Position numbers and translations under genes: made by a program. Of a DNA stretch of 64,000 bases, positions 1 through 64,000 are shown in pieces. The notes under the pieces were generated by a model. That model was given only the letters and a program-made list of their open reading frames with translations, made no database searches and had not been told where the DNA came from. The stretch comes from Corynebacterium falsenii (GTDB lineage Bacteria; Actinomycetota; Actinomycetes; Mycobacteriales; Mycobacteriaceae): assembly GCF_020099275.1 (NCBI RefSeq), contig NZ_CP083646.1, positions 868,001 to 932,000 of the forward strand. The letters are read 5' to 3'. Numbering within the stretch: position 1 is the first letter of the stretch; each line of letters begins with the position of its first letter.

Positions 1-1562
1 GCTATGCGGATCATCCCCGCCTGAGCGGGGAGCACCTTTCCTCACTTCCATAGTTAGGCTAACCTCACGGATCATCCCCGCCTGAGCGGGGAGCACCTTT
101 CCTCACTTCCATAGTTAAGCTAACCTCACGGATCATCCCCGCCTGAGCGGGGAGCACGCCGGTCGATCCGGCTACTGTGCAGGAGGGCGCGGATCATCCC
201 CGCCTGAGCGGGGAGCACGTCACCATGGGGGCAGTGCCCCACCGGACCTGCGGATCATCCCCGCCTGAGCGGGGAGCACGACATGGAGACGAATGAGGAC
301 CCGCTGGAGCACGGATCATCCCCGCCTGAGCGGGGAGCACGAAGGATGGTGTGAGGCGCAGGTGGTCTACGAGGGATCATCCCCGCCTGAGCGGGGAGCA
401 CCCTTAGTGGACGCTAGGGAATTGAACCCCATAGGGATCATCCCCGCCTGAGCGGGGAGCACCTTTTCCTCATATTCGCCCTCTTCGATACCTAGGGATC
501 ATCCCCGCCTGAGCGGGGAGCACCTTTTCCTCATATTCGCCCTCTTCGATACCTAGGGATCATCCCCGCCTGAGCGGGGAGCACCACGGGACTAAAAACG
601 ACTCAATCCGGCTTAACGGATCATCCCCGCCTGAGCGGGGAGCACGCGGCTAATATGCTGCACCGTCAAGCGCGACCACGGATCATCCCCGCCTGAGCGG
701 GGAGCACCGCCTCCGTTTTTGAAGCCGTTGTCGGACACGGGGATCATCCCCGCCTGAGCGGGGAGCACGTCGCGGCTGGTGTTCTGGGGAAGGATTCCTC
801 GGGGATCATCCCCGCCTGAGCGGGGAGCACACATCGCGTCATGCTTAGTGGATTCTTGTTTCAGGATCATCCCCGCCTGAGCGGGGAGCACCATAACCGC
901 AGGTCAGGCCGTGTTTTTGGTGTGGGATCATCCCCGCCTGAGCGGGGAGCACGGGTAGCTAGGCTAGTTCAACCCGGATTATGTGGGATCATCCCCGCCT
1001 GAGCGGGGAGCACATGTGGGCTATCAGTTGCGCTACTGTAATTGAGGGATCATCCCCGCCTGAGCGGGGAGCACCGTGAGGGGGTGTATCACGCGCGGGT
1101 GCGTGCGGGATCATCCCCGCCTGAGCGGGGAGCACACGCCAGGACGATACGCGCTGTTCAGCGTTGCGGGATCATCCCCGCCTGAGCGGGGAGCACGACT
1201 GGTTGAATCGGCTTGCCATGGATGATCTGGGATCATCCCCGCCTGAGCGGGGAGCACCCGAACACTGGAATGATCGTGCCGTTCTTCACAGGATCATCCC
1301 CGCCTGAGCGGGGAGCACTGGACAAGTCTGGGTGGTGGTCGCAGACTGCTGGGATCATCCCCGCCTGAGCGGGGAGCACGACAGCAGCTGCAGCATATCG
1401 TCACCCTGCAGCGGATCATCCCCGCCTGAGCGGGGAGCACTGCGCGAGGATCGCCCGCGCCCGCAGGAGGGACGGATCATCCCCGCCTGAGCGGGGAGCA
1501 CTTGATCCGCCGCGTGGAGGGGCAGCATCGGGTGGGATCATCCCCGCCTGAGCGGGGAGCAC
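1..1562 (-). CRISPR. Type I-E CRISPR array, 26 repeats, open at left edge
   Basis: 26 copies of a 28-bp repeat that look identical by eye start at 8, 69, 130 and so on to 1535, with a 61-bp period (two steps are 62). Positions 1-7 are the end of a further spacer, so the array continues off the left edge. Read on the minus strand the repeat has the I-E form: a CCCCGC/GCGGGG stem with a 4-nt TCAG loop, then an ATGATCC handle. cas genes and array are both on the minus strand and the leader lies at the right end. The newest spacer is therefore 1502-1534 and the oldest visible one is at the left. Two neighbouring spacer pairs are duplicated (36-68/97-129 with one mismatch; 463-495/524-556 identical). 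Confidence 0.98.
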
Positions 1563-1652
1563 ACTACTTGAACAGCAGCTATGTGATCCTACAGAGACAA
1601 TTTACATCACTTTGCCTTCTAGGATCGGCGGAGAGTGCCCAGGGGGAGTGCC
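1563..1652 (-). promoter_or_regulatory. CRISPR leader
   Basis: These 90 bp lie between the cas2 stop codon and the first repeat. The part next to the repeat (about 1563-1620) is AT-richer than its surroundings, as leaders usually are. Position and orientation (downstream of cas2, upstream of the array on the minus strand) make it the leader. I cannot name a convincing promoter hexamer or an integration-host-factor site in it. Confidence 0.7.
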
Positions 1653-2003
1653 CTAACCGCGCCGCCTTTTCGCTTTTCGATATCGCGATTGCTTCGACCA
1701 CCCTGCCTTCAGCGAGCTCGATTGGTTGGAGATCGGCCGGCGTATGAGGGTGAGGCCGTCGTAGTCCACAGGCTTCCACTGAGCCCGGTGAACACGAATT
1801 TCGAAACCAGATTCTGTATCTCGGGATGGAAAGGTCATGATAGCCCTTCCTGACTTCACTTCATCGGTGACAGTGAACCATAGTTCATCTCTGACTCGCT
1901 TATTTACCCGACCCACGTAGACACCGGGCTCGATCTCAAAAAGCCAGCGGGTGAGGTACCCGCGAATCCGTTGAGGGCAAGCAGTGATGACAAGTGTGAT
2001 CAT
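1653..2003 (-). CDS. cas2: CRISPR-associated protein Cas2e
   Basis: 116 aa. Cas2 forms the structural core of the Cas1-Cas2 integrase that inserts new spacers at the leader end. The protein has the Cas2e (CasC-type) form: a ferredoxin-like start (MITLVITACPQRIRGYL), a WLFEIEPGVYVG segment, then a basic, poorly conserved tail (RYRKAKRRRG). The length fits I-E Cas2, which is longer than classic Cas2. Its ATG overlaps the cas1 stop by 4 nt, so the two are probably translationally coupled. The gene appears intact. Confidence 0.95.
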   Translation of the reverse strand: MITLVITACPQRIRGYLTRWLFEIEPGVYVGRVNKRVRDELWFTVTDEVKSGRAIMTFPSRDTESGFEIRVHRAQWKPVDYDGLTLIRRPISNQSSSLKAGWSKQSRYRKAKRRRG

Positions 2004-3013
2004 CGGGGCTCCTCATCAGAGGGCTTCGGGTCCAGCTCATCGAAAGCATCCTCCGACAGTTCCTCCGGAGCATAGTTTGACCCTCCAGCGACTTTGCGGT
2101 CCGCACCATCCCATAGCTCAACGACGTCGGCCCATTGATGTGCATCTTCGTTCGAGTCAGGTCCTAGTAACAGGCTCTTCACATCGTCCGCGATGCGTGA
2201 CGGAAGCTGAGAATTCCTAAACTCATCGCGCATTTTCCTTCTTACTAGCACTCCAATATCAGTGAGGTCCACTGTGCCAGCATCGTGAAGTTCCCGTATG
2301 GCTCGGAAAGCGACTGGAATTGAAATCTCCGCTTTATACAAATCGGCCACGTCGTAAACAAAGCTCCGGTCGTGTCCGGTGTGGACAAAGCCCAAGCCCG
2401 GACTGCAACCGAGTGAAACTACCACCGCGTGGGTGAGGCCATACATACAGGCATGAGCTGCTGAAAGAGCTTGGTTAATCGGGTCGCCGGCCGAGAAATT
2501 TTCCGGATCGTAGGTTCGCCGATCCCACTCCACGCCGAACTCCTCGGAACATTGCCTGTAGACTCGCCGAACTCTAGCTCCTTCCTTTCCACGAAGTTGC
2601 TGCATCGTAAGCCCAGCCGTGTCTTCGTTTGGAAAGCGCATCCCATACATCTGTCTAGCAACGGCAAGTCGACTTGTGGTTTTGCTAACCTTCTCGGCTT
2701 GCACGGTCAATAGACGGGAAGAACGGGCGATACTCCGACCGTGTGCGTAGTACCGCACTCCTTCCTCTCCAACCCATACCAACGAACAGCCCGATTCGGC
2801 GGCAACGGTCACAGCTTGATGAGTGACTCTTGTTCCAGGGCCTAATAGAAGGACGTTCAGCGCAGAGACAGGGACATGTATAACCCCGTCCTCGTCAGTA
2901 GAAGTTAGCGCACCGCCGTCCCTACCCAGGGTGCAATGCTCCAGGTAAAGATAGGAAATTCTGTCTCCGGCACGCAAGACCTGCTGAGGCCGCGGTGGTA
3001 GTACTCCAGCCAT
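2000..3013 (-). CDS. cas1: CRISPR-associated endonuclease Cas1e
   Basis: 337 aa. Cas1 is the integrase subunit that joins new spacers to the leader-proximal repeat. Aligned by eye to E. coli Cas1, the metal ligands are all present: Glu144 in LRGKEGARVR, His211 in GFVHTG, and Asp221 and Asp224 in FVYDVADLYK. It is about 30 residues longer than the E. coli protein, mainly through an acidic C-terminal tail (DELDPKPSDEEPR). It lies 3 nt after cas6e and overlaps cas2 by 4 nt. Nothing suggests loss of function, so adaptation is probably possible even though cas3 is broken. Confidence 0.96.
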   Translation of the reverse strand: MAGVLPPRPQQVLRAGDRISYLYLEHCTLGRDGGALTSTDEDGVIHVPVSALNVLLLGPGTRVTHQAVTVAAESGCSLVWVGEEGVRYYAHGRSIARSSRLLTVQAEKVSKTTSRLAVARQMYGMRFPNEDTAGLTMQQLRGKEGARVRRVYRQCSEEFGVEWDRRTYDPENFSAGDPINQALSAAHACMYGLTHAVVVSLGCSPGLGFVHTGHDRSFVYDVADLYKAEISIPVAFRAIRELHDAGTVDLTDIGVLVRRKMRDEFRNSQLPSRIADDVKSLLLGPDSNEDAHQWADVVELWDGADRKVAGGSNYAPEELSEDAFDELDPKPSDEEPR

Positions 3014-3016
3014 CGT

Positions 3017-3673
3017 CTATCCCGTCACTGATGCGAGAGTGAGTAAACCGCATCCGTAGGCCTTAGCGCGCCCTATGCCGTCGGTGAGCACACTGCGCAG
3101 CGCATCGGCTTGGCGGACTTCAAGGAGCCCCTCGTAGGTGACCTTCGAGATGGTGACTGTCTTTCCTTTTCGAGGGAATTTAGCCATTTCACGGCCTACA
3201 ACCGACAGCGCAGGTTGGTTCTGCCAGTCCTCCGCCTCTGGAAATACTAAGCCCATGCTTTCGGCTCGGTCGACGAGCCACTGTGTCTGCTGTTTCACAG
3301 TGACATGTGCCAGACGTTTCTTCTGTCCATTTTCCAGAGTCACAGTGTGTGTCGGATTTGCCGTCAAGCGAAACGCGTATGTCTGTCCGCGCATAATTCC
3401 TTGAAGGAGGGGCGTGTAGTCGCGAATCGCCCAACTTTGCTCGTTAGCCCAGCCTGCCTGTTCCTGAATGTGCTCGAACGAAGGCTTGTCCGGGCTGACG
3501 ATGTATAGCAATGAACGATCCGACAGCGTATCGACTCGCCACAGTACTCGTTTCTCATTTATGAGATCCCGAGGAAAAGCATCCATAACCGCACCATGCA
3601 TTTTTCCGGGCGATGACAGAAGTTCGCGTGCACCTCGCCGACGAGGGTGAAGCTCCATCCTGGATAAGTACAT
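3017..3673 (-). CDS. cas6e: Cas6e (Cse3/CasE) pre-crRNA endoribonuclease
   Basis: 218 aa. Cas6e cuts the repeat hairpin at the 3' base of the stem, leaving an 8-nt 5' handle, and stays bound as part of Cascade. The N-terminal SPGKMHGAVMDAFP carries a histidine at residue 26, the position of the catalytic His of characterised Cse3 proteins. The C-terminal glycine-rich GIGRAKAYGCGLLTL is the RAMP signature loop. Its start overlaps the cas5e stop by a single base. With the repeats seen here, the predicted handle is ATGATCC plus one variable base. Confidence 0.95.
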   Translation of the reverse strand: MYLSRMELHPRRRGARELLSSPGKMHGAVMDAFPRDLINEKRVLWRVDTLSDRSLLYIVSPDKPSFEHIQEQAGWANEQSWAIRDYTPLLQGIMRGQTYAFRLTANPTHTVTLENGQKKRLAHVTVKQQTQWLVDRAESMGLVFPEAEDWQNQPALSVVGREMAKFPRKGKTVTISKVTYEGLLEVRQADALRSVLTDGIGRAKAYGCGLLTLASVTG

Positions 3674-4386
3674 CAGCTTCCTCCTAGAAGAGTGAAGGGG
3701 TCATGGCCACCACGGTCTTCCAGTCCGAGATCATTGTGTACTCGGACCCATGAATGAACAATGGGACGCAGGGAATACTGGCGGTGGGTAGGCGAGAAGG
3801 AAACTGGATTGTCGCGGACAAGTTCGTCCGACTTTTCACTGGCTTCAACATCTCGGCTCACAAGCAAGTTCAGATTTCGCGGTTGGCGCTTCCGGTACCA
3901 AGGAGCCGCCATCCACTCTGCTTCGCTGAGAGCCTCATGGAGGCCAGAGGCGACGATTCCCAGGGATACTCGCCTACCGGGGGGACAGTTCCGTCGGCCG
4001 AGATAGAGCGGAAAAACGGGATGTCTCAGAGAGTCTTCAAGGCCCTGGAGCGTGGTTTTGGGGCCTTCAACTGCAGCAACGAACTTGTAGTCATGCAAGT
4101 AGAAGCGATTGGTCAGCACCATTGACTCAGCTTTGGATCCGTTCTTCGGCCAACGAGTTTCGGTTTGAAAGTCACGGCGAATCGTTCCAACCTGATCGGT
4201 TCGCACCCCGAAACGGAGCCCAAGAAGATCGCTGAGGTCGGATTCTCGCGATCGTCCTTCAGCTGAGGCAAGTAGCCCGATAATTCCACTTTTCGTAGGT
4301 TCTGTGCGAGTTTCCCGGCGGCTGAATCGACTGCTTGAGCCCCACGACTGCATTGGCCCATCGAGGGCCAAGAGCAAGGTAGGCAT
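3673..4386 (-). CDS. cas5e: Cascade subunit Cas5e (CasD)
   Basis: 237 aa. Cas5e binds the 5' handle of the crRNA and links the Cas7 backbone to Cse1. The N-terminus LLLALDGPMQSWGSSSRFS is the typical Cas5e start, including the conserved PMQSWG, followed by the usual RRETRTEPTKSGIIGLLA segment. Length is normal for the family. The stop overlaps cas6e by one base and the start lies 5 nt after the cas7e stop, so it sits within the cas operon. No disruption seen. Confidence 0.95.
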   Translation of the reverse strand: MPTLLLALDGPMQSWGSSSRFSRRETRTEPTKSGIIGLLASAEGRSRESDLSDLLGLRFGVRTDQVGTIRRDFQTETRWPKNGSKAESMVLTNRFYLHDYKFVAAVEGPKTTLQGLEDSLRHPVFPLYLGRRNCPPGRRVSLGIVASGLHEALSEAEWMAAPWYRKRQPRNLNLLVSRDVEASEKSDELVRDNPVSFSPTHRQYSLRPIVHSWVRVHNDLGLEDRGGHDPFTLLGGS

Positions 4387-4391
4387 TAATT

Positions 4392-5492
4392 CTAGACCTC
4401 CAAGTTCGCAAATGACTGAGCCACGCGATCGACGATGTCAGGAAGGGTGAGTTGGACTGCGCGTCCGTCGAGGGCTTCCTGAAGCTCTGGGGAAGAAACT
4501 CGATCGATTGCGAGATAGAAGGAATCCACCGGCTTCGTTGCGTACTGAGCGTCTCCATCGATGGCGTACTCAACAAGTCGCTGAGCTGCCAGCTTGCTTG
4601 CTTCACCCTTGTTGGGAATGGGATCTTCGAAAGCGTTGCCGAGTTCCACCGGCTGGTCATCCCGAATTTCGACCAAAAGGAAATCTGGACGGGTTCGGTT
4701 GGCAAACGTGTTTTGCTTGCCGGTCGGCATGCTTGTGGTGAACACCTGCGTGAATGCGCGGGCAGCCTCGGCCGCAGCTTGAGCACTTCCAATGTTCTCC
4801 ACCAGCTTGGTGGCGTTGATAGTGGCATATCGATAGAGGGTGGAGGAGACAAACTCGACTGTGCCGATCATGCCGGCACCGGCATTGTCTTCCGGAGCGA
4901 GGTCGTCGACCGCTGTGAAGTAATCGAATTCCTGAATAGCCTGGTGAACGGAAAGGGCGTGCTTGACCTGGCAGGAAGCATCGACATTGAGCTCAGGAAG
5001 GTTGGCGAGCATCCGGCCGAAGAGTGCGACGTCTACGGCTTGGGCACTGTCGATTGCCTTCTTGACATCCGACCTCTTGAGGGTCTGACCATCAAGGATA
5101 TCGGCGGCAAATTGGGCCAGCTTTGCAATCTCTTCGCGGGCAAGGAAGATCAGCGCACCAGTTTCTTCCGGTCGCTTCTTGTCCATGGTGATATTCGCAG
5201 CCGCTAGAGCCTTCTGGGCTGCTTGCATTGCGTCGTCATCGGAAAGCTCGTTACGGTTCTGCTTGAGTTGCTCAGCAATGAGCGAAGCAGCGTGCTTGGT
5301 GCGTTCGCCGAGCTGGCTTTCGTCCAAGACATTGTGAAAGTCTCGCCGCATTGCACGCTTCCATGCTTGGCTGGACACGCGGTGGCGCTCTACACCACCG
5401 AAGCGGGCTGACTTCGGAGAGCCAGTGTCATCACGGTTCAGGTTTGATGGGGGAACGAGCTGGATGGCGTGGAAGTCGATGAATAGAGACAT
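4392..5492 (-). CDS. cas7e: Cascade backbone subunit Cas7e (Cse4/CasC)
   Basis: 366 aa. Six copies of Cas7e normally polymerise along the crRNA spacer, flipping out every sixth base. The start MSLFIDFHAIQLVPPSNLNR and the SARFGGVERHRVSSQAWKRA segment are hallmarks of the Cse4 family. Length is normal. A purine-rich site (GGAAAGGA) precedes the ATG. A 78-nt spacer with a stem-loop separates it from cse2, unlike the overlapping junctions elsewhere in the operon, which may help set its higher stoichiometry. Confidence 0.95.
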   Translation of the reverse strand: MSLFIDFHAIQLVPPSNLNRDDTGSPKSARFGGVERHRVSSQAWKRAMRRDFHNVLDESQLGERTKHAASLIAEQLKQNRNELSDDDAMQAAQKALAAANITMDKKRPEETGALIFLAREEIAKLAQFAADILDGQTLKRSDVKKAIDSAQAVDVALFGRMLANLPELNVDASCQVKHALSVHQAIQEFDYFTAVDDLAPEDNAGAGMIGTVEFVSSTLYRYATINATKLVENIGSAQAAAEAARAFTQVFTTSMPTGKQNTFANRTRPDFLLVEIRDDQPVELGNAFEDPIPNKGEASKLAAQRLVEYAIDGDAQYATKPVDSFYLAIDRVSSPELQEALDGRAVQLTLPDIVDRVAQSFANLEV

Positions 5493-5525
5493 GATAGGGA
5501 GTCCTTTCCAGACGTGTCATAGGTA

Positions 5526-5546
5526 GCTGCAAATCGTTATTGCAGC
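5526..5546 (-). promoter_or_regulatory. Stem-loop between cse2 and cas7e
   Basis: A perfect 7-bp stem, GCTGCAA/TTGCAGC, with a 7-nt loop, lies in the only sizeable gap inside the Cascade operon. No U-run follows, so it is not an intrinsic terminator. It could be an mRNA processing or stabilising element that raises cas7e expression. That role is inferred. Confidence 0.45.
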
Positions 5547-5570
5547 CGGTGGGTTTGTGTGTGCTTCCGA

Positions 5571-6200
5571 TTAGGCGGTGTGCTCGGAAGTTTCCTCAGT
5601 CGGTTTTTCGGATGACGGGTTTTGCGCGTACAGATCCCGGGACCACGCCAGGCGTACGCCTCGGCGAGGTTGATCAAAGTGGTAGCTGAATAGGTCTTCA
5701 GCCAACTGGCCGTAGTCAAGCGAAATACCAGCTGCGCGAAGTTGATTTATTAGTCCGCGCATGTGCCATAGCAGCTCATCGGGAGAATCAGACGTGATGA
5801 GAGCGTTGTACCGCCGAATAACGGGGCTGGACTCGTAGTCCTCGGCAGGGCTCAAACGAATGAGATCCCGAATTGCTTGACCAAACCCCCTGCCGCGTCG
5901 GTGCATCGCAGTGGATTGGGACTGTTGATGCACGGAGTAGAGAGACAGCGCGCTGAGGATTGAACGTTCGGCGTAGCTGAGATCGTCACTGCGGCCAACG
6001 AGTTCGGCAGGCAGGTCTGTGAATGCTACTGCTGTGACTGTTGGATCGAACGTTTGGGAGCTGGTGCCCCTGCGCATGCGAGCAAGATGCGCACGGCTCG
6101 TCGAGGAATGCCCCTCGAGCAGGCTTCGCTGGAGCCGTTCAATTGTCGTTGTGATATGTGATCCAACGAGGTTCCGCGATTGTGCGAAATTAAATGTCAT
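5571..6200 (-). CDS. cse2: Cascade small subunit Cse2 (CasB, Cas11)
   Basis: 209 aa. Two Cse2 copies form the belly of I-E Cascade and stabilise the R-loop. Identification rests on position between cse1 and cas7e, size, and an Arg-rich mostly helical composition (for example HLARMRRGTSSQ and RRGRGFGQAIRDLIRLSP). The ATG at 6200 overlaps the cse1 stop by 4 nt. Cse2 is poorly conserved, so the call relies on context as much as on sequence. A low-complexity acidic/Thr tail ends the protein. Confidence 0.9.
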   Translation of the reverse strand: MTFNFAQSRNLVGSHITTTIERLQRSLLEGHSSTSRAHLARMRRGTSSQTFDPTVTAVAFTDLPAELVGRSDDLSYAERSILSALSLYSVHQQSQSTAMHRRGRGFGQAIRDLIRLSPAEDYESSPVIRRYNALITSDSPDELLWHMRGLINQLRAAGISLDYGQLAEDLFSYHFDQPRRGVRLAWSRDLYAQNPSSEKPTEETSEHTA

Positions 6201-7915
6201 GAGGAACCTTCCTTCTCGTTGTTGCGATCCACTGGGTTTACTTGTCCGAGGATCTTGGTGAGATTACGGCGGAATTGCAGATGAGCGCTTCCAGCCGTGA
6301 TTCGGAATTTGGAGTCTGCATGCCAACGCCCAGCCCATGCTTGAGGGCTGACATCGTCGAGCAAGTCACGACCGACCCTCTCTGCGGTGGAGCGCAGTGT
6401 CTTCTGCCACACGTCAATGGCCGTGGACGGTGCAACGGACGGTGTGAGTGTCAACAGCCATTCACGGAAGGGCACGTCAATCGCTGCATAGAAACGACTG
6501 CGGATGTCGTCCGCGTCTGACGGGAATTCACCTGAGCCAGCGAAGACAAGCTTTCTGTAGAAATTTCCCGTCTCCCATGCAACCTGGTCGGATAGTTCGA
6601 CGCCGCTGCGTGCAGCTTCTCGCAGGTCTTCCTGCTCTGGCGCTAGGAGGGCAGTTCCAATACTGAGACTGTCGGTAGCAATGGTTCCATACGATGAGCT
6701 TTGGCTACCGTAGCTCATCGATACGGTGGACACTCGGATGCGCTTCGATTCGTCAATCCCAGCTTGGCCATCGAGGAGAAGCGTGCTGAGCCACTCGACC
6801 GTCTTGGGCGGTTTGCTGGCATCAACCGTTCCGTTGGCTCCAAACTTAGATTTAGCCTGTTGAGCACGAGCCAGGGGAAGTATTCCGGACAATGATCGCC
6901 ACAAGGCGCGACCAGGGTCAAAGGCCCGGGGCATGTAGACCAAAGTTTTTGCCTTCTTGGACTGGGGATCGCTGTACCTCCACGGCGTCATCTTCTCGAC
7001 ACCATATTGGCGGGTATAACCGACCGGATCACCGTTCGAGATCAGCACGCCAATTGCCTTTTCATCTTTCCAGAACAGGCGGATGCGACGCTGTGGCCAT
7101 GTGAGAAGCTCCACAGGGCCAGTTGCGCGGGTGCGTTCCGGAGACTTGGGGTCGAACCGCGGTTCCTTCCGGGCACTACTGGTGAGCTGAGGCAGTTCCC
7201 AGATCGGGAGATCGTCACCGGAGTGCCCAGCCAACTCAGGGCCATGTTGGGGCGCGAAGTTCAGCAGAAGTGTTTCCTTGAGGTTATCCCCGTGAAGCAC
7301 GGTGCCGCCAAGCCATCCAGCCCAGCCGATACCAATGGGATATCCGCGACCTCCTTTGACGCGATCGTCTCCGACGGCACCGGACTTGATGCCGGAAAAA
7401 TCGTAGGCCTGGCAATGAACGAGAGCTCTAGCGGCCTCCGCGGCCGTCAGCTCTGAAACCTCCGTCCGCATGCTGAATAGTGCACCCACGTCCGGTATGA
7501 GGAGAGCGAGATCGCCCACCGAATTTTTCGAGGTGTGGAGATCAGGTACCTGGAAAAAGGGATACTCGGGATCTCGCAGGTTAAATCGGTAAGACCACTC
7601 GTCGAGATAAGACTTGACCTCGTCAGACAATAGGGTGGGGGCTTCCCACAGTGACTGCCACAACTCGAGGGCGGTGTCTTCATCGTCGAGGTCGTCGGCA
7701 TCCCACACTCTGTAGAGAATCGCCAAAAGAATTCGCAGAATTGCGAAATTCGTGGTTTCCAGAGGATCCGCGAGCCGCTGATACTCTTCGCCGTTCTCCA
7801 AGGCCTCGTGAATACTGATGTCGCGTTCCACGCCCTGTTGGTCCAGGACGGTGATCCAGGGTTCAGTGAGCAAGTTGAATTTGCTGACATCCGTTTCAGC
7901 TGTGTTTTCAGACAA
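6197..7915 (-). CDS. cse1: Cascade large subunit Cse1 (Cas8e, CasA)
   Basis: 572 aa. Cse1 recognises the PAM and recruits Cas3. The N-terminal FNLLTEPWITVLDQQG is the standard Cse1 opening. The LLLNFAPQHGPELAGHSGDD and VYMPRAFDPGRALWRSLSG regions also fit the family, as does the length. The start is TTG at 7915, chosen because AAAGGAGGT stands about 7 nt upstream. A 195-bp gap separates it from cas3, so cse1 to cas2 can be a separate transcript that survives the cas3 insertion. Confidence 0.95.
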   Translation of the reverse strand: MSENTAETDVSKFNLLTEPWITVLDQQGVERDISIHEALENGEEYQRLADPLETTNFAILRILLAILYRVWDADDLDDEDTALELWQSLWEAPTLLSDEVKSYLDEWSYRFNLRDPEYPFFQVPDLHTSKNSVGDLALLIPDVGALFSMRTEVSELTAAEAARALVHCQAYDFSGIKSGAVGDDRVKGGRGYPIGIGWAGWLGGTVLHGDNLKETLLLNFAPQHGPELAGHSGDDLPIWELPQLTSSARKEPRFDPKSPERTRATGPVELLTWPQRRIRLFWKDEKAIGVLISNGDPVGYTRQYGVEKMTPWRYSDPQSKKAKTLVYMPRAFDPGRALWRSLSGILPLARAQQAKSKFGANGTVDASKPPKTVEWLSTLLLDGQAGIDESKRIRVSTVSMSYGSQSSSYGTIATDSLSIGTALLAPEQEDLREAARSGVELSDQVAWETGNFYRKLVFAGSGEFPSDADDIRSRFYAAIDVPFREWLLTLTPSVAPSTAIDVWQKTLRSTAERVGRDLLDDVSPQAWAGRWHADSKFRITAGSAHLQFRRNLTKILGQVNPVDRNNEKEGSS

Positions 7916-7979
7916 TGTGGTACCTCCTTTCTATGGTGGTGTCCCGCCGTTGTGCAGACGGAATCTAGGGTGGGGTTCA

Positions 7980-8041
7980 CCGAGTTAGAGCGTTAGCAGG
8001 GCGCTAATGCTTGTCAGTAGAAGTTTCCTTCTTTAACTCGG
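7980..8041 (-). promoter_or_regulatory. Nested inverted repeat upstream of cse1
   Basis: In the 195-bp gap between cas3 and cse1, an outer 8-bp perfect inverted repeat (CCGAGTTA/TAACTCGG) encloses a second one (GCGTTAGC/GCTAATGC, one wobble). I see no U-run for a terminator. It could be an operator or a folded 5' leader of the Cascade transcript. I did not find a clear -35/-10 pair in this gap. Confidence 0.4.
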
Positions 8042-8110
8042 TTTCTCGTTGCTTCTCACGGCTACAAATACGTTCAAGAACAACCTGTTAGCTCCGTGAT
8101 TTTGGTTGGT

Positions 8111-9346
8111 TTACGGCCCCATGAGAAGCCCCCTTTCAAGGTCATACGTGAAGCGAGTACTCGCGAGCTCAATCGATAGATCTTCGTCAAGAATCATGGG
8201 GAGCTGGCCAGCGAGCCATCGAGAATGTTGCCATCCGTCGAGGCCGCCTTCTTCAAGAATCCGAATATCCTCGTCCCGAATGGACCAGCTAGGAAGCCGA
8301 ACTGTACATTGAGCGATCCTCTTCGCGATTGGGGGATCGATTTCCGCTAGGTCGTCGAGCGGAATGTCTGATAGCCCCTGAACGTGCGGCAAGGCAAACA
8401 CGCGCCCTTCGCGACGCTGTACAACGACTACTTCGACAGAGTCATCGGCATCGCGGACCTGCGCACATCCGAGTTGCTCATCTGCCGGTGCGAGTGCGGA
8501 CGACCAAGAGTCTAGATTTTTCATACTTGGTGGGGAAATAAGATAATGAGAAGCGCCAGAATGCTGTCGCTCAGTAAAAATCCGTTCCCTCTCCTCTGCA
8601 GCCGCGTACGCTTCCCGCCATGCTGGGGGGCTTTCGTGATTCGTATAGGTACTGCTCACCAGCCCTTCTACATCGTCGGGAATGGTGACGAGTCCTCCGT
8701 TGGCCTTCACATGGCGCTGCAGCGTAGCTGCAGTGCGCAAGAGAGGGAGCTTTCGATATACCGCCACAAGGCCGGGTTCGAAGTGCGGAGCTTCCCCGTC
8801 GAGGTCGGGGATGCTCGATCCGATGATGTCGAGGCGGGCCGTTTTATGGGTTTGCGAGCGTACCGCGTCAACATTTCGGTGTCGATGGAGCCTGCCGATA
8901 CGCTGAATCAAAAGATCTATCGGTGCAAGATCTGAAACCATGTAGTCGAAATCGAGATCTAGGCCCTGCTCGACAATTTGAGTGGAGATGACGATGAGCC
9001 GTTCGGGCCGTGCTGCAGTGTGCCGTCCCAGTAGTCGAACAAGATCAGATTCCCGGTCGAATCGGTGATCCGAGAGGAAGCGGGAATGCAGAAGAACCAC
9101 ATCTGCATCGTTGTGAGGTAACTGGGTCTTGACGTATTCGTAGAGTTCTTGAGCTCGTGAAACCGTATTGCAGATCGCGGCTACGCACCCGCCTGCAGCG
9201 CTGGCTTCGATGAGACGGGAAGCGGTCTCAGCAAATTCCTCGTCATGGAAGCAAACCTCGACCGTTCTAGCAGCATGGTGAGAATCATCTTGCGGAAAGA
9301 CTGTGGTCGGCTGTGCCTCTCTTACTGTCGTGATGCGTGGCTAACC
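8111..9346 (-). pseudogene. cas3: cas3, 3' fragment (helicase C-terminal part)
   Basis: This is the second part of cas3, cut off from its start by the IS at 9347-10804. Reading from the junction gives a Cas3-like sequence (PRITTVREAQ, then EVCFHDEEFAETASRLIEAS, then AAICNTVSRAQELYEYVK) and runs without a stop to 8111. It contains helicase motif VI (QRIGRLHRHR) and the C-terminal Cas3 domain. The GTG at 9100 is only the first start-like codon and not a natural start. The left target-duplication copy contributes an in-frame TAG (GGT TAG). No independent expression signal is visible. Confidence 0.93.
9339..9346. repeat. Left target-site duplication of the ISL3-family element
   Basis: GGCTAACC here and GGATAACC at 10805-10812 flank the IS directly. 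Eight bp is the usual duplication length for ISL3-family elements. The copies differ at one base. The right copy encodes Tyr in the cas3 frame (TAT), while the left copy would give TAG. The left copy therefore most likely mutated after insertion. Confidence 0.85.
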
Positions 9347-10804
9347 GGCTCTTCACGTTTCGGAGTGCGTAGTTGACCGCGGGGTGGGGTTCGGGGTGGC
9401 ACAACATATAGGGGTCCTGGCCGGTACAAGATGAGAGTTACGACGCTTCCATCCAACCGAACCAGGACCCTACTGTGCAGCCTACTACTGGCAACCTCGT
9501 CGCCGACACCATCTGCCGCACCGCCGAGATCGGCCTGACGATCACCGGTGCCGCCGACGCCGGAAACATCACCATCATCGACGCCACACCCGTGTCCGCG
9601 AGCAACACCTGCCCTGACTGCGCACAATCCGGGAAGCTTCGCGACCACGTCCTTCGTCGTCTCGTCGATCTGCCGGTGGTCGGGTTCCCGACCCGTCTGC
9701 ACGTCCGCGTGCCCCGCTTCACCTGTACGAATGCCTCCTGTGGCAGGAAGATCTTCCAGGCCACACTGAGCTGCGCCGATGACGGAGCGAAACTCACCCA
9801 CCGGGTGACCCGCTGGATCCTCCAGCGCCTCGCGGTCGACCGGATGAGCGTGTCTGCCACCGCCAAGGCACTCGGCGTGGGTTGGGAGCTGGTCAATCAG
9901 GTCGCCCTCGAGGCCTGCCGCAAGCTTGTCTACGACGACTCTCCGCATCTGGACGGGGTGCGCATCCTCGGGGTGGATGAGCACGTATGGAAACACACCC
10001 GAAAGTCAGGTCAGCCATCCAGTCTGGTGACCATCCTCGTCGACCTCACGCCCCTGGTCGACGGCCGTGGCCCTGCCCGACTGCTGGACATGCGCCCCGG
10101 CCGCAGTGCACAGGTGCTGCGCACCTGGCTGCAGGAACGCGATCCTGCTTTCCGGGAAAATGTGCAGGTGGTGACCATGGACGGCTTCACCGGTTACGCC
10201 TCAGCCGTCGATCAGATGCTCCCGGATGCCACCAAGGTCATGGACCCCTTCCACGTGGTGCATCTGGCAGCCGACAAACTCACCGGATGCCGGCAACGGC
10301 TCCAACGAGAGACCACCGGACACCGGGGCCGCAAGGACGATCCGCTGTACAAGCACCGTCGCACGCTACTGACCAGGACGGACTACCTCACCGAGCGGCA
10401 GAAGCAGCGCCTGGACATGCTGTGGGCCACCGATGACGAATACGTGGCCCTGGAGGTGACCTGGATGTTCTATCAGGACATGATTGCGGCTTACGGGCAT
10501 CCGCAGAAGTCGGAGGGCAAGAAGCTCATGAGCAGGGTGATCAACAGCATTCGTAAGGGCCTACCGAAGGGGCTGGAAGAGCTCGCGCAACTGGGTCGGA
10601 CATTGTGGCGTCGGCGTGAGGATGTCCTGGCGTACTTCGATATCGGGGCGTCCAACGGTCCGGTCGAGGCGATCAACGGACGGCTCGAGCATCTACGCGG
10701 GATTGCTCTGGGGTTCAGGAATCTCAACCACTACATCTTGCGGTCACTGATCCACTCCGGCCAGATACACAACCGGATCAACGCACTCTAAATCGTGAAG
10801 AGCC
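9347..10804 (+). mobile_element. ISL3-family insertion sequence inside cas3, 1458 bp
   Basis: Terminal inverted repeats begin GGCTCTTCACG at 9347 and, reversed, at 10804. They match at about 21 of the first 24 bases (9347-9370 and 10781-10804). An 8-bp, one-mismatch target duplication flanks the element. Size, end sequence, duplication length and a single 438-aa transposase fit the ISL3 family, close in size to corynebacterial IS31831-type elements. It lies antisense to cas3. Deleting 1466 bp (IS plus one duplication) joins the two cas3 pieces in frame. Confidence 0.96.
9475..10791 (+). CDS. ISL3-family transposase
   Basis: 438 aa, GTG start. An N-terminal zinc-finger region has two CxxC/CxxxxC groups (CPDCAQSG near residue 43; CTNASCGR near residue 83). 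A helix-turn-helix follows, then the DDE catalytic domain with Asp in ILGVDEHVWKHT, Asp in VTMDGFTGYAS, a DPFHVVHLA segment and the terminal Glu in GPVEAINGRLEHLRG. The frame is complete and undamaged, so the element may still be mobile. No strong ribosome site precedes the GTG. Confidence 0.95.
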   Translation: MQPTTGNLVADTICRTAEIGLTITGAADAGNITIIDATPVSASNTCPDCAQSGKLRDHVLRRLVDLPVVGFPTRLHVRVPRFTCTNASCGRKIFQATLSCADDGAKLTHRVTRWILQRLAVDRMSVSATAKALGVGWELVNQVALEACRKLVYDDSPHLDGVRILGVDEHVWKHTRKSGQPSSLVTILVDLTPLVDGRGPARLLDMRPGRSAQVLRTWLQERDPAFRENVQVVTMDGFTGYASAVDQMLPDATKVMDPFHVVHLAADKLTGCRQRLQRETTGHRGRKDDPLYKHRRTLLTRTDYLTERQKQRLDMLWATDDEYVALEVTWMFYQDMIAAYGHPQKSEGKKLMSRVINSIRKGLPKGLEELAQLGRTLWRRREDVLAYFDIGASNGPVEAINGRLEHLRGIALGFRNLNHYILRSLIHSGQIHNRINAL

Positions 10805-12351
10805 GGATAACCGTGCTCAGGCGTGGAAATTGCAGCCAGGCCTTTTTTCGCTGCCGTGCCACTGAGCACTCCTTTTGAATAGGCAGCACAAAGCTCATTT
10901 CGCTTGGCGGCCGGCAGAGTTGCGGACAGTGCAATGACGGGTACACCGTAGGTTCCGAGCCATTCGAGCATCCGATTGAGATAAACACTCATCCAGTGAT
11001 CGGCTGCGTGAATTTCATCGAGAATTACAACTTTGCCGACAAGGCCGAGATGACGGAGCACTATGTGCTTTGAGCTCAGAGCACCAAAGAGCAACTGGTC
11101 AATGGTTCCAACCGTGATGCTTGCAAGCAACGATGTCTTCCGTCCTCGGAACCATTGTGGAGCTTCCGGCGTGGAGGAAAGATCCCCGGTATCAGACGGC
11201 TCTTCATCGTAGATTTCACTGGGGAGAGTGTGCCGAGGTCCCCACGTGAAGATTGACTCAAAATCTGAGTTAAATTGGGCTCTTCCGTGAGCGAGAATGA
11301 AGGAGGGTGCTGGATTGCCGGATGGAGACGATTCCAGCCACTTCTTCACTCGATTGAACATTGCATCAGATGTCACTCGCGTGGGCTGAGCAAAGAAGAT
11401 CCCCGATTTTCCAAACGTCAACGCGAGATTTTCAGCCATTGCGAGGGCTGCCTCGGTTTTCCCGCTGCCCGTCTCGCTTTCGAGGATGTGCAGGCTCGGG
11501 GCAGTTGTGCTTTGGGATACATCGATGGCAGCTGCCTGTAGCGCATTCGCGGACGAACCGGTGGGGAGACCGAATCGTGATGCGAATGCCTCCGGGGTGA
11601 CCGAGCTCGGGCTCCACTGATGGCCCAGGTTGATCAGTGTGAGTGCACGTTCGAGTCGATCGATTTCGAGGTCATCCGCATCGTACGGAAAATAATCTTC
11701 GTTCGAGGCCACCCAGTCAGCGGTGATGAGGATACCGGTGAGCAGAATCCAATGCTGAGGTTTCCACTCCAAGGTCGCGAACTGTTGGGCAATCTCGGCG
11801 GTAATGTCGTACCTTTCAGCGATCTCGTCGAGGAAGTCGAATCGCGCTTGACGCCACGTAGCGGGTTCCAGGCGTAATTCCGATCGAGCAACCCTGACGC
11901 TGTCGTCCGTGGGGAACACGCCATGGTGACCGCCGAGAATATATTTCCATCCTCGGCGCGCGTCGCGCGTGAGTTTCGTAGAACCGCGTTGTTCCATCCA
12001 TTCCCAAAAACTGAGAAAGCTCACAAGTGAATGCGGAGCGTTTCGCATCGAGGTCCGGTTAACCGTCATGGGAAACCTGGTGGAATCCAGTCGGGCTGCT
12101 GGCTCCGGAGCTTTGGCTTGGAAATAGGGGCTGATCTTTCCAAGGTCATGAACCGCGGCCATTGTTGTAAGTAACAAGGAGAGATCTACGTTCCCCAAGT
12201 CCTCCTGCAGGTCTTCGAGTACCGATGGGGGAAGTAGAAGCTGTGCGACATGCGTGATCACGTCAGCTGCATCCCTACTGTGCTGGGCAACAGAGAGTGT
12301 TTGCCCGTCGCTTCGGGAGTACTTCGCCCAGAAGAGGGTGCTGTTGGTCAT
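10805..12351 (-). pseudogene. cas3: cas3, 5' fragment (HD nuclease and helicase N-terminal part)
   Basis: 515 codons of Cas3 before the IS. The reading frame then runs on into IS sequence and stops at 10744. The HD nuclease domain is visible (VAQHSRDAADV, VHDLGKISPYFQAK, GGHHGVFPT). The helicase part shows Walker A (SETGSGKTEAALA), the DEIH box (VVILDEIHAADHWM) and SAT (ALSATLPAAKR). Motif VI is lost to the other fragment, so neither piece can make an active helicase-nuclease. Joined precisely, the gene would code for 924 aa, normal for Cas3e. Recruitment of this fragment to Cascade is unlikely but not excluded. The ATG at 12351 has GAAGGGCGG before it. Confidence 0.95.
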
Positions 12352-12370
12352 GACCCGCCCTTCAGTGAAT

Positions 12371-12387
12371 AGTTAAATTTTAGATTT
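12371..12387 (+). promoter_or_regulatory. cas3 promoter region with crRNA-like guide target
   Basis: On the minus strand a -10 box TAAAAT (12382-12377) stands 25 bp before the cas3 ATG, with a weak -35 TTGAGT about 19 bp further upstream. The plus-strand bases 12371-12387 begin AGTTAAATTTT, the same as positions 1-11 of the upstream mini-CRISPR spacer. Position 12 differs and positions 13-17 (GATTT) match again. The flank 5' of this protospacer is AAT. Cascade bound here would cover the -10 box. Confidence 0.7.
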
Positions 12388-12474
12388 ATGTCCCACAGCT
12401 TACTCAAGCTAGTTTCGCTCCGCAAGGCTTTTGTTGTTCTATGCCGTCCGGGGCCCGCCTGGCTGTGGACTGAA

Positions 12475-12483
12475 TTATCCACA
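12475..12483 (+). promoter_or_regulatory. Isolated DnaA-box consensus
   Basis: TTATCCACA matches the bacterial DnaA-box consensus exactly and lies between cas3 and the crRNA-like unit. Together with the preceding TGTGGACTGAA it forms an imperfect inverted repeat. A single box may be chance. Confidence 0.3.
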
Positions 12484-12525
12484 TCCCGGTGGACAACGCC
12501 TTTGGAGTTACGGATGTATATAGAA

Positions 12526-12558
12526 AGCAGGTGAGAGGGATAGTCCCTCTCACCTGCT
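12526..12558 (-). terminator. Intrinsic terminator of the crRNA-like RNA
   Basis: A perfect 15-bp stem (arms 12526-12540 and 12544-12558) with a 3-nt loop, followed on the minus strand by TTTCTATAT. It ends the mini-CRISPR transcript before the cas3 promoter, making the unit separate from cas3. Confidence 0.85.
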
Positions 12559-12583
12559 AAAACCCCGCGTATGCGGGGAACAC
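12556..12583 (-). repeat. Degenerate CRISPR repeat 2 of the mini-CRISPR
   Basis: 19 of 28 bases match the array repeat. The minus strand starts GTGTTCCCCGC and has a perfect 6-bp stem with GCGGGG. The handle end has decayed (TTTTAGC in place of ATGATCC), which is tolerable because the last repeat need not supply a 5' handle. Confidence 0.8.
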
Positions 12584-12604
12584 TCAAAATCGAAAATTTA
12601 ACTG

Positions 12605-12632
12605 GGATCATCCCTGCTTTCGCAAGGAGCTT
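12605..12632 (-). repeat. Degenerate CRISPR repeat 1 of the mini-CRISPR
   Basis: 20 of 28 bases match the array repeat. The stem sequence has changed on both arms yet still pairs (one G-U), and the 10 bases GGATCATCCC on the plus strand, which encode the crRNA handle, are unchanged. This pattern suggests selection for processing by Cas6e rather than simple decay. Confidence 0.8.
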
Positions 12633-12648
12633 GCTCCCAGTGACAATC

Positions 12649-12654
12649 AGTATA
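12649..12654 (-). promoter_or_regulatory. Probable -10 box of the crRNA-like RNA
   Basis: TATACT on the minus strand, about 17 nt before repeat 1, predicts a transcription start near 12642. The -35 region (around TTTCGA) is weak, which is common in corynebacteria. Confidence 0.5.
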
Positions 12655-12718
12655 TTCCCCCTAAGTCACCTCGAAAGGGGTGCCGTCCATACCTGTGCAA
12701 CCCCTGCGTGACCCCCAC

Positions 12719-13624
12719 CTACCCCTCGAACCGCACCACGCTCGTCACCGACCCGATCCCATCAATCCCCACGGTCACCTCGTCGCCATCGGCCAGGTAC
12801 CGCGGCGGCTTCATCCCGTGCCCCACACCCTCGGGCGTGCCGGTCATGATCACGTCGCCAGCGTGCAGCGGCGTGAATGTCTGGATGTAGTCCACCAATT
12901 CCTGCGGCTTAAACACCAGGTCAGCAAGGCTGTGTTCCTGCCGCAGCTCCCCGTTGACCCACGTGCGCAGCACACTCCCCTCCGCCACGGGATCCAGCTC
13001 GTCGGCCGTCACCATCCACGGCCCCAGCGCAGAGGACGCCACCACGTTCTTCCCCTGCATCCACTGCTGCGTGCGGTACTGCCAGTCCCGCTGCGAGCAA
13101 TCATTCGCCACCGTGTACCCTGCGATCCGCCCGCCGTTGCCCATGATGATCGCCAGCTCGCCCTCGTAATCCACCTGCTCCGCCATCGCCGCCGGCACCT
13201 CCACCGCGGCAAACGGCCTGGCCAGCGTATCGGGGAACTTCGTAAACAGCGTCGGGTGATCCGGAATCGGGTGCCCCATTTCCTCGATATGCTCGCGGTA
13301 GTTCAGGCCCACGCAGAAGATCTTTTGGGTCGACGCCACCATGCGCCCACCCATCCCACCGGCAGCGGTCGCCTCCGGCGCCGCTGCCGGCGGAAGCAGG
13401 TCCTCCACCGCGAAGGTCACCTCCGGCAAGGCGTACAGGTCGACCCCGCCGCCATCGACCCCGCCGCCATCAACCCCGCCGCCAGCGTATGCGCCGCCTC
13501 CGGGCAGGATCCGCCCCGTGCACCGCGAACCAGGGCGGACTGAATCCCCCGAATGATCGATGGCGATGGGGATGGGTTGGGCGTCGGGCTGAGAACCGGG
13601 AATGGATAGGCGACCGAACTTCAT
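12719..13624 (-). CDS. Fumarylacetoacetate hydrolase family protein
   Basis: 301 aa from the ATG at 13624, preferred over the upstream ATG at 13654 because MKFGRLS is the usual family start and GGGAG lies upstream. FAH-family enzymes hydrolyse or isomerise beta-diketo acids in aromatic and amino-acid catabolism, or act as acylpyruvases. The core is complete: CVGLNYREHIEEMG, the metal-ligand region VDYEGELAIIMG, and the closing TGTPEGVGHGMKPPRYLADG. An inserted low-complexity stretch of GGGVD units sits in the N-terminal domain, coded by three 15-bp repeats near 13441-13487. The exact substrate cannot be told. Confidence 0.9.
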   Translation of the reverse strand: MKFGRLSIPGSQPDAQPIPIAIDHSGDSVRPGSRCTGRILPGGGAYAGGGVDGGGVDGGGVDLYALPEVTFAVEDLLPPAAAPEATAAGGMGGRMVASTQKIFCVGLNYREHIEEMGHPIPDHPTLFTKFPDTLARPFAAVEVPAAMAEQVDYEGELAIIMGNGGRIAGYTVANDCSQRDWQYRTQQWMQGKNVVASSALGPWMVTADELDPVAEGSVLRTWVNGELRQEHSLADLVFKPQELVDYIQTFTPLHAGDVIMTGTPEGVGHGMKPPRYLADGDEVTVGIDGIGSVTSVVRFEG

Positions 13625-13678
13625 AGTGGAAAACTCCCTTGCACAAAGACCCACCGGGGTGCGCGTGACATAGATGCG

Positions 13679-13684
13679 TAAAAT
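13679..13684 (+). promoter_or_regulatory. -10 box for leaderless cysS transcript
   Basis: TAAAAT ends 8 nt before the GTG start of cysS and there is no ribosome site between them. The transcript probably begins at or next to the GTG. The divergent FAH gene starts only 68 bp away, so the two promoters share this interval. Confidence 0.55.
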
Positions 13685-13692
13685 AGATAAAT

Positions 13693-15123
13693 GTGACTCT
13701 GCGAATTTACGATACCGCGCGCCGGACCCTCCGAGACTTCGAACCCATCAGGGAAGGCCACGCATCGATCTATTTGTGTGGCGCCACCGTGCAGTCGATT
13801 CCGCACATCGGGCATGTTCGCTCCGGTGTGGCGTTTGACATCCTGCGCAACTGGCTGGAGGCCAAGGGGTTGGACGTTGCGTTTGTCCGCAACGTCACCG
13901 ACATTGACGACAAAATCCTCACCAAGGCCGCCGAAAACGACCGCCCCTGGTGGGAATGGGCCGCCACCCACGAGCGCGCCTTCACCTGGGCGTACGACCA
14001 GCTGGGCGTGACCCCGCCCTCCATCGAGCCACGCGCGACCGGACACATCCCGCAGATGATCGAGTACATGCAGCGCATCATCGACAACGGCCACGGATAC
14101 GCCGCCGAGGGCAACGTGTACGCCCAGCCCGCCACCATCGAGGACTACGGCTTCATCTCCGGCCAGCGCCTCGACGAGATGGACCAGGGCGAATCCGCAG
14201 GCAAGGGCAAGCGCGACCCGCGCGACTTCACCATGTGGAAGGCCGCCAAGCCCGGCGAGCCCTCGTGGGATACGCCGTGGGGGCCGGGCCGGCCGGGCTG
14301 GCACATCGAGTGCTCTGCGATGGCCACGAACTACCTCGGCAGCGAGTTCGACATCCACTGCGGCGGCCTAGATCTGCAGTTCCCGCACCACGAGAACGAG
14401 GCCGCGCAGGCCCGCGCCGCCGGTGACGGCTTCGCCCGCTACTGGATGCACAACGGCTGGGTGACGATGAGCGGCGAGAAGATGAGCAAGTCGCTGGGCA
14501 ACGTGCTGTCCATCCCGAACGTGCTCAAGCTCGTGCGCCCGGTGGAGCTGCGCTACTACCTGGGCAGCGCGCACTACCGCTCCATGCTGGAGTACTCGGA
14601 AACCGCGCTGGGCGAGGCCGCCGCGGGATACCGTCGCATCGAAAAGTTCCTGCTGCGTGTTGCTTCTGTTGTTGGGGTCGACGCCACCTCAGCCCCAGAG
14701 GCCTTGCCTGTCGGTGAGGTGACGGACGAATTCGCGGCGAAGATGGATGAGGATTTGGCGGTGCCGCAGTGCCTGGCCATCATCCACGAGACCGTGCGCG
14801 AAGGCAATAAGCTGCTGGATGCGAAGAAGCCGGACGTGGAACGGCTGAAGGAGATCGCCGGTTCCGTGCGCGCCATGACGGCGGTGCTGGGCGTGGATCC
14901 GCTGTCTGACGTGTGGCTGGATTCCACCATTGCCGCGGCCGGTGGGTCGGCAGCTGCGATGGGTGCGCTCGATGTGCTGGTGCGCTCCGAGCTGGAGCGC
15001 CGCGCGCAGGCCCGGGCGGAGAAGAACTGGGCGGTGGCGGACGAGGTGCGCGATCGCCTGGCCGAGGCCGGCATTGAGGTCACGGACACCGCCGACGGCG
15101 CGAAGTGGGCGCTGAAGGACTAG
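13693..15123 (+). CDS. cysS: Cysteinyl-tRNA synthetase
   Basis: 476 aa, GTG start. It charges tRNA-Cys with cysteine in the cytoplasm. Class I signatures are visible: the HIGH motif as PHIGHVRS (near residue 37), KMSKS in [10 protein letters not shown] (near residue 264), zinc-ligand region CGATVQS near residue 29, and WHIECSAMA. The NVTDIDDKI segment and full length identify CysS rather than the shorter mycothiol ligase MshC. In corynebacteria cysS commonly precedes rlmB. Here an MFS gene on the other strand lies between them. Confidence 0.95.
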
Positions 15124-15153
15124 CTGCTAGCTGGCGGTCGTTCAGCCCGCGCT

Positions 15154-15188
15154 TGTACGATCTGTACGAACTTCAATCAGCTGTACGA
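15154..15188 (+). repeat. Three TGTACGA direct repeats
   Basis: TGTACGA occurs at 15154, 15163 and 15182 in the 76-bp convergent gap between cysS and the MFS gene. No terminator hairpin is evident there. Meaning unknown. Confidence 0.4.
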
Positions 15189-15199
15189 ACTCCAGCCGC

Positions 15200-16576
15200 C
15201 TACTCCAGCGCCGTGCCCCGCTTCTCTGGCAATGTCAACGCCGCCGCAGCCGCCACCGCAAAGGTCACCCCGAACACGGCAAACAGCATCCCCTGCCCAC
15301 CGAACGAGAGAATCGGCGGCACGATGAGCGGCGCCGCGATAGACGCAATGCGTCCGAACCCTGCCGCCGCGCCCGTGCCCGTGCCGCGCAGGTGCGTGGG
15401 GTACAGCTCCGGCCCGATCGCATACAGCGCACCCCACGCGCCCAGGTTGAAGAAGCTCAAAGCACAGCCCGCGGCGATGATCTGCCACTCCGCGCTACTC
15501 GCGCCGTACAGCCCCGCCGCCACCGCGGAGCCCACAAGGAACGTAGCCAGCGTGCTGCGCCGCCCCCACTTCTCGATGAGAAACGCCGAAACCGCATATC
15601 CCGGCAGCTGCGCCAGCGTGATGATCAGCGTGAACGTGAAGCTCTTGACCAGTGTGAACCCCTGCTCGTGCAGGATCGACGGGATCCAAATGAACGCCCC
15701 GTAGTAGCTCAGGTTGATGCAGAACCACACCACCCACAGCGCCGCCGTCCGCGTGCGCAGCGCCTCGCCCCAGATGCCCGCCGCTGTGTCTGCCTCAGCT
15801 TCCTTTTCCTTATTCTCGACGCCACCCCGCGCCCCCACAACCCCACGCCCGCCATCGGTATCGTCACAGAACAGCGGCTTGGACTGTTCAAACGAGCGGA
15901 CCACGGCCTCGGCCTCGTCCTCCCGACCCCGCGATTCCAAGAACCGCACGGATTCCGGCATTCCCAGCCGCACGACCAGCGCATACGCCGCTGGGATGCA
16001 GCCCAGAGCCAGCGCCCAGCGCCAGCCATTATCGGAACCCGCCACCACAAACGCGCCGATGCACGCCGCAGCGATCCAACCCACGGCCCAGAAAGCCTCC
16101 AGCAGCACCACCATGCGCCCGCGCACGGCCCGGGGCGAGAACTCCGAGACGAACGTGGAGGCCACCGGCAATTCCGCGCCCAAGCCCAAGCCCACGATGA
16201 AGCGGAACACCATGAGCACCGCCAGGCTCCCCGCCAGCGCGGACGCGCCCGTGGCCAGCCCATAGATGAGCAGCGTGGCGGCGAAGACCTGCCTGCGGCC
16301 GAACTTGTCCGCCAGCAACCCACCCAGCGTGGCGCCCAGCGCCATGCCGACGAAACCGATGGAGCCCAGCCAGGAGGTCTGCGTGTGGCTCAACCCCCAG
16401 TGGGCCGTGAGCGCGGCCATGATGAACGACACCAACCCCACGTCCATCGCATCTAGGGCCCAGCCGACACCGGAGCCGCCGAGAAGCTTGGCGTGCTTGG
16501 CCGTCACTGGGAGCGACTCCAGCCTGTCGTTCCTCGTCATGGCTGGTTGGAGTGGGCGCGTTTGGGCGTCAGACAT
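15200..16576 (-). CDS. MFS transporter, metabolite:H+ symporter type
   Basis: 458 aa from the ATG at 16576 (MSDAQTRPLQ). Longer upstream reading frame lacks MFS character. About twelve hydrophobic segments and the loop 2-3 motif GLLADKFGRRQVF mark the major facilitator superfamily. The first segment GWALDAMDVGLVSFIMAAL resembles sugar or organic-acid:proton symporters. A charged central loop with EKEAEADT separates the two halves. No ribosome site precedes the ATG, but TACTAT stands 8 nt upstream, suggesting leaderless expression. Substrate not predictable. Confidence 0.9.
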   Translation of the reverse strand: MSDAQTRPLQPAMTRNDRLESLPVTAKHAKLLGGSGVGWALDAMDVGLVSFIMAALTAHWGLSHTQTSWLGSIGFVGMALGATLGGLLADKFGRRQVFAATLLIYGLATGASALAGSLAVLMVFRFIVGLGLGAELPVASTFVSEFSPRAVRGRMVVLLEAFWAVGWIAAACIGAFVVAGSDNGWRWALALGCIPAAYALVVRLGMPESVRFLESRGREDEAEAVVRSFEQSKPLFCDDTDGGRGVVGARGGVENKEKEAEADTAAGIWGEALRTRTAALWVVWFCINLSYYGAFIWIPSILHEQGFTLVKSFTFTLIITLAQLPGYAVSAFLIEKWGRRSTLATFLVGSAVAAGLYGASSAEWQIIAAGCALSFFNLGAWGALYAIGPELYPTHLRGTGTGAAAGFGRIASIAAPLIVPPILSFGGQGMLFAVFGVTFAVAAAAALTLPEKRGTALE

Positions 16577-16679
16577 AGAAGGAAATAGTACCTGCTGGCC
16601 CCGGAAAGATAGGATGGCAACCATAGCAACCGGGATAAGTATCGATAAAGAACTACATGAGACATAAGAGGGTGTAACC

Positions 16680-17639
16680 GTGGCGGGAAATTCGCAACGA
16701 CAAGGGGCAACGAGGAAGACGTCGAAGAAGGGCGCAGCCAAGGGCTCCGGCGGGCAGCGCAGGCGCGGGCTGCGCGGCAAGGGCGCGACCCCCAAGGCCG
16801 AAGATCGCGTCTACCACGCCGCATATAAGCGGAAGAAGGCCGCGGAGCGCCGGGCCTCGGGCGCGCACGATCGCCGCTCCACCGACGTGGAGCTGGTCGT
16901 GGGCCGCAACCCCGTGATCGAATGCCTCCACGCCAACGTGCCCGCCACCGCGCTGTACGTGGCGGAGGGAACGAAGAACGACGACCGCCTCGCCGAAGCC
17001 GTGCACACCTGCGCGGATCGGGGCATTTCCGTGCTGGAGGTTTCCCGCGCCGAGCTGGAGCGCATGACCGGCAACGGGATGCACCAGGGCATCGGCCTGC
17101 AGATCCCGCCGTACCAGTACGCGGAGGTCGAAGACCTCATCGACAAGACCGCCGAGGCCGGCACGCCGGGGCTCATCGTGGCGCTGGACAACATCACCGA
17201 CCCGCGCAACCTGGGTGCGGTCATCCGCTCCGTGGCGGCGTTCGGCGGCCACGGCGTGATCATTCCGGAGCGTCGCAGCGCATCCGTCACCGCGGTGGCG
17301 TGGCGCACGTCCGCGGGTACGGCGGCGCGGTTGCCGGTGGCGAAGGCCACGAATATGGTGCGTGCTCTTAAGCAGTTCCAGCAGGCCGGGTACCAGGTTG
17401 TTGGTCTCGACGCCGGAGGCGACCACACCCTCGATACGTACGACGGCACCACCCCGACGGTCATCGTTGCAGGCTCCGAGGGCAAGGGACTGTCCCGGCT
17501 GGTGTCCGAGACGTGCGACACGATCCTGTCCATCCCGATGGCGGGGTGGGTCGAATCGCTCAACGCATCCGTGGCGGCGGGCGTGGTGCTCAGCGAATTC
17601 GCTCGGCAGCGCCGTGCTCAAGGCGTGCAGGGGGAGTAG
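16680..17639 (+). CDS. rlmB: 23S rRNA (guanosine-2'-O-)-methyltransferase RlmB
   Basis: 319 aa, GTG start with AGAGGGTG upstream. SpoU/TrmH-family SPOUT methyltransferase. The N-terminal ~60 residues are Lys/Arg-rich ([16 protein letters not shown]), as in actinobacterial orthologues. The substrate-binding domain carries [18 protein letters not shown]. The knotted SAM-binding domain has motifs [29 protein letters not shown] and [19 protein letters not shown]. It modifies the ribosomal peptidyl-transferase region (G2251 in E. coli). The rRNA position here is inferred from family. Confidence 0.92.
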
Positions 17640-17680
17640 CTCGGCGCCGGGGCGTAGGAATCAGAGCCGGATGAAAGGCT

Positions 17681-19429
17681 CTACAGCACGAGATTGACCT
17701 TCTCCCACGCCTGGCGCAACGACGACTGGGGATCGTATTCGGTGCGCTCCCCACCGGGGATTTTCGAATCAAAGATCTGCGTGGCGTATCCGTGGCAGTA
17801 GGGATCGAATCCAGGGTCGCGGTGGTGAATAAACCGGCGCCACCGGTTGTGCATTGCCGCCGTGGTGATCCGGAAATCATCCCGGCCACCGAGCAGGAGA
17901 GCAACTCTGCCCTTATCCAGGTCATACCGCTGGAACAGAATCGGCAGGTCCAGAGCGTGCATCGATCCGATGCCGGAGACTCGGAGGAACGGCGTGGTGG
18001 TATCGAGGCGGTACACCCACGCATGACCGGATGGGTGGTTGCTGGCCATGCGCCATGCTGGGGCGGTAAAGATGGCATCGCCAAAGAAGCGGCCGACCAT
18101 GGACCGCGAACGACCATCCTTGTAGTGCTCGCGGAGGATCTGGAGTCCACGGGGGCCGAGGTCAGCGGTAGCGGCGGAGGCCTGCGCGGCGGCGTCGGTG
18201 GAGGAATCATCCGAGGCCTTGTCGGCCGCCGTGTCTGATGCCGCATCGGACGCAGCATCCGCCGCCGCAGCGAACAGCCCGGCAAACGTTTGCGAACGCC
18301 GCAACTGCATGGAGCTGGGCTTGGCCTCCAAACGCATCATGTCGTATTCATTGCGGTTGGACCCCACAAGAAGCGGGACATCGAGCATCGCACCGGGTTC
18401 CAGCGGGTGGCGGGGCAGCAGATCCCCGTCGACGAGCGGGGCGAACGGCCCAGCCGTCGATTCGGGATTATCCGCCTGATACCGCACGAGCTCGTCAGAC
18501 AGTTGCCCCAGCATCTTCGCGTCCGCCTGCAGCAGAGCTTCGGTCGCCTTCTTCAGCGCCGGGCCGTCCAGCTCCGGCGGGGCGGTGTTCACCGGCGCGC
18601 GCTTGGCCGGAGGTACATCCTTTTCATCCACCATGCGCTGATACCACCGGGCGGCAAAGTCCACCCACGGCCCCACGGTCGTGGGAGTGTGCACGATCGT
18701 CGCCGCCGGCGACTGCGCGATACCGGCGCTGATGATCCCCTCCAGCTGCGGTGTAGCGAGCAGCGCGGAAACCATCGAGCCTCCGGAAGATTCACCCATG
18801 ATCGTGATGCGCCCCGGATCACCGCCGAAGGCCGCGGCGTTGTCGTGCACCCAGCGAATAGCCGTCACCAGGTCGGAGTGCCCGGGGTTCGTGTCCATGT
18901 CGTCGCTGGTGTAGGTGCCATACCCCAGGGACATCTGCCCCAGGATTCCTACTCGATAGTTGACGCCAACATAGACGCAGTCGATACTCGTGGCGAAGTA
19001 CTCGCCGGACAGCATGGGCGACGCGGCCGAACCATGGACGTTCGACCCACCGTGGATATACACAACCACGGGGCGCTTGGCATCGGTGTCGATGACGGTG
19101 CTGTCCGCTGCGTCTGCTGCGTCATTCGCTGTGTCACGGGGAACCACCACGTTCAACCACAGGCAGTCTTCGTCGCCCTCCCACGTGCCCTCGGAGCGGC
19201 GCGATCCCGCATGGTACTGCGGGCAGGGGTGGCCGGAGGCGTCGGCGTGGAAGACCTCCTCCCAGGGCTCGATGGGCTGGGCGCGGCGAAAACGGAGCTC
19301 ACCCACGGGTGGCGCCGCATATGGGATGCCACGGAAGGCCGCGACTCCCGTTTCCGCATGGCCCTTCACAGGGCCCGTGGTGGTGTTGATGATCCACTGA
19401 TCGCGAATGCTCGCTCCGGTCTTAGCCAT
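17681..19429 (-). CDS. Type-B carboxylesterase
   Basis: 582 aa. Alpha/beta-hydrolase of the carboxylesterase/cholinesterase family. Nucleophile Ser lies in TIMGESSGGSMVSALL, the oxyanion region in VVYIHGGSNVHGS, an acid in LLVGSNRNEYDMM, and the His in GIGSMHALDLPILF. An Ala/Ser/Asp-rich stretch of about 40 residues (DAASDAASDTAADKAS) interrupts the C-terminal half and is unlikely to be part of the fold. No secretion signal. The minus-strand bases TACAAT stand 7 nt before the ATG, again suggesting a leaderless message. Substrate unknown. Confidence 0.9.
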   Translation of the reverse strand: MAKTGASIRDQWIINTTTGPVKGHAETGVAAFRGIPYAAPPVGELRFRRAQPIEPWEEVFHADASGHPCPQYHAGSRRSEGTWEGDEDCLWLNVVVPRDTANDAADAADSTVIDTDAKRPVVVYIHGGSNVHGSAASPMLSGEYFATSIDCVYVGVNYRVGILGQMSLGYGTYTSDDMDTNPGHSDLVTAIRWVHDNAAAFGGDPGRITIMGESSGGSMVSALLATPQLEGIISAGIAQSPAATIVHTPTTVGPWVDFAARWYQRMVDEKDVPPAKRAPVNTAPPELDGPALKKATEALLQADAKMLGQLSDELVRYQADNPESTAGPFAPLVDGDLLPRHPLEPGAMLDVPLLVGSNRNEYDMMRLEAKPSSMQLRRSQTFAGLFAAAADAASDAASDTAADKASDDSSTDAAAQASAATADLGPRGLQILREHYKDGRSRSMVGRFFGDAIFTAPAWRMASNHPSGHAWVYRLDTTTPFLRVSGIGSMHALDLPILFQRYDLDKGRVALLLGGRDDFRITTAAMHNRWRRFIHHRDPGFDPYCHGYATQIFDSKIPGGERTEYDPQSSLRQAWEKVNLVL

Positions 19430-19447
19430 GGAGCTAATTGTATAGAT

Positions 19448-20380
19448 TTAGATTGGCTGTTCTGGACGATCGGCAATTCTGCCGGTCACGGCCCAGCGTC
19501 CGCCCTCCATCACGATGGCCCCGGCGTTGGCGAATTCCCGCAGCCAGCCCTCCATCGGCCACGTTCCCCACTTCGCGTAAAAGCGGTTGGCGTTGTCCAC
19601 GATCTCCGCGAGGTGCTCCCACGGCGGGGAGCTCACCGGGTGCCACAGGTGGAAGGCGTGCGCACCACCGACCCACACCAGGGGATCCTCATGAGCGCGC
19701 AACTGCCACCCGAAATCGGTGTCCTCGCCGCCGTAGCCCACGAAGGATTCATCGAAACCACCCCAGCGAGCCCGGATGCTTCGCCACGTGGCGCTCGTGG
19801 TGGCAAAGGACAAAGACCAGAAAAGATTGGCATCGTCGCCGGTAGCCGTGCGGACATCACCGGTTGCAGGGAAGGGACGAGCCGGGTGGGGATCAATCCA
19901 CGAGGGGTCAATCGTAAGAGCCACCGCCGAGGAATCCGCGGCAGCACGGTCGAACAGCGTGCGCGTGCGCTCTGCTGGCAGATACGTCACCGGCCCAGCG
20001 ACCACCCAATCCGGATGCGCCCGCAACCGGTGGGCGTAGAGCTCAACGAGCTCAGCGGAGGGGAGGCAGTCAGCATCGAGGAAGATGATGACATCCCCGC
20101 CCGTGTCCGAGTGCTGTGCTGCCCGTTCTGCACCCCGTTCCGCGGCCCGTTCCGCAGCCCAGTCCCCAGCGAGGTTGCGTGCCGCTGCCAAATGCGGGCG
20201 ATCCTTTCCTGCGGCGGCGCCAACCCGCCCGATGGAATGCACGCCTGGAACAGACAAGTCCTCGTCCCCGAGCGTCACCACCGCGTGGAGCGCATCCGGG
20301 CACACGGCAGTGAGCGCCCGGTGCTGCAGGCGCACCCGCTCAGCTCGGGAGGCATCGGCCAGTGTGACCACCGTGATCAT
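19448..20380 (-). CDS. Family 2 glycosyltransferase
   Basis: 310 aa. GT-A fold transferase. It has the nucleotide-sugar/metal site VIIFLDADCLPSAEL and the C-terminal acceptor motif GGFDESFVGYGGEDTDFGWQLR, shared with the last gene of this cluster. An Ala/Glu/Arg repeat (AAERAAERGAERAAQ) sits before the DXD region. The start overlaps the preceding gene by 4 nt, so three transferases form one operon. Likely acts in cell-surface polysaccharide or glycolipid synthesis. Donor and acceptor unknown. Confidence 0.87.
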   Translation of the reverse strand: MITVVTLADASRAERVRLQHRALTAVCPDALHAVVTLGDEDLSVPGVHSIGRVGAAAGKDRPHLAAARNLAGDWAAERAAERGAERAAQHSDTGGDVIIFLDADCLPSAELVELYAHRLRAHPDWVVAGPVTYLPAERTRTLFDRAAADSSAVALTIDPSWIDPHPARPFPATGDVRTATGDDANLFWSLSFATTSATWRSIRARWGGFDESFVGYGGEDTDFGWQLRAHEDPLVWVGGAHAFHLWHPVSSPPWEHLAEIVDNANRFYAKWGTWPMEGWLREFANAGAIVMEGGRWAVTGRIADRPEQPI

Positions 20381-21501
20381 TGGCTGCCCCCGGAATCCGA
20401 AGCGCGGTGCTCACCGCAACGCGCGATCACCTCCGCCGCACGCGCCGCCGCCCCACGCACGTTCCACACATCGCCGATGCTGGCGGCACCTGAATCCCGG
20501 CGCCGGCTCGCGTCAGCCAGGAGATCCGCCCACGCGGCGGGCTCCGGAAGGCGCTCAACCACCACCGCGGCCCCGAGCTCACTCACAGCGCGGGCCGTGG
20601 CCGCCTGCTCACCGAACGGGCGCTCCTGCGGAACTAACACAGCCGGGGTGGTGGTCAGCCCAATGTCGGCGACGGAGTTCTGCCCCGCGGCACTCACCAC
20701 CACGTCGGCCGCCGCGATCACGGGGACCGGGTTGTCCACGGTATGCCTGCCACCCAGCACCTCGACGTGCCACCCGGGGCAGGCCCGCTCCACGTCCCGC
20801 CAATAATCCTCAGTCCACGACGTACCGCCCTTGCCCTGCAGCACCACCACGGTGCTGGCGCCGGGCTGCGCCGACTCCCGGACTCGAGGGGACGTGGGGT
20901 GGGGAAGCGTGGTAGCGTCGAACCGAGAAATGCCCCCGACCGGATGCAGCCGGTCGGCGTGAGCGCGCAAGTGATCCGGGGTCGGCACTGCCGCAGGCCA
21001 GGCGGCAATGAGGGCGCTGGCCTGGGCATACGCCAACTGGTGCGGCGCGTCCGAGCGCGTGCCCGGCATAGCGATGTGCACCACCGGCACCCCCAGCAAC
21101 CGCACGAGCACGGCGACCTCCACGGACACGTCGACGTAGAACACGTCCGGGCGGGTCTGCACGACCCACTCTGCGATCCGAGCCATGCGGTCGCTGAGCC
21201 CCGGCACCCCAAGCGGTGCCCAGTGCAAGGTGCCGTGGGCGGTGGCATCTAGGTAGGAAACGGCTGTGGTTCCTAGCTCTGCGGCGTCTAGCTCTACGGT
21301 GCCTGTCTCCTGTGCTTCCATGGTGTCCATTGGCAGCTCAACATCCGCCCCGGCGCGGCTGGAGAACACCGTCACGCTCGCGCCGTGGGTGGCCATCAGC
21401 TCCGCGGCGATGCTGCGGCAGCGGTGCAGGTGCCCCGAACCGTGGTGGTGGGCGTACATCCCCACCCGCAACCCCGTGGTCGCACCCCGCACGCCGATCA
21501 T
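20377..21501 (-). CDS. GT-B glycosyltransferase, MurG/GT28-like
   Basis: 374 aa from the ATG at 21501, chosen because it overlaps the preceding stop as ATGA. A longer frame up to 21582 exists. N-terminal GLRVGMYAHHHGSGHLHRC is the loop of GT28/MurG-like enzymes with the GSGHxxR pattern. The C-terminal donor-binding half shows VVLQGKGGTSW, AAADVVVSAAGQNSVADI and PAVLVPQERPFGEQ. It probably transfers a sugar from a nucleotide donor at the membrane face. Translationally coupled on both sides. Not MurG itself, because the division cluster is absent. Confidence 0.85.
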   Translation of the reverse strand: MIGVRGATTGLRVGMYAHHHGSGHLHRCRSIAAELMATHGASVTVFSSRAGADVELPMDTMEAQETGTVELDAAELGTTAVSYLDATAHGTLHWAPLGVPGLSDRMARIAEWVVQTRPDVFYVDVSVEVAVLVRLLGVPVVHIAMPGTRSDAPHQLAYAQASALIAAWPAAVPTPDHLRAHADRLHPVGGISRFDATTLPHPTSPRVRESAQPGASTVVVLQGKGGTSWTEDYWRDVERACPGWHVEVLGGRHTVDNPVPVIAAADVVVSAAGQNSVADIGLTTTPAVLVPQERPFGEQAATARAVSELGAAVVVERLPEPAAWADLLADASRRRDSGAASIGDVWNVRGAAARAAEVIARCGEHRASDSGGSQ

Positions 21502-23627
21502 CGGGCACCACCACTGACCTCGCGGTACAACTGCGTGTAGCGCTGCGCGAGGCGGTGATTGCTGTAGTTGTTTCGCGCCCAATCGGCCACGTCGCGCCGG
21601 TCCGTCGCCAGCGCATTGTGCGCCGCACGCACTAGGCCCTCCAGGCCGTCCTCCGGCTCGGCGAGGAGTTGCGGGTAATCGTGGAGCACTTCGCCGATGC
21701 CACCACGGCGAATCGCCGCCACCGGTGTTCCGGAGCCCATCGCCTCAATGACCACCAGGCCGAAAGGTTCCTCCCACTGCGGGGTGACGAAGCACAGTGA
21801 ACTGGTGCGCACCACCTCGTTGAGCTGGGGTTGCGTGCACTCCGAATGCAGCGTGACTCCATCGCCCAGGCGCGGCTGGATGGCCTGCTCGAAGTAGCGC
21901 GGATTGCTGATCCGCCCCACGAGCGTGATGTCGAGACCCATGCGGCGGGCCGCGTCAATGGCCATGTGCGGGCCCTTCTCCGGGGTGATGCGGCCGAACC
22001 ACACCGCCCGGGGTGCCCCTTCGCTGCCCTCCCCGAACTTCCACACGTTTTCGTCGAAGCTGTTGTGCACAATGTGCGCGGGGGAGGGCAGCCGCCAGGA
22101 ATCCGCCGTGGCCTGGCTGACGGCGGCGAAGCTCCCCGGGTTCGCGGACGCGTCGATTGCCGCCTGCACATCGTCCAGGGCGGGGGTGTGCAACGTGGTA
22201 ATCATCCGGGCCGCCAGTGCGCTGCCGAAGAGCTCGGGGTGCAGGCTGTTGTTGTGGATCACGTCGATGCGCCCGGAGGCCACATCCCGCTCCAAGTGGG
22301 TGCGCAACCGTTTGAACGCCGCATCCTCTTTGGCCCGCTCACCCGGCGGGTACGTGTGGTCCTCGCGGATGTGCGCGTGGCCCGTCCAGTCCACGCCGGG
22401 AAACTCCACGGTCTTGTTATTGCCCTCCGAGCCGGCCGCGGCGTACAAATCCACACGGTGCCCGCGCTGGCGCAGGGCCTGCACGGTCGTGGCGCAAAAG
22501 GCCTCCAGGCCACCCGCGTAGGGCTGCGCGATGGGGAAGCGCGCCGGGGCGATGAAAGCCACGTTGAACGTGGGCCGGGATAGCTGCTGATACGTGCTGC
22601 GGTGGAAGTCCTCCGTGGCATCGCGCTGCGCCGTGCGGTCGCCCTGATAGGCCAGCGGACCCAGCGCGGCCAGGGACACGGCGGCCCGGCCTGCCGCCGT
22701 GCCATCGGCGGTGGGGTAGGAGGCCACGGCGGCGGGATCATCGGCCTGATCGGCATAGCTGCCACACTCCGGCGCGGCCACGCGGGCGCCCAGGTCGCGG
22801 CACATTTCCAGCCAGCCGGAATGCGTGCCCACCTGATAAGGCAGAATCACCGCAGTGCACTGGGCAATCGTGGAGAACAGCTCGTCGTCAGCCATCGGAT
22901 CGTGCACCACCACTCGTGCCGCCGAGGGCAGCTGAGCGTTGAGGCGTCGAACAAAAGAAGAATCGGCCTGATCCCGGTGCACGAACACCGCACAGGTCAT
23001 ACCCGCGGCCGCACACTCCTCGGCAATGTCCTGGTAGAAGCGAGGATCGGCAACCACATTCGTGCGCATGGACTTGAGGAACACCGCGACATCCCAGCGG
23101 CGGTCCGGATCATTCGCCCGCGCCAGAGCCGGGTGCGCATCCGGCACCACCTGCGGGTGCGGCAGCACGGTAATGCGGTGGGCGGGCACCCCAAACTCGC
23201 CGGTCAGCCGCTGTTGGGCGTGATCGGTGAGGGTGATGATCCGCGCGGCGTCGGCCAGCAACAGGCGCAGCTGCTGATGGTAGGCACGCTGGTCGAGCAG
23301 GTGCGGGTTGTCGATATCGTGAACCGTGAGCACCAAAGGAGTGCGGCGGTCCCGCAGGGCCTCCAGAAACGCGGCGGTTTCGGTAACGCTTAGGTGTTCG
23401 TATCCGAAGTGGACGTGCACCACGGAGATGGAGTCTTTGACCTCGGAGGGGGTGTCGGGGGTCTCGGCGCGCCACCAGCTGGCGTCGAGGCCTGGGTGCG
23501 GCCACCAGCGGGCGGGGTTGGTGGGGTCGATGACGGGGTCGCGGAGCAGGCCGATGGAGGATTTAGGCTCCTGCGGGGCGACGGACTGGACATAAGGATG
23601 CCCCGCAGGGATGGACAGGACAGCCAA
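21498..23627 (-). CDS. Two-domain GT4 glycosyltransferase fusion
   Basis: 709 aa, TTG start with AAAGGA about 8 nt upstream. The N-terminal half has GT4-like features (HVHFGYEHLSVTETAAFL, LVLTVHDIDNPHLLDQ). The C-terminal half is a canonical GT4: AQPYAGGLEAFCATTVQALR, VWFGRITPEKGPHMAIDAAR, and the EX7E-like PQWEEPFGLVVIEAMGSGTP. Two complete GT-B units in one chain suggest two successive or alternating transfers. First gene of a three-gene operon, divergent from the WcbI-like gene. Product polysaccharide unknown. Confidence 0.85.
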   Translation of the reverse strand: MAVLSIPAGHPYVQSVAPQEPKSSIGLLRDPVIDPTNPARWWPHPGLDASWWRAETPDTPSEVKDSISVVHVHFGYEHLSVTETAAFLEALRDRRTPLVLTVHDIDNPHLLDQRAYHQQLRLLLADAARIITLTDHAQQRLTGEFGVPAHRITVLPHPQVVPDAHPALARANDPDRRWDVAVFLKSMRTNVVADPRFYQDIAEECAAAGMTCAVFVHRDQADSSFVRRLNAQLPSAARVVVHDPMADDELFSTIAQCTAVILPYQVGTHSGWLEMCRDLGARVAAPECGSYADQADDPAAVASYPTADGTAAGRAAVSLAALGPLAYQGDRTAQRDATEDFHRSTYQQLSRPTFNVAFIAPARFPIAQPYAGGLEAFCATTVQALRQRGHRVDLYAAAGSEGNNKTVEFPGVDWTGHAHIREDHTYPPGERAKEDAAFKRLRTHLERDVASGRIDVIHNNSLHPELFGSALAARMITTLHTPALDDVQAAIDASANPGSFAAVSQATADSWRLPSPAHIVHNSFDENVWKFGEGSEGAPRAVWFGRITPEKGPHMAIDAARRMGLDITLVGRISNPRYFEQAIQPRLGDGVTLHSECTQPQLNEVVRTSSLCFVTPQWEEPFGLVVIEAMGSGTPVAAIRRGGIGEVLHDYPQLLAEPEDGLEGLVRAAHNALATDRRDVADWARNNYSNHRLAQRYTQLYREVSGGAR

Positions 23628-23685
23628 CCTAATTCCTTTCCGGAAATTCTTAATTTAACGTTCTTACTGTAGCGCAGTTTTCGTA

Positions 23686-23737
23686 GGAATGTACGATGAC
23701 AAATATCCCGCGGAATGTACGATGACAAATATCCCGC
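23686..23737 (+). repeat. 26-bp exact tandem duplication over the start of the WcbI-like gene
   Basis: Positions 23686-23711 and 23712-23737 are identical. The unit contains GGAATGTACGATGAC, so ATGs and a GGA ribosome-site core are both doubled. Since 26 is not a multiple of 3, the copies fall in different frames. This makes start choice ambiguous and looks like a recent slippage or duplication event. Confidence 0.9.
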
Positions 23738-24828
23738 TCGCGCAGGGGATCACGCCCGCAGGGCGCGAGCCGCACATCACCAACAGACCAGGAATCATCG
23801 CGCCCATGCAGCAGCGACCAGCCAGCCCCACACCACCGCGCCTCGACAGCGCCGACGTGACCCCCAGGCATCACCACTACGGCGAGTTCTACGGCCTCGC
23901 GCCGCGGTGGCGGGAGCGAACCCCCGGCGCGATCCGCATCTGCGTGATCGGCAACTGCCAGGCCGAATCGCAGCGCATCCTCCTCGATTCCACTGGCCTG
24001 TTCGATAGTTTCCGCATCCCGCCGGTTCACGAGTGGGATGAGCTGGACGTTCACTTCGCCCGCACTGCCATGGCCGACTGCGACGTGCTAGTCACCCAAG
24101 CCATCCGCGACGACTACCGCGGCCTGCCCTGCGGCGACAAGCAATTGGCCCGGTTTCTGCCTGCCCACGGCACGGTCGTGCGCTACCCCGCGCTGCGCTA
24201 TAGCGGCATGAATCCCGCCATCACGATCATCCGCGTGCCGCAGGATACGTCCCTGGATCCGCCGGTGGTTCCGTACCACGACCTGCATAATCTCGCCGCG
24301 TTCGCTGGTGTTGCTCGGACGGGTTCCCCCAATTTCGACGCCACCATGCAGCTCTTCCTCCACGAACTACGGGTGCGGGAGGTCGCGCATGGCTGCGTGG
24401 AGATCAGCGATGTTGTGGCGGAGGCTCCGCGGTGGCACACGGTCAACCATCCGGATAATGCCACGCTCATGGAGCTGGCCCGCCGGGTGGCACGAAGGAT
24501 TCTGGAGGTTAGTGCTGGCAGCGGTGCCAGCGGCGGCAGTGGCACGAGCGGACGCAGTGGCACCAGTGGCGCTGAAGCAGCGCTGCCGCAGGTCCACGAC
24601 CCCGGCCGTGAACTGTTGGGCGGCATCGACGCGCCGGAGGATCCCCAGGCCACGGCCCACTGGGGCGTGGACAATCCCCGCACGGCCTGGGTGGACCATG
24701 GCGCGGACATCCCCGTCGACCAGGTGTGGGAAGCCCAACGGGAGTTCTACCGGCAGTACCCGGATGCCGTGACCGAGGGGCTGCGCAGGCACGCGCCGAT
24801 GCTGCGGGCGCTGGGGTACGACGCATGA
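23722..24828 (+). CDS. WcbI-like polysaccharide biosynthesis protein
   Basis: 368 aa from ATG 23722 (MTNIPLAQG). An alternative in-frame ATG at 23689 exists because of the tandem duplication. The signature is RICVIGNCQAESQRILL near residue 70, typical of the WcbI family (capsule biosynthesis, CoA-binding fold), followed by DVLVTQAIRDDYRGLPCG and ALRYSGMNPA. A Gly/Ser/Thr-rich linker (about 24521-24570) separates a C-terminal segment. The stop overlaps the next transferase gene as ATGA, so both act in one pathway. Exact reaction unknown. Confidence 0.82.
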   Translation: MTNIPLAQGITPAGREPHITNRPGIIAPMQQRPASPTPPRLDSADVTPRHHHYGEFYGLAPRWRERTPGAIRICVIGNCQAESQRILLDSTGLFDSFRIPPVHEWDELDVHFARTAMADCDVLVTQAIRDDYRGLPCGDKQLARFLPAHGTVVRYPALRYSGMNPAITIIRVPQDTSLDPPVVPYHDLHNLAAFAGVARTGSPNFDATMQLFLHELRVREVAHGCVEISDVVAEAPRWHTVNHPDNATLMELARRVARRILEVSAGSGASGGSGTSGRSGTSGAEAALPQVHDPGRELLGGIDAPEDPQATAHWGVDNPRTAWVDHGADIPVDQVWEAQREFYRQYPDAVTEGLRRHAPMLRALGYDA

Positions 24829-27314
24829 GCGACACCCCAGCATCAACCTTCGTGGATAACGAGCGGCAGCGACTGGTGAACCACGTGCTCGTCGGGCCCG
24901 ATGAGCACGGCGTGACCGAATACGGCCTGCGCCTCGCCCACGCCCTCAGCGAACTCGCGGGAGGGCAGAGTGTGCCCGTCCACCGCTTCGCGACATGGCA
25001 GGACCTCCGAGACGCGGTGGACGGCGGGTGGCGCCCCGGCCGCCCCAGTGATCCCGGCCACCCCAGTGATCCCGGCGATCCCGTGCACGTGACCTTCACT
25101 GACCATCTCTTCGGCGCGGACCCGCAGGCCGCCGTGGAGTTGGTGGACAAGCTCGCGGAATCCCGCCCGCTCAGCGTGTCTGTCCACGACGTGCCGCAGC
25201 CGCAGGAGGGCACCGCCCGCTATCAGCGCCGCGCCGCCGCCTACGTGCGCCTCGCCGAGCGCGCGGATGTGCTGTGGGTGAACTCCGAGCACGAAGCGCG
25301 GTTCTTCCGGGAGGAGTGCCGCAGCCAGGGGAGCCGCGCCGTCGACCCGCGGATCGTGCCGCTTCCCCTCCCGGCCACGCTCACGGATGCTACCGACACG
25401 GCAGGAAAGCGGGGCGGCAGCGGGGTGGCGTCGGATGTCACGGTGATGGGATTCATCTACCCAGGCAAGGGGCACGCGGAGCTTATCGACGCGCTGGCCG
25501 GGACCGGGGTGCGGGTCCGCGCGCTGGGTGCGTTGGCGGCGGGGCATGCCGAGTTGGGCGAGCAGCTAACGCAGGCGGCCGAGCGCGGCGGGCTGGACCT
25601 GGAGATTTCCGGCTACCTACCGGAGGAAGATCTGGAGCGGGCGATGCGCGCTGCCGACGTGCCGGTGTGCCCGCATCGGCATTTTTCGGCGTCTGGGTCG
25701 CTGATGAAGTGGGTAGCGCTGGGGCGCCGCGTGCTCGTGGCCGACAGCGACTACGCCCGTGAGCTGGCTGAGCTATGGCCGGAGTTCATCGTCACCGTCC
25801 GCGACGATCAGTGGGCGAAGGCGATTGCGGAGCTTCCCCAGGGGTTCAGCGAGCCGCTCGAGCCGCCGACGAATTGGACGTGGCAGGACGTGGCGCGGGC
25901 GTATCAGCGCACGTGGCTGCGCCGGATCGGCGGGGTGATCTCCCGGCAGGGCGTGGCCGAGAACGCCACCGATCGAGAATACGCGGAGCCCCCGCTGGTC
26001 AGCGTCATCGTGCCGTATTACAACAACCCCACCGACCTCGAGCGGCTTGTGCGCGCGCTCGACCAGCAGGATTACCCCGGCGACATCGAGTGCATCGTAG
26101 CCGACGACGGCTCCGACACCCCGCCGCCCATCCCCCGGGATCTGGGTTTTCCCGTGCGCGTGGTGCGCCAGGAGGACCGCGGCTTCCGCGCCGCTGCCGC
26201 CCGCAACCTCGGCGCCCAGCACGCCCGCGGCAGTGTGCTCGCCTTCCTTGATGGCGACACGATTCCCCGCTCCAGCTACCTCACGCACGCCGTGGCCGGG
26301 CCTACCGCGGACCCGCGCGTGGTCACCATCGGCACGCGGCTTCACGGTGACGGCACCGAACCCACCTGGCTCGCCGATGCTTGGAAGAGCACCGATGACC
26401 TCCACGCCACTGACGATTCCCTCTGGCGCTTCGTCATCTCTGCGGTGCTGACGTGCTCGGCGGAGCTCTTCGACCGCGTCGGCGGCTTCGACGGATCCAT
26501 CGTGGGCTACGGCGGCGAGGACTGGGATTTCGGCTGGCGCTGCTGGAACGCCGGTGCCCTGTTCCACCATGAAGCAAAGGCAATCGCGGATCACGATGCC
26601 CACGATTGGGCCGGTCGTACTAGCTCCGCCGAGGCTGCCTGCGAGGAGAAGAACCGCGAGACCGTCGCCCTGGCTCCGCGCATTTCGCATCCGCTGGCCC
26701 GCCCGGCCGGTGTGGTGTTCACCGTGCCGGACGTGCTCGTCATCCTCCCTGCTGCGTCTACCTGGCCCGTCGGCGCATGCGAGTCCGTCATCGCGGGCTG
26801 GCTCGCCCTCCCAGACGTGCACCTGCTCTGCCCCCGCACGCCCAGCGCGACCGCCCTGTTCGCCGCCGACCCGCGGGTTCATTTCTTTTCCTCCGACGCC
26901 ACCAACCAGCCCTCCCACACCGACCCCGCTGGGGAGTGGATGGGTGCCCGCTTGCGGGTTCACCTCGCGGTGCCGGCGATCCCGCAGAGCTTGGAAGATG
27001 TGACCGAGGTAGACAACCTCGGTGGGCACGTGCGGCTTATCGCCCCGCCGGAAAGCGGGGAGCGCTTGGTGCGAGAGGAGTCAGAGGTGCCAGGGGAGCC
27101 AGAGGAGCTGGTGCTGGCCGAGGTCGATAGCGCGCGTTACCGGGCAAGCCGCGCGCCGGGTGACGGCCCGGGTGATGCTCTCCGTGATGTTCCGAGTGAC
27201 GCGAAGGCGCCGCCGCGGAGGATTCCGGGGTTGGTGCGCGACGTACCCATCGCCGAGCCGTGGGAGATCATCGGTGAACCCCAGCGCCTTGAGCGGCGCT
27301 TCGCCGGCTGGTGA
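24825..27314 (+). CDS. Multidomain glycosyltransferase (GT4-like plus GT2)
   Basis: 829 aa from ATG 24825, which overlaps the upstream stop by 4 nt. The N-terminal ~370 residues resemble a GT4 unit (VTVMGFIYPGKGHAELIDAL, FSASGSLMKWVALGRRVLVA). From about residue 385 a GT2 domain follows: PLVSVIVPYYNNPTDLERLV, ECIVADDGSDTPPP, GSVLAFLDGDTIPRSSYL and GGFDGSIVGYGGEDWDFGWRC. The last ~250 residues are divergent and end in a charged, low-complexity tail. A short DNA repeat encodes PSDPGHPSDPGDP near 25045. Probably a polymerase-like enzyme of the surface-glycan cluster. Confidence 0.85.
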   Translation: MSDTPASTFVDNERQRLVNHVLVGPDEHGVTEYGLRLAHALSELAGGQSVPVHRFATWQDLRDAVDGGWRPGRPSDPGHPSDPGDPVHVTFTDHLFGADPQAAVELVDKLAESRPLSVSVHDVPQPQEGTARYQRRAAAYVRLAERADVLWVNSEHEARFFREECRSQGSRAVDPRIVPLPLPATLTDATDTAGKRGGSGVASDVTVMGFIYPGKGHAELIDALAGTGVRVRALGALAAGHAELGEQLTQAAERGGLDLEISGYLPEEDLERAMRAADVPVCPHRHFSASGSLMKWVALGRRVLVADSDYARELAELWPEFIVTVRDDQWAKAIAELPQGFSEPLEPPTNWTWQDVARAYQRTWLRRIGGVISRQGVAENATDREYAEPPLVSVIVPYYNNPTDLERLVRALDQQDYPGDIECIVADDGSDTPPPIPRDLGFPVRVVRQEDRGFRAAAARNLGAQHARGSVLAFLDGDTIPRSSYLTHAVAGPTADPRVVTIGTRLHGDGTEPTWLADAWKSTDDLHATDDSLWRFVISAVLTCSAELFDRVGGFDGSIVGYGGEDWDFGWRCWNAGALFHHEAKAIADHDAHDWAGRTSSAEAACEEKNRETVALAPRISHPLARPAGVVFTVPDVLVILPAASTWPVGACESVIAGWLALPDVHLLCPRTPSATALFAADPRVHFFSSDATNQPSHTDPAGEWMGARLRVHLAVPAIPQSLEDVTEVDNLGGHVRLIAPPESGERLVREESEVPGEPEELVLAEVDSARYRASRAPGDGPGDALRDVPSDAKAPPRRIPGLVRDVPIAEPWEIIGEPQRLERRFAGW

Positions 27315-27365
27315 CCAGGCCGGCAGTGCTCGGTGGCTAGCGCCTAGTGCTCAGTACCCCAGCGC

Positions 27366-27587
27366 CTATCGCCCAGTACCCCGGCGCCTTGTGTCGAGTG
27401 GCTCGTAGCCCGCTCCGCGCCATAGGTGCTGGCTAACATTCCGAACGCGACGCCCGCCAAGATGGGCACAAAAGCGAGCCCGGGGACGAGGAAGATGATC
27501 GGCAACATCCCACAGTGTGTGCTGAGCGAAGTGCATGGCGGTGCAGAGCACACCAGCTAAAGCGCCGGTGATCCCGCCGTAGTTCAT
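27366..27587 (-). pseudogene. Possible frameshifted small membrane protein
   Basis: One frame starts MNYGGITGALAGVLCTAMHF (hydrophobic), then turns into non-membrane sequence. An overlapping frame (down to 27344) continues with a second hydrophobic segment MLPIIFLVPGLAFVPILAG and YGAERAT. Together they look like a ~65-residue two-helix membrane protein with a frameshift near 27510. The reading is tentative: both could be chance frames in a high-GC spacer. Confidence 0.3.
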
Positions 27588-27616
27588 GGCAGTGGTGGGG
27601 ATGCGCGGCCATCAAC

Positions 27617-27728
27617 TGGGGATAACCGTTAAGGTTTTTCCACAGGCACGGGTTTATCCACAACCCGCCTGTTTATCCACAACCCGCCTGTTTATCCACA
27701 ACCCGCCTGTTTATCCACAACCCGCCTG
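27617..27728 (+). repeat. Cluster of DnaA-box repeats
   Basis: Four perfect tandem 19-bp units start at 27653, 27672, 27691 and 27710. Each contains the exact DnaA box TTATCCACA followed by ACCCGCCTG. A near-box TTTTCCACA lies at 27636 and a reverse near-box (TTATCCCCA) at 27617-27625. No dnaA, dnaN or other origin gene is near, so a titration or regulatory site is likelier than oriC. The 460-bp interval 27315-27774 otherwise holds only the doubtful membrane-protein remnant. Confidence 0.8.
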
Positions 27729-27774
27729 CGGATTCGCTGTTTGGATGCTCGGGCGCTGCGGATGCTGTGCTGTG

Positions 27775-29070
27775 ATGAGCCCCATGAAGATGGAGCCCAG
27801 TGCATCGATGGAGCTTTTCACCGCCCGGCAGCTCACTGACATGGGCGTAACCCGTCGCGTGCGCAGGCGCGACTTCCACCCAGTCGTGCGGGGGTTCTAC
27901 GTGCGCCGCAGGCATTCGCTCGCTGACCCGGTGCCGGAGTATCCGGGGCACGGCGCGGTGACGCGGGCGGTGGTGCTATCCCGAATGGCAGCGGGCGGGG
28001 TGGCTAGTCACTTTTCGGCGCTGGCGCTGGCGGGGATACCGTTTTTCGTCGACGACCAACCCACCACCTTCCGCCGCCAAGGCCGCGCTGTGCACGGAAC
28101 GCTGGCCCCTTTGCCAGCGCGGGATTCTGGGAACATGCGGGAAACGGGGAGCACCGGCAGCGCAGGCCGCGCGCGCCGTACAAGGGGCACGAACCACATC
28201 CGCAGCACAACATCCCTACGACCTGCAGACCAAGTCTTCCTCATCGGTTGCGCGCGGCCGCCCCGGCCACACCACATCTGGCGCCCACTCCCGGGCAACA
28301 CACCTTTGCTCGCCCAACGGCCGATGGTGGCGCTCGCGGACGTGGTGGCGTCGCTCGAAAACGACCGTCCATACGTCAGCACCGAACGCTGGCGCATCCC
28401 GCCGCCCCTGCAACCGCGGGCGACTACCGTGCGGCAGGTTCAGGTGATCAACGCGTTCTTCCACGCCATTCCCTCGGAACTCACCGCGGCGCAGCGATCA
28501 TTGTCGCTGGTCACAGACCTGTGCGATGCGAAGCTTGTCCAACGCCTCATCGACCTCTCCGACCCGGGCGCCGAATCGCCGATGGAAACTCTCATGCGGC
28601 TGATGGTGAAGCGCCCCATGGTCGAGCGCGGGTTTCGGTATGTGTCGCAGGTTGACCTGGTGGTTGATGGCCGTCGGATCACTCGCGCCGACGCCATCAT
28701 CCTCCCCAATCACCAATCTCATCGGATCGTTGAGGTGAGTCCGCGCCGGGAGAACGAGCCCTATCCTCATAGGGTGTTGCGTCTGGATTCCTCGAGGGCT
28801 TGTGGGGGCAAGGGGGAGTGGGCGCGGGAGCGAGAGTGGGAGGGGGCGGGCGAGTGGACGGGGGAGCTGGCGGGGGAGCGGGATCTCAGCGCGGTGGCAC
28901 TGATGTTCGACGGGGCGCATCACCTTCAGCGCAGTCAGCGCGACCGTGATTCTGCGATCCTTGCCGCCGTAACTGGGGCGGGGCTGCCGATGCTGCGCGT
29001 TACCGCTGGCATGCTCAACGAGCCGGGCCACCTGCTGGGCTTAACCTTGCAGCAGCTCCGCCTGTGCTAG
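27775..29070 (+). CDS. AbiEi-like/DUF559-type protein
   Basis: 431 aa if started at ATG 27775; starts at 27784 or 27808 are possible. The N-terminal segment FTARQLTDMGVTRRVRRRDF, then VRGFYVRR, resembles the winged-helix domain of AbiEi-family antitoxin-like proteins. The C-terminal part (SAVALMFDGAHHLQRSQRDR, then TGAGLPMLRVTAGML) resembles the Vsr-like nuclease fold of DUF559 proteins common in actinobacteria. An internal stretch of (R)EWE/GEW-rich repeats (near 28810-28880) is low complexity. No partner toxin gene is adjacent, so a toxin-antitoxin role is not supported. Function unknown. Confidence 0.65.
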   Translation: MSPMKMEPSASMELFTARQLTDMGVTRRVRRRDFHPVVRGFYVRRRHSLADPVPEYPGHGAVTRAVVLSRMAAGGVASHFSALALAGIPFFVDDQPTTFRRQGRAVHGTLAPLPARDSGNMRETGSTGSAGRARRTRGTNHIRSTTSLRPADQVFLIGCARPPRPHHIWRPLPGNTPLLAQRPMVALADVVASLENDRPYVSTERWRIPPPLQPRATTVRQVQVINAFFHAIPSELTAAQRSLSLVTDLCDAKLVQRLIDLSDPGAESPMETLMRLMVKRPMVERGFRYVSQVDLVVDGRRITRADAIILPNHQSHRIVEVSPRRENEPYPHRVLRLDSSRACGGKGEWAREREWEGAGEWTGELAGERDLSAVALMFDGAHHLQRSQRDRDSAILAAVTGAGLPMLRVTAGMLNEPGHLLGLTLQQLRLC

Positions 29071-29097
29071 CTCTCTACTACCCTGCCTCCCTCCCTG

Positions 29098-29162
29098 CAC
29101 TGCCTTCCCTACCGCCCGGCACTGCCTTCCCTACCGCCCGGACAGCCTTCCCTACCGCCCGG
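29098..29162 (+). repeat. Tandem 22-bp repeats, three copies
   Basis: Units at 29098-29119, 29120-29141 and 29142-29162 share GCCTTCCCTACCGCCCGG, with a decayed fourth copy after them. They lie just after the stop of the AbiEi-like gene, in a 443-bp gene-free interval (29071-29513) that also holds two palindromic repeats. Confidence 0.8.
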
Positions 29163-29206
29163 CACTGACTTCCCGACCCCTCGGCACAGCCTTCCCTAAA
29201 CTCTTC

Positions 29207-29301
29207 GGTAGCAGATTTGAAGCGAAAAGATGTACTGAAGGGGTACGTTGGCGGCGCTCAAATGTACATTTCGGTCCAACTTTTCGCAGCAGATCCGCTA
29301 C
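29207..29301 (+). repeat. Palindromic dispersed repeat, copy A (95 bp)
   Basis: About 85% identical to copy B at 29423-29518. It begins GGTAGCAGAT and ends GATCCGCTAC, and an inner pair GCGAAAAG/CTTTTCGC extends the stem. The form suggests a non-autonomous transposable element or a structured RNA repeat. Confidence 0.8.
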
Positions 29302-29422
29302 TTCGGGTTCTGTCCCTGGATTCTGTCTCTGCCCCTCGGTTCCACCCTGCCTGCCTCTTGGTTATGTCCCTACTCCCCTCAGTTCAGAGGGAAATGGGTC
29401 CCGATCGCGCCCACTGGCCGCT

Positions 29423-29518
29423 GGTAGCAAATGTGAAGCGAAAAGATCTACTGAAGGGGTACGCTGGCGGCGCTCAAATGTACATTTCGGTCTATCTTTT
29501 CGCAGCAGATCTGCTACC
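29423..29518 (+). repeat. Palindromic dispersed repeat, copy B (96 bp)
   Basis: Perfect ends GGTAGCA/TGCTACC and perfect inner stem GCGAAAAGAT/ATCTTTTCGC, then ACTGAA/TTCGGT (one G-U). Base changes relative to copy A keep the pairing. Its right end supplies the TAG stop codon of the metal-permease gene on the minus strand, so the element borders or has inserted into that gene's 3' end. Confidence 0.8.
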
Positions 29519-30548
29519 GGGGGTGATGTGGGGCGCTGGTTAGGGAGTCTGGGGAGCCGGGGGAATCGAGAGAGTCAGGGAGGCCGGGTGAATCGGGAGC
29601 GCCGGGGGAGGCGGGGGAGCCAGGTGCACCAGAAGCCCCCAGAGCGCCGGGAGAGCCAGGACCGGCAGAAGCACCAGGGGAGTACTCGCGGGCGCGGACG
29701 CTGTCGGCGTCGACGTTCCGAGACCGCAGCCACGACACACCGCGACACAACAGGTAAATCACGAAACTAATGGTGGTCACGAACACGGACACAGGCAGGC
29801 CCGGCGCCAGCGACAGCACCAGCCCACCCACCGCGGACACCACCGAGAACACGCCGGACAGCACCACGGCCACCACGGGGTTGGATGTCACCTTCACGGC
29901 CGCCGCGCCCGGCGTGATCAGCAGCGCGATGAGCAGCAGGGCGCCCACGATCTGCACGCCCTGGCTCGCCACCACACCAATGAGCGCCGCGAAGACCAGC
30001 CCCAGCACACGCACCTTCACCCCGCCCGCCGCAGCCAGCACCGGGTCCACCGTGGCGAACAGCAGCGGCCGCCACAGCAGCGCCACCACAGCCACCACGA
30101 GGCCCGCTAGTCCCGCGAGGATCCCCAGGGACGTACCACTCACGCCCACGATTTGCCCGGTCAGCAGGCTAAACGCGGTGGAGGATCGGCCGGGGTAGAG
30201 GTAGATGAACAGCACGGATAGTCCCATGCCGAAGCTCAACACCACGGCCACGATGCTGTCTTGCTCGCGCATCCCCAGCGCCGTGAGCACCACGGCAGCG
30301 AGCACAGCGCCGACCAGCGCGCCCCAGCTCACGCTCGCGCCGAACAGCAGTGCCGCCGCCGCGCCCATCAGTGCCAGCTCGCCCGTGGAGTGCGCGGCGA
30401 AGCTCATCTGCCGCATCACGATCAGCGGAGCAATCGCGCCGGAGACCACGCCCAGCAGCAGCGCGGCAAGGATTGCGTTCTGCACGAAGTCCACGCCCAG
30501 CAGGCTCATCGTGTCGGCCCACCAGTTGCCGGTAGAGAAGTCGGTCAT
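29514..30548 (-). CDS. ABC-3 family metal permease (ZnuB/MntB-like)
   Basis: 344 aa. Membrane subunit of a zinc or manganese importer, with about 8-9 hydrophobic segments. It has the family's PLIVMRQMSFAAHSTGELAL loop and a GAAAVKVTSNP segment late in the core. After about residue 285 a Gly/Ser/Pro/Asp-rich tail of ~55 residues follows (SPGSPDSLTSAPHHPR at the end), coded by repetitive DNA and ending at a TAG inside a palindromic repeat. The natural C-terminus may have been extended. Start overlaps the ATPase gene by 4 nt. Confidence 0.9.
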   Translation of the reverse strand: MTDFSTGNWWADTMSLLGVDFVQNAILAALLLGVVSGAIAPLIVMRQMSFAAHSTGELALMGAAAALLFGASVSWGALVGAVLAAVVLTALGMREQDSIVAVVLSFGMGLSVLFIYLYPGRSSTAFSLLTGQIVGVSGTSLGILAGLAGLVVAVVALLWRPLLFATVDPVLAAAGGVKVRVLGLVFAALIGVVASQGVQIVGALLLIALLITPGAAAVKVTSNPVVAVVLSGVFSVVSAVGGLVLSLAPGLPVSVFVTTISFVIYLLCRGVSWLRSRNVDADSVRAREYSPGASAGPGSPGALGASGAPGSPASPGAPDSPGLPDSLDSPGSPDSLTSAPHHPR

Positions 30549-31246
30549 ACCACTATCAACCTTCCGTCAACGTTGAGAACTTTCACTTCCGTGCGGTACA
30601 GCGCAGACAGCGTCTCGCTGGTCATAACCTCATCGACCGTGCCGATCGTGTGCCCGTGCGGGGTGAGGTACAGCACCCGGTCGGTGACGTGCAGGATCGG
30701 GTTGATGCCGTGCGTCACGAACACAATCGCGGTGTTGTGCCGCCGCCGGTATGAATCGAGCAGTTCCACCGTGCGCTTCTGTGCCCGCAGATCGAGGGAG
30801 AGCAGCGGCTCATCACACAGCAGCAACTCGGGGTTGTTCGCGAGCGCCTGCGCCTGGCGGATGATCTGCTGTTGCCCGCCGGAGAGCCTTCCCACGCGCA
30901 TATCGGCCAGCCCGGTCGCGCCGACTTCCTCCAGCGCCGCGGCAACCTCGTTCTTATTGGGCCTTCTTTTTTTTACGACGCCATGAGCCAACGACAACCC
31001 CACCAAGTCCTTGGCCCGCAACGGAATGGATGGGTCGAACATGCGCTGTTGGGGGATGTAACCAATGCGGCCGGTGACCTCTACGGTGCCGGAGCTGAGC
31101 GCGCGGGTGCCCAGGGCAGTGTTGAGTAGCGTGGACTTGCCCACGCCGTTGGAGCCCAGGACGGCTAGAAACTCGCCTGGCGCGACCTCGAGGTTGAGGT
31201 CGCGCCAGAGGGGCTCCACGGATGCGTCGTGGAACTTAAGAACCAT
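30545..31246 (-). CDS. Metal ABC transporter ATP-binding protein (ZnuC-like)
   Basis: 233 aa. Drives metal uptake by ATP hydrolysis. Walker A GSNGVGKSTLLN, Q-loop GYIPQQRM, signature LSGGQQQ, Walker B LLLCDEPLLSLD and the switch His in FVTHGINPIL are all present. It overlaps the binding-protein gene by 11 nt and the permease gene by 4 nt, a tight three-gene operon. Confidence 0.93.
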   Translation of the reverse strand: MVLKFHDASVEPLWRDLNLEVAPGEFLAVLGSNGVGKSTLLNTALGTRALSSGTVEVTGRIGYIPQQRMFDPSIPLRAKDLVGLSLAHGVVKKRRPNKNEVAAALEEVGATGLADMRVGRLSGGQQQIIRQAQALANNPELLLCDEPLLSLDLRAQKRTVELLDSYRRRHNTAIVFVTHGINPILHVTDRVLYLTPHGHTIGTVDEVMTSETLSALYRTEVKVLNVDGRLIVV

Positions 31247-32249
31247 TCTTGGTGGCTTCTTCCAGTTTGTCGACGAAGCTGTTGGCGTACTCGAAGTAGG
31301 TCTGGTCTTCGTCGGGTGTTTCGTTGAGGTTGACTACCGCGACCTTGTGGGCCTTGGCGGCGTCGATGAGCTGCGCGGATGCGGGGGTCTGCGATTGCTC
31401 GTTGGTAATGAGGGTACCGACCTTGCCGTTGTCGATGAGTTCCTTAGTGGCAGCGATGTCCGCGGCGGAGGGTTCGGATTCCTTGGCGACGGCGTTGGCG
31501 AAGCCTTCCGGGGTTACATCCTTCAGGCCGGAATCGAGCACGACGTCCTGGCCGATGGATTCGGTGAGCACCACATTCTTGCCCTTGAGGGCCTTGATGC
31601 GCTTTTCGAGCTCGTCGGCTTGCTTGGTGATCTCTTCCGACTTGTCGGGGATGCTGGAATCGAGCTTGTGCAGCTGCTCGGCGACGTGGTTGCCGAAGTT
31701 GCGGACGTCGTCCATGTTGAACCAGGCATGCGGGTTAGGGACGCCGTGATCGTGGCCCTCGTGACCGTCGGCTGCATGGTCGTGGCCGTCAGCAGCGTGA
31801 TCGTGTCCATCGGCTGCGGCGCCCTCGGTGCCGTGGTCGTGAGCGGCATGATCATCAGCGCCGTGATCGTGGCCCCCGTGGTCATGCCCCTCAGTGATCG
31901 GCAGGGCCGTGACAACTGGAGTGCCCTGCTTCACGTGATCGGTGAGCCAATTGTCATATCCGCCACCATTGGCGACGACAAGATCCGCACTATCCAGCGT
32001 CGCGAGATCGCGGGCGGTGGCCTCGTACTCGTGGGGATCGTCGTCCTTGCTACTCAGGATGGTCACAACATCCACATTCTTGTGGCCATCGGCGGCCTCC
32101 TTGGCGAGGTCGCCCCAGATCGCTGTGGAGGCGACGACCTTGATCGTCTTGCCGTCGGCGGGGGTGTCGGTCGAGCCTCCATCGGAGCAGGCCGACAGAC
32201 CCGCGCCGAGAAGCAGAACTCCGGTGATGCTGGCTAGTGCTTTCTTCAT
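31236..32249 (-). CDS. Metal-binding lipoprotein (ZnuA-like)
   Basis: 337 aa from ATG 32249 (MKKALASITG). A lipoprotein signal peptide ends in the lipobox LSAC. The domain order is that of cluster A-I metal-binding proteins: DPHEYEATARD, the metal-ligand NPHAWFNMDDV, and LITNEQSQTPAS. Between them lies a His/Asp-rich loop of ~50 residues (HDHGGHDHGADDHAAHDHG and more), typical of zinc-specific members. Substrate is therefore probably zinc, though manganese is not excluded. It lies directly downstream of the palindromic operator. Confidence 0.92.
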   Translation of the reverse strand: MKKALASITGVLLLGAGLSACSDGGSTDTPADGKTIKVVASTAIWGDLAKEAADGHKNVDVVTILSSKDDDPHEYEATARDLATLDSADLVVANGGGYDNWLTDHVKQGTPVVTALPITEGHDHGGHDHGADDHAAHDHGTEGAAADGHDHAADGHDHAADGHEGHDHGVPNPHAWFNMDDVRNFGNHVAEQLHKLDSSIPDKSEEITKQADELEKRIKALKGKNVVLTESIGQDVVLDSGLKDVTPEGFANAVAKESEPSAADIAATKELIDNGKVGTLITNEQSQTPASAQLIDAAKAHKVAVVNLNETPDEDQTYFEYANSFVDKLEEATKNGS

Positions 32250-32266
32250 AGCTGTCAAAGCTAAGA

Positions 32267-32289
32267 CAATTGACAATTATTGTCAATTG
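32267..32289. promoter_or_regulatory. Perfect 23-bp palindrome, metal-regulator operator
   Basis: CAATTGACAAT, one central T, then ATTGTCAATTG: 11-1-11 with no mismatch. It lies 18 bp upstream of the metal-importer start and could also reach the divergent LacI-family gene. Position suggests a Zur- or MntR-like repressor site. The regulator itself is not in the window. Confidence 0.75.
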
Positions 32290-32420
32290 GAAATCTATTG
32301 AAAACAGTTAGCCATAGGGTTGCAGATGGGGTGAGGATACGTGGCGAAGATTGAGGACGATGGCTGAGGGCGACGGGGCTAGCGAAACCGCCAGCCGTGC
32401 CACCTCAACAACGCAGCCAT

Positions 32421-32436
32421 GGAATACACTTATTCC
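32421..32436 (+). promoter_or_regulatory. Promoter and small palindrome before the LacI-family gene
   Basis: GGAATA-CACT-TATTCC is a perfect 6-bp inverted repeat ending one base before the ATG. It includes TACACT (32425-32430), placed as a -10 box 7 nt before the ATG, so the message is probably leaderless and could be autoregulated here. Confidence 0.5.
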
Positions 32437-32437
32437 C

Positions 32438-33577
32438 ATGAATTTCCCCCCGGCGCGCCGCGGCACACTAGCCTCCATCGCAGCAGAACTCGGGGTCTCC
32501 CGCACCACCGTCTCCAACGCCTACAACAGGCCCGATCAGCTCTCGCCCAAGCTCCGGGAGAAAATCCTGCAAACGGCCAACCGGCTGGGCTACCCGGGCC
32601 CCGACCCCACGGCCCGGTCCCTGCGCACCCGCCACGCGGGCGCCATCGGGGTGCTGCTCACCGAGGACATGACGTACGCGTTCGAGGACCAGGCGTCGTT
32701 GGAGTTCGTCTCCGGCATCTCCGTGGCCTGTAGCACCATGGACGCATCGATGCTGCTGATTCCTGCTGGCGTCGAATCAAACGACAAACCAGAACCAGCG
32801 GACACGGCAGCACGAGCGGCGCAACTGATCGGCCAGGCGGCAGTAGACGGGTTCATCGTGTACTCCGTGGCGGCCGATGACCCGTTCCTCGACGCGGTAC
32901 AGCACCGCGGACTGCCGACCGTCATCTGCGACCAGCCCGCCGAGGTGCCCGGCGGCAACTTCGTGGGCATCGACGACCGGCACGCGATCCAACCCGCCGT
33001 GCGGACGCTCGTGGACGCCGGGCACCGCAACATCGGCATCCTCTGCATTCGCCTGGATCGGCACCCCAACAACGGGCCGGTGACGGCCGAGCGGCTCGCC
33101 AACGCGCAGATGCACGTCCAGCGCTCCCGCGTGCAGGGGGTGCTCGACGTGCTAAGCACCATCGATCCAACCGGCGAGCCGGCCAGCGCCGACACCGTGC
33201 CGATCGTGGAACGGCACATCAACAACGAAGCCACCGCGTACTCGGCGGCCGAGGAACTTCTCACGGCCCACCCCGAGCTCACCGCCGTGGTGTGCACGAC
33301 GGACTCGCAGGCACTCGGGGTGCTCGCCTACGCGGAGGACGCCGGGCTGACGATTCCAGGGGACCTCAGCGTGACCGGGTTCGACGGGATTCCGCAGGCC
33401 GTGGACCAGGGCGTGACCACTGTGAGTCAGCCCAGCCGGGCGAAAGGTCTGGAAGCGGGGGAGATGCTGGCGCAGCTCATCAAGAGCCAGGACGCGAAGA
33501 AGCCGCAGGCGCCGCAGCGGGTGGAGTTGCCGACTGAGCTGATCGAGGGCACGTCGGTGGGGGCGCCGCGGATATAG
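32438..33577 (+). CDS. LacI-family transcriptional regulator
   Basis: 379 aa from ATG 32438 (MNFPPARRGTLAS). The longer frame from 32351 lacks support. An N-terminal helix-turn-helix (TLASIAAELGVSRTTVSNAY) with the hinge-helix region is followed by a periplasmic-binding-protein-like ligand domain (HAGAIGVLLTEDMTYAFED, AVVCTTDSQALGVLAYAED, ITGFDG-like VTGFDGIPQAVDQG). Lone gene between the metal importer and trehalose genes. Ligand and targets unknown. Confidence 0.9.
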   Translation: MNFPPARRGTLASIAAELGVSRTTVSNAYNRPDQLSPKLREKILQTANRLGYPGPDPTARSLRTRHAGAIGVLLTEDMTYAFEDQASLEFVSGISVACSTMDASMLLIPAGVESNDKPEPADTAARAAQLIGQAAVDGFIVYSVAADDPFLDAVQHRGLPTVICDQPAEVPGGNFVGIDDRHAIQPAVRTLVDAGHRNIGILCIRLDRHPNNGPVTAERLANAQMHVQRSRVQGVLDVLSTIDPTGEPASADTVPIVERHINNEATAYSAAEELLTAHPELTAVVCTTDSQALGVLAYAEDAGLTIPGDLSVTGFDGIPQAVDQGVTTVSQPSRAKGLEAGEMLAQLIKSQDAKKPQAPQRVELPTELIEGTSVGAPRI

Positions 33578-33608
33578 CGGCTGTGGCTGCGGCTGGGGCT
33601 GCAGCTGC

Positions 33609-34466
33609 TTAGCGCTGACGGCGGGCCTTCGCGAGCGCCTGGAGGAAGTCGCGCACGTCCTCCGGAGCCTTGAGGCTCCGGTTCGCGCTCGTGGCACCGC
33701 CGCCCACGCGGATGCCCAGGTCGCGACTGTAATCCAGGGTGCTCAACACCGTTTCGTCCGTGGTGTCATCGCCGGCGAACACCACGGTGAGATCGTTGGG
33801 GTTCACCCGCTCCCGATAGCCCTGGATGAACTCACCCTTCGTGGTGGAAACGACCGCGATCTCGAGGATGTTCTTGCCCTCCGTGATGTGACTCGACGCA
33901 TGGCCAGCCGCAAAAGACCGTAGTTCGGCGGCTGCGGCCGTGGCGGCGTCGGAGTCCTTGACCGTGCGAGTGTGTAGCCCCACGGCAACGGGCTTGTACT
34001 CCACCCATGCGCCGGGAAGGCCACTGGCGATGGATTCGGCACGCTCGCCGAGGTCGTGAAGCAGCTGTGACTGCTCATCAGTGAGCTCGAGCGCAGACGC
34101 TCCCGAACCTGCCGCGGCGGGGGAGGGCTCGGCGCCGTGGCTACCCACGAGCAGAACGGGGCCATCAGCGGGCAACTCAGTGGCGCGGGTGAGCTGGTCC
34201 ATATTGCGCCCGGAAATCACCATGGCCGTGGTGTGCGGCGCTGCGGCGAGCTCGGTGAGGGCGTCGATGGCACCATCGATGGCGCGAACCCCGTAAGGAT
34301 CGTCGGAAAAGTGGGCCAGTGTGCCGTCGAAATCCATGGCCACGAGCAGGTCAGGGGCGGCAGCCAGGGAAACGATGTCTTGATCAGTCAGCGGGCGCGG
34401 GGCGGCAGAACCGGCGGGAGCAGAGGAATCGAAGGAAGAAGGGGAAGCGGGGTCTGGCGCGCTCAT
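33609..34466 (-). CDS. otsB: Trehalose-6-phosphate phosphatase
   Basis: 285 aa. HAD-superfamily enzyme removing phosphate from trehalose 6-phosphate, the second step of the OtsA-OtsB route. Motif I is VAMDFDGTLAHFSDDP (near residue 42), motif II VISGRN, the cap region SHGAEPSP, and motif IV VVFAGDDTTDETVL. A Ser/Pro/Ala-rich leader of ~30 residues precedes the domain. It follows otsA and the small lipoprotein gene in the same direction, with a gap of about 10 nt, suggesting one transcript. Confidence 0.92.
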   Translation of the reverse strand: MSAPDPASPSSFDSSAPAGSAAPRPLTDQDIVSLAAAPDLLVAMDFDGTLAHFSDDPYGVRAIDGAIDALTELAAAPHTTAMVISGRNMDQLTRATELPADGPVLLVGSHGAEPSPAAAGSGASALELTDEQSQLLHDLGERAESIASGLPGAWVEYKPVAVGLHTRTVKDSDAATAAAAELRSFAAGHASSHITEGKNILEIAVVSTTKGEFIQGYRERVNPNDLTVVFAGDDTTDETVLSTLDYSRDLGIRVGGGATSANRSLKAPEDVRDFLQALAKARRQR

Positions 34467-34475
34467 GGGTTCGGA

Positions 34476-35054
34476 TCACTTGTCCTTGCCGGAGTCGCCC
34501 GAGTCTGTGTTGGCGGGGCCGCTAATGAAAGCCACGCCGTAATCGTTCTGCCACTGCTGGTCGTCCTTGTGGATCTGCATGAGCTTCAGCGCGTTGTCCT
34601 GTGGGCGGGTGACCTTGAGATCCTGGTGGGCGAGCACATTACGCAGGCGAACGGCGGTTTCCTCATCACCGGGCTGGCACTGCTTGTGGGGAGTACTGTC
34701 GTCGCTGGAGTCGGTGTTGAATTCGTCAATCTTGAGGTTCTGGTAGTCACCAGTCCATGACAACTTGCCGAACAGGCGCACGCAGCCGCTCTCGCCGGTG
34801 AAGTGGTCCTCGCCGAAGACCAGGTAGGTCCGCGCCTGGCTTGGGGGTGGCAGCAGGCCACCCGCGGAAACCTCATCGTAGATGTGGCTGACCTGCCACT
34901 GGGTATCACCTAGCGGGGACTTGTCCGAGGAGCTGCAGGCGGTCATTGCGCCGACGCCAAGCGTTGCCACAGCCACAGCCGCGGCTGCGGTAGTAACCGT
35001 GCGAGAGCGGGTGCGCCCTGCCTTGTCTGCCGGGGAAGAAGAAACGTTAGCCAT
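34476..35054 (-). CDS. Small lipoprotein with META/HslJ-like domain
   Basis: 192 aa from ATG 35054 (MANVSSSPADK), 12 nt after the otsA stop. The longer frame would overlap otsA. A basic N-terminus, hydrophobic stretch and lipobox MTAC indicate an exported lipoprotein. GDTQWQVSHIYD and the later FGEDHFTGESGCVRLFGKL resemble META/HslJ-like domains. It lies between otsA and otsB, a conserved-looking but unexplained linkage. It ends in an Asp/Ser/Lys tail. Function unknown. Confidence 0.75.
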   Translation of the reverse strand: MANVSSSPADKAGRTRSRTVTTAAAAVAVATLGVGAMTACSSSDKSPLGDTQWQVSHIYDEVSAGGLLPPPSQARTYLVFGEDHFTGESGCVRLFGKLSWTGDYQNLKIDEFNTDSSDDSTPHKQCQPGDEETAVRLRNVLAHQDLKVTRPQDNALKLMQIHKDDQQWQNDYGVAFISGPANTDSGDSGKDK

Positions 35055-35065
35055 CCGGTCGGATC

Positions 35066-36541
35066 TCACCTTTCGGGGTCGATTGATCGAAGCTGTTCCA
35101 AGAACGTCGCCGCCCAACGATCAACGTCGTTGTCGCGGGTGTGTTCCCACATCTGCTCCATCCGCTCCTTACGCTTGGCCGGGTCATCCTCCACAGCCCG
35201 CATCACAGCGGCGGCGATGGATTCCACATCGTGCGGGTTACACAAGTATGCCTGCACCAACTGCGTGGCCGCACCGGCGAACTCGGAGAGCACCAAGGCC
35301 CCCGACCCATCGGAGTGGCACGCCACGTATTCCTTGGCCACCAGGTTCATGCCGTCCTTCAGCGGCGTGACCAGCATGATGTCCGCGGCGGCATACAGGC
35401 CCACGATCTGCTCAAACGGCAGGCCGGAGTGCCGATACTGCACCACGGATCGGCCCAGGCTGCCGTGGTTGCCGTTGATACGAGAGACCGTCTGCTCCAC
35501 CATCTCGCGGGTGCGCTGGTAGTCATCCAGCCGCTCACGCGATGGTGTGGCGACCTGCACCATCACCACGTCCTCGGCGTTGAGCTTCCCGCTATCCAGC
35601 AGATACTCCAAGGCCTCGAGGCGCTGCAGGATGCCCTTCGTGTAGTCCAGCCGGTCCACACCGGCAATGAGCAACTTGGGGTGGCCCAGCTGGGCCCGCA
35701 GGTCCGTGGCCACGGCCATAACCTCCGGGTCGTTAGCCTTGGCATTGACCTGGGCGGAGTCGATGGAAATGGGGAACGCACCGACCTTCACCGACCGGCC
35801 GTCCTCCAACTCCACGGTGCCCACGATGTGGCCCTCCTCCGGCAGGCGTGCCCCGCGCAGGTAGGTGGCGCTGTCGCTGGAATCCTGGATGGTCACCTCA
35901 TAGCCCAACGCGCGGAGCGTGAGCATGAAGTTGCGGGCGGAATCCTGCGTGTGGAAGCCGATCACGTCTGCGCCGAGGGTGCCCTCCAGCACGCTGGTGC
36001 GCCACGGCATCTGCCGGAACAGCTCCGGCGAGGGGAAGGGGATGTGCAGGAAGAATCCGATGCAGACATCGTCGCGCATGGCGCGCAGTTGGCCCGGCAC
36101 GAGGTGCAGTTGGTAATCCTGCACCCACACGGTCGCGCCCTCGGCGGCTTCCGCGCTAGCGGCCTCGGCGAAGCGCTTGTTCACATCCTGGTAGCGGTCC
36201 CACCAGTCGCGATTAAACGTGGGCGGCACGATGAGGTCGTGGTACAGCGGCCACAGCGTGGCGTTGGAGAAGCCCTCGTAGAACTTCTCGAAGTCTTCCG
36301 CGCTGAGGTTGACCGGCAGTAGCGTCAGCCCCGTCTCCTCGGCGGAGGGCAGTTCGTCGGCCGTGACCTCGTCGGTGGATCCGGGCCAGCCGACCCAGGC
36401 GCCATCGTTGGCCTGGAGAACCGGGCGGAGCGCGGTCACAAGCCCGCCGGGGGAGGGAGTCCAGGTTGATTCGCCCGTGTCGGGATCGGTGCTGCGGTCA
36501 ACGGGCAGGCGGTTGGCAACGACAACGAAGTCGGAGCTCAT
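35066..36541 (-). CDS. otsA: Trehalose-6-phosphate synthase
   Basis: 491 aa. GT20 retaining transferase making trehalose 6-phosphate from a nucleotide-glucose donor and glucose 6-phosphate. Visible family features are VVVANRLPVDR at the start, WVGWPGST, VWVQDYQLHLVPGQLR, IGFFLHIPFPSPELFR, GVDRLDYTKGI and the closing PLKDGMNLVAKEYVAC. In mycolate-containing actinobacteria trehalose also feeds trehalose mycolate synthesis. It starts 6 nt after the stop of the Lys/Thr-tailed gene. Confidence 0.95.
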   Translation of the reverse strand: MSSDFVVVANRLPVDRSTDPDTGESTWTPSPGGLVTALRPVLQANDGAWVGWPGSTDEVTADELPSAEETGLTLLPVNLSAEDFEKFYEGFSNATLWPLYHDLIVPPTFNRDWWDRYQDVNKRFAEAASAEAAEGATVWVQDYQLHLVPGQLRAMRDDVCIGFFLHIPFPSPELFRQMPWRTSVLEGTLGADVIGFHTQDSARNFMLTLRALGYEVTIQDSSDSATYLRGARLPEEGHIVGTVELEDGRSVKVGAFPISIDSAQVNAKANDPEVMAVATDLRAQLGHPKLLIAGVDRLDYTKGILQRLEALEYLLDSGKLNAEDVVMVQVATPSRERLDDYQRTREMVEQTVSRINGNHGSLGRSVVQYRHSGLPFEQIVGLYAAADIMLVTPLKDGMNLVAKEYVACHSDGSGALVLSEFAGAATQLVQAYLCNPHDVESIAAAVMRAVEDDPAKRKERMEQMWEHTRDNDVDRWAATFLEQLRSIDPER

Positions 36542-36547
36542 GGTTAT

Positions 36548-36925
36548 CTACTCGGCCTTCTTGGTGGTTTTCTTCGTGGTCTTTTTCGCCGTGCTCTTGG
36601 TGGCAGCCTTCTTCGTGGTCTTCTTGGCCGTGCTCTTGGTGGCTGCCTTCTTGGTGGTCTTCTTCGCAGCCTTCTTCGACGCCCGCTTGGTGGTCTTGCG
36701 GGTGGACTTCGTGGCCTCCTGCTCAGCTTCTTCTAGCTCAGCGACCACGCGCCGGTGGATCAGCCCCTCCGGCTCCACACCGAGCATGCACATGAGCGTT
36801 GCCGCATCCAGGAAGTCCTCCGAATACGTCGCCACAATGCGCTGCGCGGCTGCGGCGGTTTCGGCCTCGACGGCATGCAGGGATTCATTGTTGGCGGAAC
36901 GGTTGTCAGTGACCTTGGGAGGCAC
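36548..36925 (-). CDS. Small protein with Lys/Thr/Ala repeat tail
   Basis: 125 aa. The N-terminal ~70 residues are mildly acidic and helical (AAAAQRIVATYSEDFLDAAT). From about residue 75 a repetitive tail of KKTTKKAATKSTAKKTTKK units runs to the end, much like histone H1 or HupB-type tails that bind DNA. It is the first gene of the otsA-lipoprotein-otsB run. Family not recognised. A nucleic-acid-binding role is inferred only from the tail. The repeat DNA (near 36560-36690) is prone to length change. Confidence 0.75.
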   Translation of the reverse strand: MPPKVTDNRSANNESLHAVEAETAAAAQRIVATYSEDFLDAATLMCMLGVEPEGLIHRRVVAELEEAEQEATKSTRKTTKRASKKAAKKTTKKAATKSTAKKTTKKAATKSTAKKTTKKTTKKAE

Positions 36926-37013
36926 GTGCCAGACCCCTTTTCTATAAATCGTGTGAAAAGAACTCGTGTAAAACTCTGCGTCAAACGCTGTGGAACTGCG
37001 ACGCCCCTAACCT

Positions 37014-38630
37014 TTAATACTTTACGTCATCCGGCCCATCGGTGTCTGCCTCGGTGCCTTCCTGCTGGGCTTTCTCCCGGGCTTCATCTTCGGTATCGCG
37101 CATTTGCCGGTCCAGCAGCCATTGGCTCTGCGAGCCCTTCTTTTGGCGCCGCAGCCAGTGCAACGGCTGACGGACCCGCCCGTGCTGATCGAGGTGCGGT
37201 TCCTGCTCCGTGGGGCGCTTGCCCGCCTTGGGGCGCCGTAGCTGGTTGTAGCGGTGAAGAATACGTGGGCGTCGAATACGACGAGCGACCCATTCGCCCA
37301 ACACCACGCCAGCAGCGAGGCAGGTGGCGGTGGTCAGAGCGACACCGAGATTGGACATACCAACCACGAACTGGTCATTGAGCAGCGAACTCATGCCGCG
37401 GTACAGCGCCAGGCCGGGCAGGAACGGAGTAATGCCCGCGGCCGCCGTGATTTGGGGTGGGATCATATAGCGGCGAGACAGCAGACCGCCGGCGAGTCCG
37501 ATCATGATCGACGCCGCCCCGTCCGCAACCACGTAGGAGCCTCCCAGAACGTCTTGGATGAAGAAAAACGCCACGGAGGCGATGAAAGCAGTGAGCCCCG
37601 CAATGGCCATCGCCCGGCGTTCACAAAAGCACGCCCCGCAGAAGAACACGGTCGCAGCCGCGCCGGAGATGATCTGAATGGGCACCGTGCCGAGATCGCC
37701 GGAGGTGTGGGAGGTGTCAATGGGCGGCAGGGTGATGCCGATGACCGACATGGTTTGGATACCGGCGGCGATACCGGTGATGATGCCGCCGGTCTGCACG
37801 AGTGTCTCGTAGAAACGCGCGGCCGAAGTGACTGGCGCGCCGGTGATGCCATCCTGGAGGGCCTGGACCAGCGTCAATCCCGCCAGCAGGGCAACGATGG
37901 ACGAACCGATGATGAGGCTGGGTGGCATGTATAAATCAAGGGCATCGGCTGCGGCGAAGGTGATTGCCGCGGGGATGACCGCGGCGAAGCCGCCGAGGAT
38001 GTTCTGGAAGAACAATGGAAGGGATTTCGACGCCAGCCAGGCGTTCGCAAACACGGTGAAGATCGTGGTGATGCCCGCGACGATCGCCACGGCCCATCCA
38101 CCGCCGAGCAACAGGGCAACGGCTGCAGCGAACCCGCCCCACGACAACAGGGCGTACCGGTTGCGGTAGGGCAGGGGAGAGGTCTCGATATCGAAGAGAA
38201 TCTTCTGCGCGAGATCCAGGGGTGTGGCGCCGGCGACGATGGAACGCACCAGCCGGTCCACCTCCGTGATGTGGGAGAAGTCTGTAGCGAGCTGGTGCAC
38301 CACGCGGAACACGTTGGTGGGCGGCTGGTCGTTGGCGAAGCGGGCGTAGACGTTGATGGTATTCAACGTGATGTCCACGTGCGTGTACCGCAGACCGTAG
38401 GCGCTCATGATGCCGCGGATCTGCGCCTTGGCATCGGAGTTACCCGTGCCCGCGGCGAGCAGTAGGTCGCCGATGCGTGCAGCGAGGTCCATGACGGCAT
38501 GGACCTGCACGGGATCGGAGAGGTTGACCGGCGCCAGCGGGGAGGGCGGCGGTGCCATGCGGATAGCGTCAATGGTGGCCCGATTGCCCGAAAAGAGCAT
38601 GTCGGAGCCCTTTTTGATGATATCCCTCAT
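37014..38630 (-). CDS. thrE: Threonine/serine exporter ThrE
   Basis: 538 aa from ATG 38630. A start at 38648 is also possible. The region MAPPPSPLAPVNLSD, followed by AARIGDLLLAAGTGNSDAKA and YGLRYTHVDITLNTINVYA, closely follows corynebacterial ThrE. About ten hydrophobic segments follow (for example WAVAIVAGITTIFTVFANAW and LIIGSSIVALLAGLTLVQAL). The long hydrophilic C-terminal tail (RPKAGKRPTEQEPHLDQHG) is rich in Lys, Glu and Asp. ThrE exports threonine and serine by proton motive force. A palindrome lies upstream. Confidence 0.93.
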   Translation of the reverse strand: MRDIIKKGSDMLFSGNRATIDAIRMAPPPSPLAPVNLSDPVQVHAVMDLAARIGDLLLAAGTGNSDAKAQIRGIMSAYGLRYTHVDITLNTINVYARFANDQPPTNVFRVVHQLATDFSHITEVDRLVRSIVAGATPLDLAQKILFDIETSPLPYRNRYALLSWGGFAAAVALLLGGGWAVAIVAGITTIFTVFANAWLASKSLPLFFQNILGGFAAVIPAAITFAAADALDLYMPPSLIIGSSIVALLAGLTLVQALQDGITGAPVTSAARFYETLVQTGGIITGIAAGIQTMSVIGITLPPIDTSHTSGDLGTVPIQIISGAAATVFFCGACFCERRAMAIAGLTAFIASVAFFFIQDVLGGSYVVADGAASIMIGLAGGLLSRRYMIPPQITAAAGITPFLPGLALYRGMSSLLNDQFVVGMSNLGVALTTATCLAAGVVLGEWVARRIRRPRILHRYNQLRRPKAGKRPTEQEPHLDQHGRVRQPLHWLRRQKKGSQSQWLLDRQMRDTEDEAREKAQQEGTEADTDGPDDVKY

Positions 38631-38654
38631 GAATGTAGCCACCCCCATACCGTA

Positions 38655-38669
38655 CCGCCACGGTGGCGG
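38655..38669. promoter_or_regulatory. Perfect 15-bp palindrome upstream of thrE
   Basis: CCGCCAC-G-GTGGCGG stands 25 bp before the thrE start, in the 194-bp gap to the tRNA gene. It could be an operator or a transcript hairpin. No regulator is suggested by neighbours. Confidence 0.4.
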
Positions 38670-38823
38670 GGATTTCTAGGCAGGTGGGGCGTAGCAACGC
38701 GCTGGGTGGGGCATGGTGGCCGTGGTTTCTGTGTGGTGGCTCGGGGGTGCTACTCTGGTCTGCGCTAAAGCGAAAGCTGTCGGAACTTTTTTCTGTAAGA
38801 TTCCTTGAGCATTCTTTGGCATT

Positions 38824-38896
38824 GCTGGAGTGGCGCAATCGGTAGCGCAACGGTCTTGTAAACCGTAGGTTGCGAGTTCAAGTCTCGTCTCCAGCT
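38824..38896 (+). tRNA. tRNA-Thr (anticodon TGT)
   Basis: 73 nt. The acceptor stem GCTGGAG pairs with CTCCAGC (38889-38895). The D arm is GCGC/GCGC with AATCGGTA. The anticodon arm CGGT-CTTGTAA-ACCG gives anticodon TGT for ACA codons. The T arm contains GAGTTCAAGTCTC. All four arms fold without mismatch. The CCA end is not encoded. The rest of 38631-39085 holds only the thrE upstream region and an unremarkable spacer. Confidence 0.97.
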
Positions 38897-39085
38897 CACT
38901 GAGCACCGCGCGTTGAAGGTGTAAAAATATACGAAGATACGGGGACAGTCGTGGATTCGGGATGGCCCATTCCGTAGCGGATCGAGCTTGGGGTACCCGC
39001 GACGATGGAGCGGTACAGGCCAGCCGGCAGAATGCCCTTCGCTTGCCCCGCGCACCTGTGGTGCCCCGTGGTATGTGTATCTATC

Positions 39086-40381
39086 GTGAATCCGCCTCAG
39101 TCGCATCCGCCAAGACCACCATATTCATCACAGCCATCACGACAATTTCAGCCGCAGCAATCACAGCAACCACCGCAACCGCAGCGTCCGCAGCACATGC
39201 ATTCGCGCCCGCCACAACCACCGCAGCCAGCACAGCCACCACAACCGCCACAGCCACCGAGGATCGCACCACCACCACCGCCGCTGGGCTCGCGCCCACC
39301 GCACCCACCGCACCCACCGCACCCACCGCACCCACCGCGCAGACCGACGCCGAGGAGCCCGAAGCAGAGCGCGAGCCTGCTGACAGTGTTAGCGATCATA
39401 GGGGCCATAGCCGTGGGATCCGTTGTGGCGTCGAACCTGTTGGGCTCGCACGAAGACGTCATGGCCAACAAATCCAGAAACTCCACATTGTCCGGAAAAC
39501 CAACCGACGTCCCGGAGCCATCAACCACTCCGGGGCCGGACTCATCCATTGGGGGAACGTCAATTGCCCGCCCGTCACCATCGACGAGCGCACCGGGCTC
39601 TGGGGGACCATTGCCGAATGATCCGGGGGGATCGGCCAAGATTGGGGAGAACGACGCCGAGAAAATTGAACGGCGCAAGATCTATCAAAACAGCCGAGAC
39701 TTCCGCTTCCTCGAATACGGCGGCACCATCGAGCCGGGGGCAATGTACATCGTCAAACACCGCGACGGCTCGGCAGGCAAGTGCTCCTTCGGCTGGATGG
39801 TGGGCCAGAAAGGCCGAGTGTTCAACCTCACCGCTGGTCATTGCGGGCAGGTCGGGGACAAAGTGTACGTCCAGAAGGACGGGGCTGATCCCGTCAATGT
39901 CGGCGAAATCGTCTGGCAAGAATTCAACGGCAGCGGCCAGGGGAACGGTCGGGGTAGTAGGTCGGACATCGGCGTGGGCCCTGACTATGCGCTCATCGAG
40001 TTCTACTCCAATTACGTCAAGTACGTCCAAGCGACACCCAGCGTGGCACTCGCCGGGATGCCGCTGAAGCTCGGAGGATCGAAGGACGCAGACTGGCTGA
40101 AACAGAACCGCCCCTACATGTGCCTGTTCGGCTGGCGTACCGGGCTGGCCTGCGGCGAGTTCGTGCAGTTGACCAGCCAGTACACCATCCGCTTCGAGGG
40201 TCAGTTGGATTCCGGCGACAGTGGCGGTGCCGTATGGGCTTTCGACCCGTCCGACCCCACAGCCAGCACGATCTACGCTGTGGCCATCACGAGCTTCGAG
40301 CAAGACAACGATGCCACCCTCGCGGGTGGCAAAGTCATCGGCCCCGTCATGACGGGCAAGGGCCTTTCGATGCGCAACTAG
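39086..40381 (+). CDS. Membrane-anchored trypsin-like serine protease
   Basis: About 431 aa if the GTG at 39086 (VNPPQSHPPRPP) is the start. The open frame reaches back to 39005 and the true start is unclear. The cytoplasmic N-terminus is Pro/Gln/His-rich (PPHPPHPPHPPHPPRRP) and is followed by one transmembrane helix (SASLLTVLAIIGAIAVGSVV) and an S1-type protease domain outside the cell. The triad is visible as His in LTAGHCG, Asp in GPDYALIEF and Ser in LDSGDSGGAVWAF. Two cysteines near CLFGWRTGLAC may form a disulfide. The stop overlaps the convergent oleate hydratase gene by 4 nt. Confidence 0.85.
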   Translation: MNPPQSHPPRPPYSSQPSRQFQPQQSQQPPQPQRPQHMHSRPPQPPQPAQPPQPPQPPRIAPPPPPLGSRPPHPPHPPHPPHPPRRPTPRSPKQSASLLTVLAIIGAIAVGSVVASNLLGSHEDVMANKSRNSTLSGKPTDVPEPSTTPGPDSSIGGTSIARPSPSTSAPGSGGPLPNDPGGSAKIGENDAEKIERRKIYQNSRDFRFLEYGGTIEPGAMYIVKHRDGSAGKCSFGWMVGQKGRVFNLTAGHCGQVGDKVYVQKDGADPVNVGEIVWQEFNGSGQGNGRGSRSDIGVGPDYALIEFYSNYVKYVQATPSVALAGMPLKLGGSKDADWLKQNRPYMCLFGWRTGLACGEFVQLTSQYTIRFEGQLDSGDSGGAVWAFDPSDPTASTIYAVAITSFEQDNDATLAGGKVIGPVMTGKGLSMRN

Positions 40382-42168
40382 CGCCCGCGCCCCGGAAGGT
40401 GCGGTTTGCGGTCGCCGAAGACCTTGAACTGCTCGATGAGCTCGCTGATCTCGCTATCGGCGATGCGGCGCTCGATGGCCCTTTGCACGAAGCCGGGGCC
40501 CACGTTCACGCCCTCGCCGTCGCTCAACCGCGCCGCCGCAGCGAGCAGGGAGCGGATGTCGTAGGTCGAGCCGAACACTTCCGGTACGCCACGATCCACG
40601 TTGAGCAGCGTGTACACGGCTTCCATGGCGGTGCGCACGGAGTATTCCGTGGTGAAGATCGTGTCGCGTGAGCTCTCCGCGAACTGGCCGATGAAGCCGA
40701 AGTTCACGGCTCCCTCCGGCACCACGTCGGGTCGGTCGCCGGCCTTGCGCGGCAGGAAGAACGAGGTCACGTAGGGCATCATCACCGGTACGCACTTGGC
40801 GCTGTTGGCCGCTAGCTCGGGGATGGCCTCCTCGGGAACGCCCAGGTGATACAGCCATTCCTGGGTGATTTCCTCGCCGGTGGATTCCTCGATGGTCTTG
40901 CCCGTGTAGTTGCCCTTCCGGTCGGTGTAGAGCGCGTAGACCCATACGACCAGCTGGTCCTTCGGTTGGTTCTTGAAGTGCGGTTGCCGGTTGACGGTCC
41001 ACGACAGCAGCCAGTTCGAGTCGCGTGCGGTCACGATGCCGCCGGTGACCACTCGTCCGCTGAACGGATCGCGCTTGGCGATGCGCTGAATGTACGGCGG
41101 GATCTTGTCGTCTAGCGTGGTGACCGTGGCGGACTCCCACTTGCTTTCGGGGATGTTGCTACCGAACACGTCTGGGTGGCCGAAGCTGGGGTGTTGCTTC
41201 GCAATCCGACGCCACAAGTCCCACGCAGGTGCAGGCCCATCGAGGAGCGGGGCGGGGGTGTGCTGGTCGCCTTCACCGGAGTTTTCCGTCAAGGAACCGA
41301 TGGTGACCAGCGCAATGTCGTCGTCGCTGAGGTCCACGCCACCTTCCGCGCCGTCCTTGATCCAGTCGATGCGGGTGGCGCGCTTCTGATCGCCGTCGAA
41401 GTCGAACTGTACGTTGGTGACTTCGGTGCCGTATTGGAACTGCACGCCCTGATCCTTGAGCCAGGTGACGAGCGGCAGAACGAGGGACTCGTACTGGTTG
41501 TACTTGGTGAACTTCAGCGCCGAGAAGTCCGGCAGTCCGCCGATGTGGTGGATGAAGCGGTGGAGGTACAGCTTGAACTCCAGGGCGGAGTGCCAGGTTT
41601 CGAAGGCGAACATGGTGCGCCAGTACAGCCAGAAGTTCGATTCGAAGAAGTCGTCTGAGAACACATCGGTGATGCGCTTGCCTTCCATCTCCTCACGAGT
41701 GGCCAGGAAGACCTTGGTCAATTCTTTCTGGGCTTTCTTGGAGAGGGTGAACTTGCCGTCCGTGTGGGCATCCTCGCCGCGGTTGATGGTGGCGCGCTGC
41801 AGTGAGAAGTTGGGGTCGCGCTTGTTGAGCCAGTAGAACTCATCGAGCACGGAGGCACCTTCCTCCTCGAGGGAGGGCACGGAGCGGAAGAGATCCCACA
41901 GGGTTTCGAAGTGGTTTTCCATCTCGCGGCCGCCGCGGATCACGAACCCCTTTTCGGGTTCCTTGATTCCGTCGAGTGCACCGCCGGGGAGTTCAAGTTC
42001 CTCCAGAACGGTGATGTTCTTGGCGGGGACTTGGGCGTCGCGAACAAGAAAGCCTGCGGCGGACAAACCGGCCAGGCCGGAGCCGACGATCCATACGTGC
42101 TTGCGATCGGCGCCTTGGGGCTTGAGGGGGCGTGCGAAGGCTTCGTAGTTTCCGTTGCTGTAGTACAT
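40378..42168 (-). CDS. ohyA: Oleate hydratase (MCRA family)
   Basis: 596 aa. FAD-dependent enzyme adding water to the cis-9 double bond of oleic and related acids to give 10-hydroxy fatty acids. Family features are the FAD-binding HVWIVGSGLAGLSAAGFLV, then ELPGGALDGI, FVIRGGREMENHFETLWDLF, MFAFETWHSALEFKLYLHRF and YVTSFFLPRKAGDRP. Length is normal. It ends the likely operon TetR, 3-hydroxyacyl-CoA dehydrogenase, ohyA (70-bp gap before it), suggesting uptake, detoxification or breakdown of host fatty acids. Confidence 0.95.
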   Translation of the reverse strand: MYYSNGNYEAFARPLKPQGADRKHVWIVGSGLAGLSAAGFLVRDAQVPAKNITVLEELELPGGALDGIKEPEKGFVIRGGREMENHFETLWDLFRSVPSLEEEGASVLDEFYWLNKRDPNFSLQRATINRGEDAHTDGKFTLSKKAQKELTKVFLATREEMEGKRITDVFSDDFFESNFWLYWRTMFAFETWHSALEFKLYLHRFIHHIGGLPDFSALKFTKYNQYESLVLPLVTWLKDQGVQFQYGTEVTNVQFDFDGDQKRATRIDWIKDGAEGGVDLSDDDIALVTIGSLTENSGEGDQHTPAPLLDGPAPAWDLWRRIAKQHPSFGHPDVFGSNIPESKWESATVTTLDDKIPPYIQRIAKRDPFSGRVVTGGIVTARDSNWLLSWTVNRQPHFKNQPKDQLVVWVYALYTDRKGNYTGKTIEESTGEEITQEWLYHLGVPEEAIPELAANSAKCVPVMMPYVTSFFLPRKAGDRPDVVPEGAVNFGFIGQFAESSRDTIFTTEYSVRTAMEAVYTLLNVDRGVPEVFGSTYDIRSLLAAAARLSDGEGVNVGPGFVQRAIERRIADSEISELIEQFKVFGDRKPHLPGRGR

Positions 42169-42238
42169 GATTGGTCCTTATCGAGCCTGTCTAGAGGTTC
42201 CTAACGAGAGGTTCCGGTGAGAGGTTTCGGGGTGGTGA

Positions 42239-43114
42239 TTAGTTCTGGGGGTAGGTGTAGAAACCTTCTCCGCTGGCGCGGCCGAGCTTGCCCTGGTCGA
42301 TGTAGTTGTCCTTGAGCCACTGCGCAAGGCGACGCTCCAGGTCAGTGCCGTTGGCCATGATGTTGTACGGGGTGTGCAAGCCAACGATGTCGAAGATCCG
42401 GAAGGGGCCAAGGGGCGCACCGGTGGCGATACTCCAGACCTTGTCCACGTCGTGCGGCTCCGCGTACCCATCGGCCGCGAGCTCGAGGGCGGCGGTGAGG
42501 AAGGGCACGAGCAGCGAGTTCAGGACGTAGCCGGCCTTCTCCTTGTGCATGGGGATCGGAACGGCGCCGATCTTCGTGGCGAAGTCCACGATGGTGTCGA
42601 ACACCTCGGGGTCGGTCTGCGCGGTGCCCATGATCTCGGCGGTGTTGTGGAGCCACACCTCGTTGGCGAAGTGCAGGGCGAGGAAGCGGTCGGGGCGGCC
42701 GGTGGCATCGGCGATATCGGAGGGCAACAGAGTGGACGAGTTGGTGGCGAAGATGGTGCTGCTCGGCGCCACGTCGTTGAGGTTGCCGAACACCTTCCGC
42801 TTGAGATCGAGGATCTCGGGGATGGCCTCGATGACGAGGTCGGCGTCCTTGGCGGCGTCGGCGAGGTCAGAGCTGTAGCGCAGGCCAGCTAGGGCCTGGT
42901 CGGCTGCCGCCTTGCCGTCGACTCCCTCGGGAGTGGGAGCCTGGGTGGCGTAGACCTCGGCGAGAGCGCCGAAGCGCTTCCGTGCGTCTGCGAGGATGTC
43001 GTCGTTGATGTCGTAGACGGTAACGGCGAATCCGTGAAAGGCTGCCTGGAAGGCAATCTGCGATCCGAGGACTCCAGAGCCGAGGACGGTGACGTTGTGA
43101 ATGGTTTGGGTCAT
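42239..43114 (-). CDS. 3-hydroxyacyl-CoA dehydrogenase
   Basis: 291 aa from ATG 43114 (MTQTIHNV), with GAAGGGTGAG upstream. A GTG three codons earlier lies within that ribosome site. NAD-dependent oxidation of 3-hydroxyacyl-CoA. The Rossmann motif is VTVLGSGVLGSQIAFQAAFHG. Later features are IEAIPEILDLKRKVF, TNSSTLLPSDIA, the catalytic-His region ALHFANEVWLHN, and the C-terminal helical domain with ATGAPLGPFRIFDIVGLHT. It sits between a TetR regulator and oleate hydratase, fitting fatty-acid metabolism. Confidence 0.92.
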   Translation of the reverse strand: MTQTIHNVTVLGSGVLGSQIAFQAAFHGFAVTVYDINDDILADARKRFGALAEVYATQAPTPEGVDGKAAADQALAGLRYSSDLADAAKDADLVIEAIPEILDLKRKVFGNLNDVAPSSTIFATNSSTLLPSDIADATGRPDRFLALHFANEVWLHNTAEIMGTAQTDPEVFDTIVDFATKIGAVPIPMHKEKAGYVLNSLLVPFLTAALELAADGYAEPHDVDKVWSIATGAPLGPFRIFDIVGLHTPYNIMANGTDLERRLAQWLKDNYIDQGKLGRASGEGFYTYPQN

Positions 43115-43154
43115 TGTTCTCACCCTTCTGATGGGGTCTTATGAGGTGTTGGTG

Positions 43155-43877
43155 TTATGACGTGCTCGTCGAACCGGGGAGGTAGGCCGCGGTGGTCTCG
43201 AGTCCTCGGACGATGATGTCTATTTGGCGGATGACGGTTGCCTCATCCGCGTCTGCGAAGCGAACGTTCTCATCGATGGTGTGCTCGGGCATAGCTACGG
43301 AGAACTGAACCGCCGCCCACACCGCGCGAGCTGCCGATCGGACAGTGTCGGCGAGGGGCTGTGGGGCGTCATCCACGGAGGCCGCTGTGCTGCCGAGGCC
43401 GCGCAGGAGGATCCGTGCGATGCTGCGCTCGAGCTGGCTCACAAGCTCGATGCCCTGCAGGCGGTAGCGATCATTGCTGTCGCTGAACAGCAGCTCGCGG
43501 TGATACCGCAAGAGGTTGGCACGATCGCTTCCGTGGCAGAGCTCGAGGAGGGGGCGAAGCAGGGCATGCAGGGCGTCCACCGTTGTGGCCGGTGGCTGAT
43601 CGCCGTCCAGTTGCTGTTCGCCGGCCGTGATGGCATCGGCAAACACCGAGTTGTAGGCCAGGAGGAACAGCTCATTTTTCGTCGCGGCGTAGTTGAAGAC
43701 AGTGCCAATGGAGACGTCTGCGGAGTCCGCGATCTGTTGCGTGGTCACTGCGTCTGCATCGTGTCCCACGAAGAGGCTGACGGCCGCGTCGTACACCGCT
43801 TGGCGGGTGAGTTCGCGTTTCCGCTCGCGCCGACCCAGTGAGCTAACGGGTGAGCTGCTGTGCTTGATGGCCCTCAT
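43155..43877 (-). CDS. TetR-family transcriptional regulator
   Basis: 240 aa. AAAGGAG stands about 8 nt before the ATG. The N-terminal helix-turn-helix is VTTQQIADSADVSIGTVFNY, preceded by RKRELTRQAVYDAAVSLFV. The ligand domain is unassigned. First gene of the operon with 3-hydroxyacyl-CoA dehydrogenase and oleate hydratase, and the palindrome at 43893-43920 lies just upstream. It is therefore probably an autoregulated repressor responding to a fatty acid or acyl-CoA. The ligand is inferred. Confidence 0.9.
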   Translation of the reverse strand: MRAIKHSSSPVSSLGRRERKRELTRQAVYDAAVSLFVGHDADAVTTQQIADSADVSIGTVFNYAATKNELFLLAYNSVFADAITAGEQQLDGDQPPATTVDALHALLRPLLELCHGSDRANLLRYHRELLFSDSNDRYRLQGIELVSQLERSIARILLRGLGSTAASVDDAPQPLADTVRSAARAVWAAVQFSVAMPEHTIDENVRFADADEATVIRQIDIIVRGLETTAAYLPGSTSTS

Positions 43878-43892
43878 GTGAGCACTCCTTTC

Positions 43893-43920
43893 TGAGTACG
43901 CTCAATTATGAGTGTACTCA
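43893..43920. promoter_or_regulatory. Operator of the TetR/oleate-hydratase operon
   Basis: TGAGTACGCTCA, a 4-bp centre ATTA, then TGAGTGTACTCA: a 12-bp inverted repeat with one mismatch. It stands 15 bp before the tetR start codon, the place and size expected for a TetR-family operator. Confidence 0.75.
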
Positions 43921-43970
43921 AGTTTTAGTATTTAGCCAGTCGAGAGAGGTGGTTTTGTGCTGTGCGCACG

Positions 43971-44008
43971 AAAAAATCCTCCGCCCGGCCTGTGGCTGGG
44001 CGGAGGAT
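43971..44008 (-). terminator. Intrinsic terminator after the GNAT gene
   Basis: A stem of ATCCTCCGCCC with GGGCGGAGGAT (43976-43986 and 43998-44008), 11-nt loop, followed on the minus strand by TTTTTT-type sequence (43971-43976). It ends the GNAT transcript. Confidence 0.9.
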
Positions 44009-44053
44009 GATGCGCGGGGAAGCGCTCGAGGATGCCGAAGGCGTTCGAGGACG

Positions 44054-44563
44054 CTAGAAGGTGTACAGCATCACGGCAAAGGTGTCCGTGTGGTCGGCGG
44101 ATTCGCCGTGGTGTTCAAAGCCGATCTTCTCGTAGAGGTGGAGAGCACGCTTGTTTCCGTGCGCCACACACAGGCTCACACCGGGGCGACCGTCTTCGCG
44201 GGCTTGCTCCAGCGTTGTCGTCATGAGCTTGCGGCCGAGACCCTTGCCGGTGTTTCCGGGTGCGATGGCCAGGGCGATCTCGGGGTACTCCTCGGAAATG
44301 AACCCGGTGCCAGGGCGATCCTTCGTGAAGGTTCGAAGCCATGCAGCACCGATGGGGTTGCCGTTATCCTCGACGATGACACCTCCCTGATCTTCCGACC
44401 ACTCCTGCACGTAGAGCTGGTCGTCTTCGTCGAAGAATTCCGAGAGAGTCTTGTTCGGGTCACCCCAGGTTTCGGCTTCCCGGTGCATAGCGTGAATGAA
44501 ATCCCGGTCAGAATCCTGGGCGCGACGGAACGTGAGCGATGAATCAGCAGAGTTTTCAGACAT
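44054..44563 (-). CDS. GNAT-family N-acetyltransferase
   Basis: 169 aa. Acetyl-CoA-dependent acyltransferase fold. FISEEYPEIALAIAPGNTGKGLGRKLM contains the pyrophosphate-binding Q/RxxGxG/A-like loop (NTGKGLGRKL), and VAHGNKRALHLYEKIGFEHHG is the motif B region that closes GNAT domains. Substrate unknown. Monocistronic, ended by the terminator at 43971-44008. Confidence 0.88.
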   Translation of the reverse strand: MSENSADSSLTFRRAQDSDRDFIHAMHREAETWGDPNKTLSEFFDEDDQLYVQEWSEDQGGVIVEDNGNPIGAAWLRTFTKDRPGTGFISEEYPEIALAIAPGNTGKGLGRKLMTTTLEQAREDGRPGVSLCVAHGNKRALHLYEKIGFEHHGESADHTDTFAVMLYTF

Positions 44564-44648
44564 AAGCTCTAAGGCTAGCGAAGATGTGCAGCCCGTGCCG
44601 GAGCTGGGGCCTGAGCCTAAACTCAGAGCTCAGACTCAGAACCTAGAC

Positions 44649-45377
44649 CTAGTAGATGTAGACCTCGTCGCCGACCTGAAGCTGATCGAAGAATGCAGCG
44701 GCATCCTTCTGCGACAGGTGGATGCAGCCGGCGGACTCCACGTTCACGTCACCCTGGTGGAAGGCGTGGCCCTGGTTGGTGAAGTACACGGAGTACGGCA
44801 TCGGAGCGTCATTGAACTCGTGGGACACCTCGTCCTTGACCTTGCGGGTCACGTAGAACTTGCCCTTCGGGGTCTCCTCACCCTGGCGACCGGAGGAGAT
44901 CTTCACCGGTCCGTAGGTGGTCTGACCGTTGGTCTGCAGCCATGCGTCGCGACCCTCGAGGTTCACGCATGCGTGAGCCGATGCCGGGCAGGGAGTGGTG
45001 CGCTCGGTCGGTGCAGGGTTCTTGGCTGCGGCGGCAGCGGCAGCGCGAGCCTGCTCGCGGGCGGCCAGTGCGCCGGGAGCCAGGAAGTTCACGGCGTTAT
45101 CAACGTTTTGGTTGATGGGCTCGCGGATCTCGCCGGGAAGCGGAGCGGTTTGCGCGTGGATGTTGTCACGCGCGCCCAGCACGGCGTCATTGGCAGCCTT
45201 GTTGATGTCCTGCTGAGTCGGGGCTTGCGGAGCAGTCGGCGCGCCAGGAATCTGGGGAAGCTGAGGCATGGAGGACTGTGCGGAGGCAACTCCCGTGCCG
45301 AGAGAGGCAACCATCACGGTTGCGGCACCGATGCCCATGAGGCGGCGGCGCAGGTTCTTAGGTTGGTCAGACTTCAT
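44649..45377 (-). CDS. L,D-transpeptidase (YkuD domain), exported
   Basis: 242 aa. The signal peptide ends near GVASAQS. After a Pro/Gln/Ala-rich region the YkuD catalytic domain starts near residue 135 (VNLEGRDAWLQTNG). The active-site block is HAFHQGDVNVESAGCIHLS with the catalytic Cys in the SxGCIHL motif and the conserved upstream His. A TPKGKFYVTRKV segment also fits. It would form 3-3 cross-links in peptidoglycan or attach proteins to it. Small for actinobacterial Ldt proteins and lacking a separate Ig-like domain that I can see. Confidence 0.92.
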   Translation of the reverse strand: MKSDQPKNLRRRLMGIGAATVMVASLGTGVASAQSSMPQLPQIPGAPTAPQAPTQQDINKAANDAVLGARDNIHAQTAPLPGEIREPINQNVDNAVNFLAPGALAAREQARAAAAAAAKNPAPTERTTPCPASAHACVNLEGRDAWLQTNGQTTYGPVKISSGRQGEETPKGKFYVTRKVKDEVSHEFNDAPMPYSVYFTNQGHAFHQGDVNVESAGCIHLSQKDAAAFFDQLQVGDEVYIY

Positions 45378-45580
45378 GAATAAGGACTTTACGCCTACCT
45401 ACCCCTGTCAATGCAAGGGAACGCACAGAAAATTCTCGCATTGACCCATCAACGCAATCGAGCGTCTACCGGCGCAAACGAGGTTGGCGCGTACAAGAAA
45501 TTCATCCTCGCTTCACAGGAAACGTACAGTGGATAGAGAGAGATAGATCATTACTGAGTACCACAATAAGGAGCATGACC

Positions 45581-46282
45581 ATGCCGAATGCCCAGCCAAC
45601 CAAGGTGCTCGTCGTTGACGATGAGGCGAACATCTCCGACCTGTTAAAAGTCAGCCTAAAGTTTCAGGGATTCGACGTTGAGACCGCAGACAACGGACAG
45701 GACGCGCTCGCCCTGGCGGATTCCTACCAGCCCGATGCGTTTATTCTCGACGTCATGATGCCGTCCATGGATGGCTTTACCCTTCTGAGCAAGCTCCGCG
45801 CTGCCGGACACGATGCGCCCGTGCTCTTCCTTACCGCCAAAGATGGTGTGGAAGACCGCATCCACGGACTCACCATCGGTGCCGATGATTACGTGACCAA
45901 GCCCTTCAGCCTTGAAGAGGTCATTACCCGGCTGCGCGTCATCCTGCGCCGGGTCGCCCCCGATGAGGACAAGGAATCGAGCCTCATCACGTACGAGGAC
46001 ATCACCTTGGATGACGATATGCACGAAGTCACCAAGGGTGGGGAAGTAGTCGACCTTTCCCCCACAGAGTTCAAGCTGCTGCGTTACCTCATGGTCAACG
46101 CGGAGGTTGTGCTCAGCAAGTCCAAGATCCTCGACCACGTGTGGAACTACGATTTCGGTGGCGATGGAAACGTCGTGGAATCCTATGTGTCTTACCTGCG
46201 TCGCAAGATCGATACCCAAGAACCACGTCTGATCCACACCGTCCGTGGTGTCGGCTACGTCCTCCGGAAGCCTCGTGCCTAA
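45581..46282 (+). CDS. phoP: PhoP-like OmpR-family response regulator
   Basis: 233 aa from the second ATG (45581), which lies 7 nt after AAGGAG. The first ATG at 45575 is too close to it. The receiver domain has the acidic pair in VVDDEAN, the phospho-acceptor Asp in AFILDVMMPSMDG and the Lys in DDYVTKPFSLEE. The winged-helix domain ends SYVSYLRRKIDTQEPRLIHT. Similarity by eye to mycobacterial PhoP is strong throughout. The C. glutamicum counterpart is called PhoR, so naming differs between genera. The cognate kinase gene follows with an 8-nt overlap. Confidence 0.9.
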   Translation: MPNAQPTKVLVVDDEANISDLLKVSLKFQGFDVETADNGQDALALADSYQPDAFILDVMMPSMDGFTLLSKLRAAGHDAPVLFLTAKDGVEDRIHGLTIGADDYVTKPFSLEEVITRLRVILRRVAPDEDKESSLITYEDITLDDDMHEVTKGGEVVDLSPTEFKLLRYLMVNAEVVLSKSKILDHVWNYDFGGDGNVVESYVSYLRRKIDTQEPRLIHTVRGVGYVLRKPRA

Positions 46283-47936
46283 AGCAAAGATGCCGAAGAT
46301 CCCGTGGCCCATGGGAGATGGGTCAGGCCAGCCCTCGCAGAACCCGCAAAATCCGCAGGGCCAGCCAGGGCAAGCACAACCCGCAGGCCCGGCCCCAGCG
46401 CAGCCCCCAGGTGGCACGAAGGGCAACTACCCCGGCCACTTCCTGTCGCACTACCCGCTGCGGGCCTCGCTGGTCGTTGTGATCACGGTCCTCGTGGCTC
46501 TCGGCCTGACAGCCTCGGGCGCGATCGTGACCGGAACCCTCCAGAGGTTCCTCATCGACCGCGTGGATGAGCAGCTCAACGCCGCCACCAACGGCTGGGC
46601 TCACTACTCCGGCGGCTCGACCACCCCGGGAACGTCGGGCTCCGGCGGCCTCGGCGATCTCGGCAGTTACCCCGGAGACACCGGCGTGACCCGTCCGCCA
46701 TCGGACTTCTACGTGCTCGTCGTTGACAAATCCGTGGCCTACGAGCACTTCAACTCGGTCAACGAGTCCAAGCCGGAGGTCCGCGGCCTCGAGACCCCCA
46801 CCGGTCCCGTGACGGTTCCCGCGCGCCCAGGTTCTGCCGATGACACCCCGTGGCGCGCCGCCAGCGTGCGCAACGACAACGGCACGGTCACCATCGTTGC
46901 CCTGCCGCTCGAGGATGAAGAGCACATCATCTCCCGGTTGGTGTTGCTGCAGGTCATTATCGGGCTCATGGTCCTAGCCGCGCTCATCGTGGCCAGCATG
47001 TACCTGGTGCGCCGAGCCCTGCGCCCGCTAAACGAAGTGGAAATCACCGCCTCGAAGATCGCCCGCGGCGAGCTCAGCCAGCGTGTCCCCAACTGGGCCC
47101 CGAACACCGAGGTCGGCAGGCTTTCCCAGGCGCTCAACCGCATGCTCTCTCAGATCCAGGGCGCGTTCATGGCCGTGGGAGCCTCCGAGCAAGCGGCTCG
47201 CAAGTCGGAGGCCTCCATGCGCCGGTTCATCGGCGACGCCTCGCACGAGCTGCGCACCCCGTTGACCTCTGTGCGCGGCTACGCGGAGCTCTACCAGTCC
47301 GGCGCCACCGACGATGCTCCCATGGTCATCGAGAAGATCAGCGAGGAAGCCGGCCGCATGAGCCTTCTCGTCGAAGATCTCCTCGCGCTGGTCCGCATGG
47401 ACGAAGGCCGACCGCTCGACAAGCAACGGGTGGACATGCTCGAGCTTGTGCTGGAATCCGCCGATTCCGCCCGCGCTGGTTTCCCCGGCCGGTCCATCAC
47501 CGTGCAGAACGAATCGGGAGCCATCCCCGTGGTGATCGGAGACGTCAACCGCCTCCACCAGGTCATCGGCAACCTCATCACCAACGCCATGCGCCACGGT
47601 GGCGACGATGCAGCAGCCACGATCACGCTACGCACCGAAAACCAGCGTGTCCTCGTGGATGTGTCCGACAACGGCAAGGGCATCCCCGCCAGCGACCTTC
47701 CCCACCTGTTTGAGCGCTTCTACCGGGCGGATGAATCCCGCTCGCGCGCCTCCGGCGGCTCGGGGCTGGGACTATCGATCGTCAAGGGGCTCGTGGAAGC
47801 ACACGGTGGCACCATCAGTGTGGAAAGCACCGTGGGGGAGGGAACCGTGTTCCACATCAATCTCCCCGCTGCTCCTGATGACTCTCCAGGTGACGTGCTG
47901 GGTGACGCTCCGGAGGATGCTCCAACGCGTACTTAA
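46275..47936 (+). CDS. Sensor histidine kinase paired with the PhoP-like regulator
   Basis: 553 aa from GTG 46275; ATG 46290 is the alternative. A Pro/Gln/Gly-rich cytoplasmic N-terminus comes first, then a membrane helix (SLVVVITVLVALGLTASGAI), an extracellular region of ~130 residues, and a second helix (LMVLAALIVASMYLV). HAMP, the phospho-acceptor His in FIGDASHELRTPLTSVRGY, N-box NLITNAMRHGG, G1 DNGKGIPASDL and G2 GGSGLGLSIVKG follow. It would be PhoR (mycobacteria) or PhoS (C. glutamicum). Its 3' end overlaps the convergent hydrolase gene by 80 bp. Confidence 0.92.
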   Translation: MPKAKMPKIPWPMGDGSGQPSQNPQNPQGQPGQAQPAGPAPAQPPGGTKGNYPGHFLSHYPLRASLVVVITVLVALGLTASGAIVTGTLQRFLIDRVDEQLNAATNGWAHYSGGSTTPGTSGSGGLGDLGSYPGDTGVTRPPSDFYVLVVDKSVAYEHFNSVNESKPEVRGLETPTGPVTVPARPGSADDTPWRAASVRNDNGTVTIVALPLEDEEHIISRLVLLQVIIGLMVLAALIVASMYLVRRALRPLNEVEITASKIARGELSQRVPNWAPNTEVGRLSQALNRMLSQIQGAFMAVGASEQAARKSEASMRRFIGDASHELRTPLTSVRGYAELYQSGATDDAPMVIEKISEEAGRMSLLVEDLLALVRMDEGRPLDKQRVDMLELVLESADSARAGFPGRSITVQNESGAIPVVIGDVNRLHQVIGNLITNAMRHGGDDAAATITLRTENQRVLVDVSDNGKGIPASDLPHLFERFYRADESRSRASGGSGLGLSIVKGLVEAHGGTISVESTVGEGTVFHINLPAAPDDSPGDVLGDAPEDAPTRT

Positions 47937-48681
47937 CCAACCTCGCGACCTTCTCGTTGCGCGTGAGCATGTTGTGCGCGACCGTGAGATCCGGGTAGTA
48001 GTCCTGCACCAACACCAGCCGCAGCGGGCCCGGATGTGGCGGCGTGCCGGTCAGATCACTGTGATCCGCCAGGGCAAACGCCGCCTCCAGCGGCACCATG
48101 CGGTCGTATTTCGTGGCAATCGCCGTGATGGGCACCATGCACGTTCCCGTCTGCGACAACACCTCCGTCAGCTCCGGGGACCCCGCAATCTGCTGGGCAA
48201 ACGCCGGGCCCGCCAGCCGATCCACCACGCGGTTGAACATCTCCGCCTGCGGGCGGCCGGACCACGGCATGCGCACGCCACGGAAGTCCGCCCCCAACCC
48301 CACGATGTGCCGCACCAAGTGCCCCGCCCGCGGCCGGGAGGCCACCGCCAGTGACTGCAGCCCGCCCTGCGAGTGCGCCACGAGGTCGAAAGAATCAAAC
48401 CCCGTGGCCTCGTGCAGTTCAACGAGATGTTCCTCGATCTCCTCCAGGGACTCCTTCAGGGCGGTCGTCCCGGCGTCACCATAGGAAACGCTGAAGACGC
48501 GCCGGGTTCGGGCGTCGAATGTGGTGCGAAGGAAAGGGACGAGGCGGTTAAAGTTTCCGCGCCCCCCGACCGTGCCGTGGACGACAACCACCGGCGTGGG
48601 CTCGGATGGGGTGCGCCGATAGATCGGCGATTCCTCCCAATGGCCCAGGTCAGGAACGTAGGAAAAGATCGAGCGCCTCAC
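47857..48681 (-). CDS. Alpha/beta hydrolase, lipase-like
   Basis: 274 aa. VVVVHGTVGGRGNF carries the HG oxyanion motif and FDLVAHSQGGLQSLA the nucleophile Ser. Asp and His of the triad are probably in ITAIATKYDRMVPLEAAF and YPDLTVAHNMLTRNE. Class 2-like lipase or esterase. The start overlaps the stop of the preceding, related hydrolase by 4 nt. The last 80 bp lie opposite the 3' end of the sensor kinase gene. No signal peptide seen. Substrate unknown. Confidence 0.87.
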   Translation of the reverse strand: MRRSIFSYVPDLGHWEESPIYRRTPSEPTPVVVVHGTVGGRGNFNRLVPFLRTTFDARTRRVFSVSYGDAGTTALKESLEEIEEHLVELHEATGFDSFDLVAHSQGGLQSLAVASRPRAGHLVRHIVGLGADFRGVRMPWSGRPQAEMFNRVVDRLAGPAFAQQIAGSPELTEVLSQTGTCMVPITAIATKYDRMVPLEAAFALADHSDLTGTPPHPGPLRLVLVQDYYPDLTVAHNMLTRNEKVARLVKYALEHPPERHPARHLESHQEQRGD

Positions 48682-49796
48682 GAATCATCCTCGATTCCCT
48701 GCAGCAGTGTTTCGTGCACGATCTGTTGCACCTCCGGGGTCGACGGCAAAAACTCGTGCTTCACCTTCGTCACACCCAGATCCTGCAGGAAAGCGTTGTG
48801 CACCAGCGGGTTGTCCGTATCGTCAAGGAAGGCGTTGTCGAGCGGCACAACCGTGGAGTCGTTGCGCGTAGCGAAACAGGTGTAGCGGATGTGGGGGCGG
48901 GTTTCTGGCGACGCCGCCAGCGTCTCCAACACCGCGGATCCCATGACCTGTTGCATACCCGCTTCGCCGAAGACCCGGCGAATCGTCGCGGCCGCCATCC
49001 GCTGCGACATGTCGGTGGTCAGCAAGTTACCCAGCATACCCAGCAGCGACGTGCCCTTATGCGGAGCCCCCAAGGTCACGAGGTGGTGGACGTAGTCCTC
49101 ACCGCCAAGCTCGTTGATCCAATACCGAGCCAGCAGGCCACCTTGGGAATGGCCCACGATGTCGACCTGCTCTGCGCCGGTGGCGGCCAGCACCTGCTCG
49201 ATGTAGGCGCCGACGTCCTGGGCGGACGTGGGGATGTCTTGGGTGCCGTGCACGCCGTAATCGGGGCAGAAGACCACGAAGTCGTCGCTGCGCAGGCGCA
49301 GCACGAGGTTCTGCCACACGTTCTTGCTGCTGATCGTGCCGTGGATGAGCACCACGGGGTAGGGGCGGTCCAGAGTGGGGCGGGCCTGCCAGAGATCGTC
49401 GGCGTACCCGTGGCTGACCTGGCGGGCGCCGAGCGGGGGATCGGGGATAGCGCCGCGCAGTTGCGGCAACTGGGGGCGGCTGAGGCGGACGTTGCCGAGG
49501 TTGCCGGGGATGTCCCAGATGAACTTACCGGTCGATGCCACGCCCGAGCCGAGCTTGGCGAGCCAGCTGCGGTCGTTGTCGTCCTCGTCGCCGTATTCGT
49601 CGAACTCGCTGTCGTCGTCTGCGTCGTCTATGTCGGCAGTGTCGTCGAAGTCTGCGGGTTCAGCCGGGTCAGCCGGCAACTCCGGATCCGCGCGCAGTTC
49701 ATCGGCCGTGGGGCCATGGGGATCGTCGCCCACGGCCTCGTCGACCTGCGCCCCAGTGGCCTCGCTCCCCTCGGGCCCGTTCTCGTGCTGGCTCAC
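48678..49796 (-). CDS. Alpha/beta hydrolase, triacylglycerol lipase-like
   Basis: 372 aa. A highly acidic N-terminal region (DDTADIDDADDDSEFDEYGD) precedes the hydrolase core: VVLIHGTISSKNVW, nucleophile in VDIVGHSQGGLLARYWI, then HHLVTLGAPHKGTSLLGM, acid region near RYTCFATRNDSTVVPLDNAF and His near DNPLVHNAFLQDLG. It resembles the neighbouring gene and probably arose by duplication. The acidic leader is unusual. No clear signal peptide. Overlaps the downstream hydrolase gene by 4 nt. Confidence 0.87.
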   Translation of the reverse strand: MSQHENGPEGSEATGAQVDEAVGDDPHGPTADELRADPELPADPAEPADFDDTADIDDADDDSEFDEYGDEDDNDRSWLAKLGSGVASTGKFIWDIPGNLGNVRLSRPQLPQLRGAIPDPPLGARQVSHGYADDLWQARPTLDRPYPVVLIHGTISSKNVWQNLVLRLRSDDFVVFCPDYGVHGTQDIPTSAQDVGAYIEQVLAATGAEQVDIVGHSQGGLLARYWINELGGEDYVHHLVTLGAPHKGTSLLGMLGNLLTTDMSQRMAAATIRRVFGEAGMQQVMGSAVLETLAASPETRPHIRYTCFATRNDSTVVPLDNAFLDDTDNPLVHNAFLQDLGVTKVKHEFLPSTPEVQQIVHETLLQGIEDDS

Positions 49797-49805
49797 CGCC
49801 CGCCC

Positions 49806-50246
49806 CTAGTTGGCGTCAGGAATAAGAGACGACTCCACCCCAGCCGACCGCAACTGTTCGCGGATGCGTTCGGCGGCATCGTCCATCTTCTCAGGGTCCG
49901 TCTCGTCCATCTTCATGATGTTCTGGAGGTTGTAGCCAGACATATCGCTCGCCGGGAAAACGTGGATATGAGCGTGAGGCACCTCGAAACCGGCGATGAG
50001 GTACGCGGCCCTGGGGGCGTCGAAGGCAGAAATAACAGCCTTACCGACCAACTGTGCCACCTCGTTGCAGTGCGCCCACAGCTGCGGATCCATGTCCGTC
50101 CACCGGTCGACTTCCTCGATGGGGACCACGAGGGTGTGCCCGTATGCCGCGGGTTCGATGGTGAGGAACGCGGCCACGGAATCGTCGCGGTACACGAACC
50201 GCCCCGGCAGTTCTCCGTTGATGATTTTGGTGAATACGGTTGCCAT
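49806..50246 (-). CDS. HIT-family protein
   Basis: 146 aa from ATG 50246 (MATVFTKIINGELPG), with GAGG upstream. Longer frame lacks family similarity. Nucleotide hydrolase or transferase with the histidine triad HAHIHVF. The TIEPAAYGHTLVVPIEEVDRW segment is typical. Divergent from purD, with starts about 119 bp apart. Substrate probably a nucleoside phosphoramidate or dinucleotide, by family. Confidence 0.92.
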   Translation of the reverse strand: MATVFTKIINGELPGRFVYRDDSVAAFLTIEPAAYGHTLVVPIEEVDRWTDMDPQLWAHCNEVAQLVGKAVISAFDAPRAAYLIAGFEVPHAHIHVFPASDMSGYNLQNIMKMDETDPEKMDDAAERIREQLRSAGVESSLIPDAN

Positions 50247-50350
50247 AGTCCTCGATGGTAGCGGGAAACGACCACGCGGGCGGGGCGGGACGGGTACGAG
50301 AAAGGGCAGAGACAGGATAGTTGCGTGAGCGCCAGGGCCACCGGGGCAGG

Positions 50351-50356
50351 TAAAAT
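50351..50356 (+). promoter_or_regulatory. -10 box for purD
   Basis: TAAAAT ends 8 nt before the second ATG (50365), with no ribosome site between. This favours a leaderless purD message starting at MRILVIGSG over the ATG at 50359. Confidence 0.55.
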
Positions 50357-50364
50357 GTATGACC

Positions 50365-51621
50365 ATGCGCATTCTTGTGATCGGTAGCGGTGCTCGCGAG
50401 CACGCCTTGGCTTACTCCCTGTCCCTCGATCCGCAGGTTGAGGAGGTGCACGTTTCACCCGGCAACGCCGGCATGACCGCCGTAGCCACGGTGCACCCGG
50501 AAGGCGAGCCGCTGGAGCTGGCACGCGACATCAACGCTGATCTCGTGGTCATCGGCCCCGAGATTCCCTTGGTCGCGGGCGTGGCTGACGTGCTGCGCGA
50601 CGCTGGCTTCGCCGTCTTCGGCCCGTCCGAAGCTGCCGCGCAGATTGAGGGATCCAAAGCCTTCGCGAAAGACGTCATGGCCCGCGCCGGGGTACGCACC
50701 GCTCGTGCACTCGAGGTACCGGTCGGTTGCACTGAGAAGTTTAAGGTCGACGCCCTTACGGAGTTCGGTCCCACGTATGTGGTGAAAGACGACGGCCTGG
50801 CTGGCGGCAAGGGCGTGGTAGTCACCACCGACAAGCAAGAAGCACTCGACCACATTGCCTACGTGCACGCCGCCGGAAACCCGGTGCTGCTCGAGAGCTT
50901 CCTGGACGGCCCGGAGGTGTCACTGTTCTGCCTCGTCGACGGCGAGACTGTGGTGCCCTTGCTGCCGGCCCAAGATCACAAGCGAGTGGGCGACAACGAT
51001 GAGGGCCCGAACACCGGTGGCATGGGGGCATACACGCCGTTGCCGTGGCTGCCGGAGAATGGGGTGCAGCGCATCGTCGATGAGGTTGTGGAACCCGTGG
51101 CCAAGCAGATGGTGGCCGATGGAGTGCCGTTCTCCGGGCTGCTGTACGCGGGCCTGGCCTGGGGCGAGGACGGCCCCGCGGTCGTGGAGTTCAACTGCCG
51201 CTTCGGTGACCCCGAAACGCAGGCCGTGCTGGATCTGCTGAAGACACCCCTGGCCGGTGTGCTTGCCGCCGTGGCCAATGGAACGTTGGGCGAGCTGCCC
51301 CCGCTGGAGTGGGAGGATGGCTACGCCCTGACCGTGGTGCTGGCCGCCGAGGGATACCCGGAGAAGCCCATCACCGGGCAGCCCATCACGGGTGCCGAAC
51401 CGGGCAGCGAGGATCGCGGTGTCCGAGCCGCAGGTGTGGCCCGCAAGGATGACCAGACGGTCAGCGCCGGAGGCCGCGTACTCAACGTCATCGGCAAGGG
51501 CCAGACCTTGGAGGAAGCGCGCACCCGCGCCTACGGGGTGATGGAGACGATCACGATGCCGGGCGGACACTACCGCTCCGACATTGCCCTGCCCGCCGTG
51601 GAAGGGCGCATCGAGGTCTAA
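50365..51621 (+). CDS. purD: Phosphoribosylamine-glycine ligase
   Basis: 418 aa. ATP-grasp enzyme of de novo purine synthesis, joining glycine to phosphoribosylamine. [19 protein letters not shown] is the standard start, followed by [48 protein letters not shown] (ATP-grasp loop), [13 protein letters not shown] and [16 protein letters not shown]. Full length. Start chosen from the family and the -10 position. purB lies about 7 kb downstream, not in the same operon. Confidence 0.96.
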
Positions 51622-51636
51622 CGGCCCCGACACCTT

Positions 51637-52512
51637 ATGCCAGAAGGTCACGTCATCCACCGGCTCGCCCGCCTGCTCAACGACGCTTTCGCGGGCGAGC
51701 CGGTGTCGGTATCCAGCCCACAGGGAACGTTCGCGCAACAGGCAGCTCAACTCGATGGGCACGTGCTGGAACGCGCCGAAGCGTGGGGCAAGCACCTGTT
51801 CATTCACTTCGCGCCGGGCAACGGCGGCGCAAGCGGGACAGTTGGTGGAGCCGGGGCAGTTCTCGGCCCCGAACGCATCGTGCACATCCACTTAGGCCTC
51901 ATTGGTACTTTTCGCCTGCAACCCGCCGACGTGCCCGTTACGGGGCAGATACGCTTGCTCATCAGCGACGGAACCACCGTGGCGCACCTCCACGGGCCAC
52001 AATGGTGTCGCCTCATCACGGAAGAGGAACGCGACGCGGCCGTGGCGAAACTCGGCGCCGACCCGCTGCGCCCCACCGACCCCGACAACCTGGCGACCCT
52101 CGACGATGTGCACGCCCGCGTGGCGCGGTCCAAGCGCAGCCTCGGCAGCTTGCTCATGGACCAAAAGCTGTACGCCGGAGTGGGCAACATTTACCGCGCT
52201 GAAGTGCTGTTTCTCCTCGGCATCAGTCCGGATAGGGCGGGCGTTGGGGCGTCGAGAGAAGACAAAGAGCAGATCTGGGAGCTCCTCACCGACCTCATGG
52301 CTCAGGGCGAGGCCAGCGGGCGGATTGATACGGTGCGGCCAGAACACACGCCCGAGGCGATGGGGCGCGAGCCGCGGAAAGACGATCACGGGGGAGAGGT
52401 TTACGTGTATCGGCGAGCGGGCCAGCCTTGCCTGGTGTGTGGCACGCCGATCGCCACGGCGGTGGTGGAGGGGCGCAACCTGTTCTGGTGCCCGACGTGC
52501 CAGGCGGAGTGA
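51637..52512 (+). CDS. Fpg/Nei-family DNA glycosylase (Nei1-like)
   Basis: 291 aa. Base-excision enzyme removing oxidised pyrimidines and cutting at the abasic site. The N-terminus MPEGHVIHRLARLL provides Pro1 and Glu2 catalytic residues. PVSVSSPQGTFAQQAAQLDG and LLMDQKLYAGVGNIYRAEVL (helix-two-turn-helix) match actinobacterial Nei1. The C-terminal zinc finger is CLVCGTPIATAVVEGRNLFW followed by CPTC. It starts 15 nt after purD and could be cotranscribed. Confidence 0.92.
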   Translation: MPEGHVIHRLARLLNDAFAGEPVSVSSPQGTFAQQAAQLDGHVLERAEAWGKHLFIHFAPGNGGASGTVGGAGAVLGPERIVHIHLGLIGTFRLQPADVPVTGQIRLLISDGTTVAHLHGPQWCRLITEEERDAAVAKLGADPLRPTDPDNLATLDDVHARVARSKRSLGSLLMDQKLYAGVGNIYRAEVLFLLGISPDRAGVGASREDKEQIWELLTDLMAQGEASGRIDTVRPEHTPEAMGREPRKDDHGGEVYVYRRAGQPCLVCGTPIATAVVEGRNLFWCPTCQAE

Positions 52513-52632
52513 CCGGGGGCAGTGTGATCCTGTGAGACGCACAGGGCCTCGATGGGTTATGTCACGTTTCCGAGCGCAGCGGGAACTTTCGCCGTCTCAC
52601 AGCCGACTAGTCTTCTAATTGCTCGAAAGGAC

Positions 52633-52660
52633 TTCGGGATTGACCCATTCGGGATTGACC
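52633..52660 (+). promoter_or_regulatory. Direct repeat upstream of cydA
   Basis: TTCGGGATTGACC occurs twice, 52633-52645 and 52648-52660, a 15-bp period, 24 bp before the cydA start. It may be an activator or repressor site for the oxidase operon. No regulator is known from the window. Confidence 0.45.
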
Positions 52661-52683
52661 TAGTCGCACTCAAGGAGGCAGAG

Positions 52684-54408
52684 ATGGACCTGTCGGTACT
52701 TGCCGCAGGGCTGTCAGCGCCGGATCTCAACGTCGTTGACATTTCCCGGTGGCAGTTCGGTATCACCACCGTCTACCACTTCATTTTCGTTCCACTCACC
52801 ATCGGCCTGGCCCCGCTCGTGGCCCTGATGCAAACCTTCTGGGCGGTGACGAAAAAGCCCCACTGGTACCGGGCAACCCGCTTCTTTGGCACGGTGTTGC
52901 TCGTGAACTTCGCCATGGGCGTGGCCACCGGCATCGTCCAAGAGTTCCAGTTCGGTATGAACTGGTCCGAGTACGCCCGCATGGTCGGCGACGTATTCGG
53001 CGGACCGCTCGCCTTCGAGGGTCTCATCGCCTTCTTCATGGAATCGGTGTTCCTCGGCATGTGGATCTTCGGCTGGGGCAAGCTACCCGTGTGGCTGCAC
53101 ACGCTATCGATCTGGTTGGTGGCGCTGGCCGTGAACCTGTCGGCGTACTTCATCATCGTGGCCAACTCGTTCATGCAGCACCCCGTGGGCGCAGAATACA
53201 ATCCGGACACTGGCCGCGCCGAGCTGGTGGACATCGTGGCGCTGCTCACCAACCCCACGGCCTTGGCGGCGTTCCCGCACGCCGTGGCCGGTTCCTTCCT
53301 GACCGCAGGCACGTTCGTGCTGGGTGTTTCTGGGTGGTGGCTGATCCGGGCGCACCGCAAGGGATTGCTCCCAGAGACTGGTGACGCTGGAAACGCTGGT
53401 AGCACTGGTGCTACCACCGCCGCCGATGCCGCCAAGACAGTCGTCGACAACAAGCACGCCATGTACCGCCCCGCCATGCGCGTGGGCTGGTGGACCGTGG
53501 CGCTGTCTTCCATCGGCCTGTTCATCACCGGCGATGCCCAAGGCAAGCTCATGTTCAAACAGCAGCCCATGAAGATGGCCTCCGCCGAGTCGCTGTGCCA
53601 GACCGAGACGAACCCCATGTTCTCCATTCTCACCCTCGGCACGCACAACAACTGCGAGTCCGTGATCCACTTGATCAAGGCCCCGTGGGTGCTTCCTTTC
53701 CTCGCTGAGGGTAAGTTCAGCGGCGTGACCCTCCAGGGCGTCGCTGATCTGCAGGCGAAGGCCGAGGCCCTCTACGGCCCTGGCAACTACGCCCCCAACC
53801 TCTTCGTCACCTACTGGTCTTTCCGCGCCATGATCGGCCTCATGCTGGGCAGCCTGGCGCTGGCGTTTTTCGTGTGGCTGTTCACCCGCAACGGCAGGCT
53901 CCCGCAGGGGCGCTGGAAGAACATCTTCGCGGCTGGGTGCTTGGCCTCGCTGCCCTTCCCGTTCCTGGCCAACTCGGCCGGCTGGATTTTCACCGAGATG
54001 GGCCGCCAGCCATGGATTGTCCACCCCAACCCGGATTCCATTGGCGATCCGCGCACAGAGATGATCCGCATGACCGTGGACATGGGTGTCACGGATCATT
54101 CCGCGTGGAATGTCGTGATCACCCTCGTGGGCTTCACGCTGTTGTACGGTGCCCTGTTCGTGGTCTGGTTCTGGCTGATTCGTCGCACTGTTTTGCAGGG
54201 CCCGCCCGACGCCGCCAAGCCCGCCATTCCCACCGATCCCTCGCCGGCGGGTTCCGGCGGGAATGCTGGGTCCCATGAGGACTCGGCGGGCGGCACCGAT
54301 GGGGCTGGCGCCGATGCTCGCGGTAGCGCAGACGATGGCTCAACGATCCGCTTCGCCCACTCCGGCGGCGCAGGCCACCGGGATGCCACCGACGAGGAAG
54401 GGAAGTAG
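52684..54408 (+). CDS. cydA: Cytochrome bd oxidase subunit I
   Basis: 574 aa from ATG 52684, 6 nt after AAGGAGG. Quinol oxidase subunit carrying haems b558, b595 and d. Opening SRWQFGITTVYHFIFVPLTI includes the axial His, and FEGLIAFFMESVFLGMWIFG the conserved Glu. The Q-loop region and GRQPWIVH follow. About nine membrane helices. It ends in a Gly/Ala/Asp-rich hydrophilic tail. First gene of cydABDC, giving high-affinity respiration at low oxygen. Confidence 0.96.
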   Translation: MDLSVLAAGLSAPDLNVVDISRWQFGITTVYHFIFVPLTIGLAPLVALMQTFWAVTKKPHWYRATRFFGTVLLVNFAMGVATGIVQEFQFGMNWSEYARMVGDVFGGPLAFEGLIAFFMESVFLGMWIFGWGKLPVWLHTLSIWLVALAVNLSAYFIIVANSFMQHPVGAEYNPDTGRAELVDIVALLTNPTALAAFPHAVAGSFLTAGTFVLGVSGWWLIRAHRKGLLPETGDAGNAGSTGATTAADAAKTVVDNKHAMYRPAMRVGWWTVALSSIGLFITGDAQGKLMFKQQPMKMASAESLCQTETNPMFSILTLGTHNNCESVIHLIKAPWVLPFLAEGKFSGVTLQGVADLQAKAEALYGPGNYAPNLFVTYWSFRAMIGLMLGSLALAFFVWLFTRNGRLPQGRWKNIFAAGCLASLPFPFLANSAGWIFTEMGRQPWIVHPNPDSIGDPRTEMIRMTVDMGVTDHSAWNVVITLVGFTLLYGALFVVWFWLIRRTVLQGPPDAAKPAIPTDPSPAGSGGNAGSHEDSAGGTDGAGADARGSADDGSTIRFAHSGGAGHRDATDEEGK

Positions 54409-54413
54409 CAGCA

Positions 54414-55394
54414 ATGTTTGGTGTGGATCTTCCAACAATCTGGTTCGTCATCATCGCTTTCTTGTTCGCGGGGTATTTCCTGCTGGAAGGGTTCGACTTC
54501 GGCGTGGGCATGCTGTTGCCCCTTGCCGGTAAGGACGAATCCCGCCGCGCGGCCATGGTCCGCACCATCGGCCCGGTGTGGGACGGCAACGAGGTCTGGC
54601 TCATCACCGCCGGCGGCGCCCTGTTCGCCGCGTTCCCCGCGTGGTACGCGGACATGTTCTCCGGCTACTACCTGCCGCTATTTCTTATCCTCGCGGCACT
54701 CATCGTGCGCGTCGTGGGCCTCGAATGGCGCTCCAAGGTGGATACCGCACGCTGGCGGAGCTGGTGCGATGCCGGCATCATCATCGGCTCCTGGGCACCG
54801 CCCATCCTGTGGGGCGTGGCCATGGGTAATCTCATCCGTGGCGTGCCTGACAACGCCGGTGCGGTGTACCCGCTGTTCAACCTGTTCGGCATCCTCGGCG
54901 CGGCAGCCTTCGTCACCGTCTTCCTCGTGCACGGCATCACCTTCCTGCGGCTCAAGACGGCCGGGGCACTGCGCAACGAGCTGGCCCGTTACGTGCTCGC
55001 CCCCACCGTGGCGGCCGTGGTACTCGGCGGCGGATGGGTCGTGTGGATGCAGCTCAGCTACGGCAAGACCTGGACGTGGATCGCCACGGTCGTGGTGCTC
55101 GCCGGCATGATCATCGCCGCCGTTGCAGCCCGTGCGCAGCGCGATGGGATCGCCTTCGTGGCGACCTCTGCGGCCGTGCTCGCCATGAGCGTGGCCATCT
55201 TCGGATCCCTGTTCCCGCGTCTGTGGCCGGGGCTGGATGTGTACTCGGCGGCGTCGAGCCACTACACGCTCGTGATCCTCACATGGGCCGCCGCCATCGG
55301 CGCCCCCGCGGTGATGGCGTACCAGGGCTGGACCTACTGGGTGTTCCGCAAGCGCGTCACCGCCGAGCCGGTCGCTGCTGATGCGGCCTACTAA
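54414..55394 (+). CDS. cydB: Cytochrome bd oxidase subunit II
   Basis: 326 aa. Opening FGVDLPTIWFVIIAFLFAGY, then FLLEGFDFGVGMLLPLAGKD and TIGPVWDGNEVWLITAGGAL are diagnostic of CydB. About eight or nine helices. It starts 5 nt after cydA and overlaps cydD by 14 nt, so the four cyd genes form one operon. Confidence 0.96.
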   Translation: MFGVDLPTIWFVIIAFLFAGYFLLEGFDFGVGMLLPLAGKDESRRAAMVRTIGPVWDGNEVWLITAGGALFAAFPAWYADMFSGYYLPLFLILAALIVRVVGLEWRSKVDTARWRSWCDAGIIIGSWAPPILWGVAMGNLIRGVPDNAGAVYPLFNLFGILGAAAFVTVFLVHGITFLRLKTAGALRNELARYVLAPTVAAVVLGGGWVVWMQLSYGKTWTWIATVVVLAGMIIAAVAARAQRDGIAFVATSAAVLAMSVAIFGSLFPRLWPGLDVYSAASSHYTLVILTWAAAIGAPAVMAYQGWTYWVFRKRVTAEPVAADAAY

Positions 55395-56907
55395 ACTCCT
55401 GACCCTCAGCCCGGCCCTGCGCCGGTGGGTGGTCATCGCCGCGCTGCTCAACGTTGCTGGAGTGGCGGCGACCATCGCCTTCGGCGTGCTCACCGGCCTG
55501 GCTGTGGCCGACGTGCTGGACCAGTCGTCGCCGAACCACCTGTTCCCGGCGCGACTGGTGGGATGGCTCATCGTGGCTGCCGCAGCGCGCGCCGTTGTTG
55601 CGTGGGCGCAGAGCAGGTTGGGCGACCACGCCGCCGACGATGCCATTGCCGACCTGCGCGCCCGCGCCACGGCTCACCTGGCCGGTCGCGATCCCCGCTC
55701 GATTGACAAGGCCCAGTGGTTGCAGACCCTCACGACCGGCATGGAGGGCATCCGCCCCTACATCACCGGCTTCCTGCCTGCGGCCACGGCCTCGGCGCTG
55801 TCCACGCCCATCGCGCTGGCCGCAGTGGCGTGGCTCGACGTTCCCTCTGCACTGTGGGCCGCCGCAACGATCCCACTCATCCCTCTCTTCATGTGGCTCG
55901 TCGGCACCCTCACCAAAGACCGGACCGAACGCAAGCTGCGGGATACCGCCCGGCTCACTGATCAATTACTCGACGTCATTACGGGGCTTCCCACCCTCGT
56001 GGCGCATCATCGCCAACGCGGGGCGGATTCACCCCAGGGCGAAGTGGAGCGACTGTCGCTGGCCCAGAAGAACTCCACCATGGCGGTGCTGAAGATCGCC
56101 TTTCTGTCCAGCTTCGTGCTGGAGTTCCTCGCCACGCTATCGGTGGCCCTGGTTGCCGTGAACATCGGTTTCCGCCTGCTCGGCGGGCACATCACGCTCG
56201 CTGCCGGGCTGGCCGTGCTCATCATCGTGCCGGAGGTCTACGCCCCGCTGCGGGCGGTGGGCACGCAGTTCCACTCGGCCCAGGACGGCATGGCTGCTTG
56301 GAAGGCCGTGGACGCGGAACTTTCCCGCCCCGCCGATGCCACGCCAGCACAGCCAACTGGCACCACACCGGCACAACCGGCCGCTGCGTCCAGCGCTGCC
56401 CTCACGGTCATCTTTGACAACTACTCCTCACCCGGCCGCGATGGCGCCCGCCCGCGCAACCTCACCGCCCACGCTGAGCCCGGCCGCCTCACGGTGCTTG
56501 CCGGGCCCAATGGCGTGGGCAAATCCACCGCGCTCCTGGCGGCCCTGGGTATTTCCAGCGGCACAGGCACAGCCGGGGTAGTGGGCGCTGACGGGGCCGT
56601 CACGGGCCCGGAGCTGTGGCAACGCACCGCCTACCTGCCGCAGCGTCCCGTCCTCGATACCGCCGCGGTGGGGGACACCTCCAAGCTGTCGGTCGGCCAG
56701 CGCCAGCGAGCGAGCTTCGGCAGCGTCGTTCCGGGCAAGGACCTCGTGATCCTCGATGAACCCACGGCGCACTTGGACTCCGTGGCGGCGTCGACGATGA
56801 TCGGCACCCTCACGCAGCTGGCGGCTGACGGCGCGACAGTGCTCGTGGCCAGCCACGATCCGCTTGTTATCGCGGCGGCCGATGTGGTCTGGGAGGTAAG
56901 CGCATGA
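55381..56907 (+). CDS. cydD: CydD, ABC exporter subunit for bd oxidase assembly
   Basis: 508 aa. With CydC it exports reduced thiols or haem-related compounds needed for bd oxidase assembly. The N-terminal membrane domain (six helices) is followed by an ATPase with Walker A GPNGVGKSTALL, signature LSVGQRQR (LSVGQ is usual for CydD) and Walker B LVILDEPTAHLD. The distance between Walker A and signature is only about 60 residues, against about 100 or more normally, so most of the helical subdomain is missing. The frame is intact, so this may be functional or a degenerate ATPase half. Confidence 0.92.
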   Translation: MRPTKLLTLSPALRRWVVIAALLNVAGVAATIAFGVLTGLAVADVLDQSSPNHLFPARLVGWLIVAAAARAVVAWAQSRLGDHAADDAIADLRARATAHLAGRDPRSIDKAQWLQTLTTGMEGIRPYITGFLPAATASALSTPIALAAVAWLDVPSALWAAATIPLIPLFMWLVGTLTKDRTERKLRDTARLTDQLLDVITGLPTLVAHHRQRGADSPQGEVERLSLAQKNSTMAVLKIAFLSSFVLEFLATLSVALVAVNIGFRLLGGHITLAAGLAVLIIVPEVYAPLRAVGTQFHSAQDGMAAWKAVDAELSRPADATPAQPTGTTPAQPAAASSAALTVIFDNYSSPGRDGARPRNLTAHAEPGRLTVLAGPNGVGKSTALLAALGISSGTGTAGVVGADGAVTGPELWQRTAYLPQRPVLDTAAVGDTSKLSVGQRQRASFGSVVPGKDLVILDEPTAHLDSVAASTMIGTLTQLAADGATVLVASHDPLVIAAADVVWEVSA

Positions 56908-58433
56908 TCCGGGCAGTGTTCGCGGGCACGCTTACGCTCGTGTCCTCTATCGCGCTGACGGTGGTGTCCGCGTGGCTCATCACCCGCGCGTGGCAGATGC
57001 CGCCGGTCCTTGAGCTTTCCGTGGCGGTCACGGCCGTGCGAGCCCTCGGCATTTCGCGGGCAGTGTTCCGCTACGTCGATCGGCTCGCCAGCCACGATGT
57101 CGCCCTCGGCGCGGCGGCCACCGCGCGCACCCGCATCTACAACGCCCTGTCCACCGCGCCGAGCGGGGAGGTGATGGCGCTCAGCCGAGCCCAACTACTG
57201 GCCCACATCGGCTCGGACGTGGACGCGCTCACCGATCGCATCGTCCGCAGCACCATCCCCCGATGGGTCGCCGGCCTGACCTGCGCGCTCGCCATCGGCT
57301 TCACCGCGCTGCTGTCGCTACCCGCCGCAGGCGTGCTGGCCGTGGGTCTGGCCGTGGCCGGGCTCATTGCACCCCGCATGGCGGGCGCAGCGGAACGCAG
57401 GCTGGACAGCCTCGACGCACAGCAGAGGTACGTCGGCGCGGTCGATCACGTGCTCCGCAACGCCGCGACCCTGCGCGTGCGCGGACAGCTTGCCGACAGT
57501 CTGGACGCCGCCGCGCGCGCCGACCACGATCTCGCCGCCTCTCGCGCGCCGGCCCGGCCGTGGTCAGCGCGGGCGGCTGGGATGTGGATGCTGGCCTCAG
57601 CCCTCACGGCGGTGGCTACCTTTGCCGTGGCCTCCCTCGCCGCGCCGCAGCACAGCCCCGAGTGGCTCACCGTGGCGGCGCTACTGCCCCTCGCCGCGTT
57701 CGAGGCGGTGGCCTCTTTGCCCGACGCCGCCCGCGTCCGCATTCGCTCCAGCCGCGCGGAGGATCGCCTCGGGCGGACCATTTCCCAGGGGAGCGCCGAC
57801 GTGGTTCCCACAGCGGACGGGGAGGAGGGGATGCGTGGTGGCGTCGACGCTCAGGACCTCGTGGTCGGGTGGGAAACGCCAGCGATGACGGTCAATTTGC
57901 ACGTCCCCGAGGGCGGGCGGCACGTGATCGTGGCCGAATCGGGCGCGGGAAAGACCACACTGCTGCTGACCCTGGCCGGGCTCCTGCCGCCGCTCAGCGG
58001 AACCTACCGCGCCGACGGGGCGCGCTTCATCGCTGAGGACGAGCACATCTTCGCAACGACCGTGCGCGACAACCTCGCCGTGGGTGCCGCCGATGCCACG
58101 ACCGAGCAGATGTGGGAGGTGCTCGCGGCCGTCGGGCTGGCTGACTGGGTCCGCAACCTCGACCGCGGCCTCGACACCGTGCTCAGCGATGGCGCGGCAG
58201 CGCTTTCCGGCGGGCAACGGCGGCGGATTATCGTGGCCCGTGCCCTGCTGACGGATGCGCCGACGCTCCTGCTCGACGAACCCACGGAGCACCTCGACGC
58301 CGACGGTGAGGCCGCGATGCTGGCGCTGCTGGGCGTGGGTGATGGGGGAAGCGGTGGGGGAGCGGTGCCGCCACTGCCCGGGGCGCGAGCTCGGCGCACC
58401 GTCATCGTGGTGCGACACCCGAGAAACCGCTAA
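56904..58433 (+). CDS. cydC: CydC, ABC exporter subunit for bd oxidase assembly
   Basis: 509 aa. Partner of CydD. Its start overlaps the cydD stop by 4 nt. A six-helix membrane domain comes first, then Walker A VAESGAGKTTLLLTLAG, signature ALSGGQRRRIIVARALL and Walker B TLLLDEPTEHLD, all at normal spacing, so this subunit probably carries the main ATPase activity. A Gly-rich linker (GDGGSGGGAVPP) near the end precedes the switch His (VVRHPRNR), close to the C-terminus. Confidence 0.93.
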   Translation: MIRAVFAGTLTLVSSIALTVVSAWLITRAWQMPPVLELSVAVTAVRALGISRAVFRYVDRLASHDVALGAAATARTRIYNALSTAPSGEVMALSRAQLLAHIGSDVDALTDRIVRSTIPRWVAGLTCALAIGFTALLSLPAAGVLAVGLAVAGLIAPRMAGAAERRLDSLDAQQRYVGAVDHVLRNAATLRVRGQLADSLDAAARADHDLAASRAPARPWSARAAGMWMLASALTAVATFAVASLAAPQHSPEWLTVAALLPLAAFEAVASLPDAARVRIRSSRAEDRLGRTISQGSADVVPTADGEEGMRGGVDAQDLVVGWETPAMTVNLHVPEGGRHVIVAESGAGKTTLLLTLAGLLPPLSGTYRADGARFIAEDEHIFATTVRDNLAVGAADATTEQMWEVLAAVGLADWVRNLDRGLDTVLSDGAAALSGGQRRRIIVARALLTDAPTLLLDEPTEHLDADGEAAMLALLGVGDGGSGGGAVPPLPGARARRTVIVVRHPRNR

Positions 58434-58457
58434 CCAGGCTATGGGATAATGAAAGAC

Positions 58458-59888
58458 GTGCCTGCTAAGAAGAAGATTTCCAACGTCCTTGCCAACCGCT
58501 ACGCCTCCCCGGAGATGACCGAAGTGTGGTCCCCGGAGAACAAGATCATCATGGAGCGCAAACTATGGATCTCCGTGATGAAGGCTCAAGCCGAACTCGG
58601 GGTCGACGTACCCGCCGAGGCCATCGAGGCCTACGAGCGCGTCATCGACCAGGTGAACCTGGATTCCATCGCCGAGCGCGAGAAGGTCACCCGCCACGAC
58701 GTCAAAGCCAGGATCGAGGAATTCAACGACCTCGCCGGCTACGAGCACATCCACAAGGGCATGACCAGCCGCGACCTCACCGAGAACGTGGAGCAGCTGC
58801 AGATCTACCGCTCCCTCGAGCTGGCCCGCGACAAGGCCGTGGCGGTGCTGAACCGCATCGGCAAGCGCGCCGGGGAGTACCAGTCACTGGTGATGGCCGG
58901 CCGGTCCCACAACGTCGCCGCACAGGCCACCACCTTGGGCAAGCGCTTCGCCTCCGCGGCGGACGAGCTACTCGTTGGCCTGGACCGCGTGGAGGACCTG
59001 CTCGGCCGCTACCCGCTGCGCGGCATCAAGGGACCCATGGGCACCAGCCAGGACATGCTCGACCTCCTCGGCGGCGACGAAGCCAAGCTCGCCCAACTCG
59101 AGGAGAAAATCGCGGGCAACCTGGGCTTCGACCACGTCTTTGATTCCGTGGGCCAGGTCTACCCGCGCAGTCTCGATTTCGACGCCATCTCGGCGCTCGT
59201 GGAAATGGGCGCTGCACTGTCCAGCCTGTCCATGACCATCCGGCTCATGGCCGGCAACGAGACGGTCACCGAGGGCTTCAAGGAAGGCCAGGTGGGATCG
59301 TCCGCCATGCCGCACAAGATGAACGCTCGCTCGTGCGAGCGCGTAGGCGGCATGCAGATCCTGCTGCGCGGTTACCTCACCATGACCGCCGACCTGGCTG
59401 GCGCGCAGTGGAACGAGGGCGATGTGTTCTGCTCCGTGGTGCGCCGCGTGGCATTGCCTGATGCCTTCTTCACCTTCGACGGTATGACGGAAACCTTCCT
59501 CACCGTTCTCGGCGAGTTCGGCGCGTTCCCTGCCATGATCGAACGCGAACTGGACCGCTACCTGCCGTTCCTGGCGACCACGCGCATTCTCATGGCAGCC
59601 GTGCGGGCAGGGGTCGGTCGAGAAACCGCTCACGAACTGATTAAGGAGCACGCTGTGGGCGTCGCCCTGAATATGCGTGAAAACGGCGGAGACCAGGACT
59701 TGGTACAGCGCTTGGCGGCCGACGACCGCTTCCCGCTGGACGAGCAACAGCTCAACGAGGCCCTCGCCGACCGCCATGCCTTCATCGGCGCGGCAGAATC
59801 GCAGGTGCAGCGCGTGCTAGACAAGGTGGAGGAGCAAGTGCGCCGCCACCCAGAGGCGGCGGCGTACCAGCCGGGCGAGATCCTTTAG
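58458..59888 (+). CDS. purB: Adenylosuccinate lyase
   Basis: 476 aa from GTG 58458 (PAKKKISNVLANRYASPEM). An in-frame ATG at 58449 exists, but GATAAT is placed as a -10 box 7 nt before the GTG, suggesting a leaderless message. It acts twice in purine synthesis, splitting SAICAR and adenylosuccinate. Lyase features are HKGMTSRDLTENVEQLQI, AGRSHNVAAQATTLGKRF and the signature VGSSAMPHKMNARSCE. Full length and intact. Confidence 0.95.
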   Translation: MPAKKKISNVLANRYASPEMTEVWSPENKIIMERKLWISVMKAQAELGVDVPAEAIEAYERVIDQVNLDSIAEREKVTRHDVKARIEEFNDLAGYEHIHKGMTSRDLTENVEQLQIYRSLELARDKAVAVLNRIGKRAGEYQSLVMAGRSHNVAAQATTLGKRFASAADELLVGLDRVEDLLGRYPLRGIKGPMGTSQDMLDLLGGDEAKLAQLEEKIAGNLGFDHVFDSVGQVYPRSLDFDAISALVEMGAALSSLSMTIRLMAGNETVTEGFKEGQVGSSAMPHKMNARSCERVGGMQILLRGYLTMTADLAGAQWNEGDVFCSVVRRVALPDAFFTFDGMTETFLTVLGEFGAFPAMIERELDRYLPFLATTRILMAAVRAGVGRETAHELIKEHAVGVALNMRENGGDQDLVQRLAADDRFPLDEQQLNEALADRHAFIGAAESQVQRVLDKVEEQVRRHPEAAAYQPGEIL

Positions 59889-59915
59889 AAGCTCGGTGAG
59901 GAAGGGACGAGACAG

Positions 59916-61976
59916 TTAGTTATTCGGCGGCACCCCAACGACCATCAATGAGCCCACTCGAACATGGGGAAACGAGGGGTCGTCGAAGGCGGAGGGAGAA
60001 AAGACGATAGGTGTTGAAGCAGTGAGCGTGGAACTCGGCATCGTGTTATCTCGTCGTGTGTAGACCCACTGTTCCGAACCTTCATTAGCGCTCTGTCCGC
60101 CCCTATCCTGCCGATTTCGATCCTCCACACCAACAGGGGACGGATCCGTCGAGGACTCAGGGTTGGCATTTTCCTTCTTCTCGGGAGACACAGTCTCGAA
60201 CACGAAAACGGTTGGGTCTGGGAAACCGTCAGAAGCCAGCGCGGCGCGCAGTTCACTAGGGGTGGTGGCAGATGACCATGATGCGATTGCATCGTTTCTC
60301 GCCCCGTAACGAGCCAAAGGTGCAGCGTAAGCTGGGGCCGGTGCTTGGAAGGCCCAGTAACTCCTTCGACCGAGGAGCTGCGCGGTAAGGGTGCCTTCGG
60401 CAAGCACGGTCACTTCGTTGTCCGCAACTCCACCGGTCACGGTGCTCACCGCATCCAACAACTCGCGGCTCGGGCCACCCTTGGTGCGGGCAGATTCGGC
60501 CAATTCGAGGTTCTCGCTGGAATAGTGTTGGGCCATCGACAAGGCAATGACTGACAGCACAGCAATCATGGAGACACGTAGAGCGTTGCCGTGGAACGCT
60601 AATGTCCGAGTTGCTATTTTTTCGCGCTGAATTGCTGACTTACGAACAACGTTGAGCGCAAAATGCCAACCATCGCTTATGGCGCACACACCCGCTATGG
60701 AGCAGCTCAGCACGATTAGAGGCTCGATGCGGAATTGCAGGAGGGTGGTTCCCATCAGCGCAACGACCCCCGACAGAGCGAACCAAGCGTACCCAACGGC
60801 AACGCAACTAGTGAGGGCGAACACGACGGAGTGCGGAACTGCTTTCCAGGAGTTGCTCCGTGGAATGCCACTCAATCGTGCAACGAGCCACAGGAAGCCA
60901 ACAAGGCAAAGTATTCCCCTCCCAGACCATTCCAACATGGGAGTCGGCCACGAAGCAGCAATCTCGGGTGCGTAGTGCGTGGCGACTGAACTCTCGTGAG
61001 GTACTCCGCGCACTATCGACAGCAAATAGGGACCCCAAAACAGCAGTCCAATTGCCGTTGCTCCGACAGCTCCTACGGAGAATGCTCCGGCGAAGCTAGC
61101 GGTAGATCGGCGGCCCACCCAGGCGTTGAGCACAACAATGATCACCGCCCACATTGCGGCGAGGGTATAGGTGACACAGCTGAGCCCCACGAAAACTGTG
61201 AGACCGAGGAGGATCGAAGGATAATAAGCACGTTGGGCGGCCCAGGCAACAGCCGGTAGCAAGGCTATGAAAATCCAGGAATACGGCTCGTATGAACCCA
61301 TGTGCACGCCAATGATGGCTGTCACCATCGCTATTCCAATGGCAAGGTTATTTGGAACGATTCGCCGCCACAGAATAAATGAGAGTCCACTCGATAATGC
61401 CATTGTAAAAATGGCGAATGGCTTGTACAGCACCCAACCTTCGACACCAAGTAGATGGCCAATCTGACCACCGACCCAGAACCACGCAGCGGGATAAAAA
61501 GGAGCAATACCTTCGTAAAAAGGATCAACAAGGTCCGTGGTAGAAGTAAATTTCGTAGTATAGGCGAGTCGTTGGGATTGGTCACCGACAAAGCCATTGA
61601 GGTAGTTGGGAGTGCCATACAGCAACAAGCTGAGGAGAAGTGCGCTGGAAACGCTGGGACCTACGAGCCCCGTGACATACCGAATCCACCGTGGAAGACG
61701 ACGGGACAGTGCCAACCACGCAACCAGAGCGCATACGACGACAATGGCAGTGCTGGCAACCATGCGCGGCAGAGTGGAGGGCGCCTGAAAATGCAGCCCA
61801 TGGACCGCAAGGACGCACCCGACCGTGCACACAGCTGCGACTAGAGCGGCCATGGCGGCGTCGAAAGCGAAAAACGGCAGCGACGACGACTCAGGGCGGG
61901 ACGCTGCAGTACGCAAAGGCGAGGTGGCGGTGGCCTCGTGGCGACCGTGACGGCGAGCTGGGTGGCGGGAATTCAT
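59916..61976 (-). CDS. AftA-like galactan arabinofuranosyltransferase
   Basis: 686 aa from ATG 61976 (MNSRHPARR). A longer frame would run into the terminator at 62120. An integral membrane GT-C enzyme with about 11 hydrophobic helices and a C-terminal extracellular domain. FVGDQSQRLAYTTKF followed by GIAPFYPAAWFWVGGQIGHL resembles AftA, which puts the first arabinofuranose on the galactan of the cell wall. It is not next to other arabinogalactan genes here, so it could be a second copy or a relocated gene. Polar tail rich in Asn, Pro and Ser. Confidence 0.75.
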   Translation of the reverse strand: MNSRHPARRHGRHEATATSPLRTAASRPESSSLPFFAFDAAMAALVAAVCTVGCVLAVHGLHFQAPSTLPRMVASTAIVVVCALVAWLALSRRLPRWIRYVTGLVGPSVSSALLLSLLLYGTPNYLNGFVGDQSQRLAYTTKFTSTTDLVDPFYEGIAPFYPAAWFWVGGQIGHLLGVEGWVLYKPFAIFTMALSSGLSFILWRRIVPNNLAIGIAMVTAIIGVHMGSYEPYSWIFIALLPAVAWAAQRAYYPSILLGLTVFVGLSCVTYTLAAMWAVIIVVLNAWVGRRSTASFAGAFSVGAVGATAIGLLFWGPYLLSIVRGVPHESSVATHYAPEIAASWPTPMLEWSGRGILCLVGFLWLVARLSGIPRSNSWKAVPHSVVFALTSCVAVGYAWFALSGVVALMGTTLLQFRIEPLIVLSCSIAGVCAISDGWHFALNVVRKSAIQREKIATRTLAFHGNALRVSMIAVLSVIALSMAQHYSSENLELAESARTKGGPSRELLDAVSTVTGGVADNEVTVLAEGTLTAQLLGRRSYWAFQAPAPAYAAPLARYGARNDAIASWSSATTPSELRAALASDGFPDPTVFVFETVSPEKKENANPESSTDPSPVGVEDRNRQDRGGQSANEGSEQWVYTRRDNTMPSSTLTASTPIVFSPSAFDDPSFPHVRVGSLMVVGVPPNN

Positions 61977-62107
61977 ACGGTGCTTGACCTCACATTTGGT
62001 TATAGTGCATCGTCGGCTAACTCGGCGGACATCATCGCCAATTGTGCAGGGAAGGCTGGGGATATACGCCAAGTCGCTTGCCCATACCCTGCAGAAAATC
62101 ATTGAGC

Positions 62108-62147
62108 GGAAATAAGAATACACCGCCACCCGATAGGGCGGCGGTGT
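62108..62147 (-). terminator. Intrinsic terminator after the ABC ATPase gene
   Basis: ACACCGCC-A-CCC (62120-62131) pairs with GGG-C-GGCGGTGT (62136-62147) around a GATA loop with one mismatch. On the minus strand ATTCTTATTT follows. It ends the peptide-transporter transcript before the aftA-like gene. Confidence 0.85.
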
Positions 62148-62209
62148 TGGATCGCGAGACAATCACTGGCGATTTTGCGGAACAATCCTCAAGCAGGCTG
62201 ATCGGTAAA

Positions 62210-63910
62210 TTAGGAGTACAACTCGATCTTTCCGCCAGGAATGGAATTCAGCAGCTTTTGGGTGTATTCCTCGCGCGGGTTAGCGAACAAACCGTCCGTC
62301 TCCCCGCGTTCCACGATCTTGCCCTTCTGCATGACCAGCGTCTCATCCGCGATCTGCTTCACTACGGCCAGGTCGTGGGTGATGAACAGGTAGGTTAGCC
62401 CCATCTCGGCCTGGAGATTGTTGAGCAGCTCCAGAATCTGAGACTGAACCAGTACGTCGAGTGCGCTCACGGCCTCGTCGAGGATGAGCGCCTCGGGGCC
62501 CAACGCTAGGGCACGTGCGATGGCCACGCGCTGGCGCTGACCACCGGAAAGCTCGCCGGGGAAGCGGTGCATCATCGACTGTGGCATGGCGACCATATCT
62601 AGCAGCTCGCGCACCCGCGACTCGCGGGACTTCTTATCGCCCACCTTGTGGATCTTCAACGGCTCAGCGATGGTGTTGTATACCGAATACATCGGATCGA
62701 TCGAGCCGTAGGGGTTCTGGAACACAGGCTGCACTCGGCGGCGAAACGCGAGCTCATCCTTTCCCTTGAGGCCGGTGACATCTTGACCGTCGAACATGAC
62801 CCGGCCCTTGGTGGGTTCCAATAAGCCAAGCACCATCTGGGCCACGGTGGACTTGCCGGAGCCCGATTCGCCCACGAGCGCGAGCGTGTGGCCCCGATCC
62901 AACCAGAAGTTCACATTGTCGGCGGCAACGAAATCATTCTTCTGCCACGGCTTGTCTCCCGGGACCTTGAAGACCTTCGTCAGCCCCTCTACCTCAATGA
63001 GGTGCTGGGAATCCGAAGCGCCGGCAGCGGCTTCGGCCTCCGCACGGATCTGTGCACGGTGGTCAACAACGTCGCTACGCCGTGCGGCCAGCGACGGAGC
63101 CGCAGCCACGAGCTTTTGTGTGTACGGGTGCTGCGGGTCCTGCAAGATCTCTAGCGCTGGGCCGGTCTCCACCACGTGCCCCTGGCTCATCACCACGATG
63201 CGGTGGGCGCGTTCTGCGGCAAGTCCCAAGTCGTGGGTAATGAGCATCACGGCGGTGCCCAGCTTTGTCGTCAGGCCCTGCAAATGATCCAGAATCTGCT
63301 GCTGGACCGTTACATCCAGTGCACTGGTGGGCTCGTCCGCGATGAGCAGCTGTGGGCGAGCGGCTAGGCCACAGGCGATCAACGCGCGCTGGCGCATACC
63401 GCCGGAGAACTCGTGCGGGTACTGGCCCACACGCTTCTCAGCATCGGGGAGTCCCGCCTCCTCCATGAGTTCAATGGCCCGCTTGTGAGCCTCCGAGCCC
63501 GAGACCACATTATTGGCCTTCAGCGCTTCCTTGATGTGCGAGCCGATCGACCACACGGGGTTGAGATTGGACATCGGGTCCTGGGGGATCAAACCAATCT
63601 GGGACCCCCGCAGCTCGGTGAGGCGCGTGGGGGAGGCGTGGGTGATGTCCTCGCCATCGAAGGTGATCGTGCCACCCGTGACGTGGCCGCCGCCAGGCAG
63701 CAGGCCCATGATGGCGTGCGCGGTCGTGGACTTACCCGAGCCGGATTCGCCCACCACGGCCACGGTTTCACCGGGGTAGATATCCAGGTCCACGCCAAAG
63801 ACCGTGTCGATGGGCTTCTTCTTCGAGCCGAAAGCGATATCCACCTTGCGCATGGACAAAATGGGCTTGTCACGCACGACGTCCTGATTCTTCTTTGTGT
63901 CATCGCTCAT
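62210..63910 (-). CDS. Fused dipeptide/oligopeptide ABC ATPase (DppD-DppF type)
   Basis: 566 aa with two complete ATPase domains. The first has VGESGSGKSTTAHAIMG, QIGLIPQDPMSNLNP, FSGGMRQRALIACGLA and LLIADEPTSALD. The second has VGESGSGKSTVAQMVLG, ELSGGQRQRVAIARALA and LILDEAVSALD (DEAV in place of DEPT, common in this family). Energises uptake of peptides or related solutes. Its ATG overlaps the permease stop by 4 nt. Substrate not predictable from the ATPase. Confidence 0.93.
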   Translation of the reverse strand: MSDDTKKNQDVVRDKPILSMRKVDIAFGSKKKPIDTVFGVDLDIYPGETVAVVGESGSGKSTTAHAIMGLLPGGGHVTGGTITFDGEDITHASPTRLTELRGSQIGLIPQDPMSNLNPVWSIGSHIKEALKANNVVSGSEAHKRAIELMEEAGLPDAEKRVGQYPHEFSGGMRQRALIACGLAARPQLLIADEPTSALDVTVQQQILDHLQGLTTKLGTAVMLITHDLGLAAERAHRIVVMSQGHVVETGPALEILQDPQHPYTQKLVAAAPSLAARRSDVVDHRAQIRAEAEAAAGASDSQHLIEVEGLTKVFKVPGDKPWQKNDFVAADNVNFWLDRGHTLALVGESGSGKSTVAQMVLGLLEPTKGRVMFDGQDVTGLKGKDELAFRRRVQPVFQNPYGSIDPMYSVYNTIAEPLKIHKVGDKKSRESRVRELLDMVAMPQSMMHRFPGELSGGQRQRVAIARALALGPEALILDEAVSALDVLVQSQILELLNNLQAEMGLTYLFITHDLAVVKQIADETLVMQKGKIVERGETDGLFANPREEYTQKLLNSIPGGKIELYS

Positions 63911-64000
63911 CGAGTGCGCTCCTTCGGATCGAGTGCGTCCTTCAAGGTGTCGCCCAGCAGGATGAAGCCCAGCACGGTCAGTGCTAGGAACCCTGCGGGG
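63907..64000 (-). CDS. Peptide ABC transporter permease (DppC-like), C-terminal end
   Basis: Partial gene, cut by the right window edge. The visible 30 codons read PAGFLALTVLGFILLGDTLK and end DALDPKERTR, the usual C-terminus of DppC/OppC permeases (FxLLGDxLRDxLDP). The TGA overlaps the start of the ATPase gene as ATGA, so the two are one operon. Confidence 0.85.
   Translation of the reverse strand, partial: PAGFLALTVLGFILLGDTLKDALDPKERTR

Follow-up and report, generated by a model that had tools for sequence, protein, structure and literature searches.

The mini-CRISPR situated beside cas3 in the type I-E locus of Corynebacterium falsenii is very probably an element of the CreR type, whose guide would bring the I-E Cascade onto the cas3 promoter as a repressor. 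The guide, its target, the flank of the target and the genus-wide co-evolution of guide and target, with its six-base periodicity, are read directly from the genomes. The analysed stretch of DNA (the window) comprises 64,000 nucleotides of contig NZ_CP083646.1, and its left end is occupied by the CRISPR-Cas locus, which runs on the minus strand in the order cas3, cse1, cse2, cas7, cas5, cas6, cas1, cas2 and array. All eight I-E cas genes were recognised by PADLOC and Pfam, with cas3 split by an insertion:

10813..12351, minus strand: N-terminal part of cas3 (HD nuclease and start of the helicase; Pfam, and Cas3e in PADLOC)
9339..10812, plus strand: ISL3-family insertion sequence inside cas3 (transposase 9475-10791)
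8111..9338, minus strand: C-terminal part of cas3 (families matched on 8111-9100)
6197..7915, minus strand: cse1/cas8e
5571..6200, minus strand: cse2/cas11e
4392..5492, minus strand: cas7e
3673..4386, minus strand: cas5e
3017..3673, minus strand: cas6e
2000..3013, minus strand: cas1e
1653..2003, minus strand: cas2e
1..1562, minus strand: main CRISPR array with the repeat GTGCTCCCCGCTCAGGCGGGGATGATCC, at least 26 repeat copies (it runs off the start of the window)

The insertion is bordered by 32-nt inverted arms that are 84% complementary, and its outer bases, GGCTAACC and GGATAACC, may represent a target-site duplication with one change or a part of the arms. With cas3 disrupted in this way, selection on the loop may be relaxed in this strain. 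The period of the array is 61 in 23 of 25 steps and 62 in the other two, and its spacers are 32-33 nt long after the 29th base. There are 25 array spacers in the window, of which 24 are distinct; within positions 1-590, two neighbours near the start are one base apart and two others further on are identical. The comparison of the array with phages by blastn gave one 30-nt match, present in four Gordonia phage records, and the site (29 of 33 aligned, the 29th repeat base counted) is mismatched at the PAM end, therefore it is uninformative on the PAM. Elsewhere in the window, an exact 26-nt tandem duplication occurs at 23686-23737, where an ORF listed from 23689 begins.

The mini-CRISPR lies upstream of cas3 on the same (minus) strand, at 12632-12556, and consists of a single spacer between degenerate repeats. 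As is characteristic of CreR, repeat-like sequences surround one spacer-like sequence outside the array, adjoining the cas operon. The element and its target are composed of the following features:

12649..12654, minus strand: possible -10 box (TATACT) of the guide promoter, read by eye only
12605..12632, minus strand: psi-R1, degenerate upstream repeat, whose final 10 nt (GGGATGATCC) equal the 3′ end of the array repeat
12584..12603, minus strand: mini-CRISPR spacer AGTTAAATTTTCGATTTTGA, 20 nt
12556..12583, minus strand: psi-R2, degenerate downstream repeat, which keeps the 5′ part GTGTTCCCCGCATACGCGGGG and has a decayed 3′ part
12526..12558, minus strand: 15-pair hairpin with a T-rich tail, which probably terminates the guide transcript (one found against a shuffle mean of 0.3)
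12371..12387, plus strand: target (protospacer) in the cas3 promoter region, 16/17 identical to the spacer
12368..12370, plus strand: PAM-side flank, AAT

The first-pass annotation had placed the end of the element at 12604, which is one base too high, because 12604 is the 29th repeat base and spacer position 1 is 12603. In psi-R1 the sequence GGGATGATCC constitutes the crRNA 5′ handle, and the remainder of the array repeat is swapped for a different hairpin. This handle is identical to that of the array repeat and is absent elsewhere in the window outside the array. The fold of the guide region (12515-12645) has a z-score of -7.2. The mini-CRISPR does not have the features of a canonical array, as its spacer is 20 nt long and its repeats are degenerate, versus a period of 61-62 and repeats of 28 nt.

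The sequence comparison reproduced the match reported in the first-pass annotation. Spacer positions 1-11 (AGTTAAATTTT) are equal to plus-strand 12371-12381, position 12 differs (C/A), positions 13-17 match, and the pairing stops before position 18, with mismatches at 18, 19 and 20; the agreement of 16 bases in 17 and the AAT flank were likewise found at 12368-12387. The match thus stops at position 17 of a 20-nt spacer and pairs over 15 effective positions when 6 and 12 are left aside. The target is located 20-36 nt upstream of the cas3 start codon, with 19 nt between its end and the codon. Such a match had been considered unlikely to arise by chance, which agrees with the shuffling results: in a stretch of 480 bp surrounding the cas3 start, none of 20,000 shuffled 17-mers reached 16/17 and three reached 15/17. 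When AGTTAAATTTTNGATTT was searched with up to two mismatches in the 2.68-Mb genome, the target and the spacer itself were the only sites, and the reversed-pattern control gave none. Moreover, among the 25 array spacers and the mini spacer, only the latter had an AAN-flanked 10/10 seed match within window positions 1621-13700, at one site, that of cas3. The guide is therefore partly complementary to a cas promoter beside a PAM-like flank, as in CreR, the promoter being assigned by position and by eye. The TAAAAT proposed earlier as the -10 box of cas3 stands as a by-eye reading, but the promoter scan (at least 9/12 bases) across 12340-12760 did not recover it, and it found no promoter there for either cas3 or the guide.

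The conservation of the guide and its target was examined across the genus. A Cas3 search of 242 Corynebacterium genomes gave a match in 102, the genome of the window included. Of the 102 places outside the window 100 were used, two weak ones (G131 and G132) being left out, and 93 of the resulting 101 loci (window included) were classed as I-E-like; the other eight (L124-L131) were excluded for low Cas3 similarity, seven having a different repeat and one having no array seen. The strict scan required a handle with at most one mismatch, an AA flank and perfect positions 1-5 and 7-11, and it admitted targets lying between -450 and +60 relative to the start of cas3 or in the neighbourhood of the cas3-cse1 gap. 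By these criteria, 48 of the 93 loci have, beside cas3, a guide with the repeat handle whose 10-base seed perfectly matches a site upstream of cas3 or cse1. Twenty scrambled-handle controls gave 0, the scrambling having been applied to the four shared handles only, with each locus's own repeat end, used in the real scan, left unscrambled. Chance is ruled out by this difference. A further 17 of 93 loci were near, missing by one seed base or by a second handle base, which brings strict and near loci to 65; in the remaining 28 no guide was found by strict or near criteria.

The second analysis gave equal weight to all positions, required no flank and searched the upstream region of each locus's own cas3. 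It was applied to 47 mini-CRISPR candidates, which remained from 52 listed after L034, L053, L059, L060 and L087 had been dropped as spurious; the spacers of 26 of the 47 are 20-22 nt long, the 29th base included. At their own target 34 of the 47 guides scored at least 10/11, compared with 48 of 2162 pairings of a spacer with another genome (some of them close relatives) and 1 of 235 shuffles. The 34 targets contained 19 mismatches in positions 1-11, of which 17 fell at position 6 and two at position 9. All 34 carry AA in the flank, against a background of 6.8% (AAC in 27, AAT in five, AAG and AAA in one each), and the 48 strict loci, in which AA was required, have a similar composition (AAC 39, AAT 6, AAG 2, AAA 1). 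Position 6 is matched in 18 of the 48 strict loci (p 0.06 versus one in four) and position 12 in 12 of 48, which is the chance level; further on, the matches number 43 at position 13, 31 at position 14, 21 at position 15, 15 at position 16 and 6 at position 17, each of 48. With positions 6, 12 and 18 ignored, the match ends at position 11 in five strict loci, at 13 in 16, at 14 in 11, at 15 in nine, at 16 in six and at 17 in one, so that the match in the window, which runs through position 17, is the longest among them. The matching at position 17 lies slightly under chance (p 0.046, one of several positions examined), which possibly reflects selection against longer pairing. According to passages of PMC5904413, Cascade flips out every sixth base. 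Free positions 6 and 12 together with a held position 13 (and positions 7-11 held in the equal-weight test) are thus the mark of Cascade, and the earlier remark that the mismatch at 12 falls on a sixth-base position not read by Cascade gains genus-wide support, with 12 at chance while 13 is held.

The 48 strict loci contain 39 distinct seeds and 42 distinct 24-nt guides. The 65 strict and near loci gave 29 nearest-neighbour pairs, on which co-change was counted. Of 46 changed seed cells, 38 were matched in guide and target; among the rest, five changed in the target only, two in the spacer only and one on both sides without a match. None of the 25 changed cells at positions 6 and 12 was matched, and the same holds for the 110 changed cells at positions 18-24, while at positions 13-17 four of 62 were matched. 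Because good seeds were a condition for entering the strict and near sets, matched changes are favoured there; controls for this selection are provided by the free positions and by the equal-weight analysis. The independent divergence of spacer and promoter in orthologous loci, which the first-pass annotation had named as an observation that would speak against the loop, did not occur: the seed changes on both sides together, and positions 6 and 12 vary freely. The joint change of guide and promoter at the seed supports Cascade-guided binding of the cas3 promoter, and the fact that related species keep the two matched is a strong indication that the self-control loop is real.

The element occurs in two arrangements, the guide being on the strand opposite to cas3 in 38 strict loci and on the same strand in 10. 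The target is upstream of cas3 in 45 of the 48. At the cas3-cse1 gap, AA-flanked targets were found in three strict (L046, L050, L051) and two near loci (L047, L048), at roughly +2815 to +2889 relative to the start of cas3, with the guide still upstream of cas3. In the strict or near loci that target cas3 (59 of 60), the cas3-cse1 gap is -4 to 163 nt, bar four exceptions (L042, L076, L123 and the window) in which the cas3 frame ends early, and 72-104 nt in the five cse1-targeting loci; as these ranges overlap, the gaps do not separate the two groups. In six of the 59 cas3-targeting loci cas3 and cse1 overlap by 1-4 bases, therefore cas3 repression should reach Cascade there. The window has a gap of 195 nt, in which the promoter scan found no promoter, and the loop may act there on the cas3 transcript only. 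A scan outside the genus used 80 loci from a longer list, at least two of them from Corynebacterium. A guide with an AAN target was present in seven of the 80, five control handle patterns giving 0 each, and at most six of the seven are new, since L135 is C. hylobatis and already belongs to the genus set. Three of the seven (L147, L173 and L178) are weaker candidates because of an atypical handle context or position. Guide-target pairs upstream of cas3 were seen in an Actinomycetales MAG (L153), in Phytoactinopolyspora (L194) and in a Promicromonosporaceae MAG (L204).

The anatomy of the element, with degenerate repeats and a short, partly matching guide beside cas genes, is also that of CreTA and CrePA modules, in which the guide would repress a toxin RNA or a toxin gene and not a cas gene. 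Passages of PMC9458426 and PMC10989794 describe CreA of CreTA as having degenerate repeats, a short guide, pairing through an 11-bp seed (PMC10989794) and Cascade as the repressor, and passages of PMC12737573 describe CrePA as a CRISPR-like RNA that represses a neighbouring gene together with a Cas effector. In these accounts, however, CreA represses a toxin RNA and CrePA a protein toxin, whereas the target in Corynebacterium is a cas gene promoter. The 19 nt between target and cas3 codon are too short a space for a further gene, so that no protein toxin fits there in the window, and five relatives aim the guide at the cse1 promoter region. A small RNA could be accommodated in those divergent loci whose targets lie 160-200 nt ahead of the assigned start codon. 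With a target directly upstream of cas3, and upstream of cse1 in the five relatives, the element was not assigned to CreTA or CrePA, and such a module is very unlikely here.

Two further readings were weighed against the CreR-type loop. In the first, the guide is an ordinary antisense RNA pairing with the 5′ end of the cas3 mRNA and not a guide of Cascade. In the window and six other strict loci (7/48) the guide is complementary to the coding strand and could pair with the mRNA if transcription starts upstream of the target. In the other 41 of 48, however, the target is on the cas3 strand, hence the guide is mRNA-sense and unable to pair; moreover, neither the constant AA flank (34/34) nor the free mismatches at 6 and 12 are explained by antisense pairing, which makes this reading highly improbable. 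In the second, which concerns the divergent loci, the targeted promoter is the guide's own, and the loop would limit the guide rather than cas3. It draws on the 38 of 48 strict loci in which the guide is opposite to the cas3 strand with the target on the cas3 side. Hexamers resembling a -10 box stand beside the target in several loci, as judged by eye, and in several divergent ones such a hexamer (TATAGT, TATGCT, TAATGT) faces cas3 directly after the target, which argues against it. In the window more than 200 nt separate target and guide, the target adjoining the cas3 start, so the reading is inapplicable there, and for the divergent loci it is equally improbable. That the element is what remains of a decayed CRISPR array, with a spacer resembling the cas3 promoter by accident, as the degenerate repeats and the broken cas3 of this genome might suggest, has a negligible probability, being already contradicted by the genus comparison with its matched seed changes across species, by the absence of an equal match in 20,000 shuffles and by the terminator-like hairpin directly after the element.

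In the preferred, CreR-type reading, the mini-CRISPR would be transcribed and processed into a short RNA, and this transcript, bearing the 5′ handle of the array crRNAs, would load into the neighbouring type I-E Cascade. Its 20-nt guide would direct the complex to the AAT-flanked site over the cas3 promoter, where 15 effective pairs would be enough for binding and too short for full R-loop locking and cutting by Cas3. Cascade seated on the cas3 promoter would block transcription, and the block would lift when Cascade is scarce, inhibited or filled by other crRNAs. By analogy with the published CreR class, both repression and a sensing of crRNA supply are proposed here. Several published observations bear on these steps. 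Passages of PMC10989794 report that in the I-B system of H. hispanica spacers of 24 nt or shorter repress without signs of cutting, and that a 20-bp spacer is much weaker than those of 21-24 bp, with 44% and 65% of control mRNA left; as the spacer in the window is 20 nt long, the latter result counts against the proposed repression. Two points from passages of PMC5904413 also count against it: in E. coli I-E, off-target binding through short seed matches left transcription unchanged, and in work cited there promoter repression is steeply reduced by only 6 mismatches at PAM-distal bases. Short spacers may form smaller Cascades that behave differently.

Natural guide RNAs that turn an effector into a repressor by a short match include tracr-L of Cas9 systems. 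The cas-regulating RNA CreR was reportedly described by Liu et al. in 2023 (Cell Host Microbe 31:1481, doi 10.1016/j.chom.2023.08.005). In passages of PMC13131331, PMC12948488 and PMC12737573, CreR is a mini-CRISPR regulatory RNA with a partial match to a cas promoter, known from types I-B, I-E and V-A, generally without a toxin partner, and proposed as a sensor of crRNA abundance and of anti-CRISPRs. The element in the window is alike in its mini-CRISPR guide, which partly matches a cas promoter, and the 19-nt distance from target to cas3 codon fits the absence of a toxin partner. The scaRNA of Cas9 systems is likewise a natural guide turning the effector into a repressor by a short match, as described in passages of PMC9458426. 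Both tracr-L and scaRNA belong to type II and act with Cas9, whereas the cas genes of the window are of type I-E. The kind of loop is thus already described as CreR; what is added here, in I-E loci of Corynebacterium, is the genus-wide co-evolution of guides and targets, the six-base rhythm, the two arrangements and the change of target from cas3 to cse1. A literature search by title and abstract, with most subscription papers outside its reach, gave no paper on CreR or a mini-CRISPR regulator in Corynebacterium.

A broader proposal is speculative and, taken as a whole, unlikely. According to it, the CreR guides of the genus would be reprogrammable, moving between cas3 (most) and cse1 (some) outputs, and the record of mismatches would map how much pairing suffices to repress but not to cut (1-5, 7-11 and 13 being held and 14-15 partly so, with nothing clear beyond). 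In addition, the over-long guide of the window may have begun to recruit Cas3 to the cell's own DNA, and the resulting selection for loss of Cas3 could have left a natural repressor-only Cascade.

Summarizing, the 48 strict natural pairs, with their 42 distinct guides, from a single genus offer an evolutionary readout of the base pairs that I-E Cascade needs at a promoter in living cells. The genus comparison shows cas3 and the Cascade genes to be interchangeable as targets, and the loop bears on the natural silence of I-E systems and on their possible response to anti-CRISPRs.
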